Origin: Desulfobulbaceae bacterium
GTDB taxonomy: Bacteria; Desulfobacterota; Desulfobulbia; Desulfobulbales; Desulfocapsaceae
DNA length: 50,506 nt
Assembly: GCA_004796425.1 (NCBI GenBank)
Contig: QZLB01000077.1
Coordinates: 1 to 50,506 of the forward strand
Direction: 5' to 3'
Shown here: positions 1 to 50,506 of the stretch, piece by piece
How the letters are laid out: the number at the start of each line of letters is the position of its first letter
How positions within the stretch are numbered: the stretch's first letter is position 1
Position numbers and translations under genes: made by a program
The notes under the pieces: generated by a model
Seen by the model: only the letters and a program-made list of their open reading frames with translations
Database searches by the model: none
Told to the model about the DNA's origin: nothing

Positions 1-605
1 AGGTTGCATGTGTCGATTATTTCGGCGAATCGATCGATGTATGCCTGCGCATCATCAAACTTGGGGCATCCCATCATCACCACTTTTCCCGCCAGATATC
101 GCTGCTGGAAATCGGGCGCTGCGGCGGCGCAACAATCTGCAGCAACCAGAATATCTGCTCCTTGCAAAAAGGGCGCATGGGGCGGTATTAATCTGATTTG
201 AATGGGCCAGTGGGTAAGTTGTGAGTCGCCTGCCTGGGAGGGAACAGCGCTTACCGGTTTGTTTGCCGATTGACATGGTGTCATCGGTGCCAGGGTCTGG
301 ATATGAGTTGAAGCACAGCCGCAGTCCATGGTGGGAGCTTTTTCAGTTTCCTGCTTTTTCAGGTCAGCAAGGTATTCCTCCACCGCGTCTTCATCAAAAT
401 CCTCCGCTTCTCGCTCTATTATCTGCAGAGCGCCGGTGGGGCAGGCACCGAGACAGGCACCCAGGCCGTCACAAAGATTATCTGCAACAAGTTTTGCCTT
501 GCCATCTACGATCTTCAAAGAACCTTCCGCACAATCAGGTACACATAATCCGCAGCCATCACAAAGATCTTCATTAATTTCAATTATCTTTCTTACCGAT
601 TTCAT
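1..605 (-). CDS. 4Fe-4S ferredoxin-type protein of the hcp cluster (partial, C-terminus off the window)
   Basis: The frame reads from an ATG at 605 (preceded by AAGGAGG) to the left edge with no stop, so at least 201 residues are present and the C-terminus is missing. Residues 15-25 carry a full CxxCxxCxxxC cluster motif (CDGCGLC). A second motif near residues 46-56 reads CxxLxxCxxxCP, with Leu at the usual second cysteine, so that cluster may be a [3Fe-4S] or use another ligand. An acidic linker with a CGC motif follows, then an alpha/beta-like region containing ADCC and a MGCPK segment. Ferredoxins of this build accompany hcp in sulfate reducers and are thought to feed electrons to Hcp or a partner; that role is inferred. 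The gene has its own predicted operator and -10 element at 697-738, matching the ones upstream of hcp, so both are probably co-regulated. Confidence 0.85.
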   Translation of the reverse strand, partial: MKSVRKIIEINEDLCDGCGLCVPDCAEGSLKIVDGKAKLVADNLCDGLGACLGACPTGALQIIEREAEDFDEDAVEEYLADLKKQETEKAPTMDCGCASTHIQTLAPMTPCQSANKPVSAVPSQAGDSQLTHWPIQIRLIPPHAPFLQGADILVAADCCAAAAPDFQQRYLAGKVVMMGCPKFDDAQAYIDRFAEIIDTCN

Positions 606-696
606 CGTAAACCTCCTTGTTGCACCCGCCATACAAATTACAGCTGAGATGCAGAGTTCATCTCATATTATTGATCACGTCTCATCATTTGCTTCC

Positions 697-738
697 AGTC
701 TAGCAGGTTTTCAGGAGAAAACTTTGACCTGGGTCAAA
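697..738 (-). promoter_or_regulatory. HcpR/FNR-like operator and -10 upstream of the ferredoxin gene
   Basis: TTTGACCTGGGTCAAA at 723-738 is a 16-base inverted repeat. On the minus strand TAGACT (702-697), a four-of-six match to a -10 hexamer, is centred 31 bases downstream of the palindrome centre. This fits a class-II CRP/FNR-family activator site near -41. The operator overlaps the stop codon of the upstream sulfite-reductase-like gene and lies about 120 bases before the ferredoxin ATG. The regulator assignment (HcpR) rests on the known control of hcp genes in Desulfobacterota and is an inference. Confidence 0.65.
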
Positions 739-1402
739 AGGGTGAGTTTTGTGAGATTTTTTTTCTCAAATGTTCAATTCCCGTTTGCGCAATGTATGGC
801 GCCATTCTCATTCCGGTGTCAGCTTCTATACGATAGAGCTCCAAAACTTGTTTCACAAGGCTGACCAACCTCCGTTCTTCAATATTTTCTTCGAGCACAT
901 CACCGATCCGAGGATTTCTTCCACCATTACCACCGACGATGAGGTTCCAATGAGTGGGGGAGACCGGTGTAACACCGATATCCCTGACAAAGGGCATGGT
1001 GCAGCATCTTTTGCAACCGGATATCGCGATTTTCAGATGCGCAGGTAATGGTCCTGATAATTTCAGTTTTCTGATCTGGTTCCCGATTTCGGTCGCCCTG
1101 GCAAAAGCGTATTTGCAGGACGCCCCTGCTCTGCAGGTATAAATCCGACCAACTTCACAGGGTTCAATTTCTTCAAGAATCGGTTTGAGATGGCTGACCA
1201 GTTCTTCAAGTCGATCGGAGTGGCAACCCGAAACAGAAATCTGATGATCAGATTCGATCCTGATTGAGTCTATGTTGAACTGTGCTGCAACAGTCTCCAG
1301 CAGTGGGAGATCTTTTATGTTGATTTGCTGGAGTCTATACCCCTTAATACGCAGATATGGCGGACTATTTTTTTTATCGGTAATGGTGTGCAGGCTCTTC
1401 AT
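734..1402 (-). CDS. Small assimilatory-type siroheme sulfite/nitrite reductase
   Basis: A 222-residue protein that fits the single-subunit low-spin sulfite reductase (asSiR) family of sulfate reducers. Residues 90-96 give CRAGASC and residues 130-134 give CKRCC, which together form the CX5C-Xn-CX3C motif that binds the coupled siroheme-[4Fe-4S] centre. The N-terminal part resembles the ferredoxin-like half domain of nitrite/sulfite reductases. It would reduce sulfite or nitrite by six electrons in the cytoplasm; lying directly downstream of hcp, a nitrite or hydroxylamine detoxifying role is attractive but unproven. I chose ATG 1402; an upstream in-frame TTG at 1414 would add four residues. 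Spacing to hcp is about 118 bases and contains a strong hairpin. The stop codon sits inside the operator of the next gene. Confidence 0.82.
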   Translation of the reverse strand: MKSLHTITDKKNSPPYLRIKGYRLQQINIKDLPLLETVAAQFNIDSIRIESDHQISVSGCHSDRLEELVSHLKPILEEIEPCEVGRIYTCRAGASCKYAFARATEIGNQIRKLKLSGPLPAHLKIAISGCKRCCTMPFVRDIGVTPVSPTHWNLIVGGNGGRNPRIGDVLEENIEERRLVSLVKQVLELYRIEADTGMRMAPYIAQTGIEHLRKKISQNSPF

Positions 1403-1423
1403 GATGGTTCTCAAATGGATAAA

Positions 1424-1460
1424 TGCAAAGGGCTGTCACTGTGAAGTGCAGCCCTTTGCA
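1424..1460 (-). other. Intercistronic hairpin between hcp and the reductase gene
   Basis: A perfect 12-base inverted repeat, TGCAAAGGGCTG at 1424-1435 and its complement at 1449-1460, with a 13-base loop. No T-run follows on the minus strand, so it is more likely an mRNA-processing or partial attenuation hairpin than a strong terminator. It would set lower expression of the downstream reductase relative to hcp. Confidence 0.55.
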
Positions 1461-1520
1461 ACTGATCGGTTTTCGCTGATCAGCGTATCATACTCTTTAT
1501 AAGAGTGTTCGTCTGTGACC

Positions 1521-3155
1521 TTATGCAAGGATGGTCTCGATATCTTCCTGGGCAGTCTCAGCAATCGGTTTGATTGCGAAATTCTCAACAAGTACCCCTA
1601 AAACATTGGGTGTGATGAATGCTGGCAGGGAGGGTCCGAGACGAATATCTTTAATGCCAAGGCTCAACAGGGTGAGCAGAATGACTACAGCTTTCTGCTC
1701 GTACCAACTCAATACCAGAGAAAGCGGCAAATCGTTTACCCCACAGTCAAAGGCACCGGCGAGAGCAACCGCAATCTGAATGGCGGAGTAGGCGTCGTTG
1801 CACTGTCCGACATCAAGCAAACGTGGAATACCGCCAATGTCGCCGAGTTGTTTATCGAAGAAACGAAATTTACCGCAGGCCAGGGTCAATACGACACAAT
1901 CCTGGGGAACCTGCTCAACAAAGTCGGTGTAATAGTTTCTGCCGGGTTTGGCACCGTCACAGCCGCCGACCAGGAAGAAATGTTTAATCGCCCCGGCTTT
2001 TACACCGTCGATGACCTTATCTGCAACGCCAAGGACCGTGTTTCTGGCAAAACCGGTGAGTACCTCACCCTTGTCTTCATCTGCGGTGAAACCGGGCAAG
2101 CTTAACGCGCGTTCAATGACGGCTGAGAAATCCTTGTCCTCACCGATGTGAGAAATCCCGGGCCAGCCAACCAGGCCAGTGGTAAAGACATTGTCTTTGT
2201 ATGAATCTTTTGGTTTCTGGATGCAATTGGTGGTAAACAGGATTGCACCGGGGAACGCATCCATCTCTTTTTGCTGGTTTTGCCACGCCGTTCCATAATG
2301 ACCGTAAAAGTGATCATATTTTTTCAGCTCGGGGTAGGCGTGACAGGGCAGCATCTCACCATGGGTATAGATGTTGATTCCCTTACCCTGACTCTGTTCA
2401 AGCAGCATATGGAGGTCTTTTAAATCATGGCCGGTAACCAGAATCGCTTTACCAGCTTTGGTGCCCAGGGGAACCGGAGTTGGCTCTGGATGCCCGTAGG
2501 TGCCGGTGTTGCCGGCATCCAGTAATTCCATCGCCTTCAGATTGACTTCGCCGCATTTCAGGGCAACACCGACCAAGTCATTGAGTTCGAGATCTTTTCT
2601 GGTCAAATCAGCCAGTGCCTGATGGATGAATGCATATACATCATCATCTCTTTCGCCAAGTATTGCCGCGTGGTCGGTATAGGCGGCAAGGCCTCTCACA
2701 CCATACAGGGCAATCTGTTTCAATGAGCGCAGATCTTCATTGTCGTCAAGAGACTGGATGAAGTCAAGATCTGCCCCTTGTTTTTCAAGCCCTGCGAGAT
2801 CCGGTGCAGGGACGAAGTTCAATGCAGCGGAATCACTTCTGATCGTTGCGCCGGCTGCCTCGACACGGGCTTTCAGTTCGTCTCTCAGTGTTACCGCTTT
2901 GCGGATCCAGGTGTCGAAGCGAGCGGGGTCAAAGTCGACATTGGTCAGGCAGGCAAAGGTCGCCTCGGCAGTGAAACGATCGACGTTTGAGTCAACGATA
3001 TTTGCTTTGCGCGCCTCAACGGCAACGATTGACAGCCCCTGCAGGACAATAGTTAAAAGATCCTGCAGGCCGCTGACGCCATCGGATTTGCCACATACAC
3101 CAATTTGAGTACAACCACTACCTTTTGCTGTCTGTTCACATTGATTACAAAACAT
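1521..3155 (-). CDS. hcp: Hybrid cluster protein / hydroxylamine reductase
   Basis: A 544-residue class-I Hcp, the usual length for the anaerobe type. The N-terminus gives C3-x2-C6-x8-C15-x5-C21, the ligand pattern of the cubane cluster. Downstream stretches such as GHDLKDLHM, THGEMLPCHAYP, TTNCIQKP, GGCDGAKPGR, LACGKFRF and DVGQCNDAYSA hold the His, Glu and Cys residues expected to bind the hybrid 4Fe-2S-2O cluster. The family reduces hydroxylamine in vitro and acts as a NO reductase or S-nitrosylase in vivo; it is cytoplasmic. I start at ATG 3155 (GGAGGTAG just upstream); a longer frame beginning at 3200 lacks a ribosome site and would spoil the cysteine N-terminus. It is first in an hcp-reductase unit with a predicted activator site about 110 bases upstream. 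Confidence 0.96.
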   Translation of the reverse strand: MFCNQCEQTAKGSGCTQIGVCGKSDGVSGLQDLLTIVLQGLSIVAVEARKANIVDSNVDRFTAEATFACLTNVDFDPARFDTWIRKAVTLRDELKARVEAAGATIRSDSAALNFVPAPDLAGLEKQGADLDFIQSLDDNEDLRSLKQIALYGVRGLAAYTDHAAILGERDDDVYAFIHQALADLTRKDLELNDLVGVALKCGEVNLKAMELLDAGNTGTYGHPEPTPVPLGTKAGKAILVTGHDLKDLHMLLEQSQGKGINIYTHGEMLPCHAYPELKKYDHFYGHYGTAWQNQQKEMDAFPGAILFTTNCIQKPKDSYKDNVFTTGLVGWPGISHIGEDKDFSAVIERALSLPGFTADEDKGEVLTGFARNTVLGVADKVIDGVKAGAIKHFFLVGGCDGAKPGRNYYTDFVEQVPQDCVVLTLACGKFRFFDKQLGDIGGIPRLLDVGQCNDAYSAIQIAVALAGAFDCGVNDLPLSLVLSWYEQKAVVILLTLLSLGIKDIRLGPSLPAFITPNVLGVLVENFAIKPIAETAQEDIETILA

Positions 3156-3228
3156 GGAGCTACCTCCGGTGTTAATTAAGGAAATGAATCGGACGATCAC
3201 TTTGACCGTTTCCGTTATTGTTACGTGA

Positions 3229-3270
3229 AGGATAAAGCCGAATAGATTTTGTTTCCTTGACCTAGGTCAA
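3229..3270 (-). promoter_or_regulatory. HcpR/FNR-like operator and -10 upstream of hcp
   Basis: TTGACCTAGGTCAA at 3257-3270 is a perfect 14-base palindrome. On the minus strand TATCCT (3234-3229) is centred 32 bases downstream of its centre, the class-II spacing for a CRP/FNR-family activator. The site differs from the ferredoxin-gene operator only in its central bases. A lone half site TTTGACC lies at 3201-3207. HcpR as the regulator is inferred from hcp genes in related organisms; no regulator gene is in the window. Confidence 0.72.
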
Positions 3271-3291
3271 AGAATGGAAAAAGCTCAATTA

Positions 3292-4092
3292 TTATGAAGA
3301 GGGTGTGGCGGCGAAAAGAAGTGGGCCATCGGTTTCAAACCCGTGGGTGTTAAGTTCGTAATCACGGTAGCATGAGCTCACATGATATCCTGAAGTATTA
3401 ATGATTTCAAACCATTCTGACGGTGAGAAGGCGGCCAGTTCATGGTTGATCACTTGATTGACATTTTGCTCTGGCTTGCCGGGATACCTGATCTTGTATC
3501 GTTGTTCGAGCAGACTGATTTTTTTCTCGGGATCGAATTGTTTGATTGATTCGGTGATAAGTTTTCCGCCATCATCGATATCCTTCATACTGAACTGGAA
3601 AAATCGTTGGAACGGGTTCTCTCGTAATTGTCGATCCGGGGTATAGAGTTGGAGCAGTAATACACCATCTGACTTGAGGACTGTATAGATTTCAGAGAGG
3701 CATCGGGCGATGGTTTTCTCATCTGTGAGTAGGTTGAGTGTATTGTAGGGAATTATCACCGCATCGAATTGGTTACAGAATCCCAGGGAACACATATCCA
3801 TTGCAACCAGATGTGTACCACCCTGGGTCGCGGCTTTTTGAAGCATGGGCGAGGAGATGTCGATGCCTACCGAGCTGAAATTGTACTCATGCAGGAACCG
3901 CTGGATTCTGCCGGTGCCGCACCCGCACTCGAGTATGAAGCGGGCCTCAAATTGCTGGAGCAGTGCTTGGTAAAATCTGAAATCAGCTTTGAAATCAGAA
4001 AGTTCAAGATGATAGAGTGCGGCATATGATTGCGCAGTTACAGGGGTGAAGACTTCACGAGGTTCGTCTTCGTATCCGGTAGGTTCTGTCAT
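3292..4092 (-). CDS. Class I SAM-dependent methyltransferase
   Basis: A 266-residue cytoplasmic Rossmann-fold methyltransferase. SAM motif I reads ILECGCGTGRIQRF at about residues 53-66, followed by GIDISSPML and the acidic motif VAMDMC, then DAVIIPYNTLNLL and a post-motif LLLQLYTP. The fit is to the small-molecule Methyltransf_11/25 group; the substrate cannot be read from the sequence. I start at ATG 4092; a TTG at 4119 would add nine residues (reading MHHQAHPVP). It lies about 65 bases downstream of a small Cys-containing protein on the same strand and probably shares its transcript. Its stop is only about 20 bases before the hcp operator, so hcp is transcribed separately. Confidence 0.85.
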   Translation of the reverse strand: MTEPTGYEDEPREVFTPVTAQSYAALYHLELSDFKADFRFYQALLQQFEARFILECGCGTGRIQRFLHEYNFSSVGIDISSPMLQKAATQGGTHLVAMDMCSLGFCNQFDAVIIPYNTLNLLTDEKTIARCLSEIYTVLKSDGVLLLQLYTPDRQLRENPFQRFFQFSMKDIDDGGKLITESIKQFDPEKKISLLEQRYKIRYPGKPEQNVNQVINHELAAFSPSEWFEIINTSGYHVSSCYRDYELNTHGFETDGPLLFAATPSS

Positions 4093-4159
4093 CGGAACAG
4101 GGTGTGCCTGGTGGTGCAATAAACTCGTGACACATAGTGGGCCGTACCGGTGTGCATCA

Positions 4160-4435
4160 CTAGTTCACATACCCTCCATCTATGATAAAGCCGGGGTTGA
4201 CGAGCTGTGGGTCAATATTCAATTTGGCCATGGCAAACATTTTGGCAACATCAAGGTCGAAATGGATATGCCAGTTGCCGGGAATCGGCCATGACTTTTC
4301 ACTGGTGAAACCGTGTGTTTCACAAACCGGGCAATATACCCGATCAACCAGCTCTGAGGGCATTCCTTCGTGGAATGAGAGTGTGATGCTATGCAATTTG
4401 CATTCACAAGTAATTGTCTGTGTTGATTCCATCAT
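4160..4435 (-). CDS. Small Cys/His-containing conserved-looking hypothetical protein
   Basis: A 91-residue acidic protein I do not recognise. It has two cysteine pairs, CEC at residues 10-12 and CPVC at about residues 35-38, spaced like a small zinc or iron site, and a WHIHFD segment in the second half. No signal peptide or membrane segment is visible. Two adjacent ATGs (4435 and 4432) precede the frame without a clear Shine-Dalgarno. It is followed on the same strand by the methyltransferase, and a strong hairpin at 4561-4585 separates it from the rhodanese operon upstream, so the two genes probably form their own unit. Reality as a gene is supported by length, cysteine pattern and strand context only. 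Confidence 0.6.
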   Translation of the reverse strand: MMESTQTITCECKLHSITLSFHEGMPSELVDRVYCPVCETHGFTSEKSWPIPGNWHIHFDLDVAKMFAMAKLNIDPQLVNPGFIIDGGYVN

Positions 4436-4560
4436 TTGTCATGCATGCTAAAGTGTTTCAGCAGAAGACACCACGTCCTGAATTCTGCGGGAAACGGCTA
4501 TATTATATGATTTTTTACACTTTGTCTATGGAGTAAAATGGAAACAGAGGTCAGCGGGTT

Positions 4561-4585
4561 TCGGGGAGGCAGGAGGCCTCCCCGA
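4561..4585 (-). terminator. Hairpin terminator of the flavodiiron-rhodanese operon
   Basis: TCGGGGAGGC (4561-4570) pairs perfectly with GCCTCCCCGA (4576-4585) around a five-base loop, a 10-base GC-rich stem 24 bases after the stop of the rhodanese-MBL gene. There is no T-run, so it may act with other factors or mainly protect the 3' end. Confidence 0.6.
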
Positions 4586-4608
4586 TACACTGTTTTCGTT
4601 TGATAATC

Positions 4609-5769
4609 TCAGGATGCTTCAGCCTGCTGAGCGGCATAGGCAGAGGCGGCACATTCGTTTTTACCGAGGTCGAGCTCTTCGGCCTTATCATCGTCAACTA
4701 GCTCAAGGTTTGCATTCACCAGCCTGATGGTTGCATATTCTGGTGGTTGCTCTCGCATGTTTGATTTAATAAATGCGAGGAAATCCTGAGGATTATCAAT
4801 TGAATAGATCGCCTTGTTCTGCTGTCTTGCCGATTTAAGTGAGGTGAGGAACGTCATCTCAGGTGTCGCCTCATCCCAACCAATGAAATGTCCCGGTAAG
4901 ACAATCAGCCCCCCGTCCATATGAGTGACGGTCTGTATGGTCTCGAACAAGGTATCGGACCATTCCTCAACTTTTCCGCCAAGATCAGGCCGACCGATTG
5001 ATTTAATGAAGATGATATCACCGGTCACGATATAGTGATTATCGATGATGTACATGGTGCTGCCCGGAGTATGGCCGGGTGCGAACATAACCTTGACGGA
5101 AGGGCCGTTGGCAAAACCGATCTCCTGACCATCGCTGAGTTCTGAATAGTTAAGCTTGGCCCCTGCAAAATCATTTTTGTTGGCAAAAAAGGTTGCACCG
5201 GTTTTCTCAGATAATGCACGGCTGCCTGCAATATAGTCAGCTTGCAGATGAGTTTCTGCGGTACCAATGATTTCAGCCCCTTTGGAGGCAGCAAAGTCGA
5301 TATAAAACTGATCATCCCGGGAAGGATCGAAAACGATCATCTGGCAGTTAGATATTAAGCCATAACTGCATGATCCTTTGCCGGGTCTGATAAACTGGTA
5401 CAATTCATAATTGCTATCATCGCTGATCAATCGTGGAACCAGCAGATTACCCCAGGATTTTATTCCACCCGCCAGATAGCCAACATCGGTGAAACCGTTA
5501 TTATCCAGGATCTCTGCAACAAATTTGGCTGAACCTTCTTTGGCACAGACAATTCGTATTGCGGATCCTTTGTCTGGCAGTTGCGCAATACATTCATCTT
5601 CGATTTCCATGAAATCAAAATAGGAGATATTCAAGGTGTTGATTTCATGAGGACCCTCCACCTTGAACCGACCAAAATCAGTGGCGTTTCGGACATCCAG
5701 AAGAATAAACGGTTGATCGTTTGTAACCCATTCATACAACTCTGCTGCCTGATAATCGAAAATACTCAT
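4609..5769 (-). CDS. Rhodanese - ETHE1-like (persulfide dioxygenase-type) MBL-fold fusion
   Basis: A 386-residue fusion. Residues 1-115 form a rhodanese domain with LLDVR and a candidate persulfide-carrying C75 in VCAKEGS. Residues 120-345 are a metallo-beta-lactamase fold of the ETHE1 type: T173-H174 begins the metal motif, then GH233TPGS, TGD251 and PGH294. The usual HxHxDH motif reads H174-L-Q-A-D-Y179, so the second and third histidines are lost. The ligands matching the mononuclear iron of human ETHE1 (H79, H135, D154) correspond to H174, H233 and D251 and are all kept, so persulfide dioxygenase chemistry (GSSH or a similar persulfide plus O2 to sulfite) remains possible. The rhodanese is N-terminal, opposite to CstB. 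The start has AAGGAG. It is last in a four-gene run after a flavodiiron protein. Confidence 0.88.
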   Translation of the reverse strand: MSIFDYQAAELYEWVTNDQPFILLDVRNATDFGRFKVEGPHEINTLNISYFDFMEIEDECIAQLPDKGSAIRIVCAKEGSAKFVAEILDNNGFTDVGYLAGGIKSWGNLLVPRLISDDSNYELYQFIRPGKGSCSYGLISNCQMIVFDPSRDDQFYIDFAASKGAEIIGTAETHLQADYIAGSRALSEKTGATFFANKNDFAGAKLNYSELSDGQEIGFANGPSVKVMFAPGHTPGSTMYIIDNHYIVTGDIIFIKSIGRPDLGGKVEEWSDTLFETIQTVTHMDGGLIVLPGHFIGWDEATPEMTFLTSLKSARQQNKAIYSIDNPQDFLAFIKSNMREQPPEYATIRLVNANLELVDDDKAEELDLGKNECAASAYAAQQAEAS

Positions 5770-5813
5770 GGTCTCTCCTTCGGGTTCAAATGTTGATTAT
5801 TGCACCGTGTGCA

Positions 5814-6626
5814 TTAGAGCAACTCTTCAAGCTTTGCCGATAGTTTGTTGAGATGTTCCTGCTCTTCATTTGCCATTTCCTGATAAAATGTCGCGACATC
5901 AGTTCCCGCATGTTTGCGAGCAAGCCTTGAATAGAGATCAAACGCCTGGGCTTCGAATTTCATACCGAGCTGAATGGCTTTTTCGGGTGTGCCGAGCTGA
6001 TCTTTGAAAACTGAGATCATTTCGTCAATATCGAAACCACCTTCAAGGATGTTCAGTTCGTTTTCACCGGGTACCGCAGGGTTGGAATCTTTGTATTTAC
6101 TCAACAATTTTGCCATATGACCATCTTCGAAGCGGGCCATCTGGGTTAACGTCTCTTTTTCATTAGGGTTGTCGGTCTGCTCGACCAAGGCGAGGTAAAA
6201 TTGTTTCAGTCCCGCTTCCATCTGATAGGCGAGTTCAAAACTTGTTTCAAAATCACCACTGGCAAAATATTCGATACCCATTGCCTCAGAGCCGACCGAC
6301 TCGCCACCGTCCCAGTCGATTAAGCCACCATTCATGTTGAACACATGCCGTACCCCTGCATTATTGAGGATTTGACAGGCAGCCTTGGATCGAACACCGC
6401 TTCGACAATAGACGATAGTCGGCTTATCGTGGTCTACTTCGGATTGGCGTAAGGATAGTTCGGGAAGCGGGATTAATATTGCCCCGGGGATGTGAGATTC
6501 TTCATATTCTTTCGGTTGCCGGACATCAATCAATTGGTATCGCTCCGCCTCCCCGGATGACATGAATTGTTTCGCTTCAGCGCTCGTTATGCTCTCCCCG
6601 GTATCAAAAAAGGTATCCCAGTTCAT
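5814..6626 (-). CDS. Rhodanese - rubrerythrin-like ferritin fusion
   Basis: A 270-residue protein. Residues 1-108 are a rhodanese domain with LIDVRQPKEYEESHIPGA and the active loop C74RSGVRS, a canonical six-residue loop. Residues 115-270 form a ferritin-like four-helix bundle: E137 in helix 1, E167-x-x-H170 in helix 2, E225 in helix 3 and E255-x-x-H258 in helix 4, the di-iron ligand pattern of rubrerythrins. The rubredoxin domain of true rubrerythrins is absent. The domain pair suggests persulfide transfer coupled to peroxide or O2 reduction at a di-iron site; this is inference. It lies 44 bases before the rhodanese-MBL gene and 38 bases after an unknown gene, in one operon with the flavodiiron gene. 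Confidence 0.88.
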   Translation of the reverse strand: MNWDTFFDTGESITSAEAKQFMSSGEAERYQLIDVRQPKEYEESHIPGAILIPLPELSLRQSEVDHDKPTIVYCRSGVRSKAACQILNNAGVRHVFNMNGGLIDWDGGESVGSEAMGIEYFASGDFETSFELAYQMEAGLKQFYLALVEQTDNPNEKETLTQMARFEDGHMAKLLSKYKDSNPAVPGENELNILEGGFDIDEMISVFKDQLGTPEKAIQLGMKFEAQAFDLYSRLARKHAGTDVATFYQEMANEEQEHLNKLSAKLEELL

Positions 6627-6664
6627 ATCTGTTTTTACATTTAAATTAGCGGTTCAATTCTGGT

Positions 6665-7147
6665 TTACATATGTAAAAGCGCGGCTTCACGCGGTGTTGT
6701 CGAATAGCATTTCAACTGAAAGAGCCAGTATCGTTCGGGCTTGTCCGTGATAGACTTTTCGGTCGGTCCAAGAAGCCAGTGACTATCGTCTATCAAATTA
6801 TAGAATGCGGTGTCAATGCCGATAAAACCATCGAGGAAATGAGCAATGATATGTAACAGCTTTGATTGATATCCCTGAGAGATGACAGAAAATTTATCAC
6901 AACGCTCAAAGCCCGACTCACCGAGTTCCTTTACCAGGCCATCAAGTACATTTCTGTTTTTTTTGACGCCTTTATTGAGTTGCATTGAAAAATCCGGATC
7001 TGTGCCATTTACAATACTTTTATCGTCCAGGTCAATCTGGTCATAGCGAACCAGTGAGGTCTTGGCAAAGAACTGCAAAACCTGTGTCCTGCAGTCCTCC
7101 TTGTTTTCACCTTCCGCCAATATCAGATGTTCGGCCATAAGTTCCAT
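6665..7147 (-). CDS. Conserved-looking hypothetical protein in the flavodiiron operon
   Basis: A soluble 160-residue protein from ATG 7147; an in-frame GTG at 7171 would add eight residues and lies closer to the upstream stop. I do not recognise a named domain. The sequence opens MELMAEHLILAEGENK and has a helical middle with HIIAHFLDGFIGIDTAFYNL, followed by SHW, and an aromatic segment YWLFQLKCY near the end. The histidine-rich amphipathic stretch could be a metal or cofactor pocket but this is only a suggestion. It sits 44 bases (20 from the GTG) after the flavodiiron gene and 38 bases before the rhodanese-ferritin fusion on the same strand, so co-transcription is very likely. Its presence between two redox enzymes makes it the obvious unknown partner of this operon. 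Confidence 0.75.
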   Translation of the reverse strand: MELMAEHLILAEGENKEDCRTQVLQFFAKTSLVRYDQIDLDDKSIVNGTDPDFSMQLNKGVKKNRNVLDGLVKELGESGFERCDKFSVISQGYQSKLLHIIAHFLDGFIGIDTAFYNLIDDSHWLLGPTEKSITDKPERYWLFQLKCYSTTPREAALLHM

Positions 7148-7191
7148 AGTCAGTTTACCATCACCACTCACAATTACAATTAGCTCTGAGC

Positions 7192-8403
7192 TTAGGCTAA
7201 ACCTTCCTGGGCGATGTTTTCTTTCACCGCTTTACCAATTCGCTGTCCCATCTCGACGCATTCACCCAGATCGTCGTGGGTTGGCACGTATTTTACTCGG
7301 TTACCTTCTTCAATCACATTGAGGCGCATCTCTTTCATTGCCTCATTCATCAATTTTACCGACTCGCCACTCCAACCATAGGAACCAAAGGCTGCAGCAA
7401 TTTTATTCTGTGGTTTAAGTCCTCTCATATACATCAAAAAACCGGCCATCCGCGGCAATAAACCATTATTTAAGGTTGGGCAACCGAGCACCAGGGCACG
7501 TGCTGCCAAAACCTTGGTCATCACATCACTTCGGTGATGAACTTTCAGATTAATCAGTTCTGCATGAACTCCTTCTTTCTCGATACCGTGGGCGACTGCT
7601 TTGGCCATTTTTTCAGTGGAATGCCACATGGTGTCGTAAATAACCAGGGCTTTTTTTCCACCTTTATATTGGCTCCAGTCATCGTATGCTTTGATGATCT
7701 GATCAAAATGGCTGCGCCAGATTACCCCATGATCGGGGGCGATCATCTTGATATCCAGGTTAAGTTCAGCAACCTTGGCCAATAATTTCCTGATCAGCGG
7801 AGAGTAGAGATAGAGTATGTTCGCATAATATTTTGAGGCCTGTTCCATGACTTCAGACATGTTAGCCTCATCATCAAAACGTTCGGGGGTAGCCAGGTGC
7901 TGACCAAACGCATCACTTGAGAAAAGGATACCATCCTCTTTTGCATAAGTGAACATGGAATCGGGCCAATGGAGCATTCTGGTCTCCAGGAAGGAGAGTG
8001 TACGCTGGCCCAGAGAAATTTCATCACCACTTTTTACGACCTCAAAGGGCCAGTGCTCCTGATGAAAATGCTCAAGAATTGCTGTTTTACCCATCGGTGA
8101 ACAGATAATTTTCTCAGGTTCGATAGCTTTCACCACCTCGGCCAAAGAGCCGGCGTGATCAAGTTCAACATGATTAACAACTAGGTAATCGATCTTTTTC
8201 GGGTCGATAATTTCCCAGATTCGATGCATCATATCGTGATAATGGGATTTTTTAACCGTATCGACCAGGGTGATTTTTTCATCGATAATCAGAAATGCAT
8301 TGTATGTGGTACCGGCCATGGTGGAATAGCCATGGAAGTCACGAACATCCCAGTCTACAGCGCCAACCCAGTGAATTCCCTTTGCCAGTTCATTTAAACT
8401 CAT
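7192..8403 (-). CDS. fprA: Flavodiiron protein (FprA / rubredoxin:oxygen oxidoreductase type)
   Basis: A 403-residue class-A flavodiiron protein of standard length. The N-terminal metallo-beta-lactamase domain keeps all di-iron ligands: H78-x-E80-x-D82-H83, H145, D164 and H225 (PDHGVIW). The C-terminal flavodoxin domain begins near residue 250 with ALVIYDTMWHSTEKMA for FMN phosphate binding and GCPTLNNG and AAFGSYGWSGE further on. The family reduces O2 to water and NO to N2O with electrons from rubredoxin; no rubredoxin gene is in the window. ATG 8403 has GGGAG at good spacing. It leads the operon with the rhodanese fusions and is separated from the divergent ferredoxin gene by about 283 bases. 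Cytoplasmic, protective role in anaerobes. Confidence 0.95.
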   Translation of the reverse strand: MSLNELAKGIHWVGAVDWDVRDFHGYSTMAGTTYNAFLIIDEKITLVDTVKKSHYHDMMHRIWEIIDPKKIDYLVVNHVELDHAGSLAEVVKAIEPEKIICSPMGKTAILEHFHQEHWPFEVVKSGDEISLGQRTLSFLETRMLHWPDSMFTYAKEDGILFSSDAFGQHLATPERFDDEANMSEVMEQASKYYANILYLYSPLIRKLLAKVAELNLDIKMIAPDHGVIWRSHFDQIIKAYDDWSQYKGGKKALVIYDTMWHSTEKMAKAVAHGIEKEGVHAELINLKVHHRSDVMTKVLAARALVLGCPTLNNGLLPRMAGFLMYMRGLKPQNKIAAAFGSYGWSGESVKLMNEAMKEMRLNVIEEGNRVKYVPTHDDLGECVEMGQRIGKAVKENIAQEGLA

Positions 8404-8686
8404 GATAACTCCCTATTTATTATTGGATAATTGTGCCGATTTACGAGTAATTCGGATCAGTATTTCATTACCAGCAGTTATAATAATTAACCATTGCACG
8501 GATTACAAGTTGAGTTGGGTGGTAAACCATACTTATCCAAGAGAATTTGATTTTGGTCCGTGAATAATTAGTGTGAAGGAGAACGTGGAATTATTTACAA
8601 AATGATACAGAGAGTCGGCCTGACAGTATACGATTCGACCACTTTCCTAAAGTAGTCATCGTGGAAAGAAAGTCAGGGTAACACTC
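8404..8686. promoter_or_regulatory. Divergent intergenic region between fprA and a ferredoxin gene
   Basis: This 283-base gap must hold the promoters of both divergent units. I see no copy of the TTGACC..GGTCAA operator here. Two very short frames follow a good AAGGAG at 8576-8581: GTG at 8585 (six codons) overlapping an ATG at 8602 that codes for 17 residues and stops before the ferredoxin ATG. These could be leader peptides or chance. No confident -35/-10 pair was found. Confidence 0.35.
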
Positions 8687-8968
8687 ATGAGAATACATAT
8701 GTTGTATGGTAAATCAGAATCTCAGGAGAATTTAAAAATCCCCAAGAAGCAGGCCCATAGACCGGCGGTTGATTTAACTCGTTGTACGCGCTGCGGTGGT
8801 TGTCTTGAGGTTGCTCCTGACATTTTTCAATTTAACGAGGCAGCAGGATATTTAGAAATCTGCGAACTTGACTATTATGACGAATCGCTGGTCGATGAAG
8901 CGATTAAAAATTGCCCGGAAGATTGTTTGTACTGGGAGATCGATGAGGGAACAAATCAGAAGATTTAA
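8687..8968 (+). CDS. Single-cluster [4Fe-4S] ferredoxin
   Basis: A 93-residue acidic ferredoxin. Residues 33-39 give CTRCGGC and C75-P follows later (NCPEDCLYW adds another Cys), the pattern of monocluster [4Fe-4S] ferredoxins in which three cysteines come from the N-terminal loop and one from the C-terminal CP motif. A basic N-terminal extension of about 25 residues precedes the fold. The start at 8687 has AGGG ten bases upstream; an internal ATG at 8699 is possible. It is transcribed away from the flavodiiron gene and could serve as a cytoplasmic electron carrier for it, but flavodiiron proteins normally take electrons from rubredoxin, so this is only a positional hint. Confidence 0.88.
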   Translation: MRIHMLYGKSESQENLKIPKKQAHRPAVDLTRCTRCGGCLEVAPDIFQFNEAAGYLEICELDYYDESLVDEAIKNCPEDCLYWEIDEGTNQKI

Positions 8969-9084
8969 GCATTTTAACCATTATCGCATCACAGAGATGA
9001 AACAATACATTGCCAATCTGGTAATTTGCGATCGGCGAGGATAAAAAAATCGACGTTCACGGTTCTGATATCGGGGGTGAAGGG

Positions 9085-9849
9085 ATGAAAAGAGGAACAC
9101 TTCTCTTTGTGAAAATTGGACTTGTGCTCTGTAGTTTACTGTCTGGCTCCATTGTAAACGCAGAAGATAGAGCACTACACTCCGTTTGGGGTGCGCTGCT
9201 TGAGGTTCATGTGAAAAATGGTGTTGTCGATTACCAGGGGTTTAAAAAAGACGAGGGAGTGTTGGATGGCTACCTGGATACGCTCAATCGAACCGATCCC
9301 GCTGATTTGTCTGATGATGAACGATTGGCCTTTTATATCAACGCCTATAATGCATATACCGTAAAGCTGATTTTGGATAACTTTTCAGACGGTAAGCCCC
9401 CGTCATCGATTAGAAAAATAGGTGGTTTTTTTACCAATCCCTGGAAATTGAAGATAGCGGGAATCAATGGTGAGAAGATCACACTCGATGATATTGAGCA
9501 TGGTATTATCCGAGTGGAATTTGACGAACCGAGAATCCATTTCTCGGTAAATTGTGCTTCAATAAGTTGCCCACCGCTTCTCTCTGAACCATATCTCGGT
9601 GAAACAATTGATGCCCAGCTGACGATGGCTACCAAGGCTTTTCTGGCAGACCGGGAGTTTAATTATCTGGAGGGGAATAATTTGTATATCAGCTCGATTT
9701 TTAAGTGGTACGGCGAAGATTTTGAAGGTGGTCCCGTGCCATTCTTCCTCAAATACACTTCCGGCGATATCCAGCAGAAATTAGAATCGGCAGGTGATTC
9801 GATTCGGGTCAAATATCTCGATTACGATTGGTCGCTCAATAACAAATGA
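9085..9849 (+). CDS. Secreted DUF547 domain protein
   Basis: A 254-residue protein with a signal peptide (residues 1-26: basic start, leucine-rich core, cleavage expected after VNA). The mature part carries the DUF547 hallmarks: VDYQGFKKD, the FYINAYNAYTVKLIL helix, IRKIGGFF, ITLDDIEHGII, the HFSVNCASISCPPL segment with conserved cysteines, and the C-terminal SSIFKWYGEDF. DUF547 proteins are periplasmic or surface proteins related to papain-like/transglutaminase folds in plants and bacteria; their activity is not settled. A GGGTGAAGGG ribosome site precedes the ATG. The stop overlaps the start of the next gene by four bases (ATGA), so both are translated together. Confidence 0.88.
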   Translation: MKRGTLLFVKIGLVLCSLLSGSIVNAEDRALHSVWGALLEVHVKNGVVDYQGFKKDEGVLDGYLDTLNRTDPADLSDDERLAFYINAYNAYTVKLILDNFSDGKPPSSIRKIGGFFTNPWKLKIAGINGEKITLDDIEHGIIRVEFDEPRIHFSVNCASISCPPLLSEPYLGETIDAQLTMATKAFLADREFNYLEGNNLYISSIFKWYGEDFEGGPVPFFLKYTSGDIQQKLESAGDSIRVKYLDYDWSLNNK

Positions 9850-10568
9850 TCGATAAAATTCTCAGTCAGTTACATTGGTATCCGCTGCTGCTTCTTGTTA
9901 TCCTGGCGCTCTGTCCGATCGTCGTGGCCCAGGAAGGCAGCGACTTAGAGCGTAACTTTGATGTTCTTAACCTCACTGGAATGAGTGCTGGTGAGACATT
10001 ACCGGACGGTTGGAAGCTGCAGACCTTTTCAAAAGTGGAAAAAGCCACTATCTACCAGGTGATTGCCGAGGAGGGATCACCCACACCGGTCATCGCAGCG
10101 GTTGCAGATAGAAGCGCGGCGGGTATGGTGAGAAAACTTGAGCTAGACCCCAATCAATACCCGAGATTGAGGTGGCGCTGGAAGATTTCCAGTCTGCTGG
10201 AACATGCACAACTCACCAAGAAAACCGGAGATGACTGTGCGGCAAGGGTCCTGGTCTCATTCGGTTCAAATTGGTTCAAAGGTGGGGTGCCTCGGGGTAC
10301 ACTTTGCTATGTTCGCGGATCTACTGAGCCGGTGGGAACCATGTTCACCAGTCCGTATCTGAGTGATGTGGTAAGCATTGTGGTTGCGAGCGGCGCCGAA
10401 TCGGTTGGTTCCTGGGAAACCATTGAACGTGATCTGGTTGAGGATTACCAACGTGCCTTTGGCGAGGAGCCCGGAAAAATCAGGGCAATATCACTGATGA
10501 CCGACACTGATAATACCGGCAGCGCTGTTTCTGCATGGTATGGCCAAATTCAGTTGTTACATAAATAA
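9846..10568 (+). CDS. DUF3047 domain protein, exported
   Basis: A 240-residue protein that fits DUF3047. It has a hydrophobic N-terminus (residues 10-28) that reads as a signal peptide or anchor ending near VVA. Typical family segments are the LPDGWKLQTF opening, the LRWRWKI strand, DDCAARVLVSF, and the C-terminal ISLMTDTDNTGSAVSAWYG with conserved D and G residues. Function is unknown; the fold looks like a carbohydrate-binding jelly roll. It is coupled to the DUF547 gene (four-base overlap), suggesting the two products act in the same envelope compartment. No terminator is obvious before the RNase H gene 115 bases later. Confidence 0.82.
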   Translation: MIDKILSQLHWYPLLLLVILALCPIVVAQEGSDLERNFDVLNLTGMSAGETLPDGWKLQTFSKVEKATIYQVIAEEGSPTPVIAAVADRSAAGMVRKLELDPNQYPRLRWRWKISSLLEHAQLTKKTGDDCAARVLVSFGSNWFKGGVPRGTLCYVRGSTEPVGTMFTSPYLSDVVSIVVASGAESVGSWETIERDLVEDYQRAFGEEPGKIRAISLMTDTDNTGSAVSAWYGQIQLLHK

Positions 10569-10682
10569 TCTCGGTCAAATTCTATTTTTCCTAAAAAAAG
10601 TTTTGCGAAGTGATTAGTATGCACACCTGACAATGGTATGCGTCTGTGAAGCAGTTGTTGAATGGTGATGAGCGAGGAATAA

Positions 10683-11597
10683 ATGAAAGAAGTAACGATT
10701 TATACTGATGGTGCATGCAGCCCCAACCCCGGTCCCGGTGGGTGGGGGGCGGTTCTGTTGTATGATCGCCAAGCACCTCGCGAACTATCGGGATACGGTG
10801 GTCAAACAACCAATAACCGGATGGAGTTGACGGCGGTCATCAAGGCCCTTAACGCTCTGGATGGGTTACACCAGGTGACGCTTTATACCGATTCACAATA
10901 TGTGAAAAACGGTATTACTTCATGGATTAAGAAATGGCAGCAGAATAACTGGCGAACTGCTGACAAAAAAGAGGTAAAAAATGCGGAGCTCTGGCAGGAG
11001 CTGCTCGCTATTTCACAAAAGCATACAATTGAGTGGCGATGGGTTCGCGGTCATTCGCTTAATAGATGGAACGAACGGGCGGATGAACTGGCGGTACTGG
11101 CCAGAAAAGATGGCGAGGTGACTATTGATCAAACGAAACCAGCGGTGGCAGCTGATGACGATGCTGTACACCTCTACCTCGGTGTTACCTGTAAGCATAA
11201 ATCGGGTATTGGTGGTTGGGCGGTAATCATGGGCTGGCGTGAGCATATCAAGATCATGGGCAGTCGAGTCGAGGGAATGACGGCAAACCAGTTATATATT
11301 AATGCAGCAACTGAGGCGATCACTACCTTAAAGAAGCAGTGCAGTGTGGTGGTACACACCCATTCCGGCTATCTTTGCGATGGTGCGGGCTCGTGGCTGG
11401 CTGGTTGGAAGAAGCGCAACTGGCAAACCCGCGAGGGAAATGAAGTCAGTAATCGCAAGGAGTGGCAGAAATTGTCCGGTCTGCTGGATCGTTTTCCGGT
11501 GAGTTTTCAGCTCGACCAGCGAGACAATCCATTGTGCCATCTGGTTGAGGCAAAAGAAATCGCTCGTGAGTTTGAACAGGAGCAGCACGATGGATGA
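10683..11597 (+). CDS. rnhA: Ribonuclease HI with a degenerate second RNase H domain
   Basis: A 304-residue protein, about twice the usual RNase HI length. Residues 1-145 are a complete type-1 RNase H with D9, E48, D70, H124 and D134 (motifs [41 protein letters not shown]). Residues 163-300 repeat the fold: LYLGVTC aligns to the first motif (D9 to G167), NQLYINAA to the second (E48 to Y205), VVHTHSGYL to the third (D70 to H227), and [15 protein letters not shown] to the basic handle [18 protein letters not shown]. All catalytic acids are lost while the handle is kept, so the second half is probably an RNA/DNA-hybrid-binding module. The stop overlaps uvrB by eight bases. Confidence 0.92.
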
Positions 11598-13614
11598 TTC
11601 TGTAGCATTTAAGATTCACAGTCCATTTTCTCCCTCAGGTGATCAACCAGGTGCGATAACTCGTCTATCAGATACGATTAGCAGTGGGGCTCCCAGTCAG
11701 GTCTTGTTGGGAGTGACCGGTTCGGGGAAGACCTTTACCATGGCTGGAGTCATTGAGCGATTGCAGCGTCCGGCCCTGGTGATTGCACCCAATAAAACGC
11801 TGGCAGCCCAGCTCTTTTCTGAATTCAAGGAGTTGTTTCCAGACAATGCGGTTGAATATTTTGTTTCTTACTACGACTATTATCAGCCCGAAGCGTATAT
11901 TCCCCAATCAGATACCTATATAGAGAAGGACTCTTCTATTAATGATGCCATCGACAAGATGAGGCACTCCGCCACCAGATCACTCTTGACACGGCGTGAT
12001 GTGCTGATTGTCGCTTCGGTATCGTGTATTTATGGTCTTGGCTCCCCCGAAGAATACCGGAACATGCATCTGTTTCTGTCGACGGGCGAAGAGCACCCGA
12101 TGGAAGAAGTGCAGCGTCGTCTGGTTTTTATGCAATACGAACGAAATGACATGTCGTTTCATCGCTCGACTTTTCGGGTCAGAGGCGATGTGATCGATAT
12201 ATTCCCGGTACATGAGGAAGATCGAGCAATTCGCTTGGAGTATTTTGGTGAAACCCTGGAATCTATTACCGTGATAGACTCTCTGCGCGGGGTCGTGTTG
12301 GATAATCTTGATGAATATACCGTCTTTCCCGGTTCGCACTTTGTCACGTCGAAAGAGCGGTTGGAAATTGCCCTGAGAACGATAAAGGATGAGCTCAAGG
12401 TTCGTTTGGCGTTGCTCCATGATGAGAATCGTCTGGTCGAGGCCCAGCGTCTTGAGCAGCGAACCATGTTCGATCTTGAGATGATGCAGGAATTAGGTTA
12501 TTGCAACGGAATTGAGAATTACAGCAGACACCTTACCGGTAAACCGGAAGGTATGCCGCCACCGAATCTGCTCGATTATTTCCCCGAGGACTACCTGCTC
12601 TTTATCGATGAGAGTCATATTGGCATTCCACAGCTCAACGGGATGTACAATGGTGATCGTTCAAGAAAGGAAACCTTGGTTGATTTCGGGTTCAGACTCC
12701 CTTCGGCACTGGATAACCGCCCTTTGAAGTTTGCCGAGTTCAAAGAGCGAATTAACCAGGTGGTCTATGTTTCAGCAACTCCGGGCCCCTATGAAATTGA
12801 GCAGGTTGAAGGTCGTATTGTCGAACAAGTGATCAGGCCAACCGGCCTGGTTGATCCGCGGATTGAAGTCCGTCCGGCTTCCTCCCAGGTTGATGATCTG
12901 CTTGAGGAAATCAGACTGCGGACCGAACGGAACGAGGCGGTATTGGTTACCACCTTGACCAAACGAATGGCCGAAGATTTGACCGATTACTACGAGAACC
13001 TTGGGGTGAAAGTTCGATATCTACACTCGGATATCAAAACCTTGGAGCGCGTGGAATTAATTCGTGATCTTCGAAATGGCGATTACAATGTGCTAATCGG
13101 CATCAACCTGCTACGTGAAGGACTCGATATTCCTGAGGTTTCTCTGGTGGCCGTGCTTGATGCTGATAAGGAAGGTTTCCTGCGCTCAGAGCGATCCTTG
13201 ATCCAGACCTGCGGGAGAGCGGCACGTAACGCCAATGGCCTGGTAATCTTGTACGCGGATGAAGTGACTGGTTCAATGCAGCGCACAATCGATGAAACTG
13301 AGCGTCGACGTGCTTTGCAGATGAATCATAATGAACAGCATGGTATTGTCCCCCAGACGATCGTATCACCGGTGAAAAACACCATTCACCAGTATCTCAA
13401 GGATGCCGGTTATGAATTTGGCGATGCAGACAAAACTGGTGGTGAAACGGCAGAGGATACTCCTTTTTATGGTTCGGTATTAGAACTTGAAAAGGAAATT
13501 GGCAAATTGGAAAAACAAATGCACGAAGCGGCTCGAGAATTGGCCTTTGAAGAGGCAGCTCAACTCAGGGACCGGATAAAAGTTTTGAAAAAGATGGAGA
13601 TCGAACTGGGGTGA
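11590..13614 (+). CDS. uvrB: UvrABC excision nuclease subunit B
   Basis: A 674-residue UvrB of standard length. The Walker A motif is GVTGSGKT near residue 39, the damage-probing beta-hairpin region is [20 protein letters not shown], the DEAD-like box is IDESH, motif VI is QTCGRAARN, and the C-terminal UVR motif ([19 protein letters not shown]) binds UvrC. I start at ATG 11590, which has CAGGAG nine bases upstream and gives the usual N-terminus [14 protein letters not shown]; a longer frame from 11545 is only the tail of the RNase H reading region. It works in cytoplasmic nucleotide excision repair. It overlaps the RNase H gene and the following acyltransferase gene, showing a tight operon. 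Confidence 0.97.
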
Positions 13615-14282
13615 AAAAGGGTCTGCGTGGAAAAATACTTCTGGCAGTACTACCAGGTTTAGCCGCATTAGTACTCAAACTATGGTTTGCCACCTGTCGT
13701 AGTGTTGAGCATAATCGTGAATTCAAGAATGCGACCTTACGGAGCGATGCTGCTTCTATTGTGACCGTCTGGCATTTCTCCATTGTGTATGTTTTTTATC
13801 ATATGCGTAAGGAAAAAGGCGCAGCGCTGGTGAGTGCCAGCGCAGATGGTAATTACCTCGCGAGATTTGCCGAAAAATTGAATTTCGCCACCGTTCGGGG
13901 CTCAAGCAACCGTCGAGGAGTGGGAGCTTTGAAAGAGCTGATCACCAAGCTCAAAAATGGTATAAATGTGGCAATTGTTGCAGACGGTTCGCAAGGACCA
14001 CCGCTCAAAGCTCAGGGAGGTGCACTCATGATGGCCTCAAGAACTGGTACCCCGATCCTGCCGTTGACCTGGTCAGCGCGTCGATATTTTACGGTGAAAT
14101 CATGGGATAGAACAGCGATACCGCTGCCGTTTACCCGCATCGACTTTTTCTATGGGGAACCGATGTCGGTTCCGGCTGAGCTGTCGGTTGAAGAACTTGA
14201 GCAGTATCGAATCGAACTGGAAAACCGTATGCTTGCACTTTATGAGCACGCTTGGTCGCACCAGCAAAAACAGGGACATTGA
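13611..14282 (+). CDS. DUF374 lysophospholipid acyltransferase-like protein
   Basis: A 223-residue DUF374 (LPLAT-superfamily) protein starting with GTG at 13611, four bases inside uvrB (GTGA). The hydrophobic N-terminus can anchor it to the inner membrane. [13 protein letters not shown] holds the catalytic-type His of the H-x4-D box region, followed by [40 protein letters not shown] and [13 protein letters not shown], which are typical of the family. Such proteins are predicted to acylate lipid A or phospholipid precursors. The stop is two bases before the next GTG start. Substrate is not readable from the sequence. Confidence 0.87.
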
Positions 14283-14284
14283 AG

Positions 14285-15667
14285 GTGAAGCAGGCCAAAG
14301 GGATCGTTGTTGCAGGCCTCTCAGGAGGTTCGGGCAAAAGTGTGGTGTCGGTGGGAATTACCGCAGCTCTGCAGGAAACCGGCAACCGCGTGACACCCTT
14401 TAAAAAAGGTCCGGACTATATTGATGCCGGTTGGCTGCATTGCGCCGCAGGCCGCAGCTGCTATAACCTCGATCCGTTCCTGGTTGGAGAAGAACAGATT
14501 CTCCACTCTTTCCATTCCCGTTCGGTTGACTCCGATTACGCTATCGTTGAAGGCAACAGAGGGCTTTATGATGGTGTCACGGCCACGGGAGGATATTCAA
14601 CGGCAGAGCTATCGATTACTCTGGGGCTGCCGATATTGCTTGTGGTGAATTGCACCAAGACGACCCGTACTATTGCTGCCTTGGTCTTAGGTTGTATGAA
14701 GCTGGATCCTCGTGTTTCTATTTGTGGTGTGGTTTTGAACCAGATAGCGACGAACCGGCAGGAAAAAGTAATTACCGAAGCAATCGAACATTATTGTGGA
14801 GTACCGGTGCTTGGTGCGATCAGAAGAATGAAGAAAGATATCTTTCCCATGCGCCACCTCGGAATGGTCCCGCATCAAGAGTATGACAATAGTAACGATG
14901 CGGTAAAACTACTTGCTCAGAAGGTGTATGAGTCAGTAGATCTGGATCGGGTCATTGATTGTATGGCCCCGGTTCCGCTGCCCGAAGCAGTTGCATCAGA
15001 GTCCCATGCCAGTACCCGGGAAGAACGGTTAAAAATCGGATTTATCCAAGACGCGGCATTTCAGTTCTACTACCAGGAAAATCTAGACGCACTGGAGCAA
15101 AATGGTGCCCGACTGATACCGGTCAATGCACTTGAGGATAAGCGTCTGCCTGATCTTGACGGATTATACATCGGTGGTGGTTTTCCCGAAACCAGCGCCA
15201 GGGAATTATCACTCAATCGTTCCTTTAGAGAGAGCTTGAAAGATAAAATAGAAAGTGGTTTGCCCGTTTATGCCGAATGTGGCGGGTTGATTTTTCTTGG
15301 CGAATCTATCACGCTTGATGAGCAGCGCTATCCACTTGTCGGTATCTTTCAGGTTGACTTCGGGATGGAGGAAAAACCCCAGGCCCATGGCTACTCAATA
15401 TTTAATGTGGCGTCGGAAAATCCTTTCTATCCAGTGGGGAGTGAGGTGAAAGGTCATGAGTTCCGTTACTCATCAATCCTCCACCACTCGAAAGAAACGA
15501 CCCACCTGACCCTGCAAATGAAGCGGGGCACGGGGTTCGTAGATAAAAAGGATGGTCTGGTCTATAAAAATGTGCTGGCGCTTTATACCCACATACATGC
15601 TGAAGGCACACCGGAATGGGCGGAAGGCTTCATGGCCCGGTGCCGGGAACAAAAGCGCCCTGTTTAG
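14285..15667 (+). CDS. cbiA: Cobyrinate/hydrogenobyrinate a,c-diamide synthase family amidase (CobB/CbiA; possibly siroheme amidase DsrN-like)
   Basis: A 460-residue protein from GTG 14285 (AGGGA upstream); a TTG at 14252 would add eleven residues overlapping the previous gene. The N-terminal half is the ATP-binding synthetase with GLSGGSGKS and FKKGPDYIDAGW, EGNRGLYDG and GVVLNQIA. The C-terminal half is a class-I glutamine amidotransferase: YIGGGFPE, the nucleophile in YAECGGLIFL and a catalytic His in YTHIHAEG. The family amidates the a and c acetate side chains of cobyrinate with glutamine and ATP. In sulfate reducers a paralogue, DsrN, amidates siroheme of DsrAB; no dsr or other cobalamin gene is nearby to decide between them. 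Confidence 0.9.
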   Translation: MKQAKGIVVAGLSGGSGKSVVSVGITAALQETGNRVTPFKKGPDYIDAGWLHCAAGRSCYNLDPFLVGEEQILHSFHSRSVDSDYAIVEGNRGLYDGVTATGGYSTAELSITLGLPILLVVNCTKTTRTIAALVLGCMKLDPRVSICGVVLNQIATNRQEKVITEAIEHYCGVPVLGAIRRMKKDIFPMRHLGMVPHQEYDNSNDAVKLLAQKVYESVDLDRVIDCMAPVPLPEAVASESHASTREERLKIGFIQDAAFQFYYQENLDALEQNGARLIPVNALEDKRLPDLDGLYIGGGFPETSARELSLNRSFRESLKDKIESGLPVYAECGGLIFLGESITLDEQRYPLVGIFQVDFGMEEKPQAHGYSIFNVASENPFYPVGSEVKGHEFRYSSILHHSKETTHLTLQMKRGTGFVDKKDGLVYKNVLALYTHIHAEGTPEWAEGFMARCREQKRPV

Positions 15668-15678
15668 GATGAAAAGGC

Positions 15679-16035
15679 TTAGTGGCTGGTCGTTCGGCCG
15701 GTCGTCCCCATTACCTTCATAGAAATCCGGTCCTGATCTTCGATCGATGGTTTGGGTTCTTTCCAGTGGATAAATTGTTCGGTGACTCTCATGAATGCAC
15801 CTTGATCATCTTTGCATTTGTCACAGATGCTGTTGGCTCCGTCGCGATACATGATGACTTTCGAGGCAGGCTCTCCTTCTTCACTGATTGCAGCCATTTT
15901 TCTGCACCCGCAATCAAGCCTCAGTACGACGACTCCGATACCATCGGGACTTCCTTCGAGAATACCTTCAACCATGGCGATTTCCCGTTTCTCGAGCAGT
16001 TCCTTTTTCTTGTTTTTCTTGGTCTGTTTACCCAT
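15679..16035 (-). CDS. Small Cys-containing hypothetical protein
   Basis: An unrecognised 118-residue soluble protein. The first 17 residues are lysine-rich (KQTKKNKKKELLEKRE), then IAMVEGILEGSPDG, a CGC pair (residues 43-45) and CDKC (71-74), a spacing that suggests a zinc ribbon. The C-terminal third contains FIHWKEPKPS. It is convergent with the cobyrinate-amidase gene (11-base gap). A GGGAG ribosome site is present at proper spacing upstream of ATG 16035 (read on the minus strand). No neighbours share its strand, so no operon clue exists. Confidence 0.72.
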   Translation of the reverse strand: MGKQTKKNKKKELLEKREIAMVEGILEGSPDGIGVVVLRLDCGCRKMAAISEEGEPASKVIMYRDGANSICDKCKDDQGAFMRVTEQFIHWKEPKPSIEDQDRISMKVMGTTGRTTSH

Positions 16036-16359
16036 CTTCTTGAAACTCCCTACCAGTTATTATTTAACTCTTCATAATGACATTTTTGAGAGGTACATAT
16101 TAACGATGAATCGTCTGAGCGCAATGTTTAAAGGACGTTCCTCTGAAATATCGTACTCATGATGAGAGCCATCTGATTGTTTTTCCTCATTGTTGATCAT
16201 GAATGATAATACAATGTGGCAGGGTCTTTTTGCTTGACAAAAATATGGGCGTACATTAATGGATATTTACACGAAACGATTGATTTTAGTTTTCGGTAAC
16301 CAGGCTGGTTAAGTGTCTAAAATGCTTAACCTATTTATTTTTTCGTATGGAGGTGTATA
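16036..16359 (+). promoter_or_regulatory. Intergenic region and leader upstream of the FdIII-like ferredoxin
   Basis: A gap of 324 bases between divergent genes. It contains a consensus -35 TTGACA at 16234-16239, but the best -10 at 17-18 bases (around TAATGGAT, 16257) is poor, so an activator may be needed. TAACCA-GGC-TGGTTA at 16297-16311 is a perfect six-base inverted repeat about 49 bases before the ATG, suited to a leader hairpin or a protein site. ATGGAGG gives the ribosome site at 16347-16353. The rest looks AT-rich and featureless. Confidence 0.45.
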
Positions 16360-16545
16360 ATGTTTGAGGTATTGATAGACAAAGACAAGTGTACTGGCGA
16401 CGAGGAATGTGTAGCAGCATGTCCGGCACAGGTATTTGAAATGGTAGACGGAAAAGCCGAAGCAGTGGAAGCTGATGAATGTCTCGGCTGTGAGACCTGT
16501 GTAGAAGTTTGCCCAGAAGGTGCGATTGAAATTAACGAAATGTAA
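16360..16545 (+). CDS. 7Fe/8Fe ferredoxin with CxxD motif (Desulfovibrio africanus FdIII type)
   Basis: A 61-residue acidic ferredoxin. The first cluster motif is C11-T-G-D14-E-E-C17-V-A-A-C21-P: Asp replaces the second cysteine exactly where D14 lies in the 61-residue D. africanus ferredoxin III. In that protein Asp14 lets a [3Fe-4S] cluster convert reversibly to [4Fe-4S] or take up other metals. The second motif, C41-L-G-C44-E-T-C47-V-E-V-C51-P, is a normal [4Fe-4S] site. It is a cytoplasmic electron carrier, monocistronic, with AGGAGG-like site upstream and a strong terminator after it, as expected for a highly expressed carrier. Confidence 0.95.
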
Positions 16546-16568
16546 TCACACCTGTATACAGCTATTTC

Positions 16569-16610
16569 AAGCCCATCTCCCGCGAGGGATGATGGGCTTA
16601 TCTATTTTTA
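16569..16610 (+). terminator. Rho-independent terminator of the ferredoxin gene
   Basis: AAGCCCATC (16569-16577) pairs with GATGGGCTT (16591-16599). Inside, TCCC (16578-16581) pairs with GGGA (16586-16589) around a GCGA tetraloop, with one bulged T. A T-rich tail (ATCTATTTTTA) follows. This is the clearest terminator of the window. Confidence 0.85.
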
Positions 16611-16632
16611 TCTCACCAAACTGGTTTCCGGA

Positions 16633-17070
16633 TTGAGAAGTTTTAAACGCTTTAAACCAGGTGTGCAAAGACGGGTGCACATATTCTGCTCTGCATCGCT
16701 CTGGAGCCTGATCGGTATTTTTTTATTATTGCGGGGTGTGGAGAAGCTGTTTGTCACCGGTGAATGGTGGCTGGTTGTTCCGGGCATTGGGGGAGGAGTT
16801 TTGAAATCTTTATTGATTCTTGACCCCAGCGCCAAACGCAGTCTTGATCGCATCAGACACTTTTCCGACAACACCTGTATTGGCGCAGTCTACTCCTGGA
16901 AGACGTGGGTACTGGTCCTGGCCATGGTCCTTTTTGGTATGGTGCTTCGGAAATCCCAGGTACCTGATGAGCTGATAGCGGTCATCACCATCGCCATTGG
17001 CTGGGCCCTGGTTTTTTCCAGTCGACATGGTTGGAGCATGTGGTTTTCATGGAGAAAAAGTTCTGATTAA
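16633..17070 (+). CDS. Small integral membrane protein, unknown
   Basis: A 145-residue basic protein with about four membrane segments: residues 20-35 (ASLWSLIGIFLLLRG), 43-65 (WWLVVPGIGGGVLKSLLIL), 90-104 (WVLVLAMVLFGMVL) and 113-128 (LIAVITIAIGWALVF). The cytoplasmic linker is rich in arginine and lysine. I do not recognise a named family. The frame has no ATG near its start; TTG 16633 is used here and a GTG at 16675 is an alternative, so the N-terminus is uncertain. It lies nine bases before alr on the same strand and downstream of the ferredoxin terminator, so it probably leads the alr-argS unit. Confidence 0.65.
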   Translation: MRSFKRFKPGVQRRVHIFCSASLWSLIGIFLLLRGVEKLFVTGEWWLVVPGIGGGVLKSLLILDPSAKRSLDRIRHFSDNTCIGAVYSWKTWVLVLAMVLFGMVLRKSQVPDELIAVITIAIGWALVFSSRHGWSMWFSWRKSSD

Positions 17071-17078
17071 CATAACGC

Positions 17079-18197
17079 ATGATGAACAATTCCTTTAATA
17101 CCGTGACCATTGACCGACAGGCATTGGTCAATAATTATCAACTTCTATCAAAGTTGGCTGGGGAGAGTCGCACCCTGGCCATGGTCAAAAGTGATGGATA
17201 TGGACACGGTCAGATAGAAACCTCACAAGCGCTTGCACAGGCTGGATGTGATCTTTTCGGGGTTGCTGAACTGAGTGAAGGGGTCGAACTACGAGAATCA
17301 GGTTGTCGAGGTGAAATTCTTACTTTCCTCGGCTTTGACCGTGGTGACGTTGACTACTTTTTTTCCTGCACCTTGACTCCCGTTGTCTTTACCCGGACAG
17401 ATTTACAGGCGCTTGCAGCAGGGAGTGTAAAGCACAATCGATCAATTGAGGTGTATCTGAAATTTGATTGTGGTATGAGTAGACTGGGGTTCAACCCTTC
17501 GGAGTATCAAGAAATCGTTGAGTTTTGTAAATCTCTGAAGGGGCTCAAGGTGAAAGGGGTGATGAGTCATTTCCCCTGTTCTGATGAGCCTGATTCGCCC
17601 AGTAACAATGCAGTTTATGAACGGTTTACCTCATTATTGAACAATTCAGCAGAAGGTTCCGGATTTGAGGGTTCGCTCGCAAATTCGGGTGGCTTGATAA
17701 ATCAACCACAGGCTCATTTTGGGATGGTCCGTACCGGCATATCACTGTATGGATATCATCCGGCCGGACGCCAGGCCGGACAAGCTGAAAAGTTGGGGTT
17801 GAGACCTGTGCTGTCTTTCCACAGCCGGGTACTCCAGCTCAATCATATAAAGGCCGGCACAGGGGTCAGCTATGGTCATACATTTGTTGCAGAGCGAGAT
17901 ATGACACTGGGGGTACTGCCGGTTGGCTATAGTGATGGCTACTTCAGAGCGTTATCCGGTAAAGGTGAAGTGATTATCAGGGGAAAACGAGTGAAAATTT
18001 GTGGCAGGGTCTGTATGAACCTCTGTATGGTTGATGTTACCGATGTTACCGATGTTCAGGAAGGTGATCCGGTGACCCTGATCGGAACTGAAGGAAGTGA
18101 AACCATTGACGCAGATGAAATAGGCCAACTGAGCAATACGATCAGTTATGAGGTCCTCTGCGCGATTGGTAACAATAATCAAAGAATTTACATGTAA
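17079..18197 (+). CDS. alr: Alanine racemase
   Basis: A 372-residue fold-type III PLP enzyme of usual length. The PLP lysine is K37 in AMVKSDGYGHG. The TIM-barrel motif FDCGMSRLGF, SNSGG-like (LANSGGLINQPQAHFGMVRTGISLYGYHP) and the C-terminal catalytic tyrosine in GVSYGHTF are all present, as are the PVGYSDGY and GRVCMNLCMVDVTD segments. It makes D-alanine for peptidoglycan in the cytoplasm. Two ATGs overlap the start (17079 and 17082) without a strong ribosome site. The codons for DVTDVTDV form a short nine-base direct repeat. It precedes argS by five bases. Confidence 0.96.
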   Translation: MMNNSFNTVTIDRQALVNNYQLLSKLAGESRTLAMVKSDGYGHGQIETSQALAQAGCDLFGVAELSEGVELRESGCRGEILTFLGFDRGDVDYFFSCTLTPVVFTRTDLQALAAGSVKHNRSIEVYLKFDCGMSRLGFNPSEYQEIVEFCKSLKGLKVKGVMSHFPCSDEPDSPSNNAVYERFTSLLNNSAEGSGFEGSLANSGGLINQPQAHFGMVRTGISLYGYHPAGRQAGQAEKLGLRPVLSFHSRVLQLNHIKAGTGVSYGHTFVAERDMTLGVLPVGYSDGYFRALSGKGEVIIRGKRVKICGRVCMNLCMVDVTDVTDVQEGDPVTLIGTEGSETIDADEIGQLSNTISYEVLCAIGNNNQRIYM

Positions 18198-18202
18198 TAA
18201 TT

Positions 18203-19861
18203 ATGATACGAGCTGCACTGAAAATTTATATTGACGAGTGTTTCCAGAAGGGCGTTGCCCAAGGGCTGTGGACAGATCGGGCTGCCGGAAAATATGCAGT
18301 GGAAGTACCCAAAAGAGAAAACCAGGGCGACTACTCCACGAACCTGGCCATGGTTGTGGCAGGAATTGACAAAAAAAATCCGCGCGAAATCGCCTCGCAG
18401 CTGACCGCAATGCTTGAGGAAAACGATAACCTGGTCAAATCGGTTGAAGTTGCGGGACCAGGCTTTGTGAACGTAACGATAAAGTCCTCGGTCTGGTCAA
18501 CAGTGCTGGAAAAGATTGAGCAGGGTGGCAGTGATTTTGGTCGCTCGAAAGTGGGCAATAATAAACGAGTGATGGTCGAGTTCGTCTCTGCCAACCCGAC
18601 CGGTCCGCTATCGGTGGGGCATGGCCGCCAGGCTATCCTGGGCGATTCCATTGCGCGGTTACTTGAAGTCACCGGCCATGAAGTCTATCGGGAGTATTAT
18701 TACAATAATGCCGGTCGACAGATGCGAGTGCTGGCCCAATCGGTCAGGGGGCGTTATCTGGAACAATTGGGGCTTGATGGTGACTTTCCGGAGGACGGGT
18801 ACCAGGGTGGCTATATCACCGATATCGCATCGGAACTGATTTCTGAGGTGGGTGAGGGGTTGAAGGAGTCATCCGAGTTGGAACCCTTTCAGAAAAAGGC
18901 TGAGCAGGCAATATTCAAAGATATTTCGGGTACCCTGGAGAAAATTGGCATCACCTTTGATAACTACTATAATGAGCAATCGCTCTATGATGATGGCCAT
19001 ATCGACTCTGTTGTTGAGGAATTGAGAGGAAAGGATCTGGTTTATGAGCAGGATGGGGCTGTCTGGTTTAAAACCACTGATTTTGGCCAGGAGCAGGACC
19101 GGGTTATTATCAAGTCCACTGGAGAGCCGACGTACCGTCTGCCGGATATCGCTTATCACCGGGAAAAATTCAAACGCAATTTTGACTGGTTGATTGATAT
19201 ATTTGGCTCAGACCACATTGCGACGGTACCGGATGTAATGGCCGGAGTGAAAGCGCTGGGGTATGATCCAACGGCCGTGACCGTTGTATTACATCAGTTT
19301 GTCACCTTGATGAGAGACGGCAAACAGGTAAAGATGTCTACCAGGAAGGCAACCTTTGTAACTGTTGATGACCTGCTCGATGAGGTTGGAGCCGATGTGC
19401 TCAGGTTTTTCTTCATGATGCGAAAACCTGACAGTCAGCTTGAATTCGATCTGAACCTGGCCACCAAGGAGAGCCAGGAGAATCCGGTCTATTATGTTCA
19501 GTATGGTTACGCCCGGCTTTGTTCTATCATCAGACAGGCCGAGGAGAAGGGTTTTACTGTTACTGATTATGGTTCGATAGATCAAAGCTGCCTGATTGAG
19601 GCTGAAGAGTTTCAGTTACTGAAAACAATGGCCTCGTTTCCGGCACTGATCGAGAGCGCGGCACTTGATCTGGCACCCCACCGGGTGATTTTTTATCTCA
19701 TTGAACTGGCTGGACAATTCCACAGCTATTACAATAAGCATAAAGTTATCTCAGATGACCCGGCTCTTACCCAGGCACGGCTCTGCCTGATATCTGGGCT
19801 GAAGACGCTCTTTGGCAATGGTTTAACATTTGTCGGTTTGGGAACACCTGAAAAAATGTAG
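18203..19861 (+). CDS. argS: Arginyl-tRNA synthetase
   Basis: A 552-residue class-Ia synthetase. The N-terminal Arg-tRNA D-loop-binding domain (KRENQGDYSTNLAM) is followed by the HIGH-type motif in SANPTGPLSVGHGR and a KMSK-type loop reading KMSTRKA. The C-terminal DALR anticodon-binding domain begins near residue 435 and includes AGQFHSYYNKHKV. It charges tRNA-Arg with ATP in the cytoplasm. It follows alr by five bases and precedes a tiny membrane protein by three, in one apparent operon. Confidence 0.97.
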   Translation: MIRAALKIYIDECFQKGVAQGLWTDRAAGKYAVEVPKRENQGDYSTNLAMVVAGIDKKNPREIASQLTAMLEENDNLVKSVEVAGPGFVNVTIKSSVWSTVLEKIEQGGSDFGRSKVGNNKRVMVEFVSANPTGPLSVGHGRQAILGDSIARLLEVTGHEVYREYYYNNAGRQMRVLAQSVRGRYLEQLGLDGDFPEDGYQGGYITDIASELISEVGEGLKESSELEPFQKKAEQAIFKDISGTLEKIGITFDNYYNEQSLYDDGHIDSVVEELRGKDLVYEQDGAVWFKTTDFGQEQDRVIIKSTGEPTYRLPDIAYHREKFKRNFDWLIDIFGSDHIATVPDVMAGVKALGYDPTAVTVVLHQFVTLMRDGKQVKMSTRKATFVTVDDLLDEVGADVLRFFFMMRKPDSQLEFDLNLATKESQENPVYYVQYGYARLCSIIRQAEEKGFTVTDYGSIDQSCLIEAEEFQLLKTMASFPALIESAALDLAPHRVIFYLIELAGQFHSYYNKHKVISDDPALTQARLCLISGLKTLFGNGLTFVGLGTPEKM

Positions 19862-19864
19862 GAA

Positions 19865-20104
19865 ATGGCGACGAGAAAGAGACAACCAGCGAAGATTAAA
19901 TTTGAATTGACGAGGAGCGGTATCGGTGGTATTGCCATCGTCTGTTTCTGTATTTTTCTCTGGATGTTTCTTCTGGGTGTGTGGACCGGTCAGTCCCTCC
20001 TGAAACCGGCAGAGCCGGTTTCAGCCGGATTTGAGGCGGGGGAAATACAGGACGAAAAGCCGATTGTTTACCTGAAAGCTGAACAGAAAAAACGCAAACC
20101 TTAG
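19865..20104 (+). CDS. Small single-pass membrane protein after argS
   Basis: A 79-residue protein with a basic N-terminus (RKRQPAKIKFELTRSG), one hydrophobic segment (residues 21-42, GIAIVCFCIFLWMFLLGVW) and a charged periplasmic tail ending KKRKP. The layout is that of the N-terminal part of SPOR-domain cell-division proteins, which often follow argS in related genera, but no SPOR domain is present here. It starts three bases after argS and is probably co-transcribed. I read it as a remnant or shortened form of such a protein; the function is unknown. Confidence 0.7.
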   Translation: MATRKRQPAKIKFELTRSGIGGIAIVCFCIFLWMFLLGVWTGQSLLKPAEPVSAGFEAGEIQDEKPIVYLKAEQKKRKP

Positions 20105-20145
20105 GAAATACAGGTGCTTCACCTGCTTCGTTCCGGGTCAGAATA

Positions 20146-20607
20146 ATGATACGAAAAGCACGAATCTCCGATGTAAAACGAATACATGGTCTGCTCCAGC
20201 ACTATGCGGACCAGAAACTCCTGTTGGGTCGATCAATCAGTTCACTCTATGATCACCTCAGGGATTTTGTGGTGTACGACTCGAATGGTGGTACGGTTTC
20301 AGGAGTCTGTTCACTGCATATCTGCTGGGAAAACCTCGCTGAGATACGGTCACTAGCCGTTGATGATCAGTATCATGGGCAGGGAATCGGTGCACAGCTT
20401 GTCACCCATTGTCTACAGGAGGCTGAAGAATACGGGATCAATCGTGTTTTTACGCTGACCTATCAACCCGAATTCTTCAGGAAGCAAGGGTTTAGAGATA
20501 TCGACAAGCGCGAATTGCCCCACAAAATATGGAGCGATTGTATCAATTGCACGATGTTTCCCGACTGTGACGAGGAAGCGCTCGTTTTTGATGGTGCAAA
20601 AAAATAG
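20146..20607 (+). CDS. GNAT N-acetyltransferase, short N-acetylglutamate synthase-like
   Basis: A 153-residue GNAT protein. The acetyl-CoA loop is in LAVDDQYHGQGIGAQLVTH (R/Q-x-x-G-x-G/A pattern), followed by FTLTYQPEFFRKQGF, the usual C-terminal strand of the fold. The tail carries the CINCTMFPDCDEEAL cysteine motif seen in short, stand-alone N-acetylglutamate synthases of several anaerobes. Such an enzyme would acetylate glutamate for arginine synthesis, alongside argJ in this window. Nearness to argS is suggestive. An ordinary amino-acid acetyltransferase is the alternative. Confidence 0.75.
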   Translation: MIRKARISDVKRIHGLLQHYADQKLLLGRSISSLYDHLRDFVVYDSNGGTVSGVCSLHICWENLAEIRSLAVDDQYHGQGIGAQLVTHCLQEAEEYGINRVFTLTYQPEFFRKQGFRDIDKRELPHKIWSDCINCTMFPDCDEEALVFDGAKK

Positions 20608-20646
20608 CGGAAAACAGTGGTACATCCTCTTTGTTGAAGTCGTATC

Positions 20647-20675
20647 TTGAATCTTGTACCGATAGTGCTTAAAGT
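20647..20675 (+). promoter_or_regulatory. Sigma70-type promoter candidate for secA
   Basis: TTGAAT (20647-20652) and TAAAGT (20670-20675) are each four-of-six matches to the -35 and -10 consensus and are 17 bases apart. They lie about 50 bases upstream of the secA ATG. Confidence 0.5.
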
Positions 20676-20725
20676 GCGCCCGTCATTAGTGTGTTGAACA
20701 AAAAATCTTCTACTTAGTTGAAATC

Positions 20726-23272
20726 ATGATAGGAAAAGTTCTTACGAAAGTTTTCGGAAGCAAGAATGAGCGGGTACTCAAAGATATTCAACCGCTTGTC
20801 AACCGGATCAATGAACTGGAGTCCAGTGTTGAACCGTTGGACGATTCGGCATTGGCAGCAAGAACTGTCGAATTCCGGGAGCGGATTGAGAAAGGCGAGC
20901 CACTTGATGATCTGATACCGGAATCTTTTGCGGTCATGCGTGAAGCCTCCCGAAGGGTTCTCGGAGAACGCCATTATGATGTCCAGCTGCTTGGCGGTAT
21001 TGTTCTGCACCAGGGAAAAATCGCCGAGATGAAAACCGGTGAGGGTAAAACCCTTACCTCCACCCTTGCGGTATACCTGAACAGTCTGACAGGTAAAGGG
21101 GTTCATGTTGTAACAGTAAACGACTACCTGGCCAGTCGAGATGCGGAGTGGATGGGACAGGTCTACAAGTTTCTCGGTATGAATGTCGGTCGTATTATTC
21201 ACGGGATGCCTGATGAAGAGCGTCGTGAGGCATATAAGGGTGATGTCACCTACGGTACCAACAACGAATTTGGTTTTGACTACCTGCGGGACAACATGAA
21301 ATTCGAACTGGCCGAGTTCTGTCAGCGAGGTTTTAACTTTGCCATTGTCGATGAGGTGGACTCCATTCTAATCGACGAAGCGCGTACCCCACTGATTATT
21401 TCCGGTCCCGCTGATATTTCCACTGAGCTCTATCGGAATGTGGATAAGATCATGAAGAATTTTAAGCGGGATGAACATTATCTGGTGGATGAAAAAGCCC
21501 GGCAGGTCTCGTTGAACGAAGAAGGTATTGCCCTCGGCGAGGAACTGCTCAAGATCGACAATCTTTACGATCCCAGCAATATAGAATATCTCCATCATTT
21601 GAATCAGTCGCTTAAGGCCCATATCATCTTCCAGAAGGATGTTGACTATATTGTCAAGAACGGGCAAGTGGTGATCGTTGATGAATTTACCGGTCGAACC
21701 ATGGAAGGCAGGCGTTATAGTGATGGCCTCCATCAGGCTCTCGAGGCAAAAGAGAAAGTCAAGATTGAAAAGGAAAACCAAACCCTTGCCTCAATTACCT
21801 TTCAGAACTACTTCAGGATGTATGACAAACTCTCCGGAATGACCGGTACCGCTGATACCGAGGCTCCAGAGTTTAAGAAAATTTATGATCTCGACGTGGT
21901 AGTAATGCCGACCCACATGCCGATGATTCGTCTCGACTACGCTGATGTCATTTATAAGAATGAGCAGGCGAAATATAAAGCGATCATCAATGAGATCAAG
22001 GAAAAGCACGAAAAAGGCCAACCGGTACTCGTTGGTACGATTTCCATTGATGTTTCAGAGAAAATTGCCCGGTACCTGAAAAAGGAAAAGGTTGCCCACG
22101 AAGTCCTCAACGCCAAACATCATGAGCGTGAAGCGGAAATTATTGCCGATGCCGGACAACTCGGCAAAGTTACCATTGCCACGAACATGGCAGGAAGGGG
22201 AACAGACATCAAACTTGGTGATGGAGTCATTGATGCGGGTGGTCTCCACATTCTCGGCACATCCCGACATGAGTCCCGGCGAATCGACAACCAGCTCAGG
22301 GGGCGATCCGGGCGACAGGGTGATCCCGGTTCCTCACGATTTTTTCTTTCACTCGAAGATGATTTGCTGCGAATTTTCGGCTCTAACCGGATCTCCGGCA
22401 TCATGGATAAACTCGGAATGGAAGAGGACGAGCCCATTGAACATAACATGATCACCAAGGCCATTGAGAACGCACAGCGCAAGGTCGAGGGTCATCACTT
22501 CGATATAAGGAAGCATCTGCTTGAGTATGATGATGTCATGAACAAACAGCGAGAGGTCATTTATCAGCAGCGTCGTGAGGTCCTCTCGGGAGACAACCTC
22601 CAGACAGTCCTTCAGGATATGATCGATGATCTGGTCGAAAGCGTTGTTGATGAGGTGGTTGATGACCGACGTTCGGCCGATGAATGGGATTGGGAGCGCT
22701 GTGAAGAGCGGATGCAGGAACTATTCAACAAAAAACCGGTTCTGGATGATGATTTCAAGGAGCAGGCGAACGCTGATACACTGCTGGAATTATTGCAGCA
22801 GACTGCCGCTGAAGCCGTCAAATCACAGGAAGAAGTGAACGGTGTGGATACCCAGCGACAGCTCGAAAGAATTATCCTGCTGCAAATGGTGGATACCCAT
22901 TGGAAAGAGCATCTGCTGTCGATGGATCATCTGAAAGAGGGCATAGGACTGCGTGGCTACGGCCAGAAAAATCCTCTCAATGAGTATAAAAAAGAAGGCT
23001 TTAACCTGTTTGGGAACATGATCGAAACGGTGAAAGTCCAGACCATTTCCAGTTTGATGCGCGTACGAGTCATGCAGGAAGAAGAAGTTGAGAGGCTGGA
23101 AGAGGAACGCCGTCAGCGCCAAGAGCAGGCAATGCAGATGAATAAAGGTGCGGCCGGCGAGGAAGCAAAACCCCTCGAACCGATCAAACGGGAAGGGGAG
23201 AAGATTGGCAGAAATGCTCCGTGCCCTTGTGGTTCAGGAAAAAAATATAAAAAGTGTTGCGGTCGCGTCTAA
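20726..23272 (+). CDS. secA: Preprotein translocase ATPase SecA
   Basis: An 848-residue SecA. Walker A is in [11 protein letters not shown], Walker B in [15 protein letters not shown], and the second motor domain has [11 protein letters not shown] and [15 protein letters not shown]. The C-terminal tail ends in the zinc-binding SEC-C motif [13 protein letters not shown], which contacts SecB and lipid. Between residues 790 and 825 lies a glutamate-rich coiled stretch ([17 protein letters not shown]). It drives Sec-dependent export at the inner membrane. It stands alone, with its own promoter candidate and a GC hairpin after the stop. Confidence 0.98.
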
Positions 23273-23317
23273 CATCAGCGACGCGCAGAAATACTACCGA
23301 TAAGTCAATTTCACCAT

Positions 23318-23337
23318 GGGGGGGATGATTCCCCCCC
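23318..23337. terminator. GC-rich hairpin between convergent secA and ppk2
   Basis: Seven G (23318-23324) pair with seven C (23331-23337) around ATGATT. The stem is 45 bases after the secA stop and 49 before the stop of the convergent PPK2 gene, so it can serve both strands. No U-tract follows, so termination strength is uncertain. Confidence 0.55.
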
Positions 23338-23385
23338 TTCGGCGCCTTCAGTCTCCCCTCAGATAACCTGCCGTGATAAGCCTAA

Positions 23386-24291
23386 TCAACCATGCAGTTT
23401 GTTGGGGCTCATCAAATGTTCTTCCATATGTCTGAGCTCATCAATTCCTGAAACGACAATGTTCGGATCAACGGTAAGATCTTTCGCCGGTAGTTTATCG
23501 TCATAGTCCATACTGCTCAGTACGTGCTTGATGCAGTTGAGTCGCGCCAGTTTCTTGTTGTCCGAACGGATAATGGTCCAAGGAGACAGGGTTCGGTTGG
23601 TTTCCTGGAGCATCTGGAATTTTCTGAGAGAATAAAGATCCCAGTATTTCTGGGCGAGATTATCAACCGGCGACAGCTTGTACTGTTTCAAAATATCCTT
23701 TTTGCGAGAATCAAATCGCTTCTTCTGCTCATCTTTTGATACGGAAAAGTAGAATTTGAAGAGTTTGATCCCATCTTTAACGAGCAGTTCCTCGAGCATC
23801 GGAACATCTTTGAGGAACCGTTTGTTTTGCTCATCGGTACAGAATCCCATCACCGGCTCGACCATGGCGCGGTTATACCAACTTCGATCAAAAAATACCA
23901 TTTCACCTGCCGAGGGCAGTTGAGAAATGTATCGTTGAAAGTACCACTGCGTCGATTCCGTTTCATTCGGTTTGACCAGCGCAACGACTCGAGTGTTCCT
24001 GGGATTAAGATGGGCAATAAAACGTTTGATGGTCCCACCCTTGCCGGCTGCGTCTCGTCCTTCAAATATGAGCAGTACTCTGGTGCCGTCGGCTTTCATG
24101 GATTTCTGCAACTTCATGAGCTCGACCTGTAATTTTCTCAACTCAATTTCGTATGCCAGGTGCCAGTTTTTAATCCAGATTGGCGAACGGTCATTGGATT
24201 CTTCAGCGTCAATATTCTTCAGCGCTGTCAATTCCGTCAATTTGATCTTATCTTTTTTGATGTCCCCTGAGTTTGGCTTTTTTGATGGCAT
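23386..24291 (-). CDS. ppk2: Polyphosphate kinase 2 (first copy)
   Basis: A 301-residue single-domain class-I PPK2. Walker A reads FEGRDAAGKGG (residues 79-89), the lid region carries R-rich NPRNTRVVALVKPNE, Walker B is VFFDRSWYNRA (about residues 132-142), then FYFSVSKDEQKKRF. This is the pattern of enzymes that use polyphosphate to phosphorylate nucleoside diphosphates or, reversed, make polyphosphate. A 50-residue charged N-terminal extension precedes the core. ATG 24291 has GGAG well placed. It is the last of four minus-strand genes with a second PPK2 160 bases upstream. Confidence 0.94.
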   Translation of the reverse strand: MPSKKPNSGDIKKDKIKLTELTALKNIDAEESNDRSPIWIKNWHLAYEIELRKLQVELMKLQKSMKADGTRVLLIFEGRDAAGKGGTIKRFIAHLNPRNTRVVALVKPNETESTQWYFQRYISQLPSAGEMVFFDRSWYNRAMVEPVMGFCTDEQNKRFLKDVPMLEELLVKDGIKLFKFYFSVSKDEQKKRFDSRKKDILKQYKLSPVDNLAQKYWDLYSLRKFQMLQETNRTLSPWTIIRSDNKKLARLNCIKHVLSSMDYDDKLPAKDLTVDPNIVVSGIDELRHMEEHLMSPNKLHG

Positions 24292-24450
24292 ACCGGTCTC
24301 CGGTTAAGTTGGGATGAATAGTTCTAACACCTCGATCGATTAGAATAATGTTAAAGTATTATGTCGAAATCTTAAAGATTTTGCAAATGACTCAAAAAAA
24401 AACACTGATTACAGCCGATAACGGATGCTTGCCGGTTGCCCGAATAGGAG

Positions 24451-25407
24451 CTACAACAATGGCGTGCCATATACCTGTTCCTGAGTTCGCATGATTTTCA
24501 GCTCTCGATGTCCTGGAATAACCACTTTGGAATTCCTTTTGAAGTTGAGACTCCGGCTTCTCCCGACATACTTTACCGAGGATAGAATAAGTTTCATTGT
24601 TTCTTTGCGAGCCTGGTGTTTGTCATCGGATCTGATAACCCACCAGGGTGATTTTCTGGTATGGGTCCGCTGGAGAAGGATCTTTTTCTTCTCGGTGAAT
24701 TCATCCCATAATTCCTGAGCCTGCAAGTCAACCTCGCTCAGTTTCCACTGCCGGAGCGGGTCATTTCTTCGCCGTTCAAAACGCCGCGCCTGTTCTTCTT
24801 TGGACACGGAAAAATAAAGTTTAAGCAGAATGGTTCGGCCAGCATCGAGGATGAAATTTTCTTCGTAACTGGTCACTTTTCTGAGAAATCTGTGGTATTG
24901 CTCTTTGGAGCAGAACCCCATCACTGGTTCCACCATCGCACGATTATACCAACTCCGATCAAAGAGAACGACTTCCCCGGCATGGGGAAATTGTTCAATG
25001 TACCGTTTCATATGCAGCTCGGTTTTTTGGATTTCGTTTGGTTTTCCCAGTGCGACAACCCGGTAGCGCTTTTCGTTCATGTACCGGGTGACACGCCTGA
25101 TGGTCCCCCCCTTACCTGAGGCATCACGACCATCAAAAAGGATGATCATTTTTTTACCGTGCCGCTCGAGGTGGTTCTGCATTTTTATCAGCTCGGCCTG
25201 GTATGGTTTGAGTTCCTCCTGGTTGTAATATTTCAGGAGGGCGGCATTGGTAATCTGCTCTTTCTCCCTTTGGTCGAGCCGACGTGAAATTTCTTTGATA
25301 TGTTCAGCGGGGGCTTTTTTTACCGCCCCCGATTCATGAGCCTTTACAACGTCTCTGATCAGCGATGTAATGCCCGCCTCGTCTTGAATTAATTTCGTTT
25401 TTCTCAT
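24451..25407 (-). CDS. ppk2: Polyphosphate kinase 2 (second copy)
   Basis: A 318-residue class-I PPK2 paralogue of the downstream gene. Walker A is FDGRDASGKGG, Walker B is LFDRSWYNRA, and WYFQ of the first copy is ELHMKRYIEQFPHAGE here. The C-terminal tail (SRSLNFKRNSKVVIPG) is more basic, while the N-terminal 60 residues are helical and differ fully from the other copy, so the two are old duplicates rather than recent ones. It follows the phosphoesterase gene by 49 bases. Which copy favours ADP, GDP or AMP cannot be read from motifs alone. Confidence 0.94.
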   Translation of the reverse strand: MRKTKLIQDEAGITSLIRDVVKAHESGAVKKAPAEHIKEISRRLDQREKEQITNAALLKYYNQEELKPYQAELIKMQNHLERHGKKMIILFDGRDASGKGGTIRRVTRYMNEKRYRVVALGKPNEIQKTELHMKRYIEQFPHAGEVVLFDRSWYNRAMVEPVMGFCSKEQYHRFLRKVTSYEENFILDAGRTILLKLYFSVSKEEQARRFERRRNDPLRQWKLSEVDLQAQELWDEFTEKKKILLQRTHTRKSPWWVIRSDDKHQARKETMKLILSSVKYVGRSRSLNFKRNSKVVIPGHRELKIMRTQEQVYGTPLL

Positions 25408-25456
25408 CTCTTGTATCTTCTTTCTTGATTATTACTGGTGTGGCGTATCGTTTTTG

Positions 25457-26194
25457 CTAATTGAGTTTGCGTCCTGTGCGGTACATCGTGCTATATATTG
25501 AAGGAAAACGCAATGTTTCAAGTTTGTTAATGAGTCGTTCCAGATCATACGCTACCCGAAAATGACAGACTTTTATTTGATCCCGGCTGATCTGGATGGT
25601 GGCGCAGCTGGCTGCGGGATTTCCATCGAACATCCTGCCCACACTGCCTGGGTTGATAAAATGAACACCGTCGATGAATTTATAGTAGGGGGTATGTGAG
25701 TGTCCGGTAATGATGATCTGGTGAGGTGATGCTTTAGCAAGTGTTCGAAATCGTGCGACCGGGCCATCTCTGAATAGAAACTCATCTGGATCATCGGGGC
25801 TGCCGTGGTACAAGCCAAGTGAGAGGGGAGCCAGGAGTTGCTGACCGTAATTTTCCAGCTGAAGGTGCCGGTATAACGGCTGGTTCAGTAACCAGTTGCG
25901 GTTTTTTGAGCTGAGTTCTGCCGATGTCCAGCCATACATGATTCTCTTTTCTGGTTTTCGCGGTTTTTTAAAGGTTCTGCCATGCAGGAGCTCTATTATG
26001 TGACGGTCGGTATTTCCCAAAATGGAAAGTGCCTGGTTGTCTTGCAACCAATCGATGGTTTCGTTGGGGAATGGACCATAAACGGTTGAATCTCCCCCAT
26101 TGAGAATCAGGTCAAAGTGCTCCTCAAACGAGTTGATGATTGACTCTAGAGCAGGGAAATTTGCGTGAATATCTGAGATAACGAGAACATTCAT
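25457..26194 (-). CDS. Calcineurin-like metallophosphoesterase (YfcE/MJ0936-like)
   Basis: A 245-residue phosphoesterase. The five metal-binding blocks are present: ISDIHAN (DxH), LILNGGDSTVYGP (GDxxxYG), ILGNTDR (GNxD/H), YHGSP and ITGHSHTPY (GHTH type), ending with INPGSVG. It probably hydrolyses small phosphodi- or monoesters in the cytoplasm; the true substrate is unknown. It lies 11 bases after the cardiolipin-synthase gene and before the PPK2 pair, all on the same strand, so a phosphorus-related operon is plausible. Confidence 0.9.
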   Translation of the reverse strand: MNVLVISDIHANFPALESIINSFEEHFDLILNGGDSTVYGPFPNETIDWLQDNQALSILGNTDRHIIELLHGRTFKKPRKPEKRIMYGWTSAELSSKNRNWLLNQPLYRHLQLENYGQQLLAPLSLGLYHGSPDDPDEFLFRDGPVARFRTLAKASPHQIIITGHSHTPYYKFIDGVHFINPGSVGRMFDGNPAASCATIQISRDQIKVCHFRVAYDLERLINKLETLRFPSIYSTMYRTGRKLN

Positions 26195-26205
26195 AAGTTT
26201 CTATA

Positions 26206-27729
26206 CTAAAGCAAGGGGCCGATCATCAAGGCTACATTTTCTTTAAACCGCCTGATCAGGGGGCGTTTCATAATTTCCTGGGGGTCTGGTTGAATGGATT
26301 GTGACTCATATCGATGTTGAACTTTGCGAAGTTTTGTTGTGAATTCCTGATCGTAAACAATAAGGGTTGCTTCAAAGTTAAGCCAGAAACTTCGCATATC
26401 GAGATTTACCGAGCCAAGAAGAGAAATTTTTCCGTCTATCGTAATAGTTTTTGAGTGGAGCAGTCCCCGGCGAAAGAGTAGAATCTCAACCCCGGCTTCC
26501 ATCAGCTCGGGGTAGTGTGCCCGGCTGGCATACTGGACCAGTTTTGAATCGTTTTTTTCCGGGATGATCATCACCACCCTGACACCCTTGTGTGAAGCAG
26601 ATTTAATTGCGGTCAGCAACGATTCATCAGGTACGAAGTAGGGGGTGGTAAGGATAACCTCCTTGCGAGCCGAATAGATCGCGGTGAGCAGCAGGTGATG
26701 AATGGTGTCAGGTGCCAGTCCCGGCCCGGATGGTACAAGTTGCACGGGAATTGATCCGGTTGATTCGAGCAGATGGACATCATGGTGTTTTCTAAGATCA
26801 GCAACATCGTTGCTGATATCGCTGGTAAAGGGCGGGAGATCATCAGACTCCAAATACCAGTCGCTGGTAAAGGTTCCGGCCAGACTTTCTACAACCGGCC
26901 CTGTTATTCTAACCATCAGATCGATCCATTGGCCGACCCCATGATCCTGCTTAAAAAAAAGCGGGTCGACCATGTTCTGGCTGCCGGTGTAGGCAATTTC
27001 ACCATCGATTACCACAATTTTTCGATGATTTCTGATATCAACCCGTTCAAACAATGCTTTTATGTATCCTGCAGGCAGGCTGTCGTGGATTTTTACGCCA
27101 CCTTTTCTCAACTCGCTGGCTCGTCCGCTGCTGATGAACTTTCGACTGCCGATGGAATCGACCAGTATCCGGCAGGTAACACCTCGCTGTGCAGCTTTCA
27201 GCAGTGCATCCTCAACCTCATTGACTTTGCCACCGCAGTGCCAGATATAAAACTGCAGATGACAACTGGAGCGAGCCTGGTCAATGTCTGAGATAATTGC
27301 ATTGAGAATTTCTTCTGGTGTTTCGATAATCTCAAGCGCGTTACCATCGAGGGCGGGGATGCCAATTAACCGCTCTGCCTGACGATGGAGTGGACGGTAT
27401 TGCCAGGTGAGGCGGTCTTTTGCGATCGGGGCTCGTGATTTTAGAGTGTTCAACCAGAATTGATAATGGGCGAGAGACTTCCTGGTCCGCTTGACCCTGC
27501 GTTCAGGAATTCTGTTTTCTCCAACCAGTAGATATAATATCGCCCCGATAAAGGGGAGCAGAAGAATAATAATCAGCCAGCCAAAGGTGGTTCCATTGGA
27601 ATATTTTTTCAAAACCACCCGGGCGGAAAGCGTAATTCTTAACGCAAGATCCGTAACCAGAATGATGGTTGGAAAAATTGAAAACGTCCAGTTATATTCT
27701 TGGGCAGTCATGTTTTTCTGGCATTGCAT
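26206..27729 (-). CDS. cls: Cardiolipin synthase
   Basis: A 507-residue phospholipase-D superfamily protein. Two N-terminal membrane segments (residues 15-33 and 48-68) are followed by the PLDc_N region, then two HxKxxxxD motifs: H in RNHRKIVVIDGEIAYTGSQN and H in LLHSKTITIDGKISLLGSVNLD. It condenses phosphatidylglycerol to cardiolipin at the inner membrane. ATG 27729 gives the stated length; an in-frame ATG at 27711 (MTAQEYN) is an alternative start. It heads the minus-strand run with the phosphoesterase and PPK2 genes. Confidence 0.93.
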   Translation of the reverse strand: MQCQKNMTAQEYNWTFSIFPTIILVTDLALRITLSARVVLKKYSNGTTFGWLIIILLLPFIGAILYLLVGENRIPERRVKRTRKSLAHYQFWLNTLKSRAPIAKDRLTWQYRPLHRQAERLIGIPALDGNALEIIETPEEILNAIISDIDQARSSCHLQFYIWHCGGKVNEVEDALLKAAQRGVTCRILVDSIGSRKFISSGRASELRKGGVKIHDSLPAGYIKALFERVDIRNHRKIVVIDGEIAYTGSQNMVDPLFFKQDHGVGQWIDLMVRITGPVVESLAGTFTSDWYLESDDLPPFTSDISNDVADLRKHHDVHLLESTGSIPVQLVPSGPGLAPDTIHHLLLTAIYSARKEVILTTPYFVPDESLLTAIKSASHKGVRVVMIIPEKNDSKLVQYASRAHYPELMEAGVEILLFRRGLLHSKTITIDGKISLLGSVNLDMRSFWLNFEATLIVYDQEFTTKLRKVQHRYESQSIQPDPQEIMKRPLIRRFKENVALMIGPLL

Positions 27730-27751
27730 GAACCGGCTATGCTAATAAGAT

Positions 27752-27878
27752 GGTAACAGCTGCCCAGCCTCGCGGAAGCTGTTAACATGCAACTGGCTCC
27801 GGACGTAAAAACCGGGCAATCTGTCTGTCGGGTGACCCCGATAGGACCAGCGAAGCCACGGTAAAGGGGATAATCGGG
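27752..27878 (+). other. Structured leader with competing hairpins before argJ
   Basis: The 203-base gap between divergent cls and argJ is GC-richer than other gaps. TAACAGCT (27754-27761) pairs with AGCTGTTA (27777-27784). Further on, TCGGG (27828-27832) can pair with CCCGA (27837-27841) over a TGAC loop, or the same CCCGAT (27837-27842) can pair with ATCGGG (27873-27878), two exclusive folds. GCAA at 27816-27819 and GAAGCCACGG at 27852-27861 are loosely like the c-di-GMP-I (GEMM) core, but no GNRA loop is present. A regulatory RNA is possible, not established. Confidence 0.3.
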
Positions 27879-27932
27879 AGCGTAGTTTCTCAAAACGTTG
27901 TTTTTCAGGGATTTACTATATAGGATTTCGTT

Positions 27933-29117
27933 ATGAATATAAAAGGATTTTCTCTATCGGCAATCGCTGCAGGGATTAAGTATCAGGATCGGCTGGATGT
28001 CGGTTTGATCTATAGCGATGTACCGGTAGTGACGGCCGGAGTTTTTACCACCAACCAGGTAAAGGCGGCCCCGGTTTTGCTTGATATGGAGCGGCTGAAA
28101 CAGGGAAGAGCCCAAGCGGTGCTGGTGAATAGTGGTAACGCCAATGCCTGCACCGGACCAGAAGGTATGGAAACAGCACTTGGTACCAGCAAAATGGTCG
28201 CTGAAGCACTCGATATTCCTGAAGAAATGGTACAGGTCTCTTCAACCGGAGTAATCGGTGAACCACTTGATCTTCAACCCTTTCGTGATGGAATGAATGA
28301 ATTGGTCGGGGGGCTTTCTGTTGACCGATTTGAAGATGTTGCGCAATCGATTATGACGACCGACACGGTACCCAAAACAGTTTACCGAAAAATCAGTGTC
28401 GGCGGAGAGGAAGTTAAAATTATGGCCATGGCCAAAGGATCAGGCATGATTATGCCCAATATGGCTACCATGCTGTCCTTCATTCTAACCGATGCACGGA
28501 TCAGTTTTACCGAATTGAATAACGCCTTAAAGTCAGGAGTTGAACAGACCTTTAATCGGATTACCGTGGATGGCGACACCTCGACCAATGATATGGTACT
28601 GATCATGGCAAATGGCAGCGCGGAAAACCCCTGGATCGATGAGGCACACCAGCAGGAATACCAGGAGTTTCAAAATGGCTTGGAAGGGGTGTTAAAAGAA
28701 TTGGCGCTGATGATCGTTGCGGACGGGGAGGGTGCTACCAAATGTGTAACAATTCGAGTCTGCGGTGCAAAAGAGGACCGTGAGGCAGAGCGTATGGCTC
28801 GAACAGTGGCCAACTCGAATCTGGTTAAAACTGCCTTTGCTGGTGAAGATGCCAATTGGGGCAGAATCATTGCAGCCATGGGGCGTTCAGGGGTTAAATT
28901 TAATCCGGATCGTGTGGATATAGCGTTCGGCGATGTGGTAATGGTTCAGAATGGTCAGGGAATGGGGCCGGAAGTAGAAAAGGCGGCAACCCTTATCTTG
29001 CAGGAGGATACGTTTGCCGTTTGCATCGATCTCAAAGATGGAACAGGATGCGAAGAGGTTCATACCTGCGACTTTTCTGTTGATTATGTGAAAATTAATG
29101 CCGATTACAGGTCTTAA
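27933..29117 (+). CDS. argJ: Bifunctional glutamate N-acetyltransferase / ornithine acetyltransferase
   Basis: A 394-residue ArgJ. The autocleavage site with the catalytic Thr lies in PNMATMLSFILTDA near residue 182, and the beta-subunit begins there. TTDTVPKTVYRKI, VDGDTSTNDMV and AFAGEDANWGRIIAAMGRSGV are family signatures. It transfers acetyl from N-acetylornithine to glutamate and may also use acetyl-CoA. AGGA precedes ATG 27933. The next gene begins one base after its stop, and an upstream in-frame ATG of that gene lies inside argJ. Confidence 0.96.
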   Translation: MNIKGFSLSAIAAGIKYQDRLDVGLIYSDVPVVTAGVFTTNQVKAAPVLLDMERLKQGRAQAVLVNSGNANACTGPEGMETALGTSKMVAEALDIPEEMVQVSSTGVIGEPLDLQPFRDGMNELVGGLSVDRFEDVAQSIMTTDTVPKTVYRKISVGGEEVKIMAMAKGSGMIMPNMATMLSFILTDARISFTELNNALKSGVEQTFNRITVDGDTSTNDMVLIMANGSAENPWIDEAHQQEYQEFQNGLEGVLKELALMIVADGEGATKCVTIRVCGAKEDREAERMARTVANSNLVKTAFAGEDANWGRIIAAMGRSGVKFNPDRVDIAFGDVVMVQNGQGMGPEVEKAATLILQEDTFAVCIDLKDGTGCEEVHTCDFSVDYVKINADYRS

Positions 29118-29118
29118 G

Positions 29119-30654
29119 ATGAAACAGCCAAGAACCGAATCATTTACAACCGAGGATGGAGCCCAGATTCCACTCCTGCTGGAAAATTTGAGTAAGACTT
29201 ACTCGGTTTTGGAAGAGACTTCCAGAAACAGGAAAACCAGGCTTTTTGATACCTTCGACTGGAGGCTCTATCGAAAAAATCTGATTTGTTCAATTTCAAG
29301 TTCGCGTTTTGTAATCCGGGATTTTGCTGGGAACGAAATCATGCAGTGTCGTGCACCGCGCAAAAGCAGAATTTTCTGGTCAGATATTGATGATCAAAAA
29401 ACATCAGAATTACTAAAAAAGTATTTGAGTATGCGCGCACTTCTGCCGCTGATTTCCATAGAGGGAGTGGAGCATAGTTTTAAAATCGTCAACCAGGATC
29501 GTAAAACCGTATTGCGTTTGCAGATCGAGAAATATCAGGCCCTGGAAGGTGATACCTCAATGGAAATGCCGGTGATTATTTCTATTCAAGAATTACGCGG
29601 TTATGAAAAACCATTTGACCAGGTGCAAAAAATCCTGGTGCGCGATCTTCCACAACTCGGTCAATATGGTTCCTATATTGAGCAGGCATTTGGTATCGCA
29701 AGGAGGGAGCCACTCGATTATGGCGCTAAGTTTCAGGTGAACCTGGAAAAAGAGGCGACCATAGGTGAATCGGTATCGGTTTTATGTCAGGCACTGGTGG
29801 AGTCGATGGCCGTAAACCAACCCGGCGTGGAACGTGACATCGATTCAGAATTTCTTCATGATTACCGGATTGGTATACGACGAACCCGTTCGCTACTGTC
29901 ATTGTTGAGGAAAAAATTACCAACCCGCATCAGCTATTTTGAAGATGAGTTCAAATGGCTTGGCTCCATCACCGGACCATTGCGTGACATTGATGTGTAC
30001 CTGCTCAAAGAGGATTCCTACAAGTCGCTGGTGCCTGAAATGTTTGAGCCAGGGTTACAGAGTTTTTTTGACGATCTTGCAAGCGGTCGACAACAGGTGC
30101 TACGAACATTGAGAACGGAATTGAACTCTGAGCGGTATGAACGACTGTTGACCGACTGGCAGTTTTTTATCGAGGATCACGACTCTGAACTCTTTGGCTG
30201 CAAGGCACACTGCAAATCAACAATCGATAAAATCATCTTGAAGCGATTCAACAGTTTTGTGAAAAGGGGGAGCGGTATTACAGAAGAGAGCCCTGATGAT
30301 GCGTTACACACACTGAGGATTCGTGGCAAGAAATTCAGGTACCTGCTGGAGTTTTTCCGCTCCTACTATGCACCGCAGGATATTGATAACTTCTTAAAGC
30401 ATATGAAAAAACTGCAGGATAATCTGGGTGACTTCAACGACCTGTCCGTGCAGATAGAAATGCTGCAAGCCAAACTCGATGGTTTACATGGCAGGAATAA
30501 GAAAACGCTCAGCCTGGCTGCAGCGCTCGGCAGCCTGATTACCCGCTTGCAAACGGAACACCAAAAAGAGCGAGCGCGATTTAACCGAATCTTTGAAAAA
30601 TTTAATACTGAATCGAATAGGCAATTAATTTTAGAAATGATTTCAAATGATTAG
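29119..30654 (+). CDS. CHAD domain protein with CYTH-like N-terminus
   Basis: A 511-residue protein. The N-terminal 190 residues are a beta-rich region resembling a CYTH tunnel fold without an obvious ExExK motif. Residues from about 220 to the end are a CHAD domain: two helical repeats with HDYRIGIRRTRSLLSLL and HTLRIRGKKFRYLLEFF, the basic histidine/arginine/lysine face that binds polyphosphate in the family. I start at ATG 29119 (a longer frame from 29098 lies in argJ). CHAD proteins elsewhere bind polyphosphate granules. Two ppk2 genes lie about 4 kb away and a ParA-like ATPase follows after 28 bases, so a polyphosphate role is a reasonable inference. Confidence 0.9.
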   Translation: MKQPRTESFTTEDGAQIPLLLENLSKTYSVLEETSRNRKTRLFDTFDWRLYRKNLICSISSSRFVIRDFAGNEIMQCRAPRKSRIFWSDIDDQKTSELLKKYLSMRALLPLISIEGVEHSFKIVNQDRKTVLRLQIEKYQALEGDTSMEMPVIISIQELRGYEKPFDQVQKILVRDLPQLGQYGSYIEQAFGIARREPLDYGAKFQVNLEKEATIGESVSVLCQALVESMAVNQPGVERDIDSEFLHDYRIGIRRTRSLLSLLRKKLPTRISYFEDEFKWLGSITGPLRDIDVYLLKEDSYKSLVPEMFEPGLQSFFDDLASGRQQVLRTLRTELNSERYERLLTDWQFFIEDHDSELFGCKAHCKSTIDKIILKRFNSFVKRGSGITEESPDDALHTLRIRGKKFRYLLEFFRSYYAPQDIDNFLKHMKKLQDNLGDFNDLSVQIEMLQAKLDGLHGRNKKTLSLAAALGSLITRLQTEHQKERARFNRIFEKFNTESNRQLILEMISND

Positions 30655-30682
30655 TTGTTTTTTTTCACAGAATTGAGTCATT

Positions 30683-31429
30683 ATGAAAACAATAGCCGTC
30701 TACAGCAGTAAAGGTGGTGTTGGAAAAACCGCAACTGCGGTAAATTTGTCCTATGCCGCTCTTGAGCAGAATAAGCGAATTTTGCTGTGTGATATGGATT
30801 CCCAGGGAGCCGCCTCTTATTATTATCGCATCAAACCAAAGAAGAAGTTCAATCGAACTAAATTGCTCAAGGGGGATTTTCTCCAGTTCATCAGGGAAAC
30901 TGATTATCCCGGTCTGGACTTGCTCCCGGCCCATTTCTCTTTTAGAAATCTGGATTTGGCTCTTACCAGTGAGATCGATCAGCCTGACCGGACCGCGTTA
31001 CGGAAATTGTTATACGTGCTGGAGGACGAGTACGATTATGTGTTTCTGGATTGTCCACCCAATCTTACGCTGCTATCGGAGAACATCATTGTCGCAGCCG
31101 ACTGTGTGGTGACACCGGTGGTTCCAACAACGCTCTCAGTACTGGCTCTGGAACAGTTGCTCAAACTTTTTAGAAAAGTTGCCTGCGACAAGAAAAAGCT
31201 GCTGGCGTTTTTTTCCATGGTCGAGAAAAGGAAGTCGATGCATGCCGGAGTGATGAAGAAATACCTTAAATACCCCATATTCCTCCGCCAGAGTGTCCCG
31301 TTCATGGCCGATATTGAAAAGATGGGGTTGTATCGTAAACCGGTGGCGGCAGGGCCGACTCGATCGGTAGCTCCCCAGGTGTATCGAGCACTCTGGCAGG
31401 AAATAATGGAGAGGAGACTAAAGGGATGA
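30683..31429 (+). CDS. ParA/MinD-family ATPase without a ParB partner
   Basis: A 248-residue ParA-type ATPase. The deviant Walker A with signature lysine is SSKGGVGKTATA (residues 8-19), motif A' is LLCDMDSQGAAS and Walker B YVFLDCPPNLTLL. No DNA-binding N-terminal domain is present, so it is the short form like Soj or the McdA cargo-positioning family. No parB or centromere-like repeats are near, so plasmid-type partition is unlikely. It lies between the CHAD gene (28-base gap) and sixA (four-base overlap), so a role in placing a cargo linked to CHAD, such as polyphosphate granules, is proposed. This is inference. Confidence 0.92.
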   Translation: MKTIAVYSSKGGVGKTATAVNLSYAALEQNKRILLCDMDSQGAASYYYRIKPKKKFNRTKLLKGDFLQFIRETDYPGLDLLPAHFSFRNLDLALTSEIDQPDRTALRKLLYVLEDEYDYVFLDCPPNLTLLSENIIVAADCVVTPVVPTTLSVLALEQLLKLFRKVACDKKKLLAFFSMVEKRKSMHAGVMKKYLKYPIFLRQSVPFMADIEKMGLYRKPVAAGPTRSVAPQVYRALWQEIMERRLKG

Positions 31430-31935
31430 AGCAGTTGTATCTCGTCAGACATGCAAAATCAAGTTGGTCGGAGCCAAGCCTTGCCGATTTTGACCGCCCA
31501 TTGAATAAGCGCGGTAAGCGGAACGCTCCTTTCATGGGAAAACGTTTGCGGGATAAAGAGATCTGCCCCGATCTGCTGATTTCAAGCGGAGCCAAGCGGG
31601 CTCGAAAGACAGCTGGTATTATTGCCCGGGAGATTGGTTATCCCAAAGACAAAATCGTAATAACCAATGCTCTCTATACCGCCGACATGATGGATCTCCT
31701 GGAGATTGTCAGGGAGATGGATAAACAGTTTGACAATGTGATGCTTGTCGGGCACAACTATGTGATCACCGAATTTGCAGAATGGCTCACGGGAACACTA
31801 TTGGGAAACATCCCGACCAGCGGGATCGCCTGCATCCAGTTTGATCATCCCTGGAAGAAGGTTTCCGAATCCTCCGGTTCACTTCTCTTTTTTGATTATC
31901 CCAAGCTGCATGAGGATGGGAGCAAAAGGGAATGA
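31426..31935 (+). CDS. sixA: SixA-type histidine phosphatase
   Basis: A 169-residue small histidine phosphatase. The RHG signature reads LVRHAKSSW with H9 as the phosphorylated residue, the second conserved block is SSGAKRARKTA, and the second histidine lies in VGHNYVITEF. SixA in E. coli dephosphorylates phosphohistidine on HPt or PTS proteins. The start overlaps the ParA stop (ATGA). Its stop overlaps the next start, giving strong translational coupling across three genes. Substrate here is unknown. Confidence 0.92.
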   Translation: MKQLYLVRHAKSSWSEPSLADFDRPLNKRGKRNAPFMGKRLRDKEICPDLLISSGAKRARKTAGIIAREIGYPKDKIVITNALYTADMMDLLEIVREMDKQFDNVMLVGHNYVITEFAEWLTGTLLGNIPTSGIACIQFDHPWKKVSESSGSLLFFDYPKLHEDGSKRE

Positions 31936-33143
31936 GCTCAGGCTCAGAAAAGCCGGGTACCGCCTACCTCCCATTTCGAGAAGTATTACCCGGGCTGTTA
32001 TTCCTCACCTTTATTTTCTGGCTCAACTTCACCTCCCGGGCAATTATTTCACCGTTGCTTCCCTATATAGAGTCTGATCTCGGGATTACCTACGGCCAGT
32101 CCGGGTCGCTCTTTCTTTTTGTATCCTCTGGGTATTTTCTGTCAATTCTCGGTTCAAGTCTGGTTTCTTCCCGAATTACACATAGCTGGGCGATCGCACT
32201 GTCAACCGTTATCACCGGTCTGATCCTCTGTTTTGCACCGCTCTGTTCAAGCATTTCCCAGTTGAGAATCTGCTTGTTCTGCCTGGGGCTTGGTGCGGGG
32301 ATTTATCTTCCTTCAGGTCTTGCAACCATTGTGCATCTTGTAGCTCCCGAGTATCGGGCGCGGGGGATGTCAATCCATGAACTTGCCCCTAATCTAGGCT
32401 TCGTAATGGCGCCGCTCATTACCGTCTTTTTAATCCAATGGTTTGACTGGCAGCAGTCTCTGCTGGTTCTCGGAGGTTTCCTGATGGTTGGTGGTGTGGT
32501 TTTTGGGGTTGTACACTCGGCCCAAAAAACCTATAGTGTCGTGCCTGATATTCGAGCGCGTTGGAAGGTGTTGAAAATTGGCAAGTTTTGGTTAATGGTT
32601 CTGCTTTTCTCTGTGGCAATCTGTTCAACACTCGGCTTATATTCACTGCTCCCGTTGTATTTGCATAAAGACCGGGGGCTTGAACTTGAACTGGCCAATA
32701 ATTTGGTGGCAATATCACGGCTCAGTTCTGTCGTGATGCCGCTGATCGGAGGCTGGCTGGGAGATCGGTTTGGTAATGAACGAATGACGACGCTGGTACT
32801 GCTCGCTGGTGGAGTTTTTGCCATTTTGATTGGACTGACCAGCGGCTATGTGCTTTATGGCGTGATCGTTATTCAGTCAATGATCGCAGTATGTTTCTTT
32901 CCATCCGCGTTTGCAGTTCTGACCGGTATCGGGGGAGAGCGATTGGGTGGCATTGCTATTACGTTATGTATTCCCATCGCATTTTTGACCGGAGGAGGAT
33001 TGATACCGACCATCATGGGGATGATTGGTGACTACTACACTCTGGCGCATGGGTTTGTTTTCGCTGGTGTTTTAGTATGTTTTGGCGGGTTTGCCTGTCT
33101 GGCATTCCAGCTGAGTGCAACCAGAGCTCGGGCAGGAGTATAA
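31932..33143 (+). CDS. MFS transporter
   Basis: A 403-residue major facilitator superfamily permease with 12 predicted hydrophobic segments. The first-half signatures include SPLLPYIESDLGI (helix 1-2) and GLGAGIYLPSGLATIV. The loop after helix 8 carries GGWLGDRFGNER, the repeat of the MFS motif A. It is an inner-membrane protein; the substrate cannot be read. It overlaps sixA by four bases, so it belongs to the same transcript as the CHAD-ParA-SixA set. The reason for that link is unclear. Confidence 0.92.
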   Translation: MSSGSEKPGTAYLPFREVLPGLLFLTFIFWLNFTSRAIISPLLPYIESDLGITYGQSGSLFLFVSSGYFLSILGSSLVSSRITHSWAIALSTVITGLILCFAPLCSSISQLRICLFCLGLGAGIYLPSGLATIVHLVAPEYRARGMSIHELAPNLGFVMAPLITVFLIQWFDWQQSLLVLGGFLMVGGVVFGVVHSAQKTYSVVPDIRARWKVLKIGKFWLMVLLFSVAICSTLGLYSLLPLYLHKDRGLELELANNLVAISRLSSVVMPLIGGWLGDRFGNERMTTLVLLAGGVFAILIGLTSGYVLYGVIVIQSMIAVCFFPSAFAVLTGIGGERLGGIAITLCIPIAFLTGGGLIPTIMGMIGDYYTLAHGFVFAGVLVCFGGFACLAFQLSATRARAGV

Positions 33144-33148
33144 GAAGT

Positions 33149-33388
33149 ATGGCAGCTGATTTGGGTTCAGGTGATACCAATAGTTATGGTTTGCCACTGT
33201 GTCGGAAGTGCAGGTTTTATTATATCACTCATGACCCTGGTGCACCGTATGGGTGTCGTGCCATGCACTTCAAGAGCAAGAGAAACCCCGCGCTGATTGT
33301 TTACGAGTCTTCAGGAATGCACTGTCAGTTATTTCAACGTAAAAATGATAATCCTGCCTCTGGCACGAAACAGGGTTTTAAGATTTAA
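33149..33388 (+). CDS. Small Cys-rich protein, putative metal site
   Basis: A 79-residue soluble protein starting at ATG 33149, five bases after the MFS stop. It carries CRKC at residues 18-21, then YITHDPGAPYGC ending in C35, the basic stretch MHFKSKRNP and a last segment SSGMHCQLF. Four cysteines plus histidines fit one zinc or iron site. I recall similar small proteins in related anaerobes but no function. Tight spacing on both sides (17 bases before the next gene) places it in the same operon. Confidence 0.75.
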   Translation: MAADLGSGDTNSYGLPLCRKCRFYYITHDPGAPYGCRAMHFKSKRNPALIVYESSGMHCQLFQRKNDNPASGTKQGFKI

Positions 33389-33404
33389 CGAGTAACCATC
33401 CATA

Positions 33405-34376
33405 ATGGAAAGATCTGTTTTCGCTAAACCGCTTGGTATCGCAAAAAATGAGTTTCAGGAGCTTGGAAAGGAAACTTTTACAACCAGTATGATTCTGGTC
33501 AAGATAACCGTGCCGGTTATCATCATCACCAAGATACTGGAATACTTTGGTGCAATCGATTATTTAAGCAAATTGCTCGAGCCTCTGATGCAATTGATGG
33601 GTTTGCCTGGCGCCTGCGGGATTGTCTGGGCAACCGGGCTCTTCACCACACTTTATGGAGCAATGGCGGTTTTTGCAGCAATCGCTCCAGGGCTTGAGCT
33701 TACGATCCTTCAAGTGACGGTGTTGGGTTCGATACTGCTGGTGGCCCATTCACTCCCCATTGAAATTACCATTACCAAGAAAGCCGGTGCCGGTGTCATA
33801 CCAATCTTGATTCTCAGGCTTGGAGGGGCACTCTGCCTTGGTATCTTGATGTATCAGATCTGTTCGTATTTCCAGGTGTGGAATGAACCGGCTATCATGC
33901 TCTTTGAGGTGGATGCCACCGATCCGAGTCTGATCGGTTGGGCTCGTTCCCAGGTGATAAATCTTGGTCTGATTTTTCTGGTAATTTTCTGTATATTGGC
34001 CCTGATGCGTTTGCTCAAAGTTCTGGGAGTGATCACCCTGCTTGAATTTTTGCTCAAGCCAGTCCTTCCCTGGTTTGGTATGACGTACCGAGCCGCCCCG
34101 GTAACGGTGGTTGGTATGCTTCTTGGATTAGGATATGGTGGGGCCTTGATTATTAGAGAGACTACTGCCGGGAAAATGCAGCGGGAAGAAGTTTTTAATT
34201 CCCTGGCGCTTATGTCACTGTCTCATGGACTTGTGGAAGACACCTTGCTGATGATGGCCTTGGGGGGAACGCTTACCGGACTGCTTTGGGGGCGGCTGCT
34301 GTTTTCCCTGGTTGTGATGGCCATCCTGGTGCGGCTCATGAGATTGATTCATTGGAAGGTAAACGGAAAGAGATAA
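33405..34376 (+). CDS. Nucleoside-recognition (Gate) domain membrane protein
   Basis: A 323-residue protein with about eight hydrophobic segments in two similar halves. The first half has PGACGIVWATGLFTTLYGAMAVFAA and the second GMLLGLGYGGALIIRET, typical of the Gate domain found in nucleoside transporters, SpmA/SpmB and FeoB. LVAHSLPIEITITKKAG and LMSLSHGLVEDTLLMMA hold conserved polar residues of the pore. It is likely an inner-membrane permease; its substrate is unknown. The stop overlaps the start of avtA (TAATG). Confidence 0.85.
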   Translation: MERSVFAKPLGIAKNEFQELGKETFTTSMILVKITVPVIIITKILEYFGAIDYLSKLLEPLMQLMGLPGACGIVWATGLFTTLYGAMAVFAAIAPGLELTILQVTVLGSILLVAHSLPIEITITKKAGAGVIPILILRLGGALCLGILMYQICSYFQVWNEPAIMLFEVDATDPSLIGWARSQVINLGLIFLVIFCILALMRLLKVLGVITLLEFLLKPVLPWFGMTYRAAPVTVVGMLLGLGYGGALIIRETTAGKMQREEVFNSLALMSLSHGLVEDTLLMMALGGTLTGLLWGRLLFSLVVMAILVRLMRLIHWKVNGKR

Positions 34377-35632
34377 TGAAGTTTTCAGAATTCGGCAAGA
34401 AGTTCACCTCAGATGCGGGTATCCTTTCTCTGATGGATGATCTGGGCAAGGCTCTTGCTTCTCAGTCAGACGTGGTCATGATGGGTGGGGGTAATCCCGG
34501 CTATATCCCTGAAGTACAGGATATTTTGAGAACCCAGATGATCTCGTTATTAGATAATAAAGCGAAGTTTCATGAACTAACGGGCATCTATGATCCTCCC
34601 CAGGGTCACCTCAGATTTACCGAAGCGTGCGCAAGATTACTCCGCAAAGAGTACGGCTGGGATGTCGGCCCCGAAAATATCTGTTTGACCAATGGGAGCC
34701 AGAGTGGCTTTTTTATCTTGTTTAATCTTTTTGGCGGTCGGTATGAGGATGGAACTGTTAAGAAAATTCGACTACCGCTGGCACCTGAATATATCGGTTA
34801 CTCCGATCTAGGTATTACCCACGATTTTTTTACCGCGACGAAACCAAAAATTGAACTTCTGGAAAACCGGATGTTCAAATATCGGATAGACTTTGATCAA
34901 TTGGAGATCGGAGAAGAGACCGGGGCCATTTGTGTGTCGCGGCCGACCAACCCAACGGGAAATGTAATTACTGACAGCGAAGTGGAGCGGCTTCTTGAAC
35001 TCTGTAACGCGCACCATATCCCGCTGATTCTCGATAACGCATATGGCGTGCCTTTCCCCGGAATTATCTATACCTCAGCAACACCGATGTGGGACCAGAA
35101 TGTTATTAAATGTCTTTCATTGTCAAAGTTTGGCCTGCCCGCAGTGAGGACCGGAATTATTGTGGCACGGGAGGAGATCATCCGAGCTATCAGTTCACTC
35201 AATGCGATTATGGCCTTGGCTCCGAACTCTTTTGGGGCAATGCTCACTGAGGGACTTTTTCAATCGGGTGAAATACTAGAGATAAGTACAGACATTATCA
35301 AACCGTTCTATCAGAAAAAAGCACAGGCAGCACTAGAGACGATTGAACACTATTTGAGCAAGATACCCTATCGACTTCACAAGGTTGAGGGGTCAATGTT
35401 TTTATGGCTCTGGTTCAAGGATTTACCGATAACCAGTCTTGAACTCTACGAAAGGTTGAAATCACGCGGTGTGCTGGTTGTTTCTGGGCATTACTTCTTC
35501 CCGGGACTGGATTCAGGATGGAAGCATCAGCATGAATGTATTAGGCTTACCTATTCCCAAAACGATCAGGACGTGGAACGGGGAATAAAAATAATGGCAG
35601 AGGAACTGGCTGAAATCTATCAAAACCGATGA
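34376..35632 (+). CDS. avtA: Valine-pyruvate aminotransferase (AvtA-like)
   Basis: A 418-residue fold-type I PLP aminotransferase. The opening KFSEFGKKFTSDAGILSLMDDLG and GGGNPGYIPEVQ match AvtA closely. The PLP lysine lies in SLSKFGLPAVRTGIIV, NPTGN is present, and R in IRLTYSQ binds the carboxylate. It exchanges amino groups between valine or alanine and pyruvate. I start at ATG 34376, which overlaps the previous stop; a longer frame from 34286 runs inside the Gate gene. Length equals the family norm. Confidence 0.93.
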   Translation: MKFSEFGKKFTSDAGILSLMDDLGKALASQSDVVMMGGGNPGYIPEVQDILRTQMISLLDNKAKFHELTGIYDPPQGHLRFTEACARLLRKEYGWDVGPENICLTNGSQSGFFILFNLFGGRYEDGTVKKIRLPLAPEYIGYSDLGITHDFFTATKPKIELLENRMFKYRIDFDQLEIGEETGAICVSRPTNPTGNVITDSEVERLLELCNAHHIPLILDNAYGVPFPGIIYTSATPMWDQNVIKCLSLSKFGLPAVRTGIIVAREEIIRAISSLNAIMALAPNSFGAMLTEGLFQSGEILEISTDIIKPFYQKKAQAALETIEHYLSKIPYRLHKVEGSMFLWLWFKDLPITSLELYERLKSRGVLVVSGHYFFPGLDSGWKHQHECIRLTYSQNDQDVERGIKIMAEELAEIYQNR

Positions 35633-35659
35633 TCTGTTCGCAAGATGAGAGGATAAACC

Positions 35660-37459
35660 GTGAGAATGAGATTACCGTACTTTCAGATATTACTACAGCT
35701 CATTTGTACCGTTGTCCTGGTTGAAGGGGTATCCGGTACCTGTCTTGAGGGAGATTGCCGTAATGGTTATGGCACCTACCGGGGAGTGGATGGACGGCTC
35801 TACACTGGTGAATTCTCCAAAGGAGCGGTCAGCGGTGCAGGGACCTTGGAACACCCGGACGGTACGATATACAAGGGGCAGTTCAAACTCGGTAAGTATC
35901 ACGGCAAAGGGATTCTGAAGAGCCCAGACGGCAGGAATTATGAAGGAGAGTTTTACAACGGTGTAATTCAGGGGAACGGTACACTGACACTTAAGAGCGG
36001 CTTGCAGTATCGTGGTGAATTTAACCTCGGCCAGTTCCACGGTCGCGGGGTTCTCTTCTTTCCGGACGGCAGAGAATATACCGGAGATTTCAGAGGCAAT
36101 ATGATTGATGGAGTCGGCCGGCTGGTATATCCGGATGGAAGTTGGTATGAGGGAGTTTTCCGGAGTGGTAAACCCGCCGGACGCGGGGTGCGATCGTACC
36201 CGGATGGCTCAGTATATACCGGTGAGATCAGAAATACCCAAAAACATGGAAATGGTATTTTAAAGCTCACCTCAGGCGAGGAGTATGAGGGTACGTTCGC
36301 CAACGATCAATATTCGGGAGTGGGTACACTCCGTTATGCTGATGGTCGAAAATACCAGGGAGAGTTCAAAGAGGGAGTTCGCCACGGCCAGGGAGAGTTG
36401 CACTATGTAGATGGTTCCAGGTATAAGGGTACTTTTGTCAAAGGTGTCGCCGATGGTACAGGGGTCCATGAAAATCCTGACGGGAGTCGATATGAAGGCA
36501 CCTTCCGGGCTGGAAAAAAGGATGGACAGGGTGAGTATCTCTACAAAGATGGAACCCGGTATGTCGGTCAGTTTAAAGATGGAAAACCCCATGGCTCTGG
36601 GACCATGTCTTATCCAGACGGTAAAACGGTGAGCGGTGAATTTGCTCAGGGAGTACTTGTAAAAACCATAGAAGCCAAAGTCGAACCCACTGAAAAACCA
36701 TCAGAAGTGAGCGGCGAGGTTGTAGCTGAGGTGACTCCTGAAAAGGTTCCTGAAAAGATTTCTAAAAAGATGGAGGTCAAGGATGGAGCGGCAGTTGAAG
36801 CGCCTCCAGAAGAAACGTCACCACCTGAAGTGTTAACAGTTGTCGATGGGCGCATCAGGAGTGGTCTCTCAAATGCAGCCCCGAAAACCGGAAAAGTGGA
36901 TTTTACCTATCCTGATAAAACAAGATATCAGGGCGAAGTCGTAGATGGCCTGATGGAGGGCGACGGAGCCATCTTCTTTCCCAATGGTGACCAGTACCGA
37001 GGGACATTCAGCGCGGGCGTTTTTGAAGGTGAAGGAACGTATCGTTATAACGATGGTCGTATTTATCGCGGTGGTTTTGGCAATGGTAAGCGCAGTGGTA
37101 CGGGAGAATTTGTTTATCCTGACGGGACCAGATATACCGGAGCGTTCAAAAATGATTACTTTCATGGAACGGGTGAATACATATTCTCAGATGGCAGCAA
37201 GTACACCGGAATCTTTAAAGCAGGCAGCTTTAACGGTAAAGGGAAATTAGTCTATCCTGATGGTACCGTGTATCATGGTATTTTTAAAGATGATCTGCCC
37301 AATGGACTTGGCGAACTAAGCAGTCCAGATGGCAGTGTATATAAAGGAGAGTTTTCTGAGGGGCGAAGAAATGGCAAGGGAGTGCTGAGGATGGCCGATG
37401 GTACCGTGTACCAGGGGGTATTCGTGAATGATACGTATATCGGTACGAATCAGAACTGA
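35660..37459 (+). CDS. Secreted MORN-repeat protein
   Basis: A 599-residue protein with a signal peptide (residues 1-26), then 12 full 23-residue MORN repeats (residues 47-322: YxGxFxxGxxxGxGxxxxPDGx), one decayed repeat, a Pro/Glu/Lys-rich linker (about residues 335-410) and seven more full repeats plus a partial one (422-599). It is likely periplasmic or surface located. MORN repeats form extended beta-hairpin ladders that often bind lipids or proteins. GTG 35660 starts it; ATG 35666 is possible. AGAGG lies upstream. It follows avtA by 27 bases and precedes a DUF4177 gene by 40. Its role is unknown. Confidence 0.9.
   Translation: MRMRLPYFQILLQLICTVVLVEGVSGTCLEGDCRNGYGTYRGVDGRLYTGEFSKGAVSGAGTLEHPDGTIYKGQFKLGKYHGKGILKSPDGRNYEGEFYNGVIQGNGTLTLKSGLQYRGEFNLGQFHGRGVLFFPDGREYTGDFRGNMIDGVGRLVYPDGSWYEGVFRSGKPAGRGVRSYPDGSVYTGEIRNTQKHGNGILKLTSGEEYEGTFANDQYSGVGTLRYADGRKYQGEFKEGVRHGQGELHYVDGSRYKGTFVKGVADGTGVHENPDGSRYEGTFRAGKKDGQGEYLYKDGTRYVGQFKDGKPHGSGTMSYPDGKTVSGEFAQGVLVKTIEAKVEPTEKPSEVSGEVVAEVTPEKVPEKISKKMEVKDGAAVEAPPEETSPPEVLTVVDGRIRSGLSNAAPKTGKVDFTYPDKTRYQGEVVDGLMEGDGAIFFPNGDQYRGTFSAGVFEGEGTYRYNDGRIYRGGFGNGKRSGTGEFVYPDGTRYTGAFKNDYFHGTGEYIFSDGSKYTGIFKAGSFNGKGKLVYPDGTVYHGIFKDDLPNGLGELSSPDGSVYKGEFSEGRRNGKGVLRMADGTVYQGVFVNDTYIGTNQN
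35798..36625 (+). repeat. MORN repeat block 1 (12 x 69 bases)
   Basis: Twelve consecutive in-frame repeats of 69 bases, each coding for a 23-residue MORN unit, with no spacers. They differ at many third positions, so they are old duplications rather than a young tandem array. Confidence 0.9.
36923..37405 (+). repeat. MORN repeat block 2 (7 x 69 bases)
   Basis: Seven more in-frame 69-base repeats after a linker without MORN units, followed by one partial unit that ends the protein. Confidence 0.88.
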
Positions 37460-37499
37460 GTCAGAAGAATAGTCCATTGCGTACAAGAGGATCACTGCC

Positions 37500-37853
37500 A
37501 TGAGATGGAGTTATAAAACAGTACATTTCGAATTAAAAAAAGAAGGGTTGCTTGGCAGCGCATTTCTCGATGAATCGGAGATGGAGCTTGAGCTCAATGA
37601 ATTTGGCAAAACTGGCTGGGAGCTTGTTTCGGTTCTTGAGGTCCACGATGGCATGATCGCATTTTTCAAGCAGCCCCTTGGCGGAGGCGAGCAGCAGGTT
37701 CACAAACCCGGACCCACAGAAGCATCAGAGACCCATGTAGTCGAGCAGAACCGGCAGCCCACTATGACCAGCCCTCCAACGGAGCCAGTGCGCGTAAGAA
37801 CAGAATCTGCAACCCCGACGAAGCCAGGTATAGGAGCAATAAAAATTGAGTAG
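37500..37853 (+). CDS. DUF4177 domain protein
   Basis: A 117-residue protein. Residues 1-62 match DUF4177: WSYKTVHFELK, ELELNEFGKTGWELVSVLEV and AFFKQPLG. The C-terminal half is a Pro/Thr/Glu-rich flexible tail. There is no signal peptide. The domain occurs in small cytoplasmic bacterial proteins of unknown function. Its end overlaps the start of the following peptidase gene by eight bases, and AGGAGC in its last codons acts as ribosome site for that gene. Confidence 0.85.
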   Translation: MRWSYKTVHFELKKEGLLGSAFLDESEMELELNEFGKTGWELVSVLEVHDGMIAFFKQPLGGGEQQVHKPGPTEASETHVVEQNRQPTMTSPPTEPVRVRTESATPTKPGIGAIKIE

Positions 37854-39063
37854 TTCACCATTTATCATACAAAACTCCAATCACTTTAAGCTCAATGATG
37901 CGCTTATCGATTGGATGATCGATATCAGAAGGCATATTCACCGTTATCCTGAACTGTCCCTGGAGGAGTTCGAAACTTCTCGTTATATCCAGAAGAAACT
38001 CAATGAAATCGGTATTCAGTCTTCGATCAGAACAGCTGGTACCGGGGTTGTTGCGGTATTGGGAAATGAGCCCGATGCACCGAATAAAGTCGGATTACGC
38101 GCCGATATTGACGGACTTCCGGTCCAGGAGGAGTCGGGCTTAGAGTTCGCGTCACTGAACCAGGGAGTGATGCACGCCTGCGGTCACGATGGCCACGTGG
38201 CGATGTTGCTTGGCGCGGCCGCCCTGCTCAAAAGAACAGAAGACATTCCCGGCGGTATCAAACTGATATTTCAACCCGCAGAGGAACATGGCAACGGCGC
38301 GCTTCGTTTAATTGAGGAAGGGCTGATCGATGATGTTGAAGTTATCTTTGGTGGACATATCGATACTCACTTCCAGACCGGGCAGATTACCGTGGATTCA
38401 GGTTTGATCTGTGCATACACAGACCCCTTCCAGATTGTGGTAAACGGTCGTGGAGGACATGCGGCACGACCACATGAAGCTGCTGATGCAGTTGTTGCAG
38501 CTTCATCTCTGGTTATGATGCTGCAAAGCATTGTTTCCCGTCATACTGATCCCAATAAGGCAGAAGTTATCACCATCGGCAGTTTCCAGGCAGGGAGTGT
38601 GCATAATGTTATTGCCGGCGAAGCGGTCTTGAAAGGAACGATTCGTTCCACCGATAGTCAGACCCGAATCCGGACCATGGCAGGCGTTGAGCGAATCGTT
38701 CAATCAATTGCCATGATGCATGATGTTGAGGTGAAACTTGTATTTGAAGAGCCTTTGCCAGCAGTGATTAACGCTGAGTGTTCAACAGAAACTGCCCGCA
38801 CCGCAGCCTGGGATGTGACTTCGTTCGACAATGTCATATCTCAAGGATGTCCAAGCCTTGGGGGCGAAGATTTCGCCTTTTATCAGCAGCAGATAGAAGG
38901 ATGTCTGGTCAGGTTCGGCGGTGGGGTTACGGACCGAGAGGTGGGACCGTCTCACAGTAAGAATTTTGATTTTGATGAGCATTGTCTGCCCTACGGAGCC
39001 CATTGGCTTGCCTCTGTAGCCCTGCACTGGCTGAAACGTCAAGGAACCCGGGTACCCATTTAA
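37846..39063 (+). CDS. M20D family amidohydrolase/aminoacylase
   Basis: A 405-residue M20D peptidase-type amidohydrolase. It starts with TTG 37846, supported by TAGGAGC nine bases upstream and the absence of any nearby ATG. Metal ligands lie in HACGHDGHVAMLLG, FQPAEEHGNGA and GGHIDTHFQTG, and the dimerisation domain has VNGRGGHAARPHEAADAV; C-terminal GGEDFAFY is also conserved. Such enzymes cleave N-acyl or peptide-like amides of amino acids in the cytoplasm. It is followed by a GCS2 ligase and a gamma-glutamyltransferase, suggesting turnover of a gamma-glutamyl or acylated amino acid. Confidence 0.92.
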   Translation: MSSSPFIIQNSNHFKLNDALIDWMIDIRRHIHRYPELSLEEFETSRYIQKKLNEIGIQSSIRTAGTGVVAVLGNEPDAPNKVGLRADIDGLPVQEESGLEFASLNQGVMHACGHDGHVAMLLGAAALLKRTEDIPGGIKLIFQPAEEHGNGALRLIEEGLIDDVEVIFGGHIDTHFQTGQITVDSGLICAYTDPFQIVVNGRGGHAARPHEAADAVVAASSLVMMLQSIVSRHTDPNKAEVITIGSFQAGSVHNVIAGEAVLKGTIRSTDSQTRIRTMAGVERIVQSIAMMHDVEVKLVFEEPLPAVINAECSTETARTAAWDVTSFDNVISQGCPSLGGEDFAFYQQQIEGCLVRFGGGVTDREVGPSHSKNFDFDEHCLPYGAHWLASVALHWLKRQGTRVPI

Positions 39064-39078
39064 CGGAGTGTCTTCTGC

Positions 39079-40200
39079 ATGACCATTCAATCCATTGAGT
39101 TTGCCGGTAGTACGGGCTTTACTCTTGGTGTGGAAATCGAGTTTCAGGTTGTCAATCGGCAAAGTTATGATCTGGTTCCACACGCTCCGCAATTGCAGCA
39201 ATCTGCTCCTCAGCTTTTGCAACCGCGTATTTCGCAGGAACTGATAAAGTCAATTCTTGAAATTCAGACCGGTATTTGTCGGGATCTTACGGATGTCGAG
39301 AACGATCTGATGCAGACCTGTGCGCTTGCCGAAGAGCTTGCCCTCGATAACGATTGTTTACTATTCGCGGCCAGTCTTCACCCCTTTGCCAAAGCACGCG
39401 AGCAGGAACTCAGCAGTGACGCACGTTATCAGCGTATCATGAATGAACTCCAGATTGTGGGGCGACGATTCATCTCTCAAGGGCTTCATATACATGTCGG
39501 AGTTGCTGATGGAGACACCGCAATCAGAGTTTGTAACGTGATCCAGGCGTATCTGCCCCTGTTTCTCGCACTCTCGACCTCCTCCCCATTCTTTGAGGGT
39601 GAGGATACCGGTCTGATGTCCTATCGTACGGTACTGTTTGAATCACTGCCGCTGGCCGGGGTTTATGATTATCATCCGGGGTGGCTGGAATTCGAAGAGC
39701 GGGTTAATAAACTGAGAGGTTTGGGAATCATTGATAGTGCCCGTGATCTCTGGTGGGACGCACGACCAAGTCCACAGTTTGGTACCGTGGAAATACGAAT
39801 TTGTGATCTGCCATATCGTTTTAGCGATATTTTGGCAATTGTCTCTTTGGTTCAGGCTTGTGTGAGTTGGATTTCCGAGGAAAATATTACGACCGAGTCG
39901 CTGGACACTGCCCTTGTTAAGGCCAACAAATGGCAGGTTGTACGACATGGATTGCACGGCAGATACCTCGACCCGGCAGGCAACATTGATGGCGGTCAGC
40001 AGAAGGTTTCCGAGGCCATCAAGCGATTGATTGACATGATTGTTTCTTGGAGCAGTGAACTTGGGTCGCTTGAACACCTTGCCGATATCGGCCAGATTCT
40101 TGCCGAGGGAACAGGAACAGAATTTCAACGAAGGGTTTTGGCAAGCAGTCACGACTTTAAAGAAATCATCAAGCGTGGTCAGGAAGGTTTTTGGAAATGA
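39079..40200 (+). CDS. Glutamate-cysteine ligase family 2 (GCS2/YbdK) protein
   Basis: A 373-residue carboxylate-amine ligase of the GCS2 family. FTLGVEIEFQVV is the ATP/glutamate motif, GLHIHVGVAD the second, and FGTVEIRICDLPYRF the C-terminal strand with the conserved Arg. The family joins glutamate to an amine such as cysteine with ATP. The true acceptor is uncertain because many YbdK-like proteins have weak cysteine-ligase activity. The stop overlaps the GGT start by four bases. In this cassette it could make the gamma-glutamyl substrate for the next enzyme. Confidence 0.9.
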   Translation: MTIQSIEFAGSTGFTLGVEIEFQVVNRQSYDLVPHAPQLQQSAPQLLQPRISQELIKSILEIQTGICRDLTDVENDLMQTCALAEELALDNDCLLFAASLHPFAKAREQELSSDARYQRIMNELQIVGRRFISQGLHIHVGVADGDTAIRVCNVIQAYLPLFLALSTSSPFFEGEDTGLMSYRTVLFESLPLAGVYDYHPGWLEFEERVNKLRGLGIIDSARDLWWDARPSPQFGTVEIRICDLPYRFSDILAIVSLVQACVSWISEENITTESLDTALVKANKWQVVRHGLHGRYLDPAGNIDGGQQKVSEAIKRLIDMIVSWSSELGSLEHLADIGQILAEGTGTEFQRRVLASSHDFKEIIKRGQEGFWK

Positions 40201-41741
40201 GTATGTATACGAAAGGAATCGTTGCCTCAGGGCACAAACTTGTAAGCTCGCTTGCCGCAGAAGTGATCAAGGCGGGTGGTAATGCGTTTGACGGTATCGT
40301 TGCCGCCGGTTTTGCTGCAGCAATTGCTGAACCGGCTTTGACGAGTCTTGGTGGTGGAGGGTTCCTGCTTGGTCACAGTACTAAAGATGCACAAAACCTG
40401 TTTTTTGATTTTTTCGTTGACACCCCAGGTCTTGGCGTTGATAAAGATCCTTCCGAATTACACTTTTACCCGATAACCGTGAGTTTTTCCGGCTCGGATC
40501 AGGAGTTTAATGTCGGCCTAGGTTCTGTTGCAGTTCCCGGAAATCTCAAAGGATTGCTCCATGTCCATGACCGGCTTGGCTATATGGATCTTGGTGATGT
40601 GCTCGCACCAGCTCAGGAATTGGCCAAATCACATATTCTTAATGAACAGCAGGCTCATTTTCTTCAATTGCTTTATCCGATCATGACGATGAGCGAGACT
40701 GGGAGAAACCTTTATGAACCTGATGGACAATATCTCAAAGCCGGAAGTCCACTGCAAAACAATACCTTCTCAGAATTTCTTGGCCAGCTGGCTGAAGATC
40801 GCGGTGAGAGCTTTTACTACGGCGAGATTGCCCAGAAAATAGATCGTAATATGCGCGAACGTGGAGGTATGCTTTCTGCCGAAGATTTGGCACGATACCA
40901 GGTACATGAACGATCTCCATTAGAGATTCCCTATCGCGATCACCTGCTTTTGACTTCTCCACAACCCTCCATGGGGGGAACGCTTATCGGTTTGTCCATT
41001 TCGCTTCTTGAAAAATTGGGACCCTTTGCGGGCGAATGGGGGGAAAGTGGACAGTTGCAGCGCACCGTTGGGTTGATGCAGGAAGTCGAAAAACTCCGCT
41101 CCCGGGGAATTACCACTCCAGAAGCACTTGAGGATTTTCTCCACAATGGTGAGCTTATTGACACGCATCTGCAACCAATCAGAATGTTCTCCCGTGGTAC
41201 AACCCATATTAGTATCGCCGATAAAGACGGGAACTGTGCCTCGATGACCTGTTCCAATGGTGAGGGCTCCGGCTATTTTGCACCCGACACAGGAATCATG
41301 CTGAATAATATGATGGGCGAAGATGACCTGCATCCGGATGGGTTTCATACCAGCCCTCCCGGTATGCGCGTTGGGTCGATGATGTCTCCTTCCCTGTTGA
41401 TGAAGGGGGATCGGGTCAGGCTGGTCATCGGCAGTGGTGGCTCCAAGCGAATCAGGACCGCCGTCAGTCAGGTGTTATCGCAGGTGGTTGATTTCTCCCG
41501 CTCTCTCGAGGAGGCGATCCAGGCACCCCGCATGTATTGGGATGGTGAGATAGTCCAGGTTGAACCTGGTTTCACTCCGCAGGCAACCGCAGATTTAAAA
41601 TCCCATGTCCAGGTAAATATCTGGCCACAGTATGACGTTTATTTCGGTGGTGTACATGCGGTAATTCCCGGTGAACTCGGGGTTGGAGATCCCCGGAGAG
41701 GTGGTGCCGTATCGATCGTTACTAAAGAGGGAATGGAATAG
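40197..41741 (+). CDS. ggt: Gamma-glutamyltransferase-like protein, apparently cytoplasmic
   Basis: A 514-residue Ntn-hydrolase of the GGT family. The autocleavage Thr is T335 in RGTTHISIADKDGN, matching the first Thr of the small subunit of E. coli GGT. GGNAFDGIVAAGFAAAIAEP, TSLGGGGFLLG and SGGSKRIRTAVSQV are family blocks. Unlike most bacterial GGTs there is no signal peptide, so it is predicted to stay in the cytoplasm. It is coupled to the GCS2 gene (ATGA overlap). It could transfer or hydrolyse a gamma-glutamyl group made by its neighbour. A cephalosporin-acylase-like hydrolase is the alternative. Confidence 0.9.
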   Translation: MSMYTKGIVASGHKLVSSLAAEVIKAGGNAFDGIVAAGFAAAIAEPALTSLGGGGFLLGHSTKDAQNLFFDFFVDTPGLGVDKDPSELHFYPITVSFSGSDQEFNVGLGSVAVPGNLKGLLHVHDRLGYMDLGDVLAPAQELAKSHILNEQQAHFLQLLYPIMTMSETGRNLYEPDGQYLKAGSPLQNNTFSEFLGQLAEDRGESFYYGEIAQKIDRNMRERGGMLSAEDLARYQVHERSPLEIPYRDHLLLTSPQPSMGGTLIGLSISLLEKLGPFAGEWGESGQLQRTVGLMQEVEKLRSRGITTPEALEDFLHNGELIDTHLQPIRMFSRGTTHISIADKDGNCASMTCSNGEGSGYFAPDTGIMLNNMMGEDDLHPDGFHTSPPGMRVGSMMSPSLLMKGDRVRLVIGSGGSKRIRTAVSQVLSQVVDFSRSLEEAIQAPRMYWDGEIVQVEPGFTPQATADLKSHVQVNIWPQYDVYFGGVHAVIPGELGVGDPRRGGAVSIVTKEGME

Positions 41742-41743
41742 TT

Positions 41744-41781
41744 TGATACGATGAGGACTCCACAATATAGTGGGTGTATCA
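41744..41781 (+). other. Hairpin between ggt and the ECF sigma gene
   Basis: TGATAC (41744-41749) pairs with GTATCA (41776-41781), and inside it CCAC (41760-41763) pairs with GTGG (41770-41773). It starts two bases after the ggt stop. No U-tract follows. It could be a weak terminator or part of the sigma-gene leader. From 41781 an ATG opens an 18-residue frame whose stop overlaps the sigma ATG (ATGA). Confidence 0.4.
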
Positions 41782-41833
41782 TGACGCATTCACCCAAATC
41801 AGGACAAGATCTTGGGAGTCATAAGAAAATCGC

Positions 41834-42424
41834 ATGAAACGATTAAGAAGAGTAGATCGGACACAATTCCAGAAGCTCACCTATCCCCACCTTGAGTTTT
41901 TGTACAACATGGCACTCAAGTATTGCGGCAACACCTATGATGCTGAAGACGTTCTACAGGAGACCATGTATCGGGCCTATCGGAATTTTCATCAGCTTCG
42001 AGATGAAGCAAAATGCAAGCCGTGGTTGTTCGCGATCTTGAGAACAACCTTTCTTCGTGAACAACGTTCCTTGAAAAAACGGCCACTGCTCGATGACGGG
42101 AGTGGTTATTTGAAGCATGTTGTCGATCAGGATCGAAAATCGCTGGGGGCGCTTCTTGAAGAAAAAATGGATAAGGCAAATGTTCAGCAACTGCTTGAGA
42201 TGATGCCGGAAAAGCACAAGTCACCCCTGATTCTATATTACATGGAGGATATGACCTATCGAGAAATTGCAGATTTATTGGATATACCAATTGGTACCGT
42301 CATGTCTCGTCTTGCTCGGGCCAAAAAGCAGATGAAGAAAAACTTGTTGAAAAAGCTTGGAATGCATAAGAAAAAAAGAAACTTTTCTATTATTTCAGTT
42401 TTTTTACCGGGCGGAGGGTTGTAA
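41834..42424 (+). CDS. ECF-type RNA polymerase sigma factor
   Basis: A 196-residue sigma factor. Region 2 covers residues 12-80 with YNMALKYCGNTYDAEDVLQETMYRAYRNFHQL and KPWLFAILRTTF; region 4 covers about 110-175 with MPEKHKSPLILYYMEDMTYREIADLLDIPIGTVMSRLARAKKQM. The lysine-rich tail (KKKRNFSI) is extra. GGGAG sits rather far upstream (about 15 bases), so translation may be coupled to a tiny upstream frame. The gene overlaps the anti-sigma gene (TAATG), the classical arrangement. The signal it answers is unknown. Confidence 0.94.
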   Translation: MKRLRRVDRTQFQKLTYPHLEFLYNMALKYCGNTYDAEDVLQETMYRAYRNFHQLRDEAKCKPWLFAILRTTFLREQRSLKKRPLLDDGSGYLKHVVDQDRKSLGALLEEKMDKANVQQLLEMMPEKHKSPLILYYMEDMTYREIADLLDIPIGTVMSRLARAKKQMKKNLLKKLGMHKKKRNFSIISVFLPGGGL

Positions 42425-43110
42425 TGAATTGTGACGAATTCAGGGCCTGGTTGGAGAATAGGGACCTTTCCGATCAATCCGAGTTTGACCGGGCTGCACG
42501 GCACAGGGCTGAATGCCAAAGCTGTAGTGAATTGTTGGAAAAGGATAAACTACTTGAAGATAAAATAGCCGAATTAATGTCCCGAGAGCCGTTGCCTGAA
42601 AATCTTAAGAAAGTGGTTGACCTGAATCTAGGAGCATCTCGGAGCAGTCGGCCACGTTTCTCAACCGGCACGGTTCGAGTTTTATCGATGATAGCAGGAT
42701 TATGTGCCGTTCTGTTGATTTTCATCTCGGTACCTGGCGATTACAGCGAGCGGAAACGCTTCTCCCAAGCCCTCGTTCAGGACCACCTGAAACACAACTA
42801 TGATCATGAAATGATGGGGATCGATAACCTCACCAGCTGGCTTGCCCGCTATGATGCAGACCAGGCGTCATTTCCTGTTGAGCTTGATGATGAATATACT
42901 TTGCTCGGGGGCAAGGTCTGCCTCATTGCTGACTGCAAAACACTCCACCTGGTTTTTCGCAAGGGGCAGGCGTTGGTATCTTTTTATATTTTTGATCCAG
43001 ATGAACTGGCCCGAACCTTTTCTATGAATCGCAATTTCAAAATGTCGATGAAAGGGTATGACATACGTTTTTGGTCCGGTGGAAATCTGGTGTATGCACT
43101 GATCAGCTAA
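42424..43110 (+). CDS. Membrane-bound zinc-finger anti-sigma factor
   Basis: A 228-residue anti-sigma factor. The N-terminal ZAS-like domain has H27-x3-C31-x2-C34 plus C3. A single membrane segment lies near residues 80-98 (VLSMIAGLCAVLLIFISV). The periplasmic part (residues 105-228) has a DUF-like globular domain with two cysteines (KVCLIADCKTLHL) that could form a disulfide or bind a metal. It is expected to hold the ECF factor until an envelope signal arrives. It overlaps the sigma gene by one base and converges on feoB. Confidence 0.88.
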   Translation: MNCDEFRAWLENRDLSDQSEFDRAARHRAECQSCSELLEKDKLLEDKIAELMSREPLPENLKKVVDLNLGASRSSRPRFSTGTVRVLSMIAGLCAVLLIFISVPGDYSERKRFSQALVQDHLKHNYDHEMMGIDNLTSWLARYDADQASFPVELDDEYTLLGGKVCLIADCKTLHLVFRKGQALVSFYIFDPDELARTFSMNRNFKMSMKGYDIRFWSGGNLVYALIS

Positions 43111-43144
43111 ATGATAATTCTCACAAAGCTGCTATTGTAAAGGT

Positions 43145-45355
43145 TTACCCCAGGCCCATATACATTCCCACCTGATAGACCAGCGTGGCAAGGCCAAAGG
43201 CAAAAAGGGTATTAAATCCCATTGAAAAGGCTGCCCATCGCCATGATGACTCACGGGCGATACAGATAACGGTAACAAAGCAGGGTGCGTAAAACATAAT
43301 AAACACCAGGACGGAGACCGCGACAACCCGATTCCAGTTTGGTGATTTCTTCAAACGCTGCCCCAGGGATGTGGCCTCTTCTACATCCGTTTCTCCCATC
43401 GAATAGGCGATTCCAAGTGTTGAAACAATTACCTCTTTGGCAGCAAAGCCGCCAATGAGCGAGATATTGGTGCGCCAATCAAAACCGGCAAGTTGCGAGA
43501 CAGGTTCAAAGCTTAAGCCGATTCTGCCGGCAAGGGAATTTTTAAGTTCAAGTTCTGCCTGATACTTATCCAGATTGGCAACGCGTTTCTGGAGCGTTCT
43601 GGCTGATTCACTGACGATGATGTTCGTAGACAATTCCTGCTGGACCGATACGGGGTAAGATTGCAGTAAATGATTGCGCTCTTCGGCAAGGCTTGCTAAC
43701 TGTTCCTCGGGAAGGCCCGGATACGTCATCATGGCCCAGAGCAGGACAGAAATACCTAAAATAACACTTCCAGCTTTTTTGATATATTGCCAGGTGCGCT
43801 CCCAGGTATGAATGAGCAGCCCCCTCATGGTCGGGAAACGATACGGAGGCAGTTCCATGACGAAAGGAGTGGGCTCTCCACGGAGAAAGGTAAGACGCAA
43901 AAATTTAGCGGCAAAAAGTGCAACGACCCAGGCAAGCATCGTGAACAAAAACATGAAGAGCGCTTTTTGTTCGGTAAAAAAGGCGCCAATCAATAATGCA
44001 AGCACGGGTATTTTTGCCCCGCAGTTCATAAAAGGAACCGTGAGTAAGGTTGCCATGCGCTCTTTCGGTGACCTCAATGTTCTTGTCGCCATAACTCCAG
44101 GAACCGCACACCCTCCGGCAATTCCACCCGAAACGATAAACGGCATGACGGAAGAGCCATGAAGACCGAAGGTACGAAAGATGCGATCCATCATATAGGC
44201 AACCCGGGCCAGATAACCGGAATCTTCAAGAATGGCAATGCCAAAAAACATCAACATGATCAACGGCACAAAGCCCAGGACGCCACCGACACCGTCAATC
44301 ACTCCCGAGATTATCAATGATTTAAGTGGTCCTTCTGCCATAAATCGATCAACCGTATCTGCCATCATGGCAAAAAGCTGTTCCATCCAGGATACGGGAA
44401 GCTCGCTCCAACTGAAGGTAATGTGATAGAGGCCAAAGAGCACCAGCAGCATGATTGCCGGTCCCATCAATCTATTTGTTGTTACTTTGTCTATCCTGTC
44501 GGAGGTGTAAAGGCGGTCAGTATCAAACGCGTGGGTTACCACACCGTCTCGAAGAATTGCTTTGAGAAAACCATAGCGGTGATCTGCTATTATTGCTTCG
44601 GGGTAGACATCCAGAGTTTTCACCATATGCTCGGAAACCTGTTGCACATCGTTTTCCATATCCTCAGCAATTTCAGGATGCTCATCACGCCCTTTGGCAA
44701 CAATCTGCTCGTCATTTTCCAGATATTTGAGTGCGGTAAACCGAGAAGGATAGGTAGCGGTTAGGAACTGGTCCCGTTCTATGTCGTTGACCAGATGCAT
44801 GATGGTGGCATCAAGGTCATCACCATATGATATCACCAATGGCTCCCAGGTTTGAGGTGAGGAGGCAATCTCATAGGACCGTTGTAAAAGTTCATCGGTG
44901 CCCTGGCCTGATCGGGCGATAATTGGCACGACGGGAACACCGAGCAGGGATTCCAGTTGTTCGGCTTTGACGGAAATTCCCCGGTCCTTAGCCACATCAA
45001 TCATATTCAAGGCTATCACCAGTGGCACACCGAGCTCGAGAAATTGAGTGGTAAGATAAAGATTTCTCTCAAGGTTTGAGGCATCGACAATATTAATCAC
45101 TACCTCAGGTCGTTCGTTCACCAGAAAATCACGTGCAACGAGCTCTTCAACAGAATACGCCGTTAGTGAATAGGTGCCGGGTAAATCAACAATTGTCAGA
45201 TCAATATTTCGATAGTTGACCAGACCTTCTTTTCGATCGACTGTAATGCCCGGGTAGTTTCCAACATGCTGTCTGGCTCCGGTTAACCGATTGAAGAGGG
45301 TGGTTTTCCCAGCATTTGGATTGCCAGCCAGCGCGATTACGATATTTGATGACAT
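43145..45355 (-). CDS. feoB: Ferrous iron transporter FeoB
   Basis: A 736-residue FeoB. The N-terminal G domain has G1 GNPNAGKTTLFN, G2 in GNYPGITVD, G3 DLPGTYSL and G4 NMID; a helical GDI domain follows. The membrane domain holds two Gate repeats with GGVLGFVPLIMLMFFGIAILEDSGYLARVAYMMD and PFMNCGAKIPVLALLIGAFF, the latter with the conserved Cys. It imports Fe(II) across the inner membrane. It is last in a four-gene minus-strand feo set. The 112-base gap upstream contains no obvious operator, so it is probably transcribed from the preceding gene. Confidence 0.97.
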   Translation of the reverse strand: MSSNIVIALAGNPNAGKTTLFNRLTGARQHVGNYPGITVDRKEGLVNYRNIDLTIVDLPGTYSLTAYSVEELVARDFLVNERPEVVINIVDASNLERNLYLTTQFLELGVPLVIALNMIDVAKDRGISVKAEQLESLLGVPVVPIIARSGQGTDELLQRSYEIASSPQTWEPLVISYGDDLDATIMHLVNDIERDQFLTATYPSRFTALKYLENDEQIVAKGRDEHPEIAEDMENDVQQVSEHMVKTLDVYPEAIIADHRYGFLKAILRDGVVTHAFDTDRLYTSDRIDKVTTNRLMGPAIMLLVLFGLYHITFSWSELPVSWMEQLFAMMADTVDRFMAEGPLKSLIISGVIDGVGGVLGFVPLIMLMFFGIAILEDSGYLARVAYMMDRIFRTFGLHGSSVMPFIVSGGIAGGCAVPGVMATRTLRSPKERMATLLTVPFMNCGAKIPVLALLIGAFFTEQKALFMFLFTMLAWVVALFAAKFLRLTFLRGEPTPFVMELPPYRFPTMRGLLIHTWERTWQYIKKAGSVILGISVLLWAMMTYPGLPEEQLASLAEERNHLLQSYPVSVQQELSTNIIVSESARTLQKRVANLDKYQAELELKNSLAGRIGLSFEPVSQLAGFDWRTNISLIGGFAAKEVIVSTLGIAYSMGETDVEEATSLGQRLKKSPNWNRVVAVSVLVFIMFYAPCFVTVICIARESSWRWAAFSMGFNTLFAFGLATLVYQVGMYMGLG

Positions 45356-45467
45356 TGTTAAATGTTTTGTCCGAAAAAAGAATTCGATTATCTGAGATGG
45401 AGAAATAGATTTTGGATGGTGGTCAAATTATCTGAAGTTTTGGAAGTTCCAATACCTGACTTAAAAA

Positions 45468-45656
45468 TCATTTGCGTTGCTCTCTGGTTGCGTCGACTGC
45501 ACATTTCTCAATAGAACAACATGATCCGCATCCAGGTTCGGAGCAGGCAGCGTCAGCATTTACACTTCGTGAAATTTTCCACTTTCGATAAAACCGATTT
45601 AGCACAAAGCATGCACAGCAGGTGATTATGATCCAGGTAATGGTGTCTTGCCACAT
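45468..45656 (-). CDS. FeoB-associated Cys-rich membrane protein
   Basis: A 62-residue protein with one N-terminal membrane segment (residues 5-20) with CC inside and a Cys-rich tail, CSEPGCGSCCSIEKC at residues 38-52. This is the signature of the small FeoB-associated Cys-rich family found next to feoB in many Gram-negative bacteria. It may bind Fe(II) or assist FeoB at the membrane; its exact task is unknown. A TTAGGCATATCTAA element begins ten bases before its ATG. Confidence 0.88.
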   Translation of the reverse strand: MWQDTITWIIITCCACFVLNRFYRKWKISRSVNADAACSEPGCGSCCSIEKCAVDATREQRK

Positions 45657-45664
45657 GATAATTT

Positions 45665-45680
45665 GTTAGATATGCCTAAC
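45665..45680 (-). promoter_or_regulatory. Candidate iron-regulator operator, copy 1
   Basis: GTTAGATATGCCTAAC on the plus strand reads GTTAGGCATATCTAAC on the minus strand. It has five-base inverted arms GTTAG/CTAAC and resembles a shortened DtxR/IdeR-type site (TTAGG..CCTAA). Copy 2 at 46133-46146 shares 13 of 14 core bases. It sits just upstream of the Cys-rich feo gene. Confidence 0.55.
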
Positions 45681-45740
45681 TGTGTCGGGTAAAAAAAAAC
45701 TCAATGCCTCTGATATTAACGACTCGGTTGGAGGTGTGTA

Positions 45741-46049
45741 CTATTCAGAAACCATGATGCAATCCATGGTTTCACGGTCAATCGATACGGTTCCACCATG
45801 CACCTTTAATAAGCAGCCCTCTTTCTCAGGTGTGCAAACGAGCTCAATTTCGTTACCGGGATACAGCCCAAGTTCAGCCATCCTGGCGCACTTTTTTCGA
45901 TCACCGGATACTTTACAAACTTTCATCCTGCCGCCACGATCTTCACACTGACTCAGCGGACTTGCTTTACAGCTTTTTGACGATTGGCATAATCCCATCG
46001 CACGTCTTTTCTTGCCGTTTCGTCTATATCCAAGCAGTTTTTTGACCAT
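45741..46049 (-). CDS. feoA: FeoA-domain protein with Cys-rich N-terminal extension
   Basis: A 102-residue protein from ATG 46049, which has CGAGGAGACAG directly upstream; a longer frame from 46088 has no ribosome site. Residues 42-102 are the FeoA SH3-like fold (MKVCKVSG, MAELGLYPGNEIELV, LLKVHGGTVSIDRETMD). The preceding 41 residues are basic and cysteine-rich (GLCQSSKSCK, SQCEDRG), and further cysteines occur inside the fold, eight in all. Normal FeoA has few or none. A metal- or Fe-S-sensing role is possible. It is the second feoA of this locus. Confidence 0.88.
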   Translation of the reverse strand: MVKKLLGYRRNGKKRRAMGLCQSSKSCKASPLSQCEDRGGRMKVCKVSGDRKKCARMAELGLYPGNEIELVCTPEKEGCLLKVHGGTVSIDRETMDCIMVSE

Positions 46050-46132
46050 CTGTCTCCTCGTTATAAAAGCACTTTTTAGGTACCTCAAACTCTGAAGACT
46101 GTCAACATTTATTTCAATAACGACAAAGAGTT

Positions 46133-46146
46133 TTAGCTATGCCTAA
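46133..46146 (-). promoter_or_regulatory. Candidate iron-regulator operator, copy 2
   Basis: TTAGCTATGCCTAA (plus strand; TTAGGCATAGCTAA on the minus strand) lies about 85 bases upstream of the Cys-rich feoA. It is 13 of 14 identical to the copy upstream of the FeoB-associated peptide gene. Confidence 0.55.
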
Positions 46147-46159
46147 GTCAGGAAGAGGG

Positions 46160-46180
46160 TGAAACCCGTTTCAGGTTTCA
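46160..46180 (-). terminator. Hairpin between the two feoA genes
   Basis: TGAAACC (46160-46166) and GGTTTCA (46174-46180) form a perfect seven-base stem with a seven-base loop, 50 bases after the first feoA stop on the minus strand. There is no T-run; it may be a weak terminator or attenuator ahead of the second feo transcript. Confidence 0.45.
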
Positions 46181-46231
46181 ATTTCTCTGGGAGTAGACAA
46201 AAGTGCAGGGAGAATAAAACCGTTTTGCAGG

Positions 46232-46468
46232 TCAGTCGGAAACAGCAACCGTAATGAAATCCGCTTCGTTATTTCTCAGGGTCAAAGTACCACCCAAAAG
46301 CCGCAGGGCAACCGGGTCATTGAGAGGTGCCCGCCCTTGAATGGTGATTTCTGCACCAGGTACCAAGCCCATTTCTCTGATGCGTCGTCCAAGGACACCA
46401 GAAGATTTGACTGAGGTTATCGTACCGGTCTGGTTTTTTTTCATCTGACGGAGGTTTATTTCTTTCAT
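46232..46468 (-). CDS. feoA: FeoA
   Basis: A 78-residue FeoA of normal length with the SH3-like fold: INLRQMKKNQTGTITSV, GRRIREMGLVPGAEITI, LRLLGGTLTLRNNEADFI. It is cytoplasmic and acts as a small partner that supports FeoB. It has no cysteine, in contrast to the second feoA. It heads the feo genes on the minus strand, after glnS. Confidence 0.94.
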   Translation of the reverse strand: MKEINLRQMKKNQTGTITSVKSSGVLGRRIREMGLVPGAEITIQGRAPLNDPVALRLLGGTLTLRNNEADFITVAVSD

Positions 46469-46541
46469 TGTTATGTGACGCTTAAGAATAGGAGCAATTT
46501 GTAATGATTGAAGGTACGCGTTTGCCCCAAAACCGGTGGTT

Positions 46542-46555
46542 ACGGGAGCACCCGT
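46542..46555 (-). terminator. Short hairpin after glnS
   Basis: ACGGG (46542-46546) and CCCGT (46551-46555) form a five-base stem with loop AGCA, 11 bases beyond the glnS stop on the minus strand. GGTTTT occurs further on. A weak terminator candidate. Confidence 0.35.
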
Positions 46556-46565
46556 GAATGCGAAG

Positions 46566-48248
46566 CTACTTCTTAAGTTTAGCCCAGGAATCCCTCAACG
46601 TTACAATTCGATTAAAGACGAGTTCGTCCGGTTTGCTGTCCACACTATCAAGGCAAAAATATCCCTGGCGCTCAAATTGCACACTTGTCCCTTTCGTGAT
46701 GTTTTTTAGCGATGGTTCAATTTTGCAGTCTGTTAAAGAACCGCTGGAATCAGGGTTGAGATGATCCTTGAAGTCTACACTTTTATCAGCATCTGGATGG
46801 GGGACGTTGAATAAACGATCATACAACCTGACTTCACAACCCAGTGCATGTTTCGCCGAAACCCAATGAATGGTTCCTTTCACCTTCCTGCCATCGGGAG
46901 AGGTTCCTCCTTTGGTTTCAGGATCATATGAGCAGCGCAGCAGCGTTACTTGTCCGGTTTCCGGATCTGTCTCGTATGAATTACAGGTGATATAATAGCC
47001 ATACCTGAGTCTGACTTCACGACCTGGTCCCAACCGGAAGAATTTTTTCGGCGGATCTTCCAGAAAGTCTGACTTCTCAATATATAATTCTTTGGAGAAT
47101 GGTAACTTCCTGGTTCCCATTTCAGGTTTCTGTGGATGATTTTGTGCTTCAATCTCTTCTACCAAATCATCTGGATAATTCTCGATGATAACTTTCAGCG
47201 GTTCTAAAACTCCCATGACCCGGGCAGCTTTTTCATTGAGGTCTTCACGGATTGAGTTTTCAAGTACGCCCATGTCAATCCAACTTTCCCGTTTCCCAAT
47301 GCCAATCTGATCACAGAAGTTTCTGATGGAGGCAGGGGTATATCCTCGTCGTCTGAGTCCGGAAATTGTCAGCATTCTCGGATCATCCCAGCCCGAGACG
47401 TGCCCTTCTTCAACCAGCTGTAATAACTTTCGTTTGCTCATGACGGTGTAGTTCAGGTTGAGACGGGCAAACTCAATCTGCCGTGGGTGGCAGGGTGTCT
47501 GCAGCGTATCAAGCACCCAGTCGTATAATGGTCGGTGATCCTCAAATTCAAGCGTGCACAACGAATGGGTAATTTCCTCGAGCATGTCAGAGAGGCAGTG
47601 GGTGTAATCGTACATTGGATAGATGCACCAACTGTCACCCGTTCGGTGGTGGTGGGTCTTCAATATACGATAGATAACAGGATCACGCATATTGATGTTT
47701 GGTGAAGCCATGTCTATTTTGGCGCGCAGCACCCTGCTGCCATCTTCGAATGCACCATCTTTCATCTGCCCAAAAAGCGAGAGATTTTCCTCCACACTAC
47801 GTTCCCTGAAGGGACTGTTTTTGCCTGGTTCTTTTAGGGTACCACGAAATTCACGGATCTGATCTCCAGTAAGATCACAGACATATGCCTTGCCGCGCTT
47901 TATCAGTTCAACAGCAAACTCATACAGCTGCTCGAAATAATCAGAGGCAAAATAGAGATGGTCCTGCCAGTCAAATCCAAGCCATTTAACATCGGCTTTA
48001 ATTGATTCAACGTATTCAACTTCTTCCTTGGAGGGATTCGTGTCATCAAAGCGTAGATGACAGGTTCCCTGATATTCCTGACCGATGCCAAAATTCAAGC
48101 AGATCGATTTGGCATGACCAATATGCAGGAAGCCATTGGGCTCGGGTGGAAACCGGGTTATCGGGGTCGGGTGCTTACCGGATTCCTGGTCTTCGGTAAC
48201 GATCTGTCTGATGAAATCGAGTGGTTTTTCAGATGGAGTATTTGTCAT
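46566..48248 (-). CDS. glnS: Glutaminyl-tRNA synthetase
   Basis: A 560-residue class-Ib GlnRS. The HIGH motif lies in [22 protein letters not shown], typical of GlnRS, the KMSKS loop reads [11 protein letters not shown], and residues from about 340 form the two beta-barrel anticodon-binding domains. It charges tRNA-Gln directly, so the organism does not depend on the GatCAB route for this tRNA. It follows gltX by 21 bases on the same strand, in one transcript. Confidence 0.97.
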
Positions 48249-48269
48249 ATCGGCTTCAGCTGTCTTTGA

Positions 48270-49748
48270 TTATTTGTAAAATCGAGGGGTTTCTCGTAGG
48301 CGGTTTACCACTTTTTCCTGACCGATCGCCACCAGGATGTCAAACATTGAGGCTCCGGCGAGCTGGCCGGTGACGACGGTTCTCATGCCATTGATAATCA
48401 CTCCCGGTTTGATGTCCTTATCTGCAGCAAATTCTCGGGCGACACGTTCTGTTTCCTCCAGGGAAAACTCTGCCAGCGACTCGTACTTGTCAGCGAGCTC
48501 TGGAAGCCATTGTTCAAGACCAGGATGTTTCAGTACATTTTTTTTCAACGGTTTTTCTTCTACCGCGTACTCATCCGAAAAATAGGCTCTGCCCAGGGTC
48601 GTAAAATCCTTGAGAGTATGGAATCGGTCCCTGATCAGCTCAAGCGTGGAAAAGAACCACTCCTGTCGAGTGGTTTCATATTCATCTTCCCATAAGCCGT
48701 CGGCAATAAGTTCAGCTTTGACCATAGGGGCAAGCGCTTCGACCTTCATACTTCTCAGGTAGTGTTCGTTGATCGCAATTGCCTTAGGGTCGGTGAAGAA
48801 TTTAGGATCGTTTTTTCGATAGTTGAAGATCGAGCTGGATTTGTTGATTCGCTCCAGAGTAAATGTCTCGATAAGTTCCTGTTTCTCGAAAATCTCCTGG
48901 TCGTTGCCCGGGGACCAGCCCAGCAGCACCAGAAAATTGTTGAAGGCCCAGGGGATAAAACCGTGATCCCGATAGAATTGGACGGCAACTATCTCTCCAT
49001 GGCTGCGTTTTGAGATTTTGGCTTTTTTGGTATCGAGGGTCAGCGGCATGTGCGCAAACACAGGGAGTGGCGCTTCAAGGGCCTCATAGAGTAAAAGCTG
49101 TTTAATGGTGTTGGTCATATGGTCCTGACCTCGAATCACGTGACTGATACGATCACGGATATCATCAACAACATTGCAGAGCAGGTACAGTGGGCTGCCA
49201 TTGGAGCGAACGATTACAAAATCATCAATCTCATCATAAGAGCTTTCAATTCTACCGAGCACACAATCATTGTACCCGAGCTTGCCCTGACGCGTGGGGA
49301 CTTTAAAACGGATAACCGACGGTAGACCACTGTTCTGTTTTTCAGCGATTTCTTCGTCTGCAAGATCCCGACAGGTACCATCATAACCGACGTTCTGCTT
49401 GGCTGCCAGCGCTGCCTCACGTTTTTTATCCAAGGTTTCTTTGGAGCAAAAACATTGGTATGCTTTACCTTCACTCAACAGACGTTTGGCTGCCTGTCGA
49501 TGATCATCACTGAAGTCAGTTTGAAAATAGGGGCCTTCATCCCAATCGATACCAAGCCAATTCAATCCTTCAATAATACCATCTATAGAGTCTTTTGTTG
49601 AACGTTCGGTATCGGTGTCCTCGATTCTGAGGATCAATTTCCCTCCGGTCTTGCGAGTATAAAGCCAGTTATACAGAGCCGTTCGGGCCCCGCCAATGTG
49701 AAGATAGCCTGTGGGGCTTGGGGGAAATCTCAATCGTGTCTCAGTCAT
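48270..49748 (-). CDS. gltX: Glutamyl-tRNA synthetase
   Basis: A 492-residue GluRS. HIGH motif: RFPPSPTGYLHIGGARTALYNW. KMSKS loop: KISKRSHGE. The zinc-binding Cys region is partly visible in KAYQCFCSKETL. The C-terminal alpha-helical domain binds the anticodon. It is upstream of glnS; GluRS and GlnRS in tandem are unusual in placement but both are intact. The promoter must lie in the AT-rich gap upstream. Confidence 0.97.
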   Translation of the reverse strand: MTETRLRFPPSPTGYLHIGGARTALYNWLYTRKTGGKLILRIEDTDTERSTKDSIDGIIEGLNWLGIDWDEGPYFQTDFSDDHRQAAKRLLSEGKAYQCFCSKETLDKKREAALAAKQNVGYDGTCRDLADEEIAEKQNSGLPSVIRFKVPTRQGKLGYNDCVLGRIESSYDEIDDFVIVRSNGSPLYLLCNVVDDIRDRISHVIRGQDHMTNTIKQLLLYEALEAPLPVFAHMPLTLDTKKAKISKRSHGEIVAVQFYRDHGFIPWAFNNFLVLLGWSPGNDQEIFEKQELIETFTLERINKSSSIFNYRKNDPKFFTDPKAIAINEHYLRSMKVEALAPMVKAELIADGLWEDEYETTRQEWFFSTLELIRDRFHTLKDFTTLGRAYFSDEYAVEEKPLKKNVLKHPGLEQWLPELADKYESLAEFSLEETERVAREFAADKDIKPGVIINGMRTVVTGQLAGASMFDILVAIGQEKVVNRLRETPRFYK

Positions 49749-50168
49749 ATTGCTTTTCCAGTTTTCTCAGGGGTCGGGTGTGAACACTATTTCTATTGTA
49801 TATCAAGTGTATTAATTACAGTAGATTTTACAAGGTCCACGTCTATCTATAATTAAATAGTAATATATTTCGATTCTAGGGACGGCTATATAGCTCCTTC
49901 TTCAGCTTTATTCAATGTTTAATCCCTCATGTTAAAAAGGAAGTTAAGTATTGACGATTATTATTGCAGAACATACTTTGTATGCGGCTTGTGCGATACG
50001 CGTTTTGTTTTAAGTTGTTCTCTGAGTATTTAAACAGTATAGTTTCTGGTCTCCAGGTAGTGTACCTGCCTGTGGCGTATTGCCTGTTTATGCAGGAGCG
50101 CCTTCGCGGTTCTATATTTCTTATATTTAAAACAACAACAGATAAATGAAGGGAGAGAAGGAGAGAAA
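49749..50168. promoter_or_regulatory. Intergenic region and serA leader
   Basis: A 420-base AT-rich gap between divergent gltX and serA. A -35 TTGACG (49951-49956) and weak -10 TACTTT (49974-49979) are 17 bases apart. Downstream, CAGGTA-GTG-TACCTG (50054-50068) is a perfect inverted repeat, and CCTG-TTTATG-CAGG follows at 50082-50095. These suggest a structured leader for serA. No gene is seen in the gap. Confidence 0.4.
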
Positions 50169-50506
50169 ATGAGAGTTCTGATCAGTGATAACCTTGCACC
50201 GGTGGGAGTGGAGATATTGAAAGAGGCCGGGCTTGAGGTTGATGTAAAAACTGGTATGACTCCCGATGAAATCAAGGCCGTCATAGGGGATTATGATGGA
50301 CTGGTTATCAGGAGTGCAACAAAGGTAACTGCTGACCTGTTGGAATCGGCAGGCCGGTTGAGAGTTGTCGGTCGGGCTGGTATCGGACTGGACAATGTTG
50401 ATATTCCTGCAGCCAGTCAACGTGGCGTTGTGGTGATGAACGCTCCCGACGGTAATGCGACAACTGCCGCTGAGCATGCGGTGGCTATGATGATGTCCCT
50501 GTCAAG
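50169..50506 (+). CDS. serA: D-3-phosphoglycerate dehydrogenase (partial, 3' end off the window)
   Basis: ATG 50169 has AAGGAG well placed, and the frame stays open to the right edge (112 full codons). It begins MRVLISDNLAPVGVEILKEAG, then VIRSATKVTADLLESAGRLRVVGRAGIGLDNVDIPAASQRGV, the substrate domain and first part of the NAD domain of SerA. It starts serine synthesis from 3-phosphoglycerate. The missing part would show whether it is the long form with an ASB/ACT regulatory domain. Confidence 0.9.
   Translation, partial: MRVLISDNLAPVGVEILKEAGLEVDVKTGMTPDEIKAVIGDYDGLVIRSATKVTADLLESAGRLRVVGRAGIGLDNVDIPAASQRGVVVMNAPDGNATTAAEHAVAMMMSLS

Follow-up and report, generated by a model that had tools for sequence, protein, structure and literature searches.

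Genes for a CHAD protein and a ParA-type ATPase form a conserved pair that is co-inherited in several phyla, and this pairing points to an undescribed ATP-driven system that places or shares out polyphosphate granules. Such granules are widespread in bacteria. AlgP, a tether in Pseudomonas aeruginosa, is the only granule-positioning factor tabulated in a 2025 review, which leaves open ATP expenditure on the positioning of polyphosphate granules (PMC13052382). We describe the pair from a 50,506-nt stretch of DNA of a Desulfobulbaceae bacterium (the window; contig C324), within a host assembly of 4.4 Mb in 330 contigs.

A first-pass annotation of the window, which grouped CHAD, ParA and SixA into one system, knew of no described ParA system for polyphosphate, and we likewise found none for polyphosphate granules in the full-text literature searched, which consisted of open-access journal papers. 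In that literature, adjacency of ParA and CHAD is noted only in Acidithiobacillus, where a folD–ppk–parA–CHAD cluster shows parA beside ppk and CHAD (PMC10892726, PMC6416229), so that the adjacency itself is not wholly new. What appears to be new is the breadth of the pairing, its restriction to a single CHAD subfamily, the joint inheritance of the two genes and the interpretation of the pair as a system for polyphosphate.

Gene order and recurrence of the pair

In the window, five genes follow one another on one strand in the order argJ, CHAD, ParA, SixA-like phosphatase and MFS transporter, with polyphosphate kinase genes on the opposite strand across argJ. The features are as follows.

23386–24291, minus strand: PPK2 polyphosphate kinase (PPK2a; PF03976, 1.7e-91; TIGR03707 above cut-off)
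24451–25407, minus strand: PPK2 polyphosphate kinase (PPK2b; PF03976, 2.1e-77; TIGR03707 just under cut-off)
25457–26194, minus strand: metallophosphoesterase (PF12850, 2.5e-18)
27933–29117, plus strand: argJ (PF01960, 1.8e-149), the conserved upstream gene in the window context
29119–30654, plus strand: CHAD protein, 511 aa from the likely start ATG at 29119; the ORF opens at 29098
30683–31429, plus strand: ParA ATPase of the CHAD-linked subfamily, 248 aa (AAA_31, 2e-38)
31426–31935, plus strand: SixA-like histidine phosphatase (PF00300, 8.8e-12), an optional neighbour
31932–33143, plus strand: MFS transporter, which follows in the operon only where the pair lies in the family's argJ context

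The CHAD start codon lies immediately past the argJ stop and 28 nt separate CHAD from ParA, while overlaps of 4 nt join ParA to the phosphatase gene (ATGA) and the latter to the MFS gene. The first-pass description of three consecutive genes, two of them overlapping, with two PPK2 genes across argJ, is borne out by this layout. Between the PPK2 genes and CHAD lie the metallophosphoesterase, a cardiolipin-synthase-like gene and argJ; as argJ is absent from other CHAD–ParA contexts, we regard it as lying outside the CHAD–ParA module.

Recurrence of the adjacency across genomes, which had been put forward as the check on the original idea, is evident from both sides of the pair. When an alignment of CHAD-linked ParAs was searched against GTDB species genomes and the 80 best loci were taken by ParA similarity alone, CHAD was directly upstream on the same strand in 70; among these linked loci the median gap is 1 nt, and the two genes overlap in 32 of 68 measured pairs. 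Forty-seven of the 70 fall outside records titled Desulfobacterota. Linked pairs occur in Desulfobacterota, Chlorobiota, alpha-, beta- and gammaproteobacteria, Verrucomicrobiota, Kiritimatiellota and several phyla represented only by metagenome-assembled genomes (MAGs). Isolates with the pair include Nitrosomonas, Methylomonas, Methylotuvimicrobium, Ruegeria, Cohaesibacter, Cerasicoccus and Pontiella, and MAGs with the pair, whose labels may be wrong, are assigned to Gemmatimonadota, KSB1, Latescibacterota, Dadabacteria, Chloroflexota and, in one case, Methanophagales.

Ten of the 80 loci are without an adjacent CHAD. In one (L175) the ParA is cut by a contig end, and eight of the nine testable genomes, mostly Methylococcales, hold a CHAD elsewhere; in one MAG carrying a CHAD-type ParA (L211), no CHAD was found in the genome. 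In three Methylococcales loci (L163, L166 and L172; about 6001–6750), the CHAD-type ParA stands apart from CHAD and adjoins glycogen phosphorylase or dtd, and in a Gemmatimonadetes MAG (L164) the CHAD upstream of ParA (before position 6001) is split over three same-strand ORFs, owing to frameshift errors or to gene decay.

From the CHAD side, 41 of the 43 loci with a long CHAD among relatives have ParA directly downstream. Across 297 genomes of the phylum, counting loci outside those already examined, a ParA partner accompanies 10/13 long and 0/18 short CHADs (Fisher p 6e-6), a gammaproteobacterial sample yields a partner for all eight CHADs close to the subfamily as against 4 of 28 others, and in Chlorobiaceae the pair is present in 27 of 30 loci. 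These surveys show that the ParA partner is essentially confined to one CHAD subfamily, in which a degenerate TTM/CYTH domain is combined with a CHAD domain. An exception to the long-CHAD rule is a short CHAD of 313 aa (L294; G462:C17:149500-162500), with no room for a TTM domain, that is followed by a ParA of the CHAD subfamily. For four genomes with a long CHAD (G058, G280, G298 and G303), a CHAD-type ParA was not found.

The host genome itself holds two CHAD–ParA pairs, in the window and on contig C273, in distinct contexts. This repeated occurrence, together with the 41/43 and 70/80 counts, takes the pairing beyond chance. A genome of the window's family, G022, has both genes but apart (L033, C1:215144, and L321, C1:2971427): CHAD has moved off and ParA remains near two PPK2 genes, a split that constitutes a natural test of the need for linkage.

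Trees built from 111 linked pairs indicate that the two genes have travelled together. Patristic distances in the CHAD and ParA trees are correlated (r = 0.87, Mantel p = 0.001), r partly reflecting common descent, and 67 of 108 splits are shared. Among the shared splits are groups uniting Desulfobacterota, Pseudomonadota and Kiritimatiellota, from which it follows that the two genes have moved together; the window and C273 pairs fall in different groups of both trees.

The two proteins and their link to polyphosphate

The ParA protein carries the deviant Walker A motif KGGVGKT with its signature lysine (K10–T16), the DxDxQG motif with the ParA catalytic aspartate and a Walker B-like hhhDCPP, and K10–T16, D37, D39, Q41 and D123 are invariant in 45 relatives. 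Its structure model (pLDDT 93.0) best matches the ParA 8ray and H. pylori Soj (6iub; Z 31.5, r.m.s.d. 2.1, 244 aligned), followed by the HpSoj–DNA–Spo0J complex 8jmj (Z 31.0), McdA 6non (28.8), MinD (26.3) and BcsQ (25.5). Motifs and modelled fold match the nucleoid-binding Soj type. CHAD-linked ParAs are basic (mean pI 9.3), an indirect sign of the non-specific DNA binding expected of the ATP-bound dimer, and have no evident membrane-targeting helix at the C terminus; we predict that they are nucleoid-bound positioning ATPases.

As first annotated, this ParA has no ParB: none is present at the window locus, and the ParB of the genome sits with its own ParA on contig C291. With a profile of the subfamily, CHAD-linked ParAs score 365–388 bits (the window ParA 365) compared with 139 for that chromosomal ParA. 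The possibility that the window protein is a plasmid or chromosomal ParA was rejected, given the separate, distantly related ParA–ParB in the same genome.

The CHAD protein matches PF05235 (1.4e-53) and consists of a degenerate TTM/CYTH fold (residues 1–200) and a CHAD domain (201–511). In its structure model (pLDDT 94.4), the C-terminal half matches CtCHAD (6qv7 and 6qva; Z 35.6 and 35.5) and the N-terminal half has a TTM fold (AtTTM3 3v85, Z 13.3, 172 aligned; Vtc4, Z 11.9). The catalytic ExExK motif is absent from the TTM domain in 48 of 51 relatives, the window protein included. By contrast with unlinked CHADs, in which they are rare, ParA-linked CHADs have R106, K129 and G161–Y162 invariant or nearly so; the unlinked set (n = 46) included L110 and L033, by which linked/unlinked contrasts are slightly understated. 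This enrichment makes the pseudo-enzyme TTM domain our best guess for where ParA docks, although the ParA-linked CHAD L294 apparently does without it, which argues against a universal requirement for the domain. A C-terminal F(R/K)xLF motif was considered as a ParA-binding tail and set aside as too weak, occurring in 18/51 linked and 4/46 unlinked CHADs.

The assignment of the window CHAD to a polyphosphate-binding family, made in the first pass, is strengthened by this domain match and CtCHAD-type fold, as well as by conserved residues. CtCHAD of Chlorobaculum tepidum, which has been crystallised with bound polyphosphate, is reported to bind polyphosphate with KD values of 147 nM and 1.9 µM, and the polyphosphate residues tested by mutation are H253, R256, R260, R296, R418 and Y419 (PMC6537752). 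These align with H247, R250, R254, R289, R407 and Y408 of the window CHAD and are invariant in 51 relatives. The window protein therefore keeps the polyphosphate-binding residues, from which its own polyphosphate binding and granule localization are predicted. CtCHAD (6qva, solved with polyphosphate) also belongs among the ParA-linked CHADs: it matches at 100% over 311 aa the CHAD of a single-contig genome of 2,154,946 bp, taken as C. tepidum TLS, in which the gene lies 2 nt upstream of a CHAD-family ParA, with ppk1 and one other gene upstream. The portions of the CtCHAD literature covered here do not discuss a link to ParA.

Co-occurrence with ppk genes, which the first-pass annotation had also proposed to check, is pronounced. 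Among 77 relatives, PPK1 or PPK2 is present in 43/43 genomes with CHAD and 6/34 without, and outside the window's family in 3/3 CHAD genomes versus 0/26 others (n = 29, p 2.7e-4); both comparisons ignore relatedness, and PPK2 matches with E above 1e-15 were not counted. Genes for PPK1, PPK2, Ppx or TTM proteins lie within five genes of the pair in 30 of the 70 linked loci (41 when SixA is included), and ppk1 adjoins the pair in several differing arrangements. In two Chlorobia loci with a ppk1–CHAD–ParA region (L354:9531-10352 and L356:6478-7584), a repeat protein with SLEGCPxxVxGxFxCSGN motifs is encoded directly upstream of CHAD.

A candidate system for polyphosphate granules

ParA-family ATPases encoded beside a cargo-binding protein, in the absence of ParB, usually position that cargo, as exemplified by McdA and others (PMC10241942). 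With a cargo binder that here binds polyphosphate, granule positioning or partition is the most economical reading, and we consider it probable that CHAD and ParA, as a system of two proteins, position, space out or partition polyphosphate granules. The CHAD domain would bind polyphosphate on the granule surface while the linked ParA would form ATP-bound dimers on the nucleoid; contact between granule-bound CHAD and ParA, with stimulation of the ATPase, would let granules follow ParA gradients, distributing them along the nucleoid and dividing them among daughter cells. Contact could be made through the N-terminal TTM domain, with its lost ExExK and enriched residues. The more specific proposal of a multi-phylum, horizontally exchanged, ATP-driven granule partition in which a dedicated ParA docks on the catalytically dead CHAD-fused TTM domain seems to us evenly balanced.

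The pair might instead set the site and number of granules, or tether polyphosphate enzymes to the nucleoid, and leave finished granules unmoved, with ParA recruiting or assembling components under ATP control, like BcsQ or MinD-type proteins. The presence of polyphosphate enzymes near the pair in many loci fits such a role, as does the change in granule number and spacing caused by the AlgP nucleoid tether alone in P. aeruginosa (PMC9239181), but the ParA is structurally nearer to Soj/ParA and McdA than to BcsQ and retains the full motif set of a cycling ATPase; we regard this alternative as unlikely. Still less probable is a role for CHAD as a polyphosphate sensor through which starvation polyphosphate would tune nucleoid organization or chromosome segregation by way of an extra ParA. 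In other bacteria polyphosphate is connected with exit from the cell cycle, and the genome also has a chromosomal ParA–ParB that a second ParA could influence; against this, CHAD-linked ParA is a distinct subfamily by its profile scores, and its partner is CHAD rather than ParB. That the adjacency is functionless, a product of shared synteny or operon hitch-hiking, is very improbable, for although the argJ context within the window's family is shared vertical synteny, the pair turns up in unrelated contexts and phyla, the trees match, the two genes have been transferred together, and co-presence is kept even where the genes are split, in Methylococcales and G022.

Read as a positioning system, the pair resembles McdAB of carboxysomes, in which a ParA-type ATPase of similar fold is likewise encoded beside a binder of the cargo body with no ParB/parS. 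It differs in its expected cargo, polyphosphate, in a ParA that is nearer to Soj than to McdA, and in its adaptor, a TTM–CHAD protein unrelated to McdB. Partners of ParA/MinD ATPases are said to have in common a basic, disordered N-terminal arm (PMC10241942). No such ATPase-activating arm was found on CHAD, the first 15 residues of which have a mean charge of -0.25 and the model of which is ordered from residue 1; CHAD is thus no conventional McdB or ParB, and may use a folded surface to stimulate ParA. ParABS (Soj–Spo0J) shares the ParA fold and ATPase motifs, whereas the partner here is CHAD and the chromosomal ParA–ParB is a separate locus of the same genome.

AlgP, too, is implicated in keeping polyphosphate granules evenly spaced via the nucleoid (PMC9239181; PMC13052382), but is a histone H1-like tether with no ATPase and involves neither CHAD nor ParA. 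CHAD phosins and CYTH–CHAD proteins (CtCHAD, YgiF and H16_B1017) have the same domain architecture and a polyphosphate-binding CHAD, although YgiF is an active triphosphatase whereas the TTM domain of the ParA-linked subfamily has lost ExExK. In the Acidithiobacillus cluster the ParA and CHAD genes adjoin ppk1, as in several loci here; it is reported in one genus, where parA is assigned to plasmid or chromosome partition and no polyphosphate role is proposed (PMC10892726, PMC6416229).

If the positioning reading is right, polyphosphate joins the list of ParA cargoes and a storage polymer would be segregated much like a plasmid or carboxysome. CHAD–ParA offers a concrete two-gene candidate in cultured C. 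tepidum, N. europaea, Methylotuvimicrobium buryatense and Ruegeria. It also gives two well-studied structures, CtCHAD and NeuTTM, a common functional context. N. europaea carries the genes in the order CHAD–ParA–NeuTTM, the third being NE1496 (2fbl).

Optional neighbours

The first-pass system of CHAD, ParA and SixA survives as a conserved CHAD–ParA unit without SixA as a constant third component, as a SixA gene is found within five genes of the pair in only 21 of the 70 linked loci; SixA was accordingly rejected as a core member. The window protein is a histidine phosphatase, as annotated, but scores 52.4 bits against the NCBIfam SixA model TIGR00249 (cut-off 74.5), and is therefore termed SixA-like only. 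Equally often, the third gene is one for an active TTM/CYTH triphosphatase. ExExK occurs in 18 of the 19 small, free-standing TTM genes next to the pair, a count that is partly built in, the set having been seeded from sequences with the motif.

A metallophosphoesterase gene is found beside PPK2 or CHAD in distant genomes as well (L111, 5285–6007; L155, 6766–8178), and its product is possibly a polyphosphate-related phosphatase. Further along the window (35660–37459), downstream of an aminotransferase gene, lies a gene for a 599-aa protein with at least 11 MORN repeats, which is conserved in this context throughout the family.
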